Source of the DNA: a virus | Virus record (IMG/VR): IMGVR_UViG_3300031741_000010 | Span: 1-31,366 of that record | Direction: 5' to 3' (one strand) | DNA: 31,366 bases | Shown here: positions 1-31,366 of the stretch, piece by piece | How the letters are laid out: every line of letters begins with the position of its first letter | Position numbering within the stretch: position 1 is the stretch's first letter | Notes under the pieces: model-generated | Told to the model about the DNA's origin: nothing | Seen by the model: the letters and a program-made list of their open reading frames with translations, nothing else | Databases searched by the model: none | Position numbers and translations under genes: made by a program

Positions 1-1335
1 GCGGACGAGATGGGGTTGGGTAAGACGGTGGAGTCTTTGGTTGCTATCGAGGACCTTGACGGGTTCCCGTTGCTTATTGTTTGCACTAACTCTATGAAGT
101 ACAAGTGGAAAGAGGAGTGCGGTGTGTGGTTGGATGACCGCAAGGTTGTGGTTGTGGAGGGGTCGGCTGCTAAGCGGCGCAAGCTGTTGGCGGAGGACGC
201 TGACGTGTACGTTATAAACTACGAGTCGTTGCGTTTGCATTCGGAGCTGGCTGCCTTCGGGTCGTTGGTTAAGGAGGGGGCACCGGCTGAGTTGAATCGT
301 CCGTGGGGGTGTGTGATTGCGGACGAGGTGCATAAGGTTAAGTCGCCTAAGGCGAAGCAGACCCGTGCGTTGTGGAAGATTGCGGAGACTGCACGGCACC
401 GTTTCGGTTTGACGGGGACACCTATTGTGAATGACCCTGATGACCTGTGGAGCGTCATGCATTTTGTTTGTGCGGAGGAGTGGCCTGCCCGTTCGAGGTT
501 CCGTGACCGTTACTGCATCACGAATGTTGGTTGGCATGGGGGGTTGGAGAACATTGGGTTGAATCCTAATACGGAGCGGGAGATGAGAAAGTTTTTGGAC
601 CCCCGTTATTTGCGTAGGACTAAGGAGGTTGTGGGGTTGAAGGATCATCCTGTTGACATCCGTCGCATCCCTCTTTCGTCTAAGCAGGAGCGTGCGTACA
701 ATCAGATGCGTAAGCATATGATGACGGAGTTGGATGGGCGGATGCTTATTGCGTCGGAGCCGTTGGTGGTTTCTACGAGGCTAAGGCAGATGGCTTCGGC
801 TACGCCTGTGCTTGACGATGAGGGTAAGGTCACGGCGTTAACGATGCCATCGAACAAGGTCACAGCTTTGCTGGACATTCTCGAAGAGCACAGCGGCCAG
901 ATGGTTGTGTATGCGGAGTCTCGTAAGCTGATTGAGCTTGCCGCTGCCGAGGTGGAGGCTGCCGGTTTTTCGGTGGGCATGGTCACGGGCGGGCAGTCCC
1001 CGGAGATGCGTGCGTTGACTATTGAACGGTTCCAGGAAGGCAGCATCGACGTGGTGCTGGGCACAACAGGGGCGGGGGCTGAGGGTATTACTCTCACTGC
1101 TGCTGCGTGCATGGTGTTCTTGCAGGAGTCGTATAGTAATGTGGCTAACAAGCAGTCGAAGGCTCGTATCAATCGTATCGGTCAAGAAGTCACAGAATTG
1201 CAATACATTGTGTTGATCTCTGATGGTACTATTGATGAGGCGGTACACGCTGTGTGCCACGATAAGGAGGGCAAGTTGCAACAACTGGTCCGTGATCCGT
1301 TGTGGCTTGAGGCCGCTTCGAGAGGTGAAGTATGA
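1..1335 (+). CDS. SNF2-family DEAD/DEAH-like helicase, 5'-truncated by window edge
   Basis: Superfamily 2 helicase/translocase of the SNF2 type, expected to use ATP to move on DNA during phage replication or recombination. The reading frame is open from base 1 (ADEMGLGKT = motif I, Walker A), so the true start lies outside the window. Visible motifs in order: motif I GLGKT; Ia around LLIVCTNSMKYKW; motif II ADEVH (DEAH-like, ~residues 104-108 counting from the ATG at base 10); motif III GLTGTP; motif V around GTTGAGAEGITL; motif VI with the SNF2-typical KARINRIGQ. Both RecA lobes are therefore nearly complete. The stop overlaps the next ATG (ATGA). It heads a tightly packed set of recombination genes. 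The family call is secure; the exact role in the phage is inference. Confidence 0.93.
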   Translation, partial: ADEMGLGKTVESLVAIEDLDGFPLLIVCTNSMKYKWKEECGVWLDDRKVVVVEGSAAKRRKLLAEDADVYVINYESLRLHSELAAFGSLVKEGAPAELNRPWGCVIADEVHKVKSPKAKQTRALWKIAETARHRFGLTGTPIVNDPDDLWSVMHFVCAEEWPARSRFRDRYCITNVGWHGGLENIGLNPNTEREMRKFLDPRYLRRTKEVVGLKDHPVDIRRIPLSSKQERAYNQMRKHMMTELDGRMLIASEPLVVSTRLRQMASATPVLDDEGKVTALTMPSNKVTALLDILEEHSGQMVVYAESRKLIELAAAEVEAAGFSVGMVTGGQSPEMRALTIERFQEGSIDVVLGTTGAGAEGITLTAAACMVFLQESYSNVANKQSKARINRIGQEVTELQYIVLISDGTIDEAVHAVCHDKEGKLQQLVRDPLWLEAASRGEV

Positions 1336-1457
1336 TGAAACGGTTTCGTCAAGAGGTCCGGTGCGGGTTCATGCAGGGGCATAGCTGGCGGTATTACACC
1401 CGTGGCTACCGTCGTTGCGATTCTTGCGGGAGGGTTGTTCGTGGTAAGACCTACTAA
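1332..1457 (+). CDS. 41-aa putative Zn-ribbon protein
   Basis: Small ORF beginning in the ATGA overlap with the helicase stop, preceded by a good Shine-Dalgarno (GAGGTG, 1322-1327). A second ATG at 1335 is an equally possible start. The 41-aa product is very basic and has a single CDSC pair near the C-terminus plus an upstream Cys/His (RCGFMQGH), which could complete a metal site. The next gene starts inside its last codons (GTG at 1441), so translation is probably coupled. No family identified; nucleic-acid binding is only a guess from charge and cysteines. Confidence 0.6.
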   Translation: MMKRFRQEVRCGFMQGHSWRYYTRGYRRCDSCGRVVRGKTY

Positions 1458-1623
1458 GAAAGTTCGTCATGGTACGGTGCGTGGCTATAAGCAGGAGCTG
1501 CGTCGTATTGAGCAGGGTAAGCGTGATCGTACGTGTCCTGCTTGTAAGGCTGCGTGGCGTGTGTATTACAATCGTAAGCACGCACGGTTTGTTGAGGAGC
1601 GGGAGAAGGAGTTCGAGATATGA
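1441..1623 (+). CDS. 60-aa phage Zn-ribbon-like protein (HGT..GY / CPAC type)
   Basis: I chose the GTG at 1441 because a strong Shine-Dalgarno (GGGAGGG, 1429-1435 area) lies about 6 nt upstream. The in-frame ATG at 1402 has no such site and would overlap the previous gene much more. The protein has the HGTVRGY motif followed by basic residues and CPACKAAW, a pattern common in tiny actinobacteriophage proteins with HGT-x-GY and C-x2-C elements. The C-terminal third is a charged helix. Its stop overlaps the next start (ATGA). Molecular function is unknown; DNA or RNA binding is inference. Confidence 0.7.
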   Translation: MVRPTKKVRHGTVRGYKQELRRIEQGKRDRTCPACKAAWRVYYNRKHARFVEEREKEFEI

Positions 1624-2516
1624 GTTACACGTTTAGGCAATCAGAAATCAAACGCTTTATTAGGTGCCGCCGTTCGTGGTGGTTGCAGTACCAGGAGGGG
1701 TGGAAGAAGCCGGACGATTACCCTGGCGCGCATCATACGGGCACGTTGTATCACGAGGGTGTTGGTGCTTACCGTGTTGGTGAGGACAGGGACGGTGCAG
1801 CGCAGGCGGTGCATGACGCTTTCAATCTGGAGGTCAAGCCGGAGGATGTGGGACCCGATCACGACGCCTTCCCTGATTGGATAAAGAGCCTTAGCCTCGC
1901 CCTGCGTATGGTCGAGGGTTACATTGACTGGTCTGAAGAAGAAGGCATCGAAGCAGGCCGCAAGAGCATTGTGGTGGAGGAGCAACGTGAACAACTACTA
2001 CCCTTCCAGGTGTCAGAACACGACATAACAATCACCTACAAAGCAGACCACGTGTACGAAGACACCATGCTTGGCGGGTACGTCCTCGACGACCTCAAAT
2101 CTGTTGCCACCCTGTCACAGACACCGCCAACCACAGACTTCCAACTGCTCACCTACTCGTACCTTGAAGGTCTACGGCTGGGCAAGTTTCCTGTGCGGGC
2201 ACAACATTCTATGGGCCGACGTGTGCTGCGAACCGCAGCAGCCAAGCCCCCGTTCTACGGGGAGTCTGGGTTCGGGATCTCGGAGCGGATGATGGGCAAG
2301 CACGCCGACCACCTGTACGCTATTATTGCTGACATGATTAGGGTGATAGAAAACGTGGGCAACTACGGCCTTGATACCCCGTCGCTGTACCCCAACCCCA
2401 ACAAGGATTGTTCCTGGGATTGCGGGATGCTAGATGTGTGCGGTATGGTGGATGACGGCAGCGATTACGAAACAGTTCTCGGATTGAACTATGTTAAGAG
2501 GGAGACAGATGAGTAA
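1620..2516 (+). CDS. Cas4/RecB-like PD-(D/E)XK exonuclease
   Basis: 298-aa nuclease of the PD-(D/E)XK superfamily, Cas4/RecB type. Visible elements: an N-terminal Cys (IRCRRSWW, ~residue 16); a His in GTLYHEGV; the acidic residue in YKADHV; the catalytic core VLDDLKSVA (D-x-K); QLLTYSYLEG (the Q-x3-Y motif); and a C-terminal cluster CSWDCGMLDVC. Together with the N-terminal Cys, that cluster resembles the Fe-S cluster ligands of Cas4/AddB-type nucleases. The Shine-Dalgarno AAGGAG (1606-1611) supports the ATG at 1620. The next gene is a Sak4-like ATPase, so it probably supplies end resection for phage recombination. No CRISPR array or cas1/cas2 is nearby, so a CRISPR role is not supported. Confidence 0.88.
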   Translation: MSYTFRQSEIKRFIRCRRSWWLQYQEGWKKPDDYPGAHHTGTLYHEGVGAYRVGEDRDGAAQAVHDAFNLEVKPEDVGPDHDAFPDWIKSLSLALRMVEGYIDWSEEEGIEAGRKSIVVEEQREQLLPFQVSEHDITITYKADHVYEDTMLGGYVLDDLKSVATLSQTPPTTDFQLLTYSYLEGLRLGKFPVRAQHSMGRRVLRTAAAKPPFYGESGFGISERMMGKHADHLYAIIADMIRVIENVGNYGLDTPSLYPNPNKDCSWDCGMLDVCGMVDDGSDYETVLGLNYVKRETDE

Positions 2517-3234
2517 CGAAACGGACTACCGGCGCATCAGCGTCGCAGTACACGGAGATTGGGGGTCAGGCAAGACCTGGTTTGCGGACACCGCACCAGG
2601 GCCACGGCTGATCCTCGACTACGAGGGCGGGTCTATGGATACCCAGTCACCGAAGGTGTTCTGGAACCCGATGGACGAACCGCCCGCAGCGGCGGACCTT
2701 ACCAAGGACACGTCTGTTGTGGTTAACGTGACGGACTGGTCCCAGGTTGACATGGCAATCACCGTGTTGAAAAGCGGCAAGCACCCGTTCAACTCGGTCG
2801 TACTAGATTCGCTCACCGAGATGCAGTCGCTGTGTAAGCGCAACATCTCTGAAGGTGTTGGTACGATCTTCGATCAGCAGAAGTGGGGGAAACTTCTTGA
2901 CATGATGGCCGAACACATCCGTTCCCTACGTGACCTGACATGGCCTAACAGTCCCCGTCAGGTGAACGTGGTAATTGTGATGGGTTCTGATACTGAGGCT
3001 CACCCTGCCATCCCCCTATTGCAGGGGGCGTTAAGGAAAAGTATTCCTGGTTGGGTTGATGTGCTTGGCTTCATGCGTGATGCACTCGGGCAAGACGGTT
3101 TGGATATTCGTGTGATGGATATTGTTACTGGTGACGCACAAGCGAAGTGCCGCCTTCACGCTGTTCGTGACACGAACGGTAAGGTTATTGTTTCACCGTC
3201 CATGAAGACTATGATCCAGCAGGTAAACGCATGA
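2509..3234 (+). CDS. Sak4-like AAA ATPase (RecA-fold recombinase/annealing factor)
   Basis: 241-aa P-loop ATPase with Walker A GDWGSGKTW near the N-terminus and a Walker B-like hydrophobic strand ending in Asp (SVVLDSLTEM). The following LDYEGG segment is typical of the phage AAA_24/Sak4 group of single-domain RecA-like proteins that work with an SSB in strand annealing. I chose the ATG at 2509: GAGGGAG lies just upstream and this start overlaps the nuclease stop. An in-frame ATG at 2491 would lie upstream of the Shine-Dalgarno. Neighbours are a PD-(D/E)XK nuclease before it and an SSB-like protein two genes later, the usual partners of a Sak4 system. Annealing activity is inferred from family and context. 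Confidence 0.85.
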   Translation: MSNETDYRRISVAVHGDWGSGKTWFADTAPGPRLILDYEGGSMDTQSPKVFWNPMDEPPAAADLTKDTSVVVNVTDWSQVDMAITVLKSGKHPFNSVVLDSLTEMQSLCKRNISEGVGTIFDQQKWGKLLDMMAEHIRSLRDLTWPNSPRQVNVVIVMGSDTEAHPAIPLLQGALRKSIPGWVDVLGFMRDALGQDGLDIRVMDIVTGDAQAKCRLHAVRDTNGKVIVSPSMKTMIQQVNA

Positions 3235-3500
3235 CCAAGAAACCTAAAGAACCAGACACACTTATCCCTTGCACCGTGTCGGCGGGGTACGTCATGTTAG
3301 ATGACACCCGTGACATGTTTGACACAGACGTGGTGCAGTTAGAAATTATGGCGACACCAATGACTGAGCTTGGTGAGCCGGTAATCATTCCGCTTTATTT
3401 CCCTCGGGAGTTGGCGGACACCCTTGGCCTTGATTATAGTGCCAACCCTAAGATCGAACGTAAGACAACTAAGGAAGAAGATGACAACAATGGGGCTTAA
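3231..3500 (+). CDS. 89-aa hypothetical protein in the recombination operon
   Basis: Starts in an ATGA overlap with the Sak4-like gene; its 3' end overlaps the following SSB-like gene by 20 nt. The protein is soluble, mildly acidic, predicted beta-rich in the middle (VVQLEIMATPMTELGEPVIIPLYF) and ends in a charged KTTKEEDDNNGA tail. I recognise no family. Its fixed place between an ATPase and an SSB-like protein suggests an accessory recombination or replication function, but nothing in the sequence proves it. Weak Shine-Dalgarno; translational coupling is likely. Confidence 0.75.
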   Translation: MTKKPKEPDTLIPCTVSAGYVMLDDTRDMFDTDVVQLEIMATPMTELGEPVIIPLYFPRELADTLGLDYSANPKIERKTTKEEDDNNGA

Positions 3501-3966
3501 AGACCTATATGCGGCAGCAGAAAAAGAAGGTATCTCGTCTGAAGGTGGCGGCTGGAAGCCGACATCGGGCCAGGTATTTCTTGCAGAAGTTGCCCGCTCT
3601 AACAACAAGAAAACTAAGAACGGCTTCGATGCGTTCGGTGTGCAGATCACTGTGATGGACGGCGAAGATAGAGGCAAGTCCTTCTGGGACAACATCTCCT
3701 TCTCGGCCAACGCTTTCGGTAACGGCAAAGCATTCGGTGTCCTTGAGGCGCTCGGTTGCGACAAGACCTTTATTGATGCGGACCCTTCCGCTGAAGCAAT
3801 CTCGGCGCACCTTGTCGGATCGCAGGTCACTATCACCGCAGGCTACCGTGACAATAAGGGCGGTGGCGATCCTTGGAACGACCACACGTACGCCCCCTTT
3901 GCGAAGGAGCCTGAAAAGTTTGCGGCCCCTGCCCCTGCCGCTACTGGCGCTGAGATAGACCTGTAA
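3481..3966 (+). CDS. DUF669/SSB-like single-stranded DNA-binding protein
   Basis: 161-aa protein with the layout of phage DUF669/SSB-like proteins: G-x-Y/F-L-A-E-V opening strand (GQVFLAEVARSNNKKTKNG), a D-G-E-D-R-G-KSFWDN segment, and a beta-strand near QVTITAGYRDNKGG. It ends in a Pro/Ala linker and a short acidic tip (GAEIDL), reminiscent of the acidic SSB C-terminus that recruits partners. The ATG at 3481 sits a few nt after AAGGAAG (3471-3477); the ATG at 3490 is an alternative. It probably coats ssDNA for the Sak4-like ATPase and the primase-helicase downstream. Fold assignment is from motif resemblance. Confidence 0.72.
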   Translation: MTTMGLKDLYAAAEKEGISSEGGGWKPTSGQVFLAEVARSNNKKTKNGFDAFGVQITVMDGEDRGKSFWDNISFSANAFGNGKAFGVLEALGCDKTFIDADPSAEAISAHLVGSQVTITAGYRDNKGGGDPWNDHTYAPFAKEPEKFAAPAPAATGAEIDL

Positions 3967-6465
3967 GTGACAACCCCTATCGAAGCGAAACAGGCGGGAC
4001 CCGATGAGCTTCGGCTTCATCTACCTATCCCGTTTGTGTTGGCAGAGTACGATCATCACCCTGCCAGCGAATCATCAGGACGGTTACATTACCTGTCGCC
4101 TTTCCGTGCGGACACCAACGCATCCTTTGACGTGTTCAAGAACACGAAGGGGGAGCAGCGTTGGGGTGACTTCGCGGAAAGCCTACAAGGTAGTGTCATT
4201 GATCTGGTGATACGTTTCGAGGGGGGCGATGCTGCTTGTACTCTCACTGAAGGTTTAACTAGATGCACGGAACTGTATGTAAAGTTTTGTGGCATGGAGT
4301 GGGAAGGCCCCTCTATTAGTTCTGCTGCCCGTGAGCCTTTCAATCCAGACGAGGCGCAGGCCAAGCTGGATGCTGCGGACAGTCCCTCTATAGCCCGGGG
4401 GCTGTCCGCCTTCCTTTATGATGAGAAGACGGCGCACCCGTCGTTCGCTCACCTTGACCCTGTGAAGATGCAGGCCAGGTGGGGTATTAGTACGACGCCT
4501 GATGGTGTGCTTCTCATCCCGTACCTTGATTCGCACGGTGACCTTGTTGCTGTGCGTCACCGTGGCCGTTCCGGTAAGTGGTTTAGTACAGGCAGCAACA
4601 TGGCTTTGTATGGGCTACCTAACTTGAGTGGCGATAGTACGCTGCCGGTTCTGTTGTGTGAAGGAGAGTCGGATGCGTGGGTGGCTGACGCCATCCTTGG
4701 TGACCGCTTCGAGGTGCTAGCGGTTCCTGGTACAGGGCATCTCCCTGAGCGTCTCATTGGGGTGGAGAAGTTGGAAGGCAGAGAAGTTTATATTGCCTTC
4801 GATGGTGACAGTGCGGGGCGTACCGCTGCTGTGAAGTGGGCTATGCATGTTGGTGTGCAGGGGACGGCTTATGTGATCCCGTTGCCGCCTGGTAAGGACA
4901 TTGCGGGGCTGACACGACCGCAGGTGCTTTCGTTGCCGGGTCGTTCTCGTCCTATGCAGGACCGACCGTTGGATCTTATAGTGTTGAGCGGAAACTATGC
5001 CCGCCCTGCTACGCACGAGAAGGGAAACCCTCGTGTGTTAAACAACTGGCATCTTGCTTTAGAGTCCATTCTTCGTTCGGAGGATGGCAGCATAGGGTTC
5101 CAAGGCAAACTACAACCGCACAACACAGACGTTATCATCCCAATCGAAGCTATGGCATCCACAAACGCCCTAGTGCGATGGTGTAACATGCACGCTGTAG
5201 TGTGGTCAGGCGGGGCTGGCGACCACCAGAGGCTCTTACAGCTCCTCCTACACGAGTCCGTGTTTCTACCAGAAGGACGCATGACAAGGCAGGCAGGCTG
5301 GCACGAGGGCGACTTCGTATGGCCCGGAGGCCACATCGGAACCGACGTATGGGAATACGTCCCACCCGCCTCCAAAATAAATCTCGAAGGCCGCATCAGT
5401 TTGCCGTCGCTCCCGTGTAACCCTATACAGGAGTTCATGGCGATGTATAATATGCACCGCCCAGACATCACAGGACCCTTCTTAGCATGGCTAGCGACAG
5501 CACCCATACGTCCCCTATTTTCACAATACCCGATCCTGTCCATTTCGGGTGGCTCAGGGACAGGGAAGACGACGCTTACCGAGACGTTGTTGGCAGGCTT
5601 CTCTGGTTCCGACATCACAACGAACCTGACAAGTACTACGCCATACGCAGTGACGGCATTCTTTGCGAGTGCCAATGCTATTCCTGTATGGTTTGACGAA
5701 TACCGGCCAGGTGCCAGGGAAGACGCAAAGAACCAGCTCGACCAGCTACTACGAGACTCCTACACAGGGCAACCATCCTACAAAGGTGGAATGACAGACA
5801 ACAAAGCCGAAGTCACAGAGATCCCCACCGTCGTACCAGTCCTAGTAACAGGCGAAGAATCGTTTATCGAAACGTCACACACCGACCGTATGGTCCTACT
5901 CCGCATGACCAAAGAAGGCCGAGGCCCCATAGCCAAACCCTCAGGCGGCTACGCACGAACCTACCTGGAATGGTTACTAACAGGCGGCAAAGACAACGAC
6001 CCGTTCATCGAACGGATCAACGTCCAACCCGCAGGAGACGCCTCGCTCAACGACCGGCAACGCATCAACCTTGGTGTACTAGACCTCGGCTGGCGGCTAC
6101 TCTCAGACTTCTTCACAGAAATAAACCCTGGTTTCGTCATGCCAAAACTTGACACATCGAACATAACCAAAGAAGCAACCGAAGCACAAAAGTCTAACCC
6201 CATACTTGAGGCCGTACGTTGGGCTTTAGAAAACAACCTCTACACTGACCCCGTGTGGAAAGACGAACAATACGTGTACGTTGCCCCCGTAAACCTACGC
6301 ACAGAAGTAGCCAAATCGCAGGCATTCGTACTACCAACCAACAACGCCAAAGGAATCAAAGCATTCCTAGTAGACAACCACCAGGCAATCGAAACACGGG
6401 TAGAACACCTTGGTAAACGTACCCGGGTCATGCGGCTGCCCCTTAGCGAAGTAGAGGTAGACTAA
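3967..6465 (+). CDS. Primase-helicase: degenerate CHC2-like domain, TOPRIM, DUF927-like P-loop ATPase
   Basis: 832-aa replication protein starting with GTG immediately after the SSB-like stop. Domains: ~residues 40-90 resemble the CHC2 primase zinc domain (LSPFRADTNASFDVF...WGDFAES...GSVIDLVIRF), but the zinc cysteines are missing. A TOPRIM domain follows (LLCEGESDAW ~residues 227-237; AFDGDSAGR ~278-286). From ~residue 480 comes a helicase-like module with Walker A SISGGSGTGKTT (~526-536), PVWFDEYRPGA as probable Walker B, and VPVLVTGEES as a sensor-like strand, as in DUF927/SF3-like phage helicases. It probably primes and unwinds at the fork. Base composition at third codon positions changes abruptly near base 5090, between the TOPRIM and ATPase modules. 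Confidence 0.88.
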   Translation: MTTPIEAKQAGPDELRLHLPIPFVLAEYDHHPASESSGRLHYLSPFRADTNASFDVFKNTKGEQRWGDFAESLQGSVIDLVIRFEGGDAACTLTEGLTRCTELYVKFCGMEWEGPSISSAAREPFNPDEAQAKLDAADSPSIARGLSAFLYDEKTAHPSFAHLDPVKMQARWGISTTPDGVLLIPYLDSHGDLVAVRHRGRSGKWFSTGSNMALYGLPNLSGDSTLPVLLCEGESDAWVADAILGDRFEVLAVPGTGHLPERLIGVEKLEGREVYIAFDGDSAGRTAAVKWAMHVGVQGTAYVIPLPPGKDIAGLTRPQVLSLPGRSRPMQDRPLDLIVLSGNYARPATHEKGNPRVLNNWHLALESILRSEDGSIGFQGKLQPHNTDVIIPIEAMASTNALVRWCNMHAVVWSGGAGDHQRLLQLLLHESVFLPEGRMTRQAGWHEGDFVWPGGHIGTDVWEYVPPASKINLEGRISLPSLPCNPIQEFMAMYNMHRPDITGPFLAWLATAPIRPLFSQYPILSISGGSGTGKTTLTETLLAGFSGSDITTNLTSTTPYAVTAFFASANAIPVWFDEYRPGAREDAKNQLDQLLRDSYTGQPSYKGGMTDNKAEVTEIPTVVPVLVTGEESFIETSHTDRMVLLRMTKEGRGPIAKPSGGYARTYLEWLLTGGKDNDPFIERINVQPAGDASLNDRQRINLGVLDLGWRLLSDFFTEINPGFVMPKLDTSNITKEATEAQKSNPILEAVRWALENNLYTDPVWKDEQYVYVAPVNLRTEVAKSQAFVLPTNNAKGIKAFLVDNHQAIETRVEHLGKRTRVMRLPLSEVEVD

Positions 6466-6468
6466 ACC

Positions 6469-6615
6469 ATGACACTACCAGACGACGTAGACCTAGAGAA
6501 GGAAATCTGCTACAGCATCCTGTACGCAGCCGACGGAATGAACGTAGAAGAAGCAGAAGCAATCGCCTCTGTCGTATGTGAAACGATAACAGACCTACTA
6601 CACCTCGAAGGGTAA
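6469..6615 (+). CDS. 48-aa acidic hypothetical protein
   Basis: Short ORF that exactly fills the gap between the primase-helicase and the exonuclease: ATG 3 nt after the previous stop, TAA 1 nt before the next ATG. It has a GAGG element at 6454-6457. The product is acidic and looks fully helical (LEKEICYSILYAADGM, then EEAEAIASVVCETI). Codon choice matches its neighbours (A/C-ending). Function unknown; the packing is the main reason to accept it. Confidence 0.6.
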   Translation: MTLPDDVDLEKEICYSILYAADGMNVEEAEAIASVVCETITDLLHLEG

Positions 6616-6616
6616 C

Positions 6617-7387
6617 ATGACAGAACTACGCAGACTCGTATGGGATATTGAAAGCTCGCCCCTCCTCGGATACTCCTGGAAAAAGTGGGACACCTCCCTC
6701 ATCGAAATAGTTGAAGACTGGAAACTACTCTGCTTCTCCTGGCAATGGCTCGACGGACCCGACAAAAAAGTTCACGTCCTCGGAATGCCCGACGACCCCC
6801 TGTATCAGCCAGGAGTACTAGATGACGAGTGGCTGACCGAACAACTACACGACCTACTCTCGCAGGCAGACATCTCCATAGCGCACAACGGCAAAGGCTT
6901 CGATGACAAGAAAGCGAACGCCAAGTTCTTAGAACACGGGTACGGACCCGTCCCGTTTCGTAAAAGTGTGGACACCCTGCGGACGGCACGACGAGAGTTC
7001 AAGCTGTCCTCCAACTCGCTCAAAGACGTGTGCGCTTTCCTTAACGTCACCCTAAAGCAAGACCCTGGCGGGTTCGCCACCTGGAAAGGCTGCATGAAAG
7101 GCGATGAGAAGGCATGGAAACACATGTACCGCTACGCAAAAGGTGACATCCGATCCCTCGTAGACGCCTACTGGATTATGCTTCCCTTCGACAAGACACA
7201 CCCCAACCTCTCCGTATACACAGGCAAAGAAGCCTGCCCCCGCTGCCAATCCAAGCACTACCAGAAGCGCGGGACACGTTACGCTAACGCATACAGCTAC
7301 CCGCAGTACCAATGCCAAGCGTGTAAAGGGTACTTTGCTGGTCGTAGGTCTGACAGGGACACACCAAAGGTCCTCTTTAAGACCTAG
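6617..7387 (+). CDS. DnaQ/PolB-type 3'-5' exonuclease with C-terminal Zn ribbon
   Basis: 256-aa RNase H-fold exonuclease. Acidic motifs are visible: Exo I VWDIES (D10, E12), Exo II AHNGKGFDDKKAN (~residues 92-104) and Exo III GDIRSLVDAYW (~176-186). The spacing resembles the detached exonuclease domain of family B polymerases. After it comes a C4 zinc ribbon, CPRC near 207 and CQAC near 234, followed by a basic tail. The ribbon is of the type found in transposases and phage DNA-binding proteins and may target the nuclease to DNA. Shine-Dalgarno GAAGGG lies at 6607-6612. It is the last gene of the left plus-strand block and overlaps the convergent giant gene by 4 nt. Proofreading for a polymerase outside the window is possible but unproven. 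Confidence 0.85.
   Translation: MTELRRLVWDIESSPLLGYSWKKWDTSLIEIVEDWKLLCFSWQWLDGPDKKVHVLGMPDDPLYQPGVLDDEWLTEQLHDLLSQADISIAHNGKGFDDKKANAKFLEHGYGPVPFRKSVDTLRTARREFKLSSNSLKDVCAFLNVTLKQDPGGFATWKGCMKGDEKAWKHMYRYAKGDIRSLVDAYWIMLPFDKTHPNLSVYTGKEACPRCQSKHYQKRGTRYANAYSYPQYQCQACKGYFAGRRSDRDTPKVLFKT
7368..7385. terminator. Possible weak bidirectional terminator at the convergence point
   Basis: A short inverted repeat (AGGTC at 7368-7372, GACCT at 7381-7385, 8-nt A/T-rich loop) lies at the meeting point of the two transcription units. Read on the minus strand, the second arm is followed by TTTGG. A second small dyad (AGCC at 7386-7389 / GGCT at 7395-7398) adjoins it. Stems are only 4-5 bp, so this is a weak call. 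Confidence 0.28.
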
Positions 7388-10300
7388 CCTCCGGGGCTGC
7401 GGTTAGCAAACGGGTTAGGGGTCGAAGCGTCCCGGCTCGAACCGCTGCCCCCACCCAGCGCAGGACCGCTAGTGCCATCAGACAGCGTAGTCTGGTTAAC
7501 AATATCAATGAGTTTAATAGCATCAGCCTTCTCCTCTGCCTCCGACTGCACATTGCCTCTCGAAGGAACCACAACACCCGGCTTCAAGCCTGCGTACACC
7601 TGATCGCCTTTACTCATCAACGTCTGGTACACCCAAGTGGTAGATTCCAGCCACGTAGGAGCACGGCCAATGTATCGCTTGTAGTAGAAGTCCACCACGG
7701 CACGCTGCTCCCAAGCACGAACCTTAAACTTGTCCAAGTCATCGGCGGACAGAGTACCGTCACGCCACAGGTCCACAGAATACAGTTCACCAGGCTCAAT
7801 CCCGAACGGTGCCGGAAGGTTGCCCTTCTCCGTACGGGTAAGGTAGTCGTTGATAAGCCAGTCATCAAACTCCTCCTCAGTCACGTTGTCGTCGATGGCC
7901 TCCTGTACGGCCCTACTCATATCATCAAGCAGAGGCTGCAACTCGGCCAACTCCTCTATAGTCGTCCCGTACCCCATCACAGCGTTGAAGTTATTCAGAT
8001 CCTCCACAGAGGTGTCAACATCTTCCTTCGTACTGAAACGGTTAGCGTTTGACAGAGGCTCAATGTCTCGCTGTAGGAAGAACCCCTGGTTGGGTATCCC
8101 TGGGCTAGACAGTCGTAAGTTCAGAATCTCCGTATAAGTAAGGGGGGTCATACCGTTCCGTTCACGGAACAGTATTTGCGAATCTATCCTATTCTGTGTC
8201 TCAATAGCCAACTCGCCCCTAGTAGCAGGGCGATCCTCAGGCTCAGGACCAATGTAATACCCGTCGTCCCGCAGCCCGTCACGCTGCTCCTTAGTCATCG
8301 ACGCAAGCAGATCACTGTCAATGTCATCAGGGTCCGCATACCAGGCTGCCTGCAAAGCGGCAGACTGAAAAGCAAGCGCACCCGCAGCCCGAAGCTCCGA
8401 AATAGAAGGAATCTTCGAGTCAGGATACTCCTTACGGAAGGCAGTTACAGCATCCTCCACCTGGTTAATGATGTGCGCCCTAGCCCCCTCCTGCCTATCA
8501 TCAGTCATATTGAAGTTGCTCAGCCCCGTAAGGTTATTGATGTACAGAAGCCAACGGCCAACTTCGCCCTCATCCTCCATCCATTTCTCTATCAGCCCAT
8601 CAACCCTGCTGACAATAGGAAGAAAAGTCTCAAAAACCCGTAAGGCATCATTAACCCCGCCTTCCTCCAGCGGGCCACCTGTGAATGGGTCACGCCCGAA
8701 ACGGCCACCGTAGAATAAGTCCAGCACGCTTGTTGGTACACCATTGAACAGTCCCAAAGTCCTGGCGTACGTGTCCTGCTTGCCACCGTAGGTCATCCAT
8801 TCTGGCAGTATTTCGCGCAGTCCTGGTACAGACCCAGGGTAGGACCCCAAGTTCCCCAATGTGCCTGATGCTGCCACCAGAGGGGTGTCAACCCCTGCTG
8901 CCTGATACTCTGCGCCGGTTATGGCACCGTACAGTCCACCGCTGCGTAATTTGATGTTCTTCTCAGCGAACCAGTCAGGCAAAATCATGCCCTCAGGGGT
9001 GGGTATTTCGCTGCCCATAAAGGCGTCGGTTCCTGCTTCCATGACCCGTTGTGCGTTGACAACACGGCCAGGATACCTGACCAGCGAAGACGCCATTACG
9101 GCCATGTTCTTACGAGTGAAAGTATAAAACCGCATGAGAACACGGGCGGCACCAGACTCGAACTTGGTCAGGTCGGAGTAGTCAAACAGGAACGTGCGTG
9201 TGTTGCTTGCGGCCCGCTCGGGGGACATGCCCTTGATTCGTCCGTCGATGTACAGGGCAATGCGCCCGTTGTTCTCAAAAGTTTCTCCTAGTGCCCTACC
9301 TTTTGTGACAGGCCAAGACCCGAGGATGGCTTGGGCTAGCCCACCCTCATTCCCTAACATACCCACCTGGTCACCTGCTTGGCTTGAAGCTGTAATGCCC
9401 AGTGCGCGGATCTCCTCTATGAGAACTGCGTCCTCAGCACTAACACCCTTAACCGCCTTAGCTGCATCATCCCAAGTCCCACCAACCTCATCAATACGGT
9501 TCCGTATCTGCCTTTGCAGGTTCTGTATCCGTGCTGCCTGTGTGAACCGTATAGGGTTGTCAATCCCCCCGAGGGTCGCTAGGAACACGTTACCTTGTGC
9601 GTTGCGTAAATGGTGGGGAAGGCCCGTGGGCATAGGCACGGTTGCGGTTGCGGCCCAAACAGAGTTAGCAGACCGAAGGTTCCGCTGATAAACGTTCATG
9701 TCGGCGGTGGATTCCAAGAACATGCGGGTGCTGTTTAGTTCAGTGTGCATAACCTCGTTCATAAAGGTCTGCCCCCCTCCTGGTAACTGGTTGATGGCAT
9801 ACCCCTCGGTGCCTATAATCCCGTCCAGCTTCATCTGCGCTCTTACAGCAAGAATGTCCTTGGGACTTCGTGCCACGTAGGCGTACTTTCGTCCCAATTC
9901 GTCAGAGAACCTGGCAATGTCATCTGTCAGGTCCATGAGCATCTCAGCTTGGAAGGCTGCGTGCGCTCTGAAAGATATGGCGGCAACAACATCGTTGCTG
10001 AACATGTCCGCGTCGAAGTCTGCGAGGGGGTTGGGGAGGCCGTCCACGTCGTGCTGCAACGCAGCCCGCTGGGCGTCGTTGACTTCGTACAAGTCCTGTA
10101 CGGAGGCGTCAAGGTTGCGCCGATTGAGCGCCCCCTTCTGCGCTGTCATGTCAAAGACTTCCCGAGATGTTGCAGCGTCGTCAACGACCTGCCAGACACC
10201 ATCCTCAATCTTAACATCAATACCAAGGCCAGCGAAAGCGCGGGCCTTTTCTGCCCGAACAATGTCGTCGGCCTGCTCAGCCATGTACAGTTTGATGTCT

Positions 10301-12930
10301 TGTTTCAGTTCAGGGCCAAGTATCCGAGGAATGTAATTACGAAGATCCCGCAACTCAGACAAGTCAGTACCAGAACGAATCACCGACGCCCTAATACCGT
10401 CATCCGCCTGCCCCATGTCCTCCAACAAACGCAAAGTTTTTGCCTTATCGGGACCCAACTGTTCTAGCCTGACTATGGCAGCCTCATACTTCTCCATAGA
10501 CGACATGGCCTGGTTAAGGAACTTGTTTAACTCATCCCAGCTATCCCACTCTTTAGTGGCGGCTTTGACAGCCGACTCAGTTAGCCCCCTGGTAGCGTCG
10601 GACAGACGCATCTCCCTAAGACCTTTGGACCTAGATACGGCTGACCCGAGCACCTGCGGGCCTACGTCAGCGCTTCGTAAAGCAGGGTTTAGCAGGCGTT
10701 CTCGTGGTACTAAGCCTTTGCGTACCGTGTTAACAACCTTGTTGTCTTTGATGTGGTTGAGCAAACCGGCTTTTACTTTGGTGCGTATAAGAACATCTAC
10801 GGTAGCTAGGGCATCATCTATATCGTCGAGGGCGTCAAGCACGACGGGAGGAGGGTCCGTTTTTAGGACACGTAGGGCCTCCGCTTCGTTAGCTTTACGT
10901 GCGACCTGGTATGCTTCTTCTGTTTGTCGTCCTAAGTTGCCCGAACGTGCAAACCTCTTCGGGGCAGTGCCTGATGCTACTTGCTCCGGCATATTGAACC
11001 CTGTCAACGTGGACGGGTCGCCTAGTACAGGGTTGTTAGGTACAGCCGTACTGCGTGCAGCCGCAAAGTCTGCTGCTGCCGAATCTGCCTGTGCAGTAGA
11101 TGCTGCGTTTGTTGTGTTAAGTTTGAGGGCTGCGGTGTAGGCTTCTTCTGCTTCCATTCCTTCTCGTGCTACTACGCTTGGCCGTGCGAACCTGTTACCA
11201 GGAGTGCCGCTGGGCATAGGCATACCTGTGGCTGTGGTTCTCAGGTCTGTGGGGTCTACGATTGTCGCTGCCCTGCGTGCGGCTGCCAGATTTTCTGCGG
11301 CAGTCGCTGCCACGTTAGCGTCGGAGGCTGCGGCTGCTCTTGCCGCTATCCCTGCTTCTGCTGCGGCCCTCTCGGCATCTGCTTGTACTACCTGTGCTGT
11401 CCTACGGGGAACAGATGTGGTTACTGATGTGCTGCGGAATACTTCGTCGGCCCACCTGCCGCCTCTGGTAGCAGCGGCAGCTAATTGTGCGCCTCGCTCC
11501 CCCGCTATACGAGGTATAACTTTTTGTACGAGGCTGCTTTGTGCCAGCCCCTGCGGGTTAGTAGGTATAACTGTTTTCCCTGCCACCCTAATACCGGACT
11601 GACCGCTTCTCGCCAGGTGTCGCATCTGCTGTGCGTGTGCCACCTCGGGGGTGCGGGCAAAGAAACGTGACGACCTAAGGGCGGACGAAATGTTCTCCGA
11701 CCCGAACTGCGACCAGCGGACCATATTGGCGGTTTCTGCCGCAGTCAAACCTTTAGTACCAACAGCACCTATGCGACGGCTCAACGCTATACCGGCCTCC
11801 GCCGCACCATCAGCAGCCGCCCCTATGCGTATAGATGCTTTGACAGCAGCCGCCCTACTTAGGGGGCCTAGACCAACATAGCTTACAGGGTCAAATATGG
11901 CTGTGCCGAACACGTTTAATACTTGCCCCTTCCACCCGCCCCAGTCGGGGTCCTTACCCATGTAGGCTTCTAGGAAGTTTATGTTTCCATCTTCGCCAGG
12001 TTCTGCCCTGACGAGGTAGCGGGGGTCGTCTTGCATATCAAGCAGAGTTTGCGTTATTGATGCGTAGCGGTCTTCGTCGCCGTCCTTAGCAGCTTCCTCG
12101 CGCATGTAACTGTAAAAATCAAAATTGCTTTGGTTGGCCTTGACCCTCATCTCATCTAAACGGACTAAAGTTTTCTGGGAGGTCCAGTTCATGCCCTTTA
12201 GTATGTGGCTAAGAATAGGTTGTTGTGCTACACGGCCCACCTCCTCCTTATACTCACCAAGCCTACGTTGGAAAATGTTTTTGTGTTCAGGTTCAACATA
12301 GTTGGCATCCCACCAGCCCGTTTCGAGGTTCTCAAGGTGGTCCTTGAGAGAGTCCCCGTAGTCCTCCATAAGCCCACTGTTAACGCTGACTATCCCTTCC
12401 AACAGTTCGTCAGGTGCGTCAGGGTTCAGCTCCTCCGTCATGGACATCATCACCATGAACTTAGCTATATCGTTCCACTGGTTTCTTTCTAGGACGGTTT
12501 GGGAGTTCTCATCCAGGCGGGATAATGAATCCTGTGTGCTGTCCATCCAGTCGTCAAGTGCGTCCTGGCTTTCCCTGTTGTAGGCGTCTACGCGCTCTTC
12601 GTCGGTGAGGACGGGTCCTTGAATGATGCCGCCCCCGTCTCTTGCTGGCTGCTGCGTTACAAACATGTCCCCGAAAGGAGTAAGACCGTCGGCGGGCACC
12701 TCCGTGGGCGGGGGAGGTTGTACTTCGGCGGGTACTACTACAGGCCCCCCTGCGCCAGGTCTACCGCCCGAAATGAACCCCGAACCGTCCCCGCCACCCG
12801 TGGACGGGGGAGGGGTAGTGGGCGTGTACGGGGCAACAGGGGACGTGGGCGTAGACGGGGGAGGTGCTGTTACAGTACCACCTGTGCCAGGTCGAGAACC
12901 CGAAATGAAACCTGAACCGTCATTTGGCAT
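7384..12930 (-). CDS. 1848-aa giant virion protein, candidate internal/DNA-ejection protein
   Basis: Largest gene of the window and last gene of the late module. The N-terminus is Gly/Pro-rich and carries DGSGFISG-x-RPG-x-GG at residues 4-18 and 48-62 and a weaker DGGGIIQG copy near 98-105. A long, mostly helical body follows, with a very Ala-rich coiled-coil-like zone (~residues 510-680) holding an internal duplication. A segment near residue 1255-1290 (LFDYSDLTKFES, then RFYTFTRKN) resembles a stretch I associate with other very large phage structural proteins. No lysozyme or transglycosylase motif is evident. Size, position after the fibre and LysM genes, and helical composition fit an internal core/ejection protein of a podovirus (compare T7 gp16 by position only). 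The start is supported by TTGAGG a few nt upstream. Confidence 0.75.
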   Translation of the reverse strand: MPNDGSGFISGSRPGTGGTVTAPPPSTPTSPVAPYTPTTPPPSTGGGDGSGFISGGRPGAGGPVVVPAEVQPPPPTEVPADGLTPFGDMFVTQQPARDGGGIIQGPVLTDEERVDAYNRESQDALDDWMDSTQDSLSRLDENSQTVLERNQWNDIAKFMVMMSMTEELNPDAPDELLEGIVSVNSGLMEDYGDSLKDHLENLETGWWDANYVEPEHKNIFQRRLGEYKEEVGRVAQQPILSHILKGMNWTSQKTLVRLDEMRVKANQSNFDFYSYMREEAAKDGDEDRYASITQTLLDMQDDPRYLVRAEPGEDGNINFLEAYMGKDPDWGGWKGQVLNVFGTAIFDPVSYVGLGPLSRAAAVKASIRIGAAADGAAEAGIALSRRIGAVGTKGLTAAETANMVRWSQFGSENISSALRSSRFFARTPEVAHAQQMRHLARSGQSGIRVAGKTVIPTNPQGLAQSSLVQKVIPRIAGERGAQLAAAATRGGRWADEVFRSTSVTTSVPRRTAQVVQADAERAAAEAGIAARAAAASDANVAATAAENLAAARRAATIVDPTDLRTTATGMPMPSGTPGNRFARPSVVAREGMEAEEAYTAALKLNTTNAASTAQADSAAADFAAARSTAVPNNPVLGDPSTLTGFNMPEQVASGTAPKRFARSGNLGRQTEEAYQVARKANEAEALRVLKTDPPPVVLDALDDIDDALATVDVLIRTKVKAGLLNHIKDNKVVNTVRKGLVPRERLLNPALRSADVGPQVLGSAVSRSKGLREMRLSDATRGLTESAVKAATKEWDSWDELNKFLNQAMSSMEKYEAAIVRLEQLGPDKAKTLRLLEDMGQADDGIRASVIRSGTDLSELRDLRNYIPRILGPELKQDIKLYMAEQADDIVRAEKARAFAGLGIDVKIEDGVWQVVDDAATSREVFDMTAQKGALNRRNLDASVQDLYEVNDAQRAALQHDVDGLPNPLADFDADMFSNDVVAAISFRAHAAFQAEMLMDLTDDIARFSDELGRKYAYVARSPKDILAVRAQMKLDGIIGTEGYAINQLPGGGQTFMNEVMHTELNSTRMFLESTADMNVYQRNLRSANSVWAATATVPMPTGLPHHLRNAQGNVFLATLGGIDNPIRFTQAARIQNLQRQIRNRIDEVGGTWDDAAKAVKGVSAEDAVLIEEIRALGITASSQAGDQVGMLGNEGGLAQAILGSWPVTKGRALGETFENNGRIALYIDGRIKGMSPERAASNTRTFLFDYSDLTKFESGAARVLMRFYTFTRKNMAVMASSLVRYPGRVVNAQRVMEAGTDAFMGSEIPTPEGMILPDWFAEKNIKLRSGGLYGAITGAEYQAAGVDTPLVAASGTLGNLGSYPGSVPGLREILPEWMTYGGKQDTYARTLGLFNGVPTSVLDLFYGGRFGRDPFTGGPLEEGGVNDALRVFETFLPIVSRVDGLIEKWMEDEGEVGRWLLYINNLTGLSNFNMTDDRQEGARAHIINQVEDAVTAFRKEYPDSKIPSISELRAAGALAFQSAALQAAWYADPDDIDSDLLASMTKEQRDGLRDDGYYIGPEPEDRPATRGELAIETQNRIDSQILFRERNGMTPLTYTEILNLRLSSPGIPNQGFFLQRDIEPLSNANRFSTKEDVDTSVEDLNNFNAVMGYGTTIEELAELQPLLDDMSRAVQEAIDDNVTEEEFDDWLINDYLTRTEKGNLPAPFGIEPGELYSVDLWRDGTLSADDLDKFKVRAWEQRAVVDFYYKRYIGRAPTWLESTTWVYQTLMSKGDQVYAGLKPGVVVPSRGNVQSEAEEKADAIKLIDIVNQTTLSDGTSGPALGGGSGSSRDASTPNPFANRSPGG
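12749..12790 (-). repeat. 42-bp direct repeat, copy 1 (encodes DGSGFISGGRPGAG)
   Basis: Imperfect 42-bp repeat within the 5' end of the giant gene; the second copy is at 12881-12922. Both copies encode the same Gly-rich motif with only a few substitutions, separated by a Pro/Thr-rich linker. Confidence 0.85.
12881..12922 (-). repeat. 42-bp direct repeat, copy 2 (encodes DGSGFISGSRPGTG)
   Basis: Partner of the copy at 12749-12790, located at codons 4-17 of the 1848-aa gene. Conservation at the nucleotide level suggests a fairly recent duplication or selection on the motif. Confidence 0.85.
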
Positions 12931-12944
12931 TAACTACCTCAAAG

Positions 12945-12970
12945 AATAGGGCCTACTTCCTATTAGTGTA
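12945..12970 (-). promoter_or_regulatory. Possible promoter/dyad upstream of the giant gene
   Basis: On the minus strand, GTACACTAA (hexamer TACACT at 12965-12970) is followed by the dyad AATAGG-N8-CCTATT (12945-12964). The same GTACACTAA string occurs upstream of the gene starting at 19988. No convincing -35 was found. It could be a -10 with a hairpin leader, giving the giant gene its own transcript; this is inference. Confidence 0.35.
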
Positions 12971-12993
12971 CCCCGCTGGCAGCCAATCTCTGT

Positions 12994-13977
12994 TTATATG
13001 GGTCCACGTCTGACGTAAGAATCCGGCCTTGACCCGACACGCGTATCAGGGGTCGGGGCAGCCCAACCATCCCTAACAGTAGAACCGCCGCTACCAGGTA
13101 GTGCCCTGGTCTGACCCGCACCCGAACGGCCCGACTGGTACTGGTGGTAGGAATCCGGACCCAGAGGCGCAAACTTCTGCGGCACCGTGTGCTGCTCAGG
13201 GGTGCCGGTAAGATTGTATCCCCCCACATTCTCGAACTGGTAACGCAATATCTGTTTATATGCCCCACGCTGAGCATATCCGTCCCCAGGCCCGTAAGGG
13301 GTGTCAGCCATAACCTGCCATGCGGCCCCCAGCGCCTCTTCCAGAGTGGCACCTTCCCGCAAGGACCACTCTACTTCATTTCGGCCTGCTGTGAATCCTG
13401 CCGAGTCCCAGTAGTTGCCCATGTTGGGCATATCTGGGTTCGGTAGCACAGCGTCTAACTCAAGCTGGTAAGGGTTGTCGGGGTTTAGAGCCAGAAGTTC
13501 CTCGTACGTCAAACTGCGGTCTTCCGCCTGCCCAACACCGCCGCCGTAACCGCCGCCACTGTTCTGCTGTAAGGCAACAATCTTGGCAAGCTCAGCATTA
13601 TAAAACTCTTCACGCAACGGGCCAGACGCCTTCATCTGATCCAAATAGGCCGTGTTAGCAGCCGTTATGCGCGCAATCTCGCGGTCATGCGACAAGGCCG
13701 AATCCCCAAGACCAATGTTTTGCATCGCATCATAGGAATCGTTAAGCTCAGCATTCAACGACTCGGGGGCGTTGATAGCCGCACCACGGGCCGCAGCAGC
13801 GTTAAGAGAAGCCTGCCGCTGGGCAGCAGTATCAGCCTGCGCCGTCTTAAAAGCCTGGGCACCCTCAGCTCCACGCTCCGCCATAGCAGCAAGCAACGCA
13901 CGTTTCTGGTTGTCCATCGAATCCGAGAAATTGTCCCCAGCATAAAAATTGGTTGCGGTTGCTGCGTCTTCGGCCAT
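12994..13977 (-). CDS. 327-aa virion-associated protein, candidate ejection/internal protein
   Basis: N-terminal ~130 residues are Ala/Gln-rich and helical (AEDAATATNFYAGDNFSDSM, many AA/QA pairs), suggestive of a coiled coil. A Gly-rich hinge follows (SGGGYGGGVGQ), then a globular C-terminal part and a Gly/Arg/Pro-rich tail. The segment VEWSLREGATLEEALGAAW and the later YKQILRYQFENVGGYN have counterparts in the next upstream gene (QEGATLDQAISKG and YKKTLGNVFNKDPYE), so the two proteins share a domain. Start overlaps the previous stop (TAATG). No known family recognised; the role is inferred from its position between the LysM and giant proteins. Confidence 0.72.
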   Translation of the reverse strand: MAEDAATATNFYAGDNFSDSMDNQKRALLAAMAERGAEGAQAFKTAQADTAAQRQASLNAAAARGAAINAPESLNAELNDSYDAMQNIGLGDSALSHDREIARITAANTAYLDQMKASGPLREEFYNAELAKIVALQQNSGGGYGGGVGQAEDRSLTYEELLALNPDNPYQLELDAVLPNPDMPNMGNYWDSAGFTAGRNEVEWSLREGATLEEALGAAWQVMADTPYGPGDGYAQRGAYKQILRYQFENVGGYNLTGTPEQHTVPQKFAPLGPDSYHQYQSGRSGAGQTRALPGSGGSTVRDGWAAPTPDTRVGSRPDSYVRRGPI

Positions 13978-14648
13978 TAGGTAGGAAGTCCTGGTATCTT
14001 GCTGTATTGGCCCGCAAGCAGCTTTTTGCGTGAAGCGGGTGGTTTACTGTCAGAGTACCCAGGACTGCCAGGTACAGGCGTATAGAACGGGTTGTCAAGG
14101 TGAACCCTGCCAGCGGGGGTCTGGTCTATGGACCTGTCGTAGTAGCAGGCCATGTCCTCAAAGCACTCGTAAGGGTCCTTGTTGAACACGTTACCTAACG
14201 TCTTCTTGTACATGGGAATCCACGATTTTAGCTCACGGGTTTTGGGCGCGTATTCTGTCCCCTTGCTTATGGCCTGGTCGAGGGTAGCCCCCTCCTGTAT
14301 CGCAACGGAGATCCTTCTTTGGAGTTCTCGATATTGGGGGTTTGAGTGCCACAGGTCGCTCGGAGGACCCTGGTTCTCCCATTTGATCTTGTATGGGTTG
14401 GGCATGTTCTGGGGTTTAAGTTCGGCGCGGCTGGGAGGGCGTGTTGTTGGCTCATAACCCTTCGTATCAGCTGGATAATCCTGCGTATCAGTTTCGTTGG
14501 TATTGGGTACTCGTCTTGTAGGGGTAGGGCCGCGCCCCTTCCCTCCGCCCCCACTAGTGCGATGGTTTTTGGGGGTGTCTCCCCAACCTATGCTTCTTTG
14601 GTACGCTGTCTTGGCAGCAGATTTTTTGGCTTTTCGTTTATCAGGCAT
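13977..14648 (-). CDS. 223-aa basic hypothetical virion protein
   Basis: Starts in a TAATG overlap with the LysM gene. The N-terminal ~90 residues are Lys/Arg/Gly/Pro-rich and probably disordered (MPDKRKAKKSAAKTAYQR, GGGGKGRGPTP). The C-terminal half has the shared QEGATLDQAISKG ... YKKTLGNVFNKDPYE module, also seen in the following 327-aa protein, plus a C-x5-C element (ECFEDMAC). High positive charge suggests contact with DNA or another virion protein. No family recognised; a structural or internal role is inferred from context. Confidence 0.7.
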   Translation of the reverse strand: MPDKRKAKKSAAKTAYQRSIGWGDTPKNHRTSGGGGKGRGPTPTRRVPNTNETDTQDYPADTKGYEPTTRPPSRAELKPQNMPNPYKIKWENQGPPSDLWHSNPQYRELQRRISVAIQEGATLDQAISKGTEYAPKTRELKSWIPMYKKTLGNVFNKDPYECFEDMACYYDRSIDQTPAGRVHLDNPFYTPVPGSPGYSDSKPPASRKKLLAGQYSKIPGLPT

Positions 14649-15313
14649 TATAAAGGCGCTCCTATAGCGTTAAGATCACGGGCAGACAGACGCTCACGGG
14701 CATTGATTGACTCCAAAGCAGTTTGCCTATCAAGGGCTGTTTCCTGCTCCGTCGCTGTGCGTTGCGCTTCCGCTTGGTTGCGTGACCACAGCCCACGGGT
14801 GCCAGCCAGTTGTGCGTCTATGGTCTCATCCGACTCTGACCTGTCACGCAGGCGTTGCCCCGATTGGAACATGCCACGGTTTTCGGAATTGTTGTCTATG
14901 ACTCGGGCATTATCTTTGCGGGCGTCGGCGTACCCTGGGAGGGCCTCGCCAAGTTGTTGATCGTAGTTATCTTTCTTCATTAGCAGCCTGCCAGCGATTT
15001 CTGACTTCTGCGTGCCGAGTCCCGCCATGTACGCATAGTATGCGGGGTCTTGGTACAGTTCGGTGTCAGGGTTTACTGCCGGGGGCGGAGGGGGTTTGCC
15101 CGGGCTGAACACGGTTTCGCCGGGGGTTACTGCTACGTTGCGGTCGGTAGGTGCCGTGGAATCCTGCCCCGGTATGTTGAACACCTGCCCCGGCTGGATC
15201 GTCGTACCAGCAATACCGTTAGCGGCCTGTATTTCGGGCCAACGGGACCCGTCCCCGAGCGTTGCTTGTGCAATAGCCCAAAGACTGTCTCCTGCTTTAA
15301 CGGTGTAAGCCAT
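14648..15313 (-). CDS. LysM-domain protein, candidate tail/ejection component
   Basis: 221-aa protein starting with a typical LysM domain (YTVKAGDSLWAIAQATLGDG ... IQAANGI ... IQPGQVFNIP, residues 3-48), which binds N-acetylglucosamine polymers such as peptidoglycan. A Pro-rich linker follows, then a long charged helical region with many Arg/Glu/Gln, ending in LSARDLNAIGAPL. I see no catalytic lysin domain, so it more likely anchors a virion protein to the cell wall during DNA entry than lyses cells. It follows a 39-nt gap containing a small dyad (15333-15352) and a TAAACT hexamer 5 nt before its ATG; no strong Shine-Dalgarno, so its own leaderless transcript is possible. Confidence 0.82.
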   Translation of the reverse strand: MAYTVKAGDSLWAIAQATLGDGSRWPEIQAANGIAGTTIQPGQVFNIPGQDSTAPTDRNVAVTPGETVFSPGKPPPPPAVNPDTELYQDPAYYAYMAGLGTQKSEIAGRLLMKKDNYDQQLGEALPGYADARKDNARVIDNNSENRGMFQSGQRLRDRSESDETIDAQLAGTRGLWSRNQAEAQRTATEQETALDRQTALESINARERLSARDLNAIGAPL

Positions 15314-15318
15314 AGTCT

Positions 15319-15324
15319 AGTTTA
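15319..15324 (-). promoter_or_regulatory. Candidate -10 (TAAACT) for a leaderless LysM transcript
   Basis: TAAACT on the minus strand, exactly 5 nt before the ATG at 15313, with no Shine-Dalgarno in between. One of seven similarly placed hexamers in the late module. A weak CACGG/CCGTG dyad (15333-15352) lies just upstream. Confidence 0.35.
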
Positions 15325-15352
15325 CACCCCGTCACGGCAGAAACGTACCGTG

Positions 15353-15514
15353 TCAGGCGACAGGTTCTTCCGCTTCGTCGCCTTCGGACAGTTTGGTTTG
15401 TAGTTGGAGGATTGCTATGGATTGTTGTGCTGCCCGTTGGTGTGCTGCTAGTAGTTCTCGTTCGAGTGCTGCTATGACAATTTCTGCTGTTGGTTGTTCT
15501 TGTTCGGTGCTCAT
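15353..15514 (-). CDS. 53-aa acidic coiled-coil protein
   Basis: Small ORF in an ATGA overlap with the tail fibre stop. The 53-aa product is acidic and helical with a heptad-like pattern (IVIAALERELLAAHQRAAQQ then IAILQLQTKL), ending in an acidic tail (EGDEAEEPVA). By position it could be a fibre assembly chaperone or small structural coiled coil; neither is proven. G/T-rich on the plus strand, like the adjacent part of the fibre gene, which supports it being coding. Confidence 0.65.
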   Translation of the reverse strand: MSTEQEQPTAEIVIAALERELLAAHQRAAQQSIAILQLQTKLSEGDEAEEPVA

Positions 15515-17016
15515 GTGAGATTCTTTTCTAATAGTTGGAGTCGGATTTCCATGCTAGCGATGGTATCGCGTTGACGCTTGGCAATGTTGATTAGGTGCAT
15601 GGTATATGTGCCGTAGTTGATTGAGGTGGGAACGAAGCAGTCGGCCTCGTGCATATCCCATGTCGCTCCCCGTTCTTGTGCGTCGGGGCAATCGCAGCCA
15701 CCATCGGGTGGCCCCCATTCTGCGAACCGTGGGTCGATGAGTGCTACGTCTTCTGCAACAGCGCCGTACCAGGAGTAGTTGGGGTTGTCGTTTGATGCCG
15801 TTGAGCGGAAGAACACTGGTTCTATGTCAAGTACTAGGTCTGCGAACTCGTCAGCTAGAGGCTCGAAGTCTGTTTTGTAAACCCTCGATGACGAGTAGCG
15901 GTGCAGTAGACCGGACGAGTTGATGCGGACGTATGAGCCGCCTGTGCTGGCGTTGTTGTACGCATCGTAGATATACACGCTAGACCCGTTCATGTAAGAA
16001 CAGCTTGCCCCTCCCGCCTGAATCAACGCCGCACCAACGTCCGCCCAGAGGTACATGTTTCCGTTATACATGCCAGTGAAGCCCTGTCGGGTGCCACTGT
16101 TATTGTTTATCTGTACCCATTTACTTAGGCTTCCTACAGTGTTCGTGTTACTTTGTAGGATTATTGCGTCAGAGTTAGATGAGTCTTGGAGGATTCTCGG
16201 GTATAGGTAGAAGTATGTGGAGCTTATATAGGCCCTAAATGAACCTGCCGTCGAGAACCCGATTTTGTCGGAGGCATGCCGGTACATGCCGGTGTTGTTG
16301 TCGCCGTTGAACGTATGAGTAGGTGCCCCTGACGATCCGTAGCCTGATTCGACGGAGCCGTTGACCAGGATGCCGCCTGAATCGACGATGGCCCTCCAGG
16401 TTCCAGCGATCCCGAACCCGATCCGGTTCGACGAGTAACGGTACATGCCAATGTTGGTATCGCCGTCGAAAGAGTGCGATGGTGCCGAGGCTGACCCGTA
16501 AGGAGCCTGGAATGCCAACTTCCCTTTGATTCCCCCACTATCAATATCGAGCCGCTGTGTGCCCCCCGTCGAGAAACTTAGCGAGTCCGCCGCATCACGA
16601 TACATCCCAGTGTTCGTGTCACTATCAAACGTGAAAGTAGGTGCAGCAGCAGAACCACTAGCACCCTTAAAAGCGCCAACGTTATATATAAGCGAGGCGC
16701 TTGACGCCATACGAATGTTATTGCCGGTCAGCCTCAGGTTCTCTGTGCCGCCAGTCGAGAAGAAAATCTCATCAGCAGCACCGCTATACATCCCCGTATT
16801 AGGATCAGACGAAAACGTATAAGAAGGAAGTGCAGCCGAACCATCAGACACCGACAACGAAGCAGCACTAATGTTCCTCAAAGGATCATTCAGAAACGCC
16901 TCAAGATTCCTGTCATAAACATCAGCAAGAACAGACGCCGAACCCTCCCCCGAAAGCTCAGCCCACGAAACAAGATAACCAGCACCGCTATACTCGTCAC
17001 CCCGAGAAGAAGCCAT
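15511..17016 (-). CDS. Tail fibre/spike with four repeats and S74 intramolecular chaperone domain
   Basis: 501-aa receptor-binding protein candidate. The N-terminal ~60 residues probably attach to the tail. Residues ~64-266 hold four repeats of the form P-T-x-T-F-x-x-D-x-NTGMYR...A-D-x-I-x-F-S-T-x-G-T, a repeat type common in phage fibres. The C-terminus (~375-501) looks like a peptidase S74 intramolecular chaperone auto-processing domain: SSSRVYKTDFEPL (Ser376 with Lys381, the spacing expected of the self-cleaving Ser-Lys dyad), WYGAVAEDV, then a terminal coiled coil (LINIAKRQRDTIASMEIRLQ). It would trimerise the fibre and cleave itself off. An unusual insert (~437-463) holds CDC and a later H/C. 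The start overlaps the nozzle stop and lies in a hairpin loop. Confidence 0.88.
   Translation of the reverse strand: MASSRGDEYSGAGYLVSWAELSGEGSASVLADVYDRNLEAFLNDPLRNISAASLSVSDGSAALPSYTFSSDPNTGMYSGAADEIFFSTGGTENLRLTGNNIRMASSASLIYNVGAFKGASGSAAAPTFTFDSDTNTGMYRDAADSLSFSTGGTQRLDIDSGGIKGKLAFQAPYGSASAPSHSFDGDTNIGMYRYSSNRIGFGIAGTWRAIVDSGGILVNGSVESGYGSSGAPTHTFNGDNNTGMYRHASDKIGFSTAGSFRAYISSTYFYLYPRILQDSSNSDAIILQSNTNTVGSLSKWVQINNNSGTRQGFTGMYNGNMYLWADVGAALIQAGGASCSYMNGSSVYIYDAYNNASTGGSYVRINSSGLLHRYSSSRVYKTDFEPLADEFADLVLDIEPVFFRSTASNDNPNYSWYGAVAEDVALIDPRFAEWGPPDGGCDCPDAQERGATWDMHEADCFVPTSINYGTYTMHLINIAKRQRDTIASMEIRLQLLEKNLT
16219..16827 (-). repeat. Four tandem ~37-aa NTGMY repeats in the tail fibre
   Basis: Residues ~64-100, 125-161, 178-214 and 230-266 of the fibre share the signature D-x-N-x-GMY followed by a Ser/Gly-rich strand (FSTGGT-like). 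Spacing between copies is about 53-61 residues. They are diverged at the DNA level. Confidence 0.8.
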
Positions 17017-17027
17017 CAGCTTCTCGG
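17002..17027 (-). promoter_or_regulatory. Hairpin enclosing the fibre start codon
   Basis: Perfect 8-bp inverted repeat (CCGAGAAG / CTTCTCGG) with a 10-nt loop. The loop contains the overlapping stop/start TGATG of the nozzle and fibre genes. The upstream purine stretch GAGAAG, the only Shine-Dalgarno-like element, lies in the stem, so the fold could make fibre translation depend on ribosomes finishing the nozzle gene. Confidence 0.5.
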
Positions 17028-18767
17028 AGTATTAGGACGAGTCTCATACTCAACCGTCACCCGATGCAAAGCCACACCCTGAACCCCCGTCAACTCAACA
17101 AGAGACTGAGCACCAAACGCAGTATCACCAAAATTGTAGGTCACCGTAGCGAACTCCTGCGACGCAGTAAGACCCGCCCCAGAAAACGACTGCGTTTCAG
17201 CCGAAGCCGAAGAACCAGGAACACCAACACCCGCCGTAATAGCAGAAACCGTAAACCCAGGAACAGCATACTGTGTGTCATCATCAGCCCAAAAATCGAA
17301 ATCGACCGTCACACTAAGAACACGAGACTGATCGTTACTCGGAGGAGTAAACGCAGCCAACCTTATATGCCCCGCACCAGAAGTAACAGACCCCCCAGCG
17401 TACCCCACAGACTCCACACTATCAGAATAAAGATCGTTGCCCCTAGACGGCCTATCCAAAGCTATATCACGAGAATAAAGCTGCACATAAGCGGAACCAA
17501 CCCCCGTAGTGTTCGACTCATCCGTCAAAACAAACATGTACTTCTGGTCAACCATAGCAACATCGGCCACCTCAATGTCCCCAGAACCGCCACCACCACG
17601 GCCACCCGCAGAAATCGACGTGTTCCAATAAGAAGAATGCGACCACGAATTGTTAACAAAATCTATGCTCTGGAACCCGTCAGCCCCAGCAGTAGCCTCA
17701 TGCCGAAGATAAGGAAGCATCAAAGCATCCAGCTCGTGCGACGCCAACCCACGCAAAGGCTCAACCCCAACATCATCCCACCCATAATTGTTAGCAGGAC
17801 GAACATGATCCAAAGAAACAGAATCGACACCCTGCGGGGAAGCAATAGACACACCAGAATCGTTAGCGAACCTTGACAAAAACCATACGGCGTTACGAAA
17901 CAGGACCCCGCCAGGAAGATAAGCGGGAGTAGCCGCAACACCCACACTGCGAAGCGTGCCCGTAATAGGACTAGCGCCAGTAAGGGCGTGCCATTCCCCC
18001 TGCGAATCGAACATCAACAAAGAATCCCTAAGGCCGTAGGCGGCTATAATGCCCACAGCGCCCGTAGCATCCGAAGCGCCTGTCTTAAAGAACTGGGTGC
18101 TAGACGAAACCGTGGTTGGTGCTGCTGCGTCAGAGTACACGATAGTAGTCGGGGATGACGTGTCGCCCCAGTAGTACACGCGTTCCTTGTACTCAACCGA
18201 GTAGCGCGGGTTGAACCCCGACGGGGTAGACCACGTTATAGCCGCATAGTTGTCCAGCAGGCCAGAGTACGTAGCGAACCCGTCATAGATCGTGACGCCG
18301 GGGGACATGACAGTAGAATCGCCGCCCGCTTTTGCTAACGTGTACCCCGAATCGCCCCCGTCGTACGGGTCAGGGTGAGAAGCAAACGCCACAGGAAACG
18401 CGGTATTTACCCACCTGTCTGTAGGGTAGGTTGGGTATATCACATAGCGTGACGAATAGCGGGTGCCAGCCGTGTTATTGACTACCAAAGCGCCGGGTAT
18501 CAGCCCCACCCCTGTCGTCAAATAAGGGGGATGCCAGTGCATACCCCTAAAATCGGTGCCAAGCCCCGTAGAAGTAGGGTACCCCGCCGAAGGCCACACA
18601 CGCATCCACGGTCGCACACCAAGCGTGCCATTAGAATACACCTGCATGTTCGTAGACTGGTATGCGTCCTGCGGGACAGAGTTAGACGTGTTAATCCCCC
18701 GAGCGAACGTGCTCCCCGCACGCCAATTCTTGTATGTAACAGAACTTACCCTACTCCTGGAAGCCAT
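17016..18767 (-). CDS. Tail nozzle/stabilisation-like protein (beta-rich, P22 gp10 or T7 gp12 type)
   Basis: 583-aa, strongly beta-rich protein full of Ser/Thr/Gly/Tyr and short strands ending in aromatic residues. Stretches such as RVYYWGDTSSPTTIVYSD, LRDSLLMFDSQGEWHALTG and AVWFLSR are typical of the beta-propeller-like nozzle proteins that close podovirus tails. It follows the adaptor candidate and precedes the fibre, the usual place for this protein. The start is in a TAATG overlap with the adaptor gene. The assignment rests on composition, motif feel and synteny, not on a diagnostic residue. Confidence 0.7.
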   Translation of the reverse strand: MASRSRVSSVTYKNWRAGSTFARGINTSNSVPQDAYQSTNMQVYSNGTLGVRPWMRVWPSAGYPTSTGLGTDFRGMHWHPPYLTTGVGLIPGALVVNNTAGTRYSSRYVIYPTYPTDRWVNTAFPVAFASHPDPYDGGDSGYTLAKAGGDSTVMSPGVTIYDGFATYSGLLDNYAAITWSTPSGFNPRYSVEYKERVYYWGDTSSPTTIVYSDAAAPTTVSSSTQFFKTGASDATGAVGIIAAYGLRDSLLMFDSQGEWHALTGASPITGTLRSVGVAATPAYLPGGVLFRNAVWFLSRFANDSGVSIASPQGVDSVSLDHVRPANNYGWDDVGVEPLRGLASHELDALMLPYLRHEATAGADGFQSIDFVNNSWSHSSYWNTSISAGGRGGGGSGDIEVADVAMVDQKYMFVLTDESNTTGVGSAYVQLYSRDIALDRPSRGNDLYSDSVESVGYAGGSVTSGAGHIRLAAFTPPSNDQSRVLSVTVDFDFWADDDTQYAVPGFTVSAITAGVGVPGSSASAETQSFSGAGLTASQEFATVTYNFGDTAFGAQSLVELTGVQGVALHRVTVEYETRPNTPRS

Positions 18768-19381
18768 TAGTGAATGTACCAGTCAGTACGGTGCTTCGGG
18801 ATAGGGGCAGGGCGTGCCTGCCGGACCTCATTAGCAATAGCCCTATCCACATCACGCAACTCAGCGTTCAACAGTTGCATCAAAGAAGGGTCCTTCAGAC
18901 GGGTAGCCAACAGCTTAGCAGCCATAATGATCGGCTTATCAATAGCCCACTCGTAAACCAACGGAACATGGGCATCAGCAGTCAAAGCCGTCTCAACAGC
19001 CGTATACGAATGAACAATAGCATAAACTGCGTCAGGTTTCGGTGCAATAACCAGCTTATTCAGATCAACAGAAAAAAAGAGGGGAGAACCATCAAAAGTC
19101 AACGGCTCAGACATATCACGCATTGTACGGTACGGCAAATCTACACCCTCAGACGTAACAGACTGAGAAGTCCGAAACGCAGCATTAGGCGTATACGAGG
19201 TAGTACCAACAACCGTGTTAAACGACTCGGTTGCCTTCAACCAAGGCCAGTCCTGCTCCATAGAAAACGTGCGAATAGACGAATTGATAAACTCCGTCAA
19301 CACCGCATCAGAAGCCAAACCGTCCGAAGCCGAAAGGCCGCAACGGGAACGAACGTTCGTTCGCATAACAGAAAGCTGCAT
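18767..19381 (-). CDS. Head-tail adaptor candidate (gp4/gp11-like)
   Basis: 204-aa mixed helical/beta protein with the layout of podovirus head-tail adaptors: an N-terminal helical bundle (RCGLSASDGLASDAVLTEF, NSSIRTFSMEQDWPWL), a central beta part (TSYTPNAAFRTSQSV, LNKLVIAPKPDAVYAIVHSY) and a C-terminal helix (AAKLLATRLKDPSLMQLL). The motif INSSIRTFSMEQDWPWL resembles the N-x-A-x-R-x-I-x-x-E-x-x-WPWL segment common in such proteins. Its position just before the nozzle gene supports the call. The first bases after the start contain a 12-bp perfect palindrome (ACGAACGTTCGT). Confidence 0.7.
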   Translation of the reverse strand: MQLSVMRTNVRSRCGLSASDGLASDAVLTEFINSSIRTFSMEQDWPWLKATESFNTVVGTTSYTPNAAFRTSQSVTSEGVDLPYRTMRDMSEPLTFDGSPLFFSVDLNKLVIAPKPDAVYAIVHSYTAVETALTADAHVPLVYEWAIDKPIIMAAKLLATRLKDPSLMQLLNAELRDVDRAIANEVRQARPAPIPKHRTDWYIH

Positions 19382-19584
19382 CAGTACTCCCTACGACGCA
19401 TAAGACCATTAACAACACCAGATGTCATCAAATGTTTTTTCTTTTTCCTACCGGACTTAACCTTATCCCGCACCCTCGAAGAGGCCGTAGGAAACCTTGT
19501 CTCCTCGGCCTCTTTACGTTTCTGAGCCACCTGCTTAACCAGGCCATCGTCGTCATCATAATCATAATCGTTATCACCGTGCAT
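19381..19584 (-). CDS. 67-aa hypothetical protein with acidic head and basic tail
   Basis: The N-terminus is almost pure Asp/Tyr (HGDNDYDYDDDDG), encoded by GAT/GAC repeats. The rest is highly basic (QKRKEAEETR, KSGRKKKKH, LMRRREY). Start overlaps the preceding stop (TGATG) and its stop abuts the adaptor start. It is probably an intrinsically disordered linker or DNA-contacting protein; no family recognised. Low complexity makes the prediction less certain, but the coupling on both sides supports it. Confidence 0.6.
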   Translation of the reverse strand: MHGDNDYDYDDDDGLVKQVAQKRKEAEETRFPTASSRVRDKVKSGRKKKKHLMTSGVVNGLMRRREY

Positions 19585-19988
19585 CAGTACAAATGCCCAT
19601 CTGCTCTAGAGAGTGCCCAGTGGACCTTAGTCGCAGCGTCATTAAGACGGTCCTGCCCTGCGGCATCCACCGCCCTAGCAACAGCCTTATTTTGTGCATC
19701 GACACGGGCCATAACGTCCTCTGTGGTTACTTTACGAAGGTCACCGTCACGCAGATTGGCGCACAGTTCGACCATGTTGGGGGAACGGGACGCTGGCATA
19801 GAAGCCACAAGATGCGGATTACCGCTATATTCGTCCCAAACCTCCCACTTGTCCGTAATCATGCAACGGTACAAAGATAGATAGGGGTCACCTTCCCATC
19901 CTATAGTCGGATCGCCTTCTTGAAGAATGCGTCCCGCTTCTAGGCCCACAGACTCACGGGTGTTAAGAAATTGTAGTGTAGCTGCCAT
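19584..19988 (-). CDS. 134-aa hypothetical structural-module protein
   Basis: First gene after the hairpin at 20028-20067. N-terminal half mixed (ESVGLEAGRILQEGDPTIGW, YRCMITDKWEVWDEYSG), C-terminal half helical (TEDVMARVDAQNKAVARAVD). It precedes the adaptor and follows the capsid genes, where a head-completion or capsid accessory protein is expected. I recognise no family. No Shine-Dalgarno; TACACT lies exactly 6 nt before the ATG, so a leaderless transcript is possible. Confidence 0.72.
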   Translation of the reverse strand: MAATLQFLNTRESVGLEAGRILQEGDPTIGWEGDPYLSLYRCMITDKWEVWDEYSGNPHLVASMPASRSPNMVELCANLRDGDLRKVTTEDVMARVDAQNKAVARAVDAAGQDRLNDAATKVHWALSRADGHLY

Positions 19989-19994
19989 GATGTT

Positions 19995-20000
19995 AGTGTA
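19995..20000 (-). promoter_or_regulatory. Candidate -10 (TACACT) for a leaderless transcript
   Basis: TACACT fits the TANNNT -10 pattern and lies 6 nt before the ATG at 19988, directly downstream of a terminator-like hairpin. This supports a new transcription unit for the adaptor, tail and fibre genes. Confidence 0.42.
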
Positions 20001-20027
20001 CCAGTGCTAAGCCCCCGTGAAACGAAG

Positions 20028-20067
20028 AAGCGCCGCCAGCGGGAAGGGGAAACCACTGACGGCGCTT
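20028..20067 (-). terminator. Strong hairpin terminator after the capsid genes
   Basis: 15-bp stem (outer arms AAGCGCCG / CGGCGCTT perfect, two G-T wobbles further in) with a ~10-nt pyrimidine loop, 21 nt after the stop of the 105-aa gene. On the minus strand the stem is followed by the moderately T-rich CTTCGTTTC. It would limit read-through from the highly expressed capsid unit into the tail genes. Confidence 0.72.
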
Positions 20068-20088
20068 GAACTTTGTTACAGGGTGAAG

Positions 20089-20406
20089 CTACTTACCAAA
20101 GGCAAGGAACTCCACACTCACAGCAGACTGATCGGATGCGTTAGCAGCCTGAGCCTCAATACCTGTAGTACCATCCTCAACATAAAGAATAATCTTTGCG
20201 TTGGAACGGTCCCACACGGCGAGCTTGGTAGCCACGTCCGTGTGTGCATTAAGACCCAAAAAGTCTAGCCGGATAAAGTTGGAGAAGGAAGAAGCCGCTA
20301 CAGCTTCGCCTCCTGTTGGATATGACGAGTCGAAGGTCAAGGTTCCCGTTACGAGAACCAAGTCACCCACGACGCTGCGTGTTTCGTTGGTTACGGTAAG
20401 GGCCAT
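20089..20406 (-). CDS. 105-aa small structural protein downstream of the major capsid
   Basis: Beta-rich protein starting 4 nt after the capsid gene. It begins with LTVTNETRSVVGDLVLVTG followed by TFDSSYPTGGEAV, a pattern seen in small proteins that accompany major capsid genes in many environmental phages. It ends in a strand AVSVEFLAFGK. A decoration or capsid-stabilising role is plausible by position and size, not proven. It shares the capsid promoter and is followed by the strong hairpin, so it should be made in similar amounts. Confidence 0.75.
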   Translation of the reverse strand: MALTVTNETRSVVGDLVLVTGTLTFDSSYPTGGEAVAASSFSNFIRLDFLGLNAHTDVATKLAVWDRSNAKIILYVEDGTTGIEAQAANASDQSAVSVEFLAFGK

Positions 20407-20410
20407 AACC

Positions 20411-21607
20411 TTAACTCTCTGTCAAATCGGAAATAATTCCGTGGCAGTTACGCATGTCGGTTGTCAGCTCGTGGTACTTGAACAAGGTAGCCTCGTAAGC
20501 ATCCACACCACTAACTCGCGATAGCACTGAGCCATCTTCGTCCATGAACTCCCAGTCACTCATCTGGTTTTGGCAGAGGTGAGCGGTGTTAAGAACGAAA
20601 GCAGTGTTCTCAGGGCAATCCTTGTCAGTAGCCAACGTAAGCTCTACGTTGCCAGTCGAAACAGACAGACCAGAGAAACCACCTTTAAGGTCGTTAGTCT
20701 TGTCATAACGTTTCTGTGACTTGAGCTGAGCCGCATAGTTACGGGCAACACCATAAGAAGTCATAATCAGGTTAGGGTCCTCATCGGACGCAATCTGAAT
20801 ATCGTTAATGACAGTCTCAAACAGGTTGTCAGTAGCCGCACGGTTCGTGCCACCATTGCTGCTCGTGGTCGAAACCCAAACAGAGTTAGCTGTAGGGTCA
20901 ACGTTGAACAACGTACCAGAACCCGCCACAATCTCACGAAGACCCGTAAGCTGGAAACCAGCCGAACCTGCGATAGAAATGAAATGGGAACTTGAAGTCG
21001 TAACCGAAGTAGCCGTAGTGATAGTCTTAGTAGACGTATTCACAGCAGTGATCGTCTTGGCAGCAGTAACACTGTCAGGGTCACCGGCAGTACCAACATC
21101 AATTACAGTGCCGATAGCCAAATGGCGCATCTGAGTGGCAGTAGTAGATGAAGCAAGCACAATCTCAGTCGAACCCGAAGTAGTACCACAAGTGGCAATA
21201 CGCTGGGCTGCGGTGTTGTAGCACTGGCGGTTAACTTCTTGGCGAAGGTCACGGACCACGCCTTTAGTTTCCGAGTCGATAGCACGAACAAACGAACCAT
21301 TATCAGACTTCATAGCCCGAATGGTTTGACCGTTCAACTGAATGCGACCATAGTTGTGCTTCAACGTTACACGAGATTCTGCGTAACCTTGCTGACCTGC
21401 TGTAGGTAGAGTGCCACCTTCGGCACGGGCACCAACACCAGAGTTGCGACCAACATGAAGGGAAAGAACCGCACGGCGGCCTTCCACATCTTTGCTGTTC
21501 ATTTCGATTTGTGAGAGAAGAACAGACTTGTTGTTAAGCTGTTCACGTAAGGCGGGTTGGTAGTCCTCTTTGAGAGCTGCGTCCGCTAGGGCCATAGTTA
21601 AAGCCAT
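20411..21607 (-). CDS. Major capsid protein (HK97-fold candidate)
   Basis: 398-aa protein directly after the scaffold gene. N-terminal helical arm (ADAALKEDYQPALREQLNNK), then LSLHVGRNSGVGARAEGG and the long YGRIQLNGQTIRAMKS-type strand/helix region typical of podovirus and siphovirus HK97-fold capsids. A Ser/Thr-rich insertion (~residues 140-215, many TTS/TTA) could be a surface domain. Start supported by a clear Shine-Dalgarno AAGGATC 7-8 nt upstream, one of the best on this strand, and by a promoter in the 167-nt leader, as expected for the most abundant protein. No protease gene is visible next to it. Confidence 0.86.
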   Translation of the reverse strand: MALTMALADAALKEDYQPALREQLNNKSVLLSQIEMNSKDVEGRRAVLSLHVGRNSGVGARAEGGTLPTAGQQGYAESRVTLKHNYGRIQLNGQTIRAMKSDNGSFVRAIDSETKGVVRDLRQEVNRQCYNTAAQRIATCGTTSGSTEIVLASSTTATQMRHLAIGTVIDVGTAGDPDSVTAAKTITAVNTSTKTITTATSVTTSSSHFISIAGSAGFQLTGLREIVAGSGTLFNVDPTANSVWVSTTSSNGGTNRAATDNLFETVINDIQIASDEDPNLIMTSYGVARNYAAQLKSQKRYDKTNDLKGGFSGLSVSTGNVELTLATDKDCPENTAFVLNTAHLCQNQMSDWEFMDEDGSVLSRVSGVDAYEATLFKYHELTTDMRNCHGIISDLTES

Positions 21608-21676
21608 GATAGATCCTTTGTGTGTGGTTGAATGTTATGTTTTACTTGGTCCATAGCATCAAGCGCAGGGCACACA

Positions 21677-21689
21677 CGGGATCATCCCG
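21677..21689. promoter_or_regulatory. Palindrome just downstream of the capsid promoter
   Basis: Perfect dyad CGGGAT-C-ATCCCG in the capsid leader, covering about +2 to +14 from the expected start site. It could be an operator or a 5'-UTR hairpin that stabilises the message. Confidence 0.4.
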
Positions 21690-21697
21690 ATAGGTTT

Positions 21698-21726
21698 AGT
21701 ATAGCGCCCCCGACCCGTTAACGCAA
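21698..21726 (-). promoter_or_regulatory. Candidate sigma70-type promoter for the capsid unit
   Basis: On the minus strand: -35 TTGCGT (21721-21726), 17-nt spacer, -10 TATACT (21698-21703, 5/6 to consensus). It lies in the longest gap within the late module, upstream of the major capsid gene. The -35 is weak (3/6). Confidence 0.55.
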
Positions 21727-21729
21727 AAT

Positions 21730-21746
21730 GCCGCCACAAGGGCGAC
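21730..21746 (-). terminator. Weak hairpin after the scaffold gene
   Basis: 6-bp stem with one G-T wobble and a 5-nt loop, followed on the minus strand by ATTTTG, 28 nt after the scaffold stop. It may attenuate read-through before the capsid promoter, or act as a processing stem. Confidence 0.35.
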
Positions 21747-21774
21747 AAATTACGGCAAAGGGGTGTGGCTTAGT

Positions 21775-22515
21775 TTAGCCGGGTTCGTTGGACCTTGCCA
21801 ACCTGGCTTCCATAGCGGTACGTGCCTGCGCGAGGTCGGACGGCGGCTCCACTGGTGGTGAAGGCTGCGCCGAAACACCCCCCGCTACGGCGGTCTTAGG
21901 GAACTCCGAAGGGGGCGCTTCCTCAACAACAGCATCATCCGTGTCGGCCTGCGGGAATACCTGGCGGGTAACCTCCGCAGCCTTAGAAATGTCGCCGTCG
22001 GTTTCGTTCGAGGCAGTCCACATTAGCATTGCGTACTCCTTAGTCCCCGGCTCAAATCCAGCAGCAGAAGCCTCCGCAATAATATCTGCAATAGCCTCCT
22101 CCTCCTGCGCCTTATTCGTACTAGCAGTGTTGGCTTCCGCCGCCGCAGCGTCACGGGCATCCAACATTGCGGTAAGGGCGTCGGCTGTTATGCCTTGCTC
22201 TCCTGGTACTGTTTCTGTTTCTTCTGTGTCGGGCATAGCCCCTCCTATATCTTCAACCGCCCACGGAACATCCGTAAGAAAGGCGTCCTCACCTGCAAGC
22301 TGGTACGAGAGGTCGCGCATCTCGATGGCAGCAGCAGGCTGATCTTCGCTGATCTTGGCAACAAGGTCCAGCATGTAAGTAATTTCTGTATCAGACAGCG
22401 TAGCAAACGCTTCCTTGTACGGCTTCAAGGCAACACGGTGACCCGCAGCCTCCTCCCGTAACTCTTTCACATATTTTAGAGAAAAAGTTTCTTCCTCACC
22501 CTCTTCTTCTGACAT
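21775..22515 (-). CDS. Scaffolding protein candidate
   Basis: 246-aa, very acidic, helical protein between portal and major capsid, the usual place for the scaffold that directs procapsid assembly. It starts MSEEEGEEETFSLKYVKELR, followed by helices (RVALKPYKEAFATL, EITYMLDLVAKI), a long acidic low-complexity middle rich in Ala/Glu/Asp, and a Pro-rich segment before a basic C-terminal helix (LAQARTAMEARLAR), the end that would contact the capsid shell. Start overlaps the portal stop by 1 nt (TAATG). Assignment by composition and synteny. Confidence 0.78.
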   Translation of the reverse strand: MSEEEGEEETFSLKYVKELREEAAGHRVALKPYKEAFATLSDTEITYMLDLVAKISEDQPAAAIEMRDLSYQLAGEDAFLTDVPWAVEDIGGAMPDTEETETVPGEQGITADALTAMLDARDAAAAEANTASTNKAQEEEAIADIIAEASAAGFEPGTKEYAMLMWTASNETDGDISKAAEVTRQVFPQADTDDAVVEEAPPSEFPKTAVAGGVSAQPSPPVEPPSDLAQARTAMEARLARSNEPG

Positions 22516-24434
22516 TACCCTCCTAAGGTATCAAGACTAGCCATAAGGTCGTCCGTGATCTCGTCTGGTGTCATAGGCGCAGCCTGCTCCGGCATAGGTG
22601 CCGGTTCAGGGGCAGGGGCCGGTGGGCCACCTGCGAGAGCAAGCGGATCAACAGCAGGAGTACCCGCAGCATTAGGGGCAGCGTTAAGGGCAGGGTCAAT
22701 CTGCTCCTTCATCCGCTGACGGCCCGCTTCTTCGGCAGCCATCGTCTCATGTGCCTGAACGTGCATGTCAACAACCTCACGCTCATCGTCAGGTAGCTGC
22801 TCGTACTGCTGCGTTTTACGAAAGTCGTTGTGCCCCTGAATGTGAACCTCGTGGTTATCGAACTGTGCAGGCAACGCAATCTCGTGCAACGTGAACAAGG
22901 CGTTCTCCCTACGGGCCTTAGCCAGGTCGGGGGCCGCAGCGCTAATAAGGGACTCCTGCCCCGGCATGTCAGCCAAAGCGGTGTACTGTGCAATGTTCGT
23001 TATCAAACCCATCTGCATTGCCTTGTCAGCAAACTGTGCCTGTGCGGCACGGTTGCGAGGAATAATAGTTTCAACAGGAATGATAGCCCCGGTCTGCCCT
23101 TTGATCTCGCTCTTAGTCCACGAAATGCGTTCCGAAGCGTAACCCTGATTGATCGTAGCCTCATTTTTGCCCTGCTTCTCAGCCTCATACAGCTTCAAGC
23201 ACATACGCCCGACCTTAGTCCACGCCTTAGCGGACTCCTTAATCAGACGTGCAACCGGAGACGAATCCTTCTCAGCCAAAATGGACAGGCCATACCCCGA
23301 CTCGATGTTAGCCGGTGCGTTACCACGAGAAATGTCGTGGACACCCAAAATGTCATCCAACATGTCAGCCAACTGATTGGCAAGATCATTAACCCAACTG
23401 GACATCTGAGGCATCTGCATGTACTCAGGTTTTTGTAAACCGTCAGGGTACTCAATCATCTCCCCAGGAATGTCCGTGACCTGTTTCACGAAGTCCGCAG
23501 CGGAGGACGGTACTAGCATTCGCACATTCCCCGCACTGCGTAAATGTTCCAGCTTGTTAGACCAAACTGCGTTCAATGCTACCTGCACAGGGCGGGCATC
23601 ATCATAGATAGTAGAACCGGCCCACTGCGTTTCGATAAGAGTCTCACGGGTCAACGCAAAGTTTAGGCGGTCCTTCCAAGGAAACGACCAGTCGCCCTTC
23701 TGCACAATCTGACCGTCCACCTCAACAAGGAAACGGCCCTTCTCGCAGGCAGGATTAGGGCGCTCATAATAAGTAAGCACGAGGGTAAGCGGTGTCAGCG
23801 GGTCACCCGTAGTAACAGGACGGGCCTGGTAGGTTGAAAGCCCCGTGCTAGCATCCGCAGCAGGCGTAGACTCCATATCAAACATGGCCTTAACCTCACG
23901 GGGAGGCAACACCTGAGTCTTAACCCACCAACGGGCAGTCTCAGCATCACGCGCCCCAGGCTCAACCACCATCTCCGAGATAGACAGTACTGTTTCTACG
24001 GTGTCGTTTGATTTCGTGTCCCAATCTACGCAAATGGCGGAAGAACCCCCCTTCAATGTCGAAACCATATTGGCCTCACGAAGGGTTTCCCAATCATGCC
24101 CCACCCTCAAATCCTCAAGGATAGTAGCAGACAGGCGGGCCGCACGAATAGACGCATCATCTGCTGCCGTAGGCGGAACCTCGAACGCCAAATCGCGTTG
24201 CGTAAGGTTCGCCATAATCGTTCTTGTGTTCGCCCGAAGGCGGTTCATCGTAGCCTGAATGCGATCATGGTCGGCAGGAGTTTCGTCAATACGTTCCCTG
24301 CTAGAATCCCAAAACAGCCACTGGTTGCCCTCCATGAAAGCATGATTGAGCCAATAGCTTCGCACCTCGCTACGGATGGGTGATATGCCTTCGTCGTAGC
24401 GTGATCGTACCCATGCGTCTGTAACGTTTGCCAT
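22515..24434 (-). CDS. Portal protein
   Basis: 639-aa portal protein, the dodecameric ring through which DNA is packaged and ejected. The N-terminal region (RSYWLNHAFMEGNQWLFWD, then IQATMNRLRANTRTIMANL) and the central segments FALTRETLIETQWAGSTIYD and VQVALNAVWSNKLEHLR match the general pattern of podovirus-type portal proteins. The C-terminus is Pro/Ala/Met-rich (PPAPAPEPAPMPEQAAP) and ends in an acidic helix. It lies two small genes after TerL and directly before the scaffold. A TAGACT hexamer ends 5 nt before the ATG; there is no clear Shine-Dalgarno. Confidence 0.87.
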   Translation of the reverse strand: MANVTDAWVRSRYDEGISPIRSEVRSYWLNHAFMEGNQWLFWDSSRERIDETPADHDRIQATMNRLRANTRTIMANLTQRDLAFEVPPTAADDASIRAARLSATILEDLRVGHDWETLREANMVSTLKGGSSAICVDWDTKSNDTVETVLSISEMVVEPGARDAETARWWVKTQVLPPREVKAMFDMESTPAADASTGLSTYQARPVTTGDPLTPLTLVLTYYERPNPACEKGRFLVEVDGQIVQKGDWSFPWKDRLNFALTRETLIETQWAGSTIYDDARPVQVALNAVWSNKLEHLRSAGNVRMLVPSSAADFVKQVTDIPGEMIEYPDGLQKPEYMQMPQMSSWVNDLANQLADMLDDILGVHDISRGNAPANIESGYGLSILAEKDSSPVARLIKESAKAWTKVGRMCLKLYEAEKQGKNEATINQGYASERISWTKSEIKGQTGAIIPVETIIPRNRAAQAQFADKAMQMGLITNIAQYTALADMPGQESLISAAAPDLAKARRENALFTLHEIALPAQFDNHEVHIQGHNDFRKTQQYEQLPDDEREVVDMHVQAHETMAAEEAGRQRMKEQIDPALNAAPNAAGTPAVDPLALAGGPPAPAPEPAPMPEQAAPMTPDEITDDLMASLDTLGG

Positions 24435-24439
24435 GCCTT

Positions 24440-24445
24440 AGTCTA
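24440..24445 (-). promoter_or_regulatory. Candidate -10 (TAGACT) before the portal gene
   Basis: TAGACT lies 5 nt before the portal ATG. Its first three bases are also the TAG stop of the upstream small TM gene, which lowers the weight of this instance taken alone. Confidence 0.25.
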
Positions 24446-24640
24446 CACGTTCCCGCCGTCTAGTCCGACTTGCCTACGATGCGGAGGTCGCTCCGCAGGT
24501 TTAGCGGTCTTCGACACAGCAGCCGCAGCCTTAGGGTTCACCTGCGCCACCAAAGAAGCAAGCAGACGGTTATAACGGCTAGTTAAAACCACGAGCAGGC
24601 CCGCCTCCACAGCAGCTATCACCGAAAGAAGGGCAATCAT
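24443..24640 (-). CDS. 65-aa small membrane protein
   Basis: One N-terminal hydrophobic helix (IALLSVIAAVEAGLLVVL, residues 2-19) followed by a basic, Ala/Lys/Arg/Pro-rich tail (SKTAKPAERPPHRRQVG). It starts in an ATGA overlap with the preceding Zn-finger protein gene and precedes the portal. It could be a membrane anchor or signal-anchor virion protein; a lysis accessory role is also possible. No family recognised. Confidence 0.62.
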   Translation of the reverse strand: MIALLSVIAAVEAGLLVVLTSRYNRLLASLVAQVNPKAAAAVSKTAKPAERPPHRRQVGLDGGNV

Positions 24641-25038
24641 TTCTTAACCGCAACCTTCTTCTTAACCGCAACCTTCTTAACAAGAGGGGCAGTAACAGAA
24701 GGCTCCTTCTCCCCCAACCGCTCCAAAGCACGCCCCAACTGCATAGCAAGACTACTGTTAAGAACCTGCTCGTTCTCCAAAAGTTTTAGGGCAGCCGTAG
24801 CCTCCAAATCGAGACGCACCACCCGCTCCTTCAACTCCACAAACATATCTGTACTAATCATCCCAAACTCGCCACCGATCTGCACAATGCAAGCCTGACA
24901 CACATCATAAGACCCCTCAAAATCTATAAACGTTCCCTGCGCCACACCAATGTCGCCCCGCATAGCAGGCGAACCACAATTAGAACAAACAGAACCGCCA
25001 CGAGAATCGCCATTAAAATCTGGAATAATATCAAACAC
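24637..25038 (-). CDS. 133-aa Zn-finger protein with Lys-rich repeat tail
   Basis: GTG start 5 nt after the terminase stop, with a GGAAGG Shine-Dalgarno inside the terminase 3' end. N-terminal part has two C-x2-C pairs (CSNCGSPAMRG at ~18-21 and CQACIVQIG at ~47-50), a likely single zinc site. The middle is a leucine-rich helix (FVELKERVVRLDLEATAALK), possibly a coiled coil. The C-terminus repeats the hexapeptide KVAVKK twice, encoded by a perfect 18-bp tandem repeat; such tails resemble histone H1/HU-type DNA-binding extensions. Between terminase and portal, it might help bring DNA to the packaging motor, possibly as a small-terminase substitute. This is speculative. Confidence 0.68.
   Translation of the reverse strand: MFDIIPDFNGDSRGGSVCSNCGSPAMRGDIGVAQGTFIDFEGSYDVCQACIVQIGGEFGMISTDMFVELKERVVRLDLEATAALKLLENEQVLNSSLAMQLGRALERLGEKEPSVTAPLVKKVAVKKKVAVKK
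24641..24681 (-). repeat. 18-bp tandem repeat (2 perfect copies plus partial)
   Basis: Two identical 18-bp units at 24641-24658 and 24659-24676 with a partial third. On the minus strand they encode KVAVKK hexapeptides at the C-terminus of the Zn-finger protein. The copy number is likely to vary by slippage. Confidence 0.9.
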
Positions 25039-25043
25039 TAATC

Positions 25044-26801
25044 CTACCTTCCGAGACGGCCAGAAAGGCCGCCCCTGCTACGGCTACGGAACCTAGCCCG
25101 CTGCCGGTTGTCAACATACCGTTCTATCTTACCCTCAGTTGTTTGCGGGTCCTCATTGATCTCCCTCTGAATCGAAGGCAACGTCAAAGCAACAAGCCAA
25201 GCATAACCCCCCGTATCCACCTGATCGTCATGCGTAGTAGCCCTCGGAAAGTTAGCGTGCTCCTGCGTCCACGTATACAACCAGGATGCGTGCTTAGGAA
25301 TCCAAACCTGCCCATTCTTCACAGCCTGACCATACGGGATCGCCCTAGCAACCTTATCCGTATCCGCAGCCAAAGGCCGCACAGTCATACCACCCTTACG
25401 AACCATCGTCTGCACCAACGTCTGCCCAAACGTCTTATTCTCAATACCAACAAACAACGTATTATCGTGCGAAGCATAACACGCACGCAACCACGTCTCA
25501 TGGTCAGCGGACTCAACCCTGTCACGGAAACGGTTAATAAGAATCAGCTTCTGATCGAAACGGTGAAACGCCCACAAAGCATAAACCGAATAATCCGACC
25601 ACGTATTCTTAGTAGCCGCAAGATCCACCGTAGCAAACACCACACAATCATCCTGGCGAATAAGAACATCATCCTCCTCCTCCGAACGCTTCGGCAAATG
25701 ATAATAATGCACCTCATCCACAACCTTAGTCGTGTAATGATTAAACGAACCAAACATTCCCGTTTCATCCTGCGAAGGATCACCCTGATACAACGACGCA
25801 AAACTACCGGGGTCCTGCTTCTGAATAGCATTCAACTCCGCACGAGTCTTAATACTAGGACACAACGCCTCACCAGGCTCACGGCCCAACGGGTCATCAT
25901 CCTCCGCAATAGCCGGAAGACGCAAAACACACCAATCCTCCGCAGGCTTCCCCTCATCAGCATACGCAAACCTACCCGCAATATCATCCTCATGCCAACG
26001 GGTGAACATCATAATCTCAATCGGCAAACCCCTACCAGGAACACGAGTCTTACGAGAAACAAACGTACTGGTATACCACTTAGCTTTCTGGTTACGGATA
26101 GCCTGCGAATCCGCCTCAGCCTGATCCTTAAACGGGTCATCAATAATCCCCAACTGATACCCCGTACCCGTCAACGAACCACCCGTACCAACAAACCGCA
26201 TCGTCCCACCAGATTCGAGGGTCAAGCGGGCCGCAGCGGAAGTTCTGCCGCCACGCAACTTCAGGCCAGTCAACTTCTCATTATCAACAAGAAGGTTCTT
26301 CGTCTTAACCCCCCACTCCTGAGCAAACTCGTCAGAATAAGTAGCGAACGCAATCTCACGGTCAGGATGACGAAAATGGTACCAACCAGGCGTGTACTCC
26401 GTAATCAGATAAGACTTACCGTGCCTCGGCCCCATAGCGATAGCCAAACGGAACACCACACGGGCACCCGTCTTCGGGTGCTCACCATAAAACTCGTCAA
26501 TGATCTCAGGGATATTCTCGTAACTATTGCCCTCAGCAGGAAACACATCCTCACCAACAACATAAAACCAGTTAGCCGCAGGACCCGGCCCATCCGCATA
26601 CAAACGGTACTCATCCAAAGCAACAATATGGTCATTCAGGAACTCGATATGCGGAAACCTACGAGTAGCAGGATTCAACCAGCAAGCATAATCTAAGGGA
26701 GACAGAGCAGCAATCTTACGCTCCAACAGCAACTTATAACGCTTAACCTCCGCAGGCGTCGCAGAAGCAAGAAGCCCCGCATCAATCCCCTCCACAGCCA
26801 C
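25044..26801 (-). CDS. Terminase large subunit (packaging ATPase/nuclease)
   Basis: 585-aa TerL, the motor that packages phage DNA. Walker A AMGPRHGKSY (~residues 123-132), Walker B LGIIDDPFKD (~216-225) and a coupling-like segment EIMMFTRWHEDD lie in the N-terminal ATPase. The C-terminal RNase H-like nuclease shows ATVDLAATKNTWSDYSV (first Asp ~389), the acidic GIENKT strand and DDQVDTGGYAW (~520). The N-terminal ~60 residues carry the helical adaptor part. The GTG start overlaps the preceding stop (TAGTG). No convincing small subunit is adjacent. Confidence 0.96.
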   Translation of the reverse strand: MAVEGIDAGLLASATPAEVKRYKLLLERKIAALSPLDYACWLNPATRRFPHIEFLNDHIVALDEYRLYADGPGPAANWFYVVGEDVFPAEGNSYENIPEIIDEFYGEHPKTGARVVFRLAIAMGPRHGKSYLITEYTPGWYHFRHPDREIAFATYSDEFAQEWGVKTKNLLVDNEKLTGLKLRGGRTSAAARLTLESGGTMRFVGTGGSLTGTGYQLGIIDDPFKDQAEADSQAIRNQKAKWYTSTFVSRKTRVPGRGLPIEIMMFTRWHEDDIAGRFAYADEGKPAEDWCVLRLPAIAEDDDPLGREPGEALCPSIKTRAELNAIQKQDPGSFASLYQGDPSQDETGMFGSFNHYTTKVVDEVHYYHLPKRSEEEDDVLIRQDDCVVFATVDLAATKNTWSDYSVYALWAFHRFDQKLILINRFRDRVESADHETWLRACYASHDNTLFVGIENKTFGQTLVQTMVRKGGMTVRPLAADTDKVARAIPYGQAVKNGQVWIPKHASWLYTWTQEHANFPRATTHDDQVDTGGYAWLVALTLPSIQREINEDPQTTEGKIERYVDNRQRARFRSRSRGGLSGRLGR

Positions 26802-27076
26802 TAAGCCCGATTATAAATAACCGACAACTTCTGCGTACCCGTAGCAACCTTCGCAAAGATAGCATCACCCGCATACAAATCAATCGACAACGACGCACCA
26901 GCAGCAATAGGAAACGCCGCAAGCGCATCCGTACCACCAACAAGAACGGCAGCAGTATTAGAAACAGGAGCAAACAACGTCACAGCCTGAGGCGTACCAT
27001 CATGGCCGTTCCTAGACAAAAGAACCAACGTCTCGCTAGTAGTAACAGTAATCTCAGCAGGAGAAACAATAGCCAT
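26801..27076 (-). CDS. 91-aa beta-rich small structural protein
   Basis: All-beta 91-residue protein: VTTSETLVLLSRNG, AVLVGGTDALAAFPIAAGAS, LSIDLYAGDAIFAKVATGT. The pattern VGG-x-D-x-x-x-x-FPIAAG-x-SLSIDL is frequent in small phage proteins of unknown role and probably forms a jelly-roll or Ig-like fold, for example a decoration or fibre-tip domain. It sits between the holin-like gene and TerL. The start follows a TAAACT hexamer at 5 nt. Function not established. Confidence 0.7.
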   Translation of the reverse strand: MAIVSPAEITVTTSETLVLLSRNGHDGTPQAVTLFAPVSNTAAVLVGGTDALAAFPIAAGASLSIDLYAGDAIFAKVATGTQKLSVIYNRA

Positions 27077-27079
27077 GTC

Positions 27080-27367
27080 TTAGTTTACCGTACCCTCGCC
27101 CACACTCACACCTTCACGATATGAACGCTCAACTTCCTCACCGACAGCTCTAGGTGACCAGGCACGTTTCCGGGTAGCCAAACCCGTAAGCAAAGCGGTG
27201 AGAGCCGAACCGAAAGTTCCAAACAACACCTCTTGCGTACCAACCGGAAGAAACGAGACGGCAACCACAGTCGCCGCAACAATAGCAGCAAGAACAAGGG
27301 CAACCACCGCCTTAGCCGGGTCATCCCACAGCGCGATAGCAAGATCATTACGAGTTTTTTCAAGCAT
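27080..27367 (-). CDS. Holin-like membrane protein
   Basis: 95-aa protein with a short cytoplasmic start (LEKTRNDLAIALWDDP), a first hydrophobic helix (VVALVLAAIVAATVVAVSFL, ~20-39), a short Gly/Thr turn and a second, less hydrophobic helix (FGTFGSALTALLTGLAT, ~49-65), then a charged tail. This topology and length fit a small phage holin. No endolysin lies next to it, so another membrane role cannot be excluded. TAGACT lies 6 nt before the ATG. Confidence 0.65.
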   Translation of the reverse strand: MLEKTRNDLAIALWDDPAKAVVALVLAAIVAATVVAVSFLPVGTQEVLFGTFGSALTALLTGLATRKRAWSPRAVGEEVERSYREGVSVGEGTVN

Positions 27368-27373
27368 ACAAAC

Positions 27374-27379
27374 AGTCTA
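27374..27379 (-). promoter_or_regulatory. Candidate -10 (TAGACT) for a leaderless holin-like transcript
   Basis: TAGACT in the 32-nt gap before the holin-like gene, 6 nt from the ATG, not overlapping any codon. There is no Shine-Dalgarno in the gap. Confidence 0.38.
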
Positions 27380-27399
27380 GCGCCCCCATAACCAAAAGG

Positions 27400-27870
27400 T
27401 CACAAACCCAAATACTCAACCGTCAACGCCGCATACTGAATGTCGATGTTGGACCCGTGGTCCTGCCAAGACACCACGTAGAACGTATCGGTTGACCCGT
27501 TCATGTACACGACCGCCGACAAGCTAGCCGACGGGCGGGCAGGGCCTGTTGTTTGGTCAACTTTGGCGACTTCGACGCCTACCGCGTTCAGGATGAAGAT
27601 ATATCTAGCCGTGTTAGATATGGACGCATCGAACCATGCGTTAAAGGTGGCCCGATACCACCCAGGTCCCGATAGCGGTATCACACTGCCGGATGTTCCC
27701 GTATGCCAGCCGAGAACGTCAGAATCTTCGGTGTCGTAGGTGACTGTGGTATTCGTAGCGGTCGGGACTGACTGCGGCGAGGACTGCGAAACCTTACAAA
27801 TCTTCAACGTAGCAGAAGCCACATCCGTACCAACAACGTTCTGCTTAGGATCATAATCAGCACCAGCCAT
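27400..27870 (-). CDS. C1q/TNF-like jelly-roll protein, candidate fibre or capsid appendage
   Basis: 156-aa protein; ATG at 27870 chosen because it overlaps the stop of the 31-aa ORF (TGATG) and follows a GGGTGGG stretch. The last ~120 residues have the look of a C1q-like jelly roll: GPGWYRATFNAWFDAS, ARYIFILNAVGVEVAKVDQ, LSAVVYMNGSTDTFYVVSW, ending in YAALTVEYLGL. Such domains trimerise and often bind receptors or decorate capsids in phages. The middle of the gene (27460-27770) has strand composition opposite to its flanks, a hint of domain exchange. Fold call from pattern; role inferred. Confidence 0.75.
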   Translation of the reverse strand: MAGADYDPKQNVVGTDVASATLKICKVSQSSPQSVPTATNTTVTYDTEDSDVLGWHTGTSGSVIPLSGPGWYRATFNAWFDASISNTARYIFILNAVGVEVAKVDQTTGPARPSASLSAVVYMNGSTDTFYVVSWQDHGSNIDIQYAALTVEYLGL

Positions 27871-27965
27871 CAGCGACCCACCCAACCAAACAAACGACCA
27901 AACAAACGACGACGACGACTCACAACAACACTCCTACGAGGCGAAACAAAACTAGAACCAGACAT
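27870..27965 (-). CDS. 31-aa Arg-rich mini-protein
   Basis: Tiny ORF filling the space between the TM protein and the C1q-like gene; the stop overlaps the next ATG (TGATG). The product starts MSGSSFVSPRRSVVVSRRRR and ends in a short amphipathic FGRLFGWVGR. TAGACT lies 6 nt before its ATG. It may be a leader peptide that couples translation of the C1q-like gene, or a membrane/nucleic-acid-binding peptide. Too short to judge by codon statistics. Confidence 0.45.
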   Translation of the reverse strand: MSGSSFVSPRRSVVVSRRRRLFGRLFGWVGR

Positions 27966-27971
27966 AACCAC

Positions 27972-27977
27972 AGTCTA
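27972..27977 (-). promoter_or_regulatory. Candidate -10 (TAGACT) before the 31-aa ORF
   Basis: TAGACT is 6 nt upstream of the ATG at 27965. Its TAG is also the stop codon of the preceding gene. Confidence 0.25.
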
Positions 27978-28226
27978 CCCAACATACAACGAAGAAAACA
28001 AACCAACAATCATAGCCGCAACAACACCAACAAGAATCGTATACAAAGCCCTCTGGCTAGAAGCAAGAGCACGGGCGCTCTCGTCCAACTGCCGTGTCAC
28101 CGCAACCAACATCTCATCAAACGAAGTCGCAATCGCAAGAAGCGCACTCCGCACCGTAGGATCAATCGGCTGATCCCCCAACGCATCACTAACCTTAGAA
28201 TGTGTCGAATGACCAGTAACAGGCAT
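27975..28226 (-). CDS. 83-aa C-terminal-TM protein, XhlA/holin-accessory-like
   Basis: First gene of the minus-strand late module. The N-terminal ~55 residues are soluble, with a helical segment likely to form a coiled coil (ATSFDEMLVAVTRQLDESAR). One hydrophobic helix ends the protein (LYTILVGVVAAMIVGLF). This architecture resembles XhlA-type lysis accessory proteins, but a membrane or virion role is equally possible. I chose the ATG at 28226, because an exact TATAAT ends 5 nt upstream. A TTG at 28232 would add two residues. Confidence 0.62.
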   Translation of the reverse strand: MPVTGHSTHSKVSDALGDQPIDPTVRSALLAIATSFDEMLVAVTRQLDESARALASSQRALYTILVGVVAAMIVGLFSSLYVG

Positions 28227-28231
28227 ACCCA

Positions 28232-28237
28232 ATTATA
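28232..28237 (-). promoter_or_regulatory. Consensus -10 (TATAAT), candidate leaderless late promoter
   Basis: Exact TATAAT on the minus strand, 5 nt before the ATG of the first late gene. There is no good -35 at 16-18 nt; the upstream sequence has a dyad GAAC-N4-GTTC (28240-28251), where an activator could bind in place of a -35. Confidence 0.55.
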
Positions 28238-28373
28238 ACGAACAAACGTTCCATAAACCTTACAACCAACACCCCCTTTAATTTTTTATTTTTGGCAACA
28301 GACCGTCCGCCAGCTTTTACGGCAAAAACAAAAGTCGAACTCTCCCGTCGAACCCCCCGTCGCAACCAGCAAA

Positions 28374-28387
28374 GGTTACGGTATCGC
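28374..28387 (+). repeat. 14-bp direct repeat GGTTACGGTATCGC, copy 1
   Basis: Perfect match to the copy at 28421-28434, 47 bp away (start to start), near the AT-rich tract. Possible iteron or protein-binding site. Confidence 0.8.
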
Positions 28388-28420
28388 AACCGGAAAGAGA
28401 AACACGGCTGTAGGGAAAGG

Positions 28421-28434
28421 GGTTACGGTATCGC
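28421..28434 (+). repeat. 14-bp direct repeat GGTTACGGTATCGC, copy 2
   Basis: Second perfect copy. Flanking bases differ except for A/G-rich sequence just upstream of both. Confidence 0.8.
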
Positions 28435-28479
28435 CACACAAAGTTGTAGGCCATGATGTCACATCCCGTAGTGGTGTAC

Positions 28480-28513
28480 GGGGGGGCGGGCTGCAAGGGG
28501 GGGTGCCCCCCCC
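28480..28513 (+). other. G-tract/C-tract element, possible G-quadruplex or hairpin
   Basis: Plus strand runs G7-C-G3-N6-G7, then TG and C8. The three G tracts (the 7-mers can split) allow a G-quadruplex. G6/C6 around GTGC could instead form a very GC-rich hairpin. No T-run follows on either strand, so it is not a standard intrinsic terminator. Confidence 0.55.
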
Positions 28514-28659
28514 TGGCCCCTCTCATGTCATTTCATACCATACCACCCCGGTACATTTCATGTCATATGGGGGCCTTTCATGCAGAACACACGTTCTAAA
28601 ACAGCAGAGGGAGGGCCTATCCGCTCTGCATTCGTAGGCACCATAGCTCGATCCTCTCA

Positions 28660-28800
28660 AAGTACACGAACGCACACGACACGCACCCGTAGACACGCAC
28701 GCACACGCGCACGCACGACACGCGCGCGCACACACACGCCAGACGAACGCACGCACACGCCACCCGCGCGAGACGGAGACGGAGACCAGCGACAGACAGT
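28660..28800. repeat. Alternating CA/CG low-complexity tract (Z-DNA prone)
   Basis: About 140 nt dominated by ACGCAC, CGCGCG and CACACA units. From about 28688 to 28799 there is essentially one T on the plus strand. Alternating purine-pyrimidine CG/CA runs favour Z-DNA. It ends in GAGACGG repeats. The flanks have normal composition. Confidence 0.8.
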
Positions 28801-28861
28801 GAGACGGGCTAGGTGTCATTGGCCTACGTTGTCGTAGTCGGATATTGTTTCGGGTCTATGC

Positions 28862-28890
28862 TTGACACGTTGCCCGTTGTGCACTAGGTT
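28862..28890 (+). promoter_or_regulatory. Sigma70-type promoter for the right plus-strand genes
   Basis: Perfect -35 TTGACA (28862-28867), 17-nt spacer, -10 TAGGTT (28885-28890, fits TANNNT). The expected start site near 28897 leaves a ~40-nt leader before the ATG at 28937. This is the best promoter in the window. Confidence 0.7.
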
Positions 28891-28936
28891 TGTTGTTGCC
28901 GGGGAACTGTCCACGGCTTTACGGTTAGGTGTTGCT

Positions 28937-29179
28937 ATGAACTTCCTTGAATGGTTAGAGGCTATTGGGTGTCCGGTAGATGTGCTAGACCGCGGTGATA
29001 TGTTGGCTATGCGTTCGCAGTATGATGCGGATATGCGGCGTCTCGGGTTCCCTGCGTTGCCGCGGTTCGTCGAGTTGGAAGATGCCCGTATTGTTGCGGA
29101 GCGTAACCGCGACCTACTGGATGATCTGAATGCCGATCGGGCTTTAGAGGTTAAGTTGGCAGAGTTGGGTTCGCTATGA
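28937..29179 (+). CDS. 80-aa hypothetical early protein
   Basis: Helical, acidic protein starting MNFLEWLEAIG and ending in a charged helix (ELEDARIVAERNRDLLDDLN). I chose the ATG at 28937 because the open frame upstream, back to a TTG at 28862, coincides with a good promoter and would not be transcribed in full. If transcription starts further upstream, a 105-aa form with CPLC at its N-terminus is possible. Stop overlaps the next ATG (ATGA). No family recognised. Confidence 0.65.
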   Translation: MNFLEWLEAIGCPVDVLDRGDMLAMRSQYDADMRRLGFPALPRFVELEDARIVAERNRDLLDDLNADRALEVKLAELGSL

Positions 29180-29370
29180 TTAGCACGGCGCAAGTAGTTG
29201 AAGATTACCTTGACGGCGAAGCACGGCATATGGCTAGTTCTGGCACGATAGGCCGTCTGTTGGATGAGCACGGGTTAGGGCCTTGGGCGGTCGATGAGTA
29301 TCGTTTGCTGGCTATTGCGGACGACAAGGTTAATAACCTTGGCCATCTACTAGTTTGGCTTGGTTACTAA
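29176..29370 (+). CDS. 64-aa hypothetical protein
   Basis: Starts in an ATGA overlap with the preceding gene; its TAA overlaps a downstream ATG. Sequence is mixed helical with DYLDGEARHMASSGTIG and a C-terminal VNNLGHLLVWLGY. No family or catalytic motif. Coupled to its neighbour, so probably a small early/accessory protein. Confidence 0.62.
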   Translation: MISTAQVVEDYLDGEARHMASSGTIGRLLDEHGLGPWAVDEYRLLAIADDKVNNLGHLLVWLGY

Positions 29371-29372
29371 TG

Positions 29373-29390
29373 ACAACGACAACGACAACG
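29373..29390 (+). repeat. ACAACG x3 microsatellite
   Basis: Three perfect ACAACG hexamers followed by the degenerate ATAAC. They lie between two ORFs, or encode a run of Thr if translation starts at 29370. Confidence 0.8.
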
Positions 29391-29408
29391 ATAACAAAGG
29401 GTAGTGAC

Positions 29409-29672
29409 ATGATTACAGCGACGGATATTGATATAACTATTTGTGTAGATTGTGCTATGTGGCACGCTAACGGGGATACGTCGGGGACGTCGCGGTGTGA
29501 TACTGATGACGGCCTGGCAGAGTTTCTGGCCGATGTCCGGTTGAACACCCGCGGTTATGTTGTGGCGGTTGGCGATTCGCATGAATGGCACACGTTCGAC
29601 TACGGTTGCGACTCTTGCGGGTCAACTCTTGCGGGTGCATCGTTCGACGCTACGTTGTTCGACGTGGCGTAG
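29409..29672 (+). CDS. 87-aa putative Zn-binding protein
   Basis: ATG at 29409 chosen because AAAGGG lies 6-7 nt upstream. An in-frame ATG at 29370 would add a Thr-repeat stretch and overlaps the previous stop, so it is a weaker alternative. Two Cys pairs, CVDC near residue 10 and CDSC near residue 70, flank an acidic, mixed domain with a conserved-looking EWHTFDYGCDSCGSTLAG end. This layout resembles small Cys-pair proteins of actinobacteriophages. Function unknown. Confidence 0.68.
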   Translation: MITATDIDITICVDCAMWHANGDTSGTSRCDTDDGLAEFLADVRLNTRGYVVAVGDSHEWHTFDYGCDSCGSTLAGASFDATLFDVA

Positions 29673-29686
29673 TTGGTGTTGCGACG

Positions 29687-29725
29687 GTAGCTAGCGAGCC
29701 TTGGTTCGTTGGCTAGCGTGGCTAC
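29687..29725 (+). other. Imperfect inverted repeat between small genes
   Basis: GTAGC (29687-29691) pairs with GCTAC (29721-29725), and AGCC with GGCT inside, around a 10-nt loop. The string CTAGCG occurs twice. No T-run follows, so it is not a clear terminator; it could be an mRNA processing or stability hairpin before the 216-aa gene. Confidence 0.4.
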
Positions 29726-29763
29726 ATTAGCCTAACAATAAACTAACAAAGGATTACCACGAC

Positions 29764-30414
29764 ATGACTTTAACGATGACTGAACAGGTAGCGCGTTCGC
29801 GTCGCCTTATTATGGCGGCGACTGGCGATGAGTATGGTGATAGTGTAGAAATGCATCATTACACTGGCAACGTAGAGCCAGGGTATGACGATCAACCTAT
29901 GATTACAGCAGACTGGAACGATAAGAGCACTTATGATCGCGAGACTAGTACTCGCACTGTCACTGATACCCGTCCGGGTAGGTTGTTTGACGCGTTAGAG
30001 CGTTGGTGTCCTGACATCCAGCTGGATTGGTGTGATGAGTGGTCTAGTTGTGGCGAGTGTGGCAAAGCTGTTCGTTCTACGGGTAATTCTTATAGTTGGA
30101 CGCCATCCTACGCTATTCTTGGGGATGACTTTGTTTGCCATGAGTGTATAGCGGACGATCCTACAGCCTATTTGGAGACGTTAACGAATAACGCGCACAG
30201 TGCTAACACTATGCTGGATGCGGACTATTTCGAGGGCAACGGGTACGAACAGCATAACGGGACGTATGCGTCTGGATGGTTTGACGGGCAGACTGACGAT
30301 CCGGTTAAGATTCTTAGCTTATTGGACACGGACACTAATGAGTTCGTGTTTGACCTTACTGAACAGAGCCAGTTCTATGCTAGGTTCACGCTCTGGTTCC
30401 GTCCGGTAGCGTAG
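29764..30414 (+). CDS. 216-aa hypothetical protein with Cys-pair zinc site
   Basis: Shine-Dalgarno AAAGGA (29748-29753) in the recurring leader ACTAACAAAGGA. A central zinc-finger-like element: CGECGKAV near residue 97 and CHEC near 125. The remainder is acidic and Tyr/Trp-rich (MHHYTGNVEPGYDDQ, FEGNGYEQHNGTYASGWFDG). It ends in a beta-like QFYARFTLWFRPV. No catalytic motif or known family. It is the largest gene of the right arm and probably an early accessory protein. Confidence 0.75.
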   Translation: MTLTMTEQVARSRRLIMAATGDEYGDSVEMHHYTGNVEPGYDDQPMITADWNDKSTYDRETSTRTVTDTRPGRLFDALERWCPDIQLDWCDEWSSCGECGKAVRSTGNSYSWTPSYAILGDDFVCHECIADDPTAYLETLTNNAHSANTMLDADYFEGNGYEQHNGTYASGWFDGQTDDPVKILSLLDTDTNEFVFDLTEQSQFYARFTLWFRPVA

Positions 30415-30421
30415 CCACACG

Positions 30422-30472
30422 GCACCGTTAGCGCTTACGGGCTAGCTAGAGGGTTCGATCCCCTACGGTGCA
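30422..30472 (+). ncRNA. Compact tRNA-like element without anticodon arm
   Basis: A 7-bp acceptor-like stem (GCACCGT 30422-30428 with ACGGTGC 30465-30471, perfect) encloses a D-arm-like hairpin (TAGC 29-32 with GCTA 41-44, 8-nt loop containing GG), a 4-nt linker and a T-arm with the canonical GTTCGATC loop (stem GGG/CCC plus one A-T). A single A follows; no CCA is encoded. The anticodon arm is absent and total length is only ~51 nt, so it is not a normal tRNA. It may be a tRNA remnant, a tRNA mimic, or part of an attachment site. Confidence 0.45.
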
Positions 30473-30496
30473 CTAACTACTAACAGAGGATTAGAT

Positions 30497-30700
30497 ATGC
30501 ACGCTAAAGGATATGACACGCCAGAATATAGGGCGGTGTACAAGCGCAACGCTAGGTTGTTGTTGGCTGTTCGTTCGTCGATTGACAACGGCAACCTTGG
30601 GCCTCTTGTTGCGTTGCGTCGTGCTCTTGCGGCCAATAGTGCTTTGGTGCCTACGGTGTTGCCGTATGGCTGGCCGTTCTGGCCGCCGGTGTCGGCATGA
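30497..30700 (+). CDS. 67-aa basic hypothetical protein
   Basis: ATG preceded by AGAGGA in a variant of the recurring leader (ACTAACAGAGGA). N-terminal half basic and helical (EYRAVYKRNARLLLAVRSS), C-terminal end Pro/Trp-rich (VLPYGWPFWPPVSA), which might bind a partner or a membrane. Stop overlaps the next ATG (ATGA). No family recognised. Confidence 0.65.
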   Translation: MHAKGYDTPEYRAVYKRNARLLLAVRSSIDNGNLGPLVALRRALAANSALVPTVLPYGWPFWPPVSA

Positions 30701-30831
30701 TTGGCCTCTTGTTTCGGGCGGTAGCGGTAGCGGTTGCCCTGCTGCTCTTTGCTGCCGTGTTTCTACGGGCGGTTGATAGCACGCTGGACCAGTACGCGCC
30801 GACGGCGACGGCGGTGCACTCGCACGCTTAA
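30697..30831 (+). CDS. 44-aa single-pass membrane mini-protein
   Basis: Short ORF starting in an ATGA overlap. One strongly hydrophobic N-terminal helix (IGLLFRAVAVAVALLLFAAV, residues 2-21), then a polar tail (DSTLDQYAPTATAVHSHA). By size and topology it could be an early membrane toxin, superinfection or lysis modulator. The sequence shows only that it is a membrane peptide coupled to the previous gene. Confidence 0.58.
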   Translation: MIGLLFRAVAVAVALLLFAAVFLRAVDSTLDQYAPTATAVHSHA

Positions 30832-30836
30832 CTCTA

Positions 30837-30856
30837 CGGCGGGTCTGCCGGTTTTT
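30837..30856 (+). terminator. Short intrinsic terminator candidate
   Basis: CGGC / GCCG stem (4 bp, 6-nt loop) followed by G and T5, six nt after the stop of the membrane mini-protein and just before a new promoter. The stem is short. Confidence 0.45.
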
Positions 30857-30872
30857 GTAACCGAACTGTAAC

Positions 30873-30900
30873 TTGACTTTTTATTACCAAGGTCTAAGCT
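30873..30900 (+). promoter_or_regulatory. Sigma70-type promoter
   Basis: -35 TTGACT (30873-30878), 16-nt spacer, -10 TAAGCT (30895-30900). It is followed by the recurring leader with AAAGGAAG and the ATG at 30930. Together with the upstream terminator it starts a new unit. Confidence 0.6.
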
Positions 30901-30929
30901 TAGGCCAACTAACAAAGGAAGTAACCACG

Positions 30930-31211
30930 ATGAAGATTACACCCGAACATTACAACACTCTAGCGGGGCATGTTGGCGGGGTGCTTGCCCGCCATGACTT
31001 AGGCTATTTGCATGAGTCCTACGAACTGGGCAAGTTTGCCCGTTCCGAACGTACTAAGGACTTAAACATGAGGTTTCGCTGGGATGTTCTGAACGCTTCG
31101 CCGCATTCGATCCGGTTTATTTGTGATGAGCTGTACCCGTATCTTAATGATGACCATATAGACACGGCGCTACGCAACATCATTGCCCCTACGCTTACCC
31201 GCCGTTTTTAG
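30930..31211 (+). CDS. 93-aa hypothetical protein
   Basis: ATG at 30930 with Shine-Dalgarno AAAGGAAG about 8 nt upstream. A longer frame back to a TTG at 30873 is rejected, since it would start inside the promoter. Helical, His/Asp/Arg-rich protein (HVGGVLARHDLGYLHESYEL, then RFICDELYPYLNDDHIDT). No family recognised. First gene of a second right-arm unit. Confidence 0.7.
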   Translation: MKITPEHYNTLAGHVGGVLARHDLGYLHESYELGKFARSERTKDLNMRFRWDVLNASPHSIRFICDELYPYLNDDHIDTALRNIIAPTLTRRF

Positions 31212-31239
31212 AACCCGACTAACTAAGGAAGTTTTTACG

Positions 31240-31366
31240 ATGCCAACCTATAACGACGAAGAGCCGCCAGGGGCAGGGATGCCGGTGCCGGAGTCTAATT
31301 TTCCGGACCGGCGGACGGATGCGGAGAAAGATTTTGCTTACCGTTCCGCTCGCCGTTCGTCTGCCG
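31240..31366 (+). CDS. Hypothetical protein, 3'-truncated by window edge
   Basis: ATG at 31240 preceded by AAGGAAG (31225-31231) in the same leader type as the previous gene. The visible 42 residues are polar and Pro/Arg/Glu-rich (MPTYNDEEPPGAGMPVPE), probably a disordered N-terminus. The gene continues beyond the window; nothing can be said of its function. Confidence 0.62.
   Translation, partial: MPTYNDEEPPGAGMPVPESNFPDRRTDAEKDFAYRSARRSSA

Follow-up and report, generated by a model that had tools for sequence, protein, structure and literature searches.

What is a tRNA-like element without an anticodon arm doing between two genes of a phage? The question is raised by the marine phage record IMGVR_UViG_3300031741_000010, of which a stretch of 31,366 bases was analyzed (hereafter "the window"). 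On its plus strand, positions 30422 to 30471 hold a 50-nt element in which an acceptor-like helix of 7 bp encloses a D-arm-like hairpin and a T-arm with GTTCGATC, each of 4 bp. All of these pairs (7 + 4 + 4) are present and Watson-Crick. The anticodon arm is absent, with only 5 nt separating the D-like and T hairpins. Sequence and fold thus confirm the arrangement put forward in an earlier sequence-only reading of this DNA. The T-arm carries a canonical 7-nt T-loop, and the acceptor helix and T-stem stack over 11 bp, compared with 12 in a canonical tRNA. The element fills the gene junction, starting 7 nt past a stop codon and followed 25 nt on by the next ATG, an exact placement that the sequence-only reading does not mention. 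The features of this region, all on the plus strand, are the following.

29673-29763, +: preceding junction, with a long stable hairpin that is not tRNA-like (-34 kcal/mol, z = -4.1); it reads GTAGCTAGCGAGCC...GGCTAGCGTGGCTAC and is possibly an RNase III-type processing site
29764-30414, +: upstream gene, 216 aa, phrog_35561 (unknown function), its stop codon 7 nt before the element
30422-30428, +: acceptor-like helix, 5' strand GCACCGT, seven Watson-Crick pairs with 30465-30471
30429-30444, +: D-arm-like hairpin TAGC(GCTTACGG)GCTA with GGG in the loop region (sequence, fold)
30445-30449, +: connector GCTAG, 5 nt, in the place of the anticodon arm (sequence)
30450-30464, +: T-arm AGGG-TTCGATC-CCCT (sequence, fold, and blastn matches mostly to phage tRNA T-arms and acceptors)
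30465-30471, +: acceptor-like helix, 3' strand ACGGTGC (sequence, fold)
30472-30496, +: unpaired, discriminator-like A30472 without CCA, then the leader CTAACTACTAAC with a Shine-Dalgarno-like AGAGGA (sequence)
30497-30700, +: downstream ORF, 67 aa, without a family match (ORF, family scan)

Strong RNA structure is therefore found in two successive junctions of the same gene string, at 29673-29763 and then at the element. The right arm of the window, where they lie, encodes small accessory genes. In Rhodococcus phage ChewyVIII, a homologue of the upstream gene adjoins an OCR-like antirestriction gene. Further along the window, ACGGCGGGTCTGCCGGTTTTT at 30832-30929 looks like an intrinsic terminator and is followed by a promoter-like TTGACT...TAAGCT. 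At 28662-28861, where the divergent gene arms meet, there is a strongly biased ACACGCACGC-type stretch whose shuffles are more structured than itself (z +3.4). The major capsid protein is about 31-33% identical to those of Arthrobacter, Microbacterium, and Cellulosimicrobium phages, and from this resemblance the host is likely to be an actinobacterium.

The element has a minimum free energy (MFE) of -22.8 kcal/mol in RNAfold (z = -2.7), and 2 of 200 shuffles are equally stable. At -20.3 kcal/mol, the drawn cloverleaf falls short of this optimum; in the MFE fold, two acceptor pairs are given up and the D-like hairpin is longer. A strict definition was drawn up, consisting of a GTTCRANNC loop, at least four Watson-Crick T-stem pairs, seven Watson-Crick acceptor pairs directly stacked, and a short span. 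It has a single match in the window, and finds matches in 2 of 3000 dinucleotide-shuffled windows, so that chance alone poorly explains the structure. When longer spans are allowed, this looser definition gives four perfect acceptors in 400 shuffles. A chance structure might still be argued for, since the element was chosen post hoc after many windows had been read and its drawn fold is not the MFE, but the shuffled windows, the position in the junction, and the recurrence described below make such an accident scarcely credible.

ARAGORN finds no tRNA in the window, the Rfam tRNA model does not match the element even at E<=10, and 5 nt replace the anticodon arm; by standard tests, then, the element is not a tRNA. 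No Rfam family matches at gathering thresholds. At E<=10, mascRNA-menRNA (RF01684) is the sole model aligning end to end, with an insignificant 13.1 bits (E = 6.7) against a family threshold of 42.5. A covariance model from MAFFT alignments A1-A3 was dropped because the 5' acceptor strand was misaligned. When the DNA of the element was searched for, neither exact nor near matches turned up in phages, genomes, or viral contigs. The blastn matches of this stretch to named phages are all insignificant (best E about 0.5). Since most of the matches shown are the T-arm and acceptor parts of annotated phage tRNAs, a tRNA ancestry is supported, and with it the earlier proposal of a tRNA-derived structure whose anticodon arm is missing.

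One use that phages make of tRNA segments is as attP, in which a host tRNA 3' end is copied and used by the integrase. Truncated tRNA-like attP genes of about 57 nt are found in viral genomes such as that of halovirus HF2 (PMC8707807), and the segment normally used as attP is the T-arm with the 3' end of the acceptor. The HF2 genes adjoin an integrase and match host tRNAs, whereas neither is found for the window element: its 20-nt T-arm/acceptor 3' sequence has no exact match in 84,980 host-species genomes, and the window genes that were scanned include no integrase, the contig being a fragment. Nor is a perfect 5' acceptor strand expected of an attP. In Corynebacterium sp. MSK041 (L341:4801-4840), a T-arm look-alike comes directly after the C-terminus of an apparent tyrosine integrase, identified by reading only, and is probably an att site. 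For the window element, the attP role that had been suggested earlier is not supported by these comparisons and seems very improbable.

Comparable elements exist at gene junctions in other phage contigs that are free of tRNAs. Pattern scans fixed the T-arm together with a downstream ACTAAC or ACYAAC, or with an upstream TTAGC, and left the acceptor strands free, so that their pairing could be tested on the results. They gave ordinary tRNAs plus short look-alikes without an anticodon arm. Most TTAGC...GGGTTCGATCCC matches are ordinary tRNAs, and the matches in Streptomyces phages Rima and Namo turned out on inspection not to be tRNA-like. Contig L033 has TTAGCG-17nt-GGGTTCGATCCCC-6nt-GCACTAAC in common with the window at identical spacing, while the two differ in their acceptor and T-stem pairs. 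The L033 element lies 6 nt past a stop codon and 26 nt ahead of an anti-restriction-type gene. Three elements are found in the 39-kb record of a distantly related phage (L345, the same record as L292), whose exonuclease is homologous to window 6617-7387. They read GCGCC-11 nt-CTCAGG/CCTGAG-AGCGC (with one acceptor mismatch), GCGCT-11 nt-GGCGGG/CTCGCC-AGCGC, and GCGCTG-16 nt-CACGGG/CCCGTG-CAGCGC. The acceptor is common to the three, and the T-stems are all different yet paired, with both sides changed at several pairs, which we read as compensatory change among paralogues. The leader layout 3' of the window element resembles that in L033 and in L345/L292. Further cases are L287, L311, L039, and L226, the last with three elements. 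The reverse complement of L226 at 8095-9595 also has a repeated hairpin, GACTCTCCCTG(A/T)TAAGGGTGAGGAGAGTC, at gene junctions near the mini-tRNAs.

The pairing is in excess of what is expected. In a sample of 59 distinct T-arms from 43 tRNA-free contigs, where the expectation comes from swapping the upstream sequences between T-arms, there are 10 short acceptor/T-arm stacks with a score of at least 20, versus 1.25 expected and a maximum of 5 in 1000 swaps. The excess is smaller in the whole set (17 versus 5.9, maximum 15), and individual members may therefore be due to chance, above all the low scorers and those in coding sequence (L133, L304, L293). A longer-span test (45 versus 4.9) was discounted, as that span admits full-length tRNAs missed by ARAGORN; its short-span version gives 8 versus 2.7 and 5 versus 0.56. 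Among the 18 elements listed, 7 have an upstream stop codon 6-17 nt away, and in 15 the next ATG is 10-35 nt downstream. Several of the T-arm patterns by which the loci were retrieved also required ACTAAC/AGGA, so that the start-codon distance and the Shine-Dalgarno layout are partly a selection effect; the upstream-stop distance was not built into the patterns. A D-loop-like GG is present in the linker in 15 of 18 cases (11.4 expected, p about 0.016 in a weak test), a weak hint of a D-loop-type contact with the T-loop. The window element shares the traits of the group, namely a short stack without an anticodon arm, placed after a stop codon and 10-35 nt before a start. A class of junction mini-tRNAs lacking the anticodon arm is thus fairly well supported.

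The main rival explanation is a remnant: a deletion would have removed the anticodon arm from a phage tRNA gene at the junction, and what is left would now be in decay. The tRNA-like sequence seen by blastn fits such an origin. Short tRNA-like pieces without an anticodon arm, followed by CCA, do occur in tRNA-bearing phages (L245:1259-1305, L237:5611-5663, L156:10045-10082). In ctEqG8 (MW202795.1), whose capsid is related to the window's, four full-length tRNAs stand singly between small genes at 22962-26124, the Lys and Arg tRNAs ending 2 nt ahead of an annotated start codon. Single full tRNAs of this type are a plausible candidate ancestor of the elements. Decay, however, does not readily account for the intact pairs and T-loop of the window copy, nor for a tRNA-free contig having several copies whose T-stems differ and yet are paired. 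Comparable elements also stay invariant beside diverging genes. Four contigs share the three L226-type elements without any difference, while in two of them the gene that follows the third element has about 80% identity (208-210 of 260). L039 and L041 agree at 40 of 40 positions of the L039-type element; their downstream genes are 80% identical and their upstream sequences unrelated (38/100). Because the element is invariant while the upstream sequence is unrelated, it appears tied to the downstream gene. In both families, this invariance argues against simple decay. The remnant that the sequence-only reading had allowed for is possible but disfavored, and we hold it to be doubtful; the recurrence at gene junctions suggests cutting signals in phage mRNA rather than broken tRNAs.

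The same junction was not found in relatives of the window phage by protein-based or DNA searches. The upstream gene has no match in viral contigs at the protein level. Relatives found through the terminase (about 40-55% identity) have none of the right-arm genes in common with the window, and those whose contigs extend far enough (L004, L005, L007, L011) show no such element. None was seen either where relatives of the downstream 93-aa gene are located. Because no relative with a homologous junction was found, selection on the window copy is deduced from the other phages. These mostly have no protein homology to the window phage, and convergence or chance may account for some of their elements.

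Our preferred reading, to which we give a probability of about 0.45, is that of a retained tRNA-derived mRNA element serving as a cleavage signal for host RNase P and setting the 5' end of the downstream mRNA. Hairpins made of only an acceptor stem, a T-stem, and a T-loop are efficient and correctly cleaved RNase P substrates (PMC11143913), and the element has this stacked acceptor/T-stem and T-loop. In the proposed mechanism, the tRNA-derived "top half" would be transcribed within a polycistronic phage mRNA, at the junction of two genes. Host RNase P would recognize the stacked acceptor/T-arm as a pre-tRNA and cut just 5' of G30422, releasing the upstream mRNA 7 nt past its stop codon. The downstream mRNA would then retain a stable structure at its 5' end, 25 nt ahead of its start codon. 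A second, RNase Z-like cut on the 3' side, after 30471/30472, might free the mRNA leader along with a mini-tRNA of roughly 50 nt. The 3' RCC(A) that strengthens RNase P substrates, without being absolutely required, is absent. As the acceptor is followed by ACT (ACTA in full) instead of CCA or RCC, weaker binding by the bacterial enzyme is to be expected. The 11-bp stack and the suboptimal cloverleaf also speak against this reading.

A structured leader could do without any RNase P cut, stabilizing the mRNA against RNases or controlling ribosome access. The location after a stop codon and 25 nt before a start codon suits this role, as does the very stable hairpin in the neighboring junction. 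A plain hairpin would suffice for it, however, which leaves the retained T-loop sequence and the stacked acceptor unexplained, and we regard it as unlikely. It is more doubtful still that the element acts in trans, as a mini-tRNA decoy or regulator of host enzymes that handle acceptors and T-arms (modifying enzymes, CCA-adding enzymes, or defense nucleases). The accessory genes of the right arm would be fitting company for such a function, and both the upstream-gene homologue and the L033 element adjoin anti-restriction-type genes, but without an anticodon loop the RNA could not be a decoy for anticodon nucleases.

The RNase P reading has several parallels in known systems. RNase P model substrates such as AT1 (PMC11143913) have the same minimal domain, a stacked acceptor/T-stem with a canonical T-loop. 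The window element differs in that it is natural, sits in a gene junction, has an extra D-like hairpin and 11 bp, and lacks the RCCA end, and in that its cleavage by RNase P is a proposal. Like it, mascRNA and the MEN beta tRNA-like RNA are small tRNA-like structures inside a longer transcript, from which RNase P and RNase Z excise them. However, mascRNA comes from an animal lncRNA, is not homologous to the element, which scores far below its cut-off, and retains a reduced arm on the anticodon side. In mitochondria, tRNA-shaped elements between genes punctuate polycistronic mRNAs and define cut sites, as is proposed here. Those are full functional tRNAs, whereas the phage elements are tRNA tops without the decoding arm, at which cutting is postulated. 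The C4 RNA precursor of phages P1 and P7 and the his operon mRNA are RNase P substrates (cited in PMC11143913). The likeness to our proposal is that a phage RNA and a bacterial mRNA are cut by RNase P. To our knowledge, neither is known to have a tRNA T-loop/acceptor mini-structure directly before a start codon. Our targeted full-text searches of open-access papers turned up tRNA-like attP genes, tRNA punctuation in mitochondria, and mRNAs and phage RNAs that are RNase P substrates, but no description of a class of anticodon-less mini-tRNAs in phages.

More tentatively, anticodon-less mini-tRNAs of 35-55 nt might serve as mRNA punctuation in many tRNA-free phages, with cuts of polycistronic transcripts by host RNase P and possibly RNase Z setting mRNA 5' ends directly ahead of start codons. 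If this is true, phages would be cutting their own messages with host RNase P, normally a tRNA enzyme, by means of a stripped-down tRNA. Because standard tRNA finders and Rfam miss them, such elements may be widespread and unannotated. The same reading could also account for the single tRNAs and tRNA pieces that lie exactly between phage genes.
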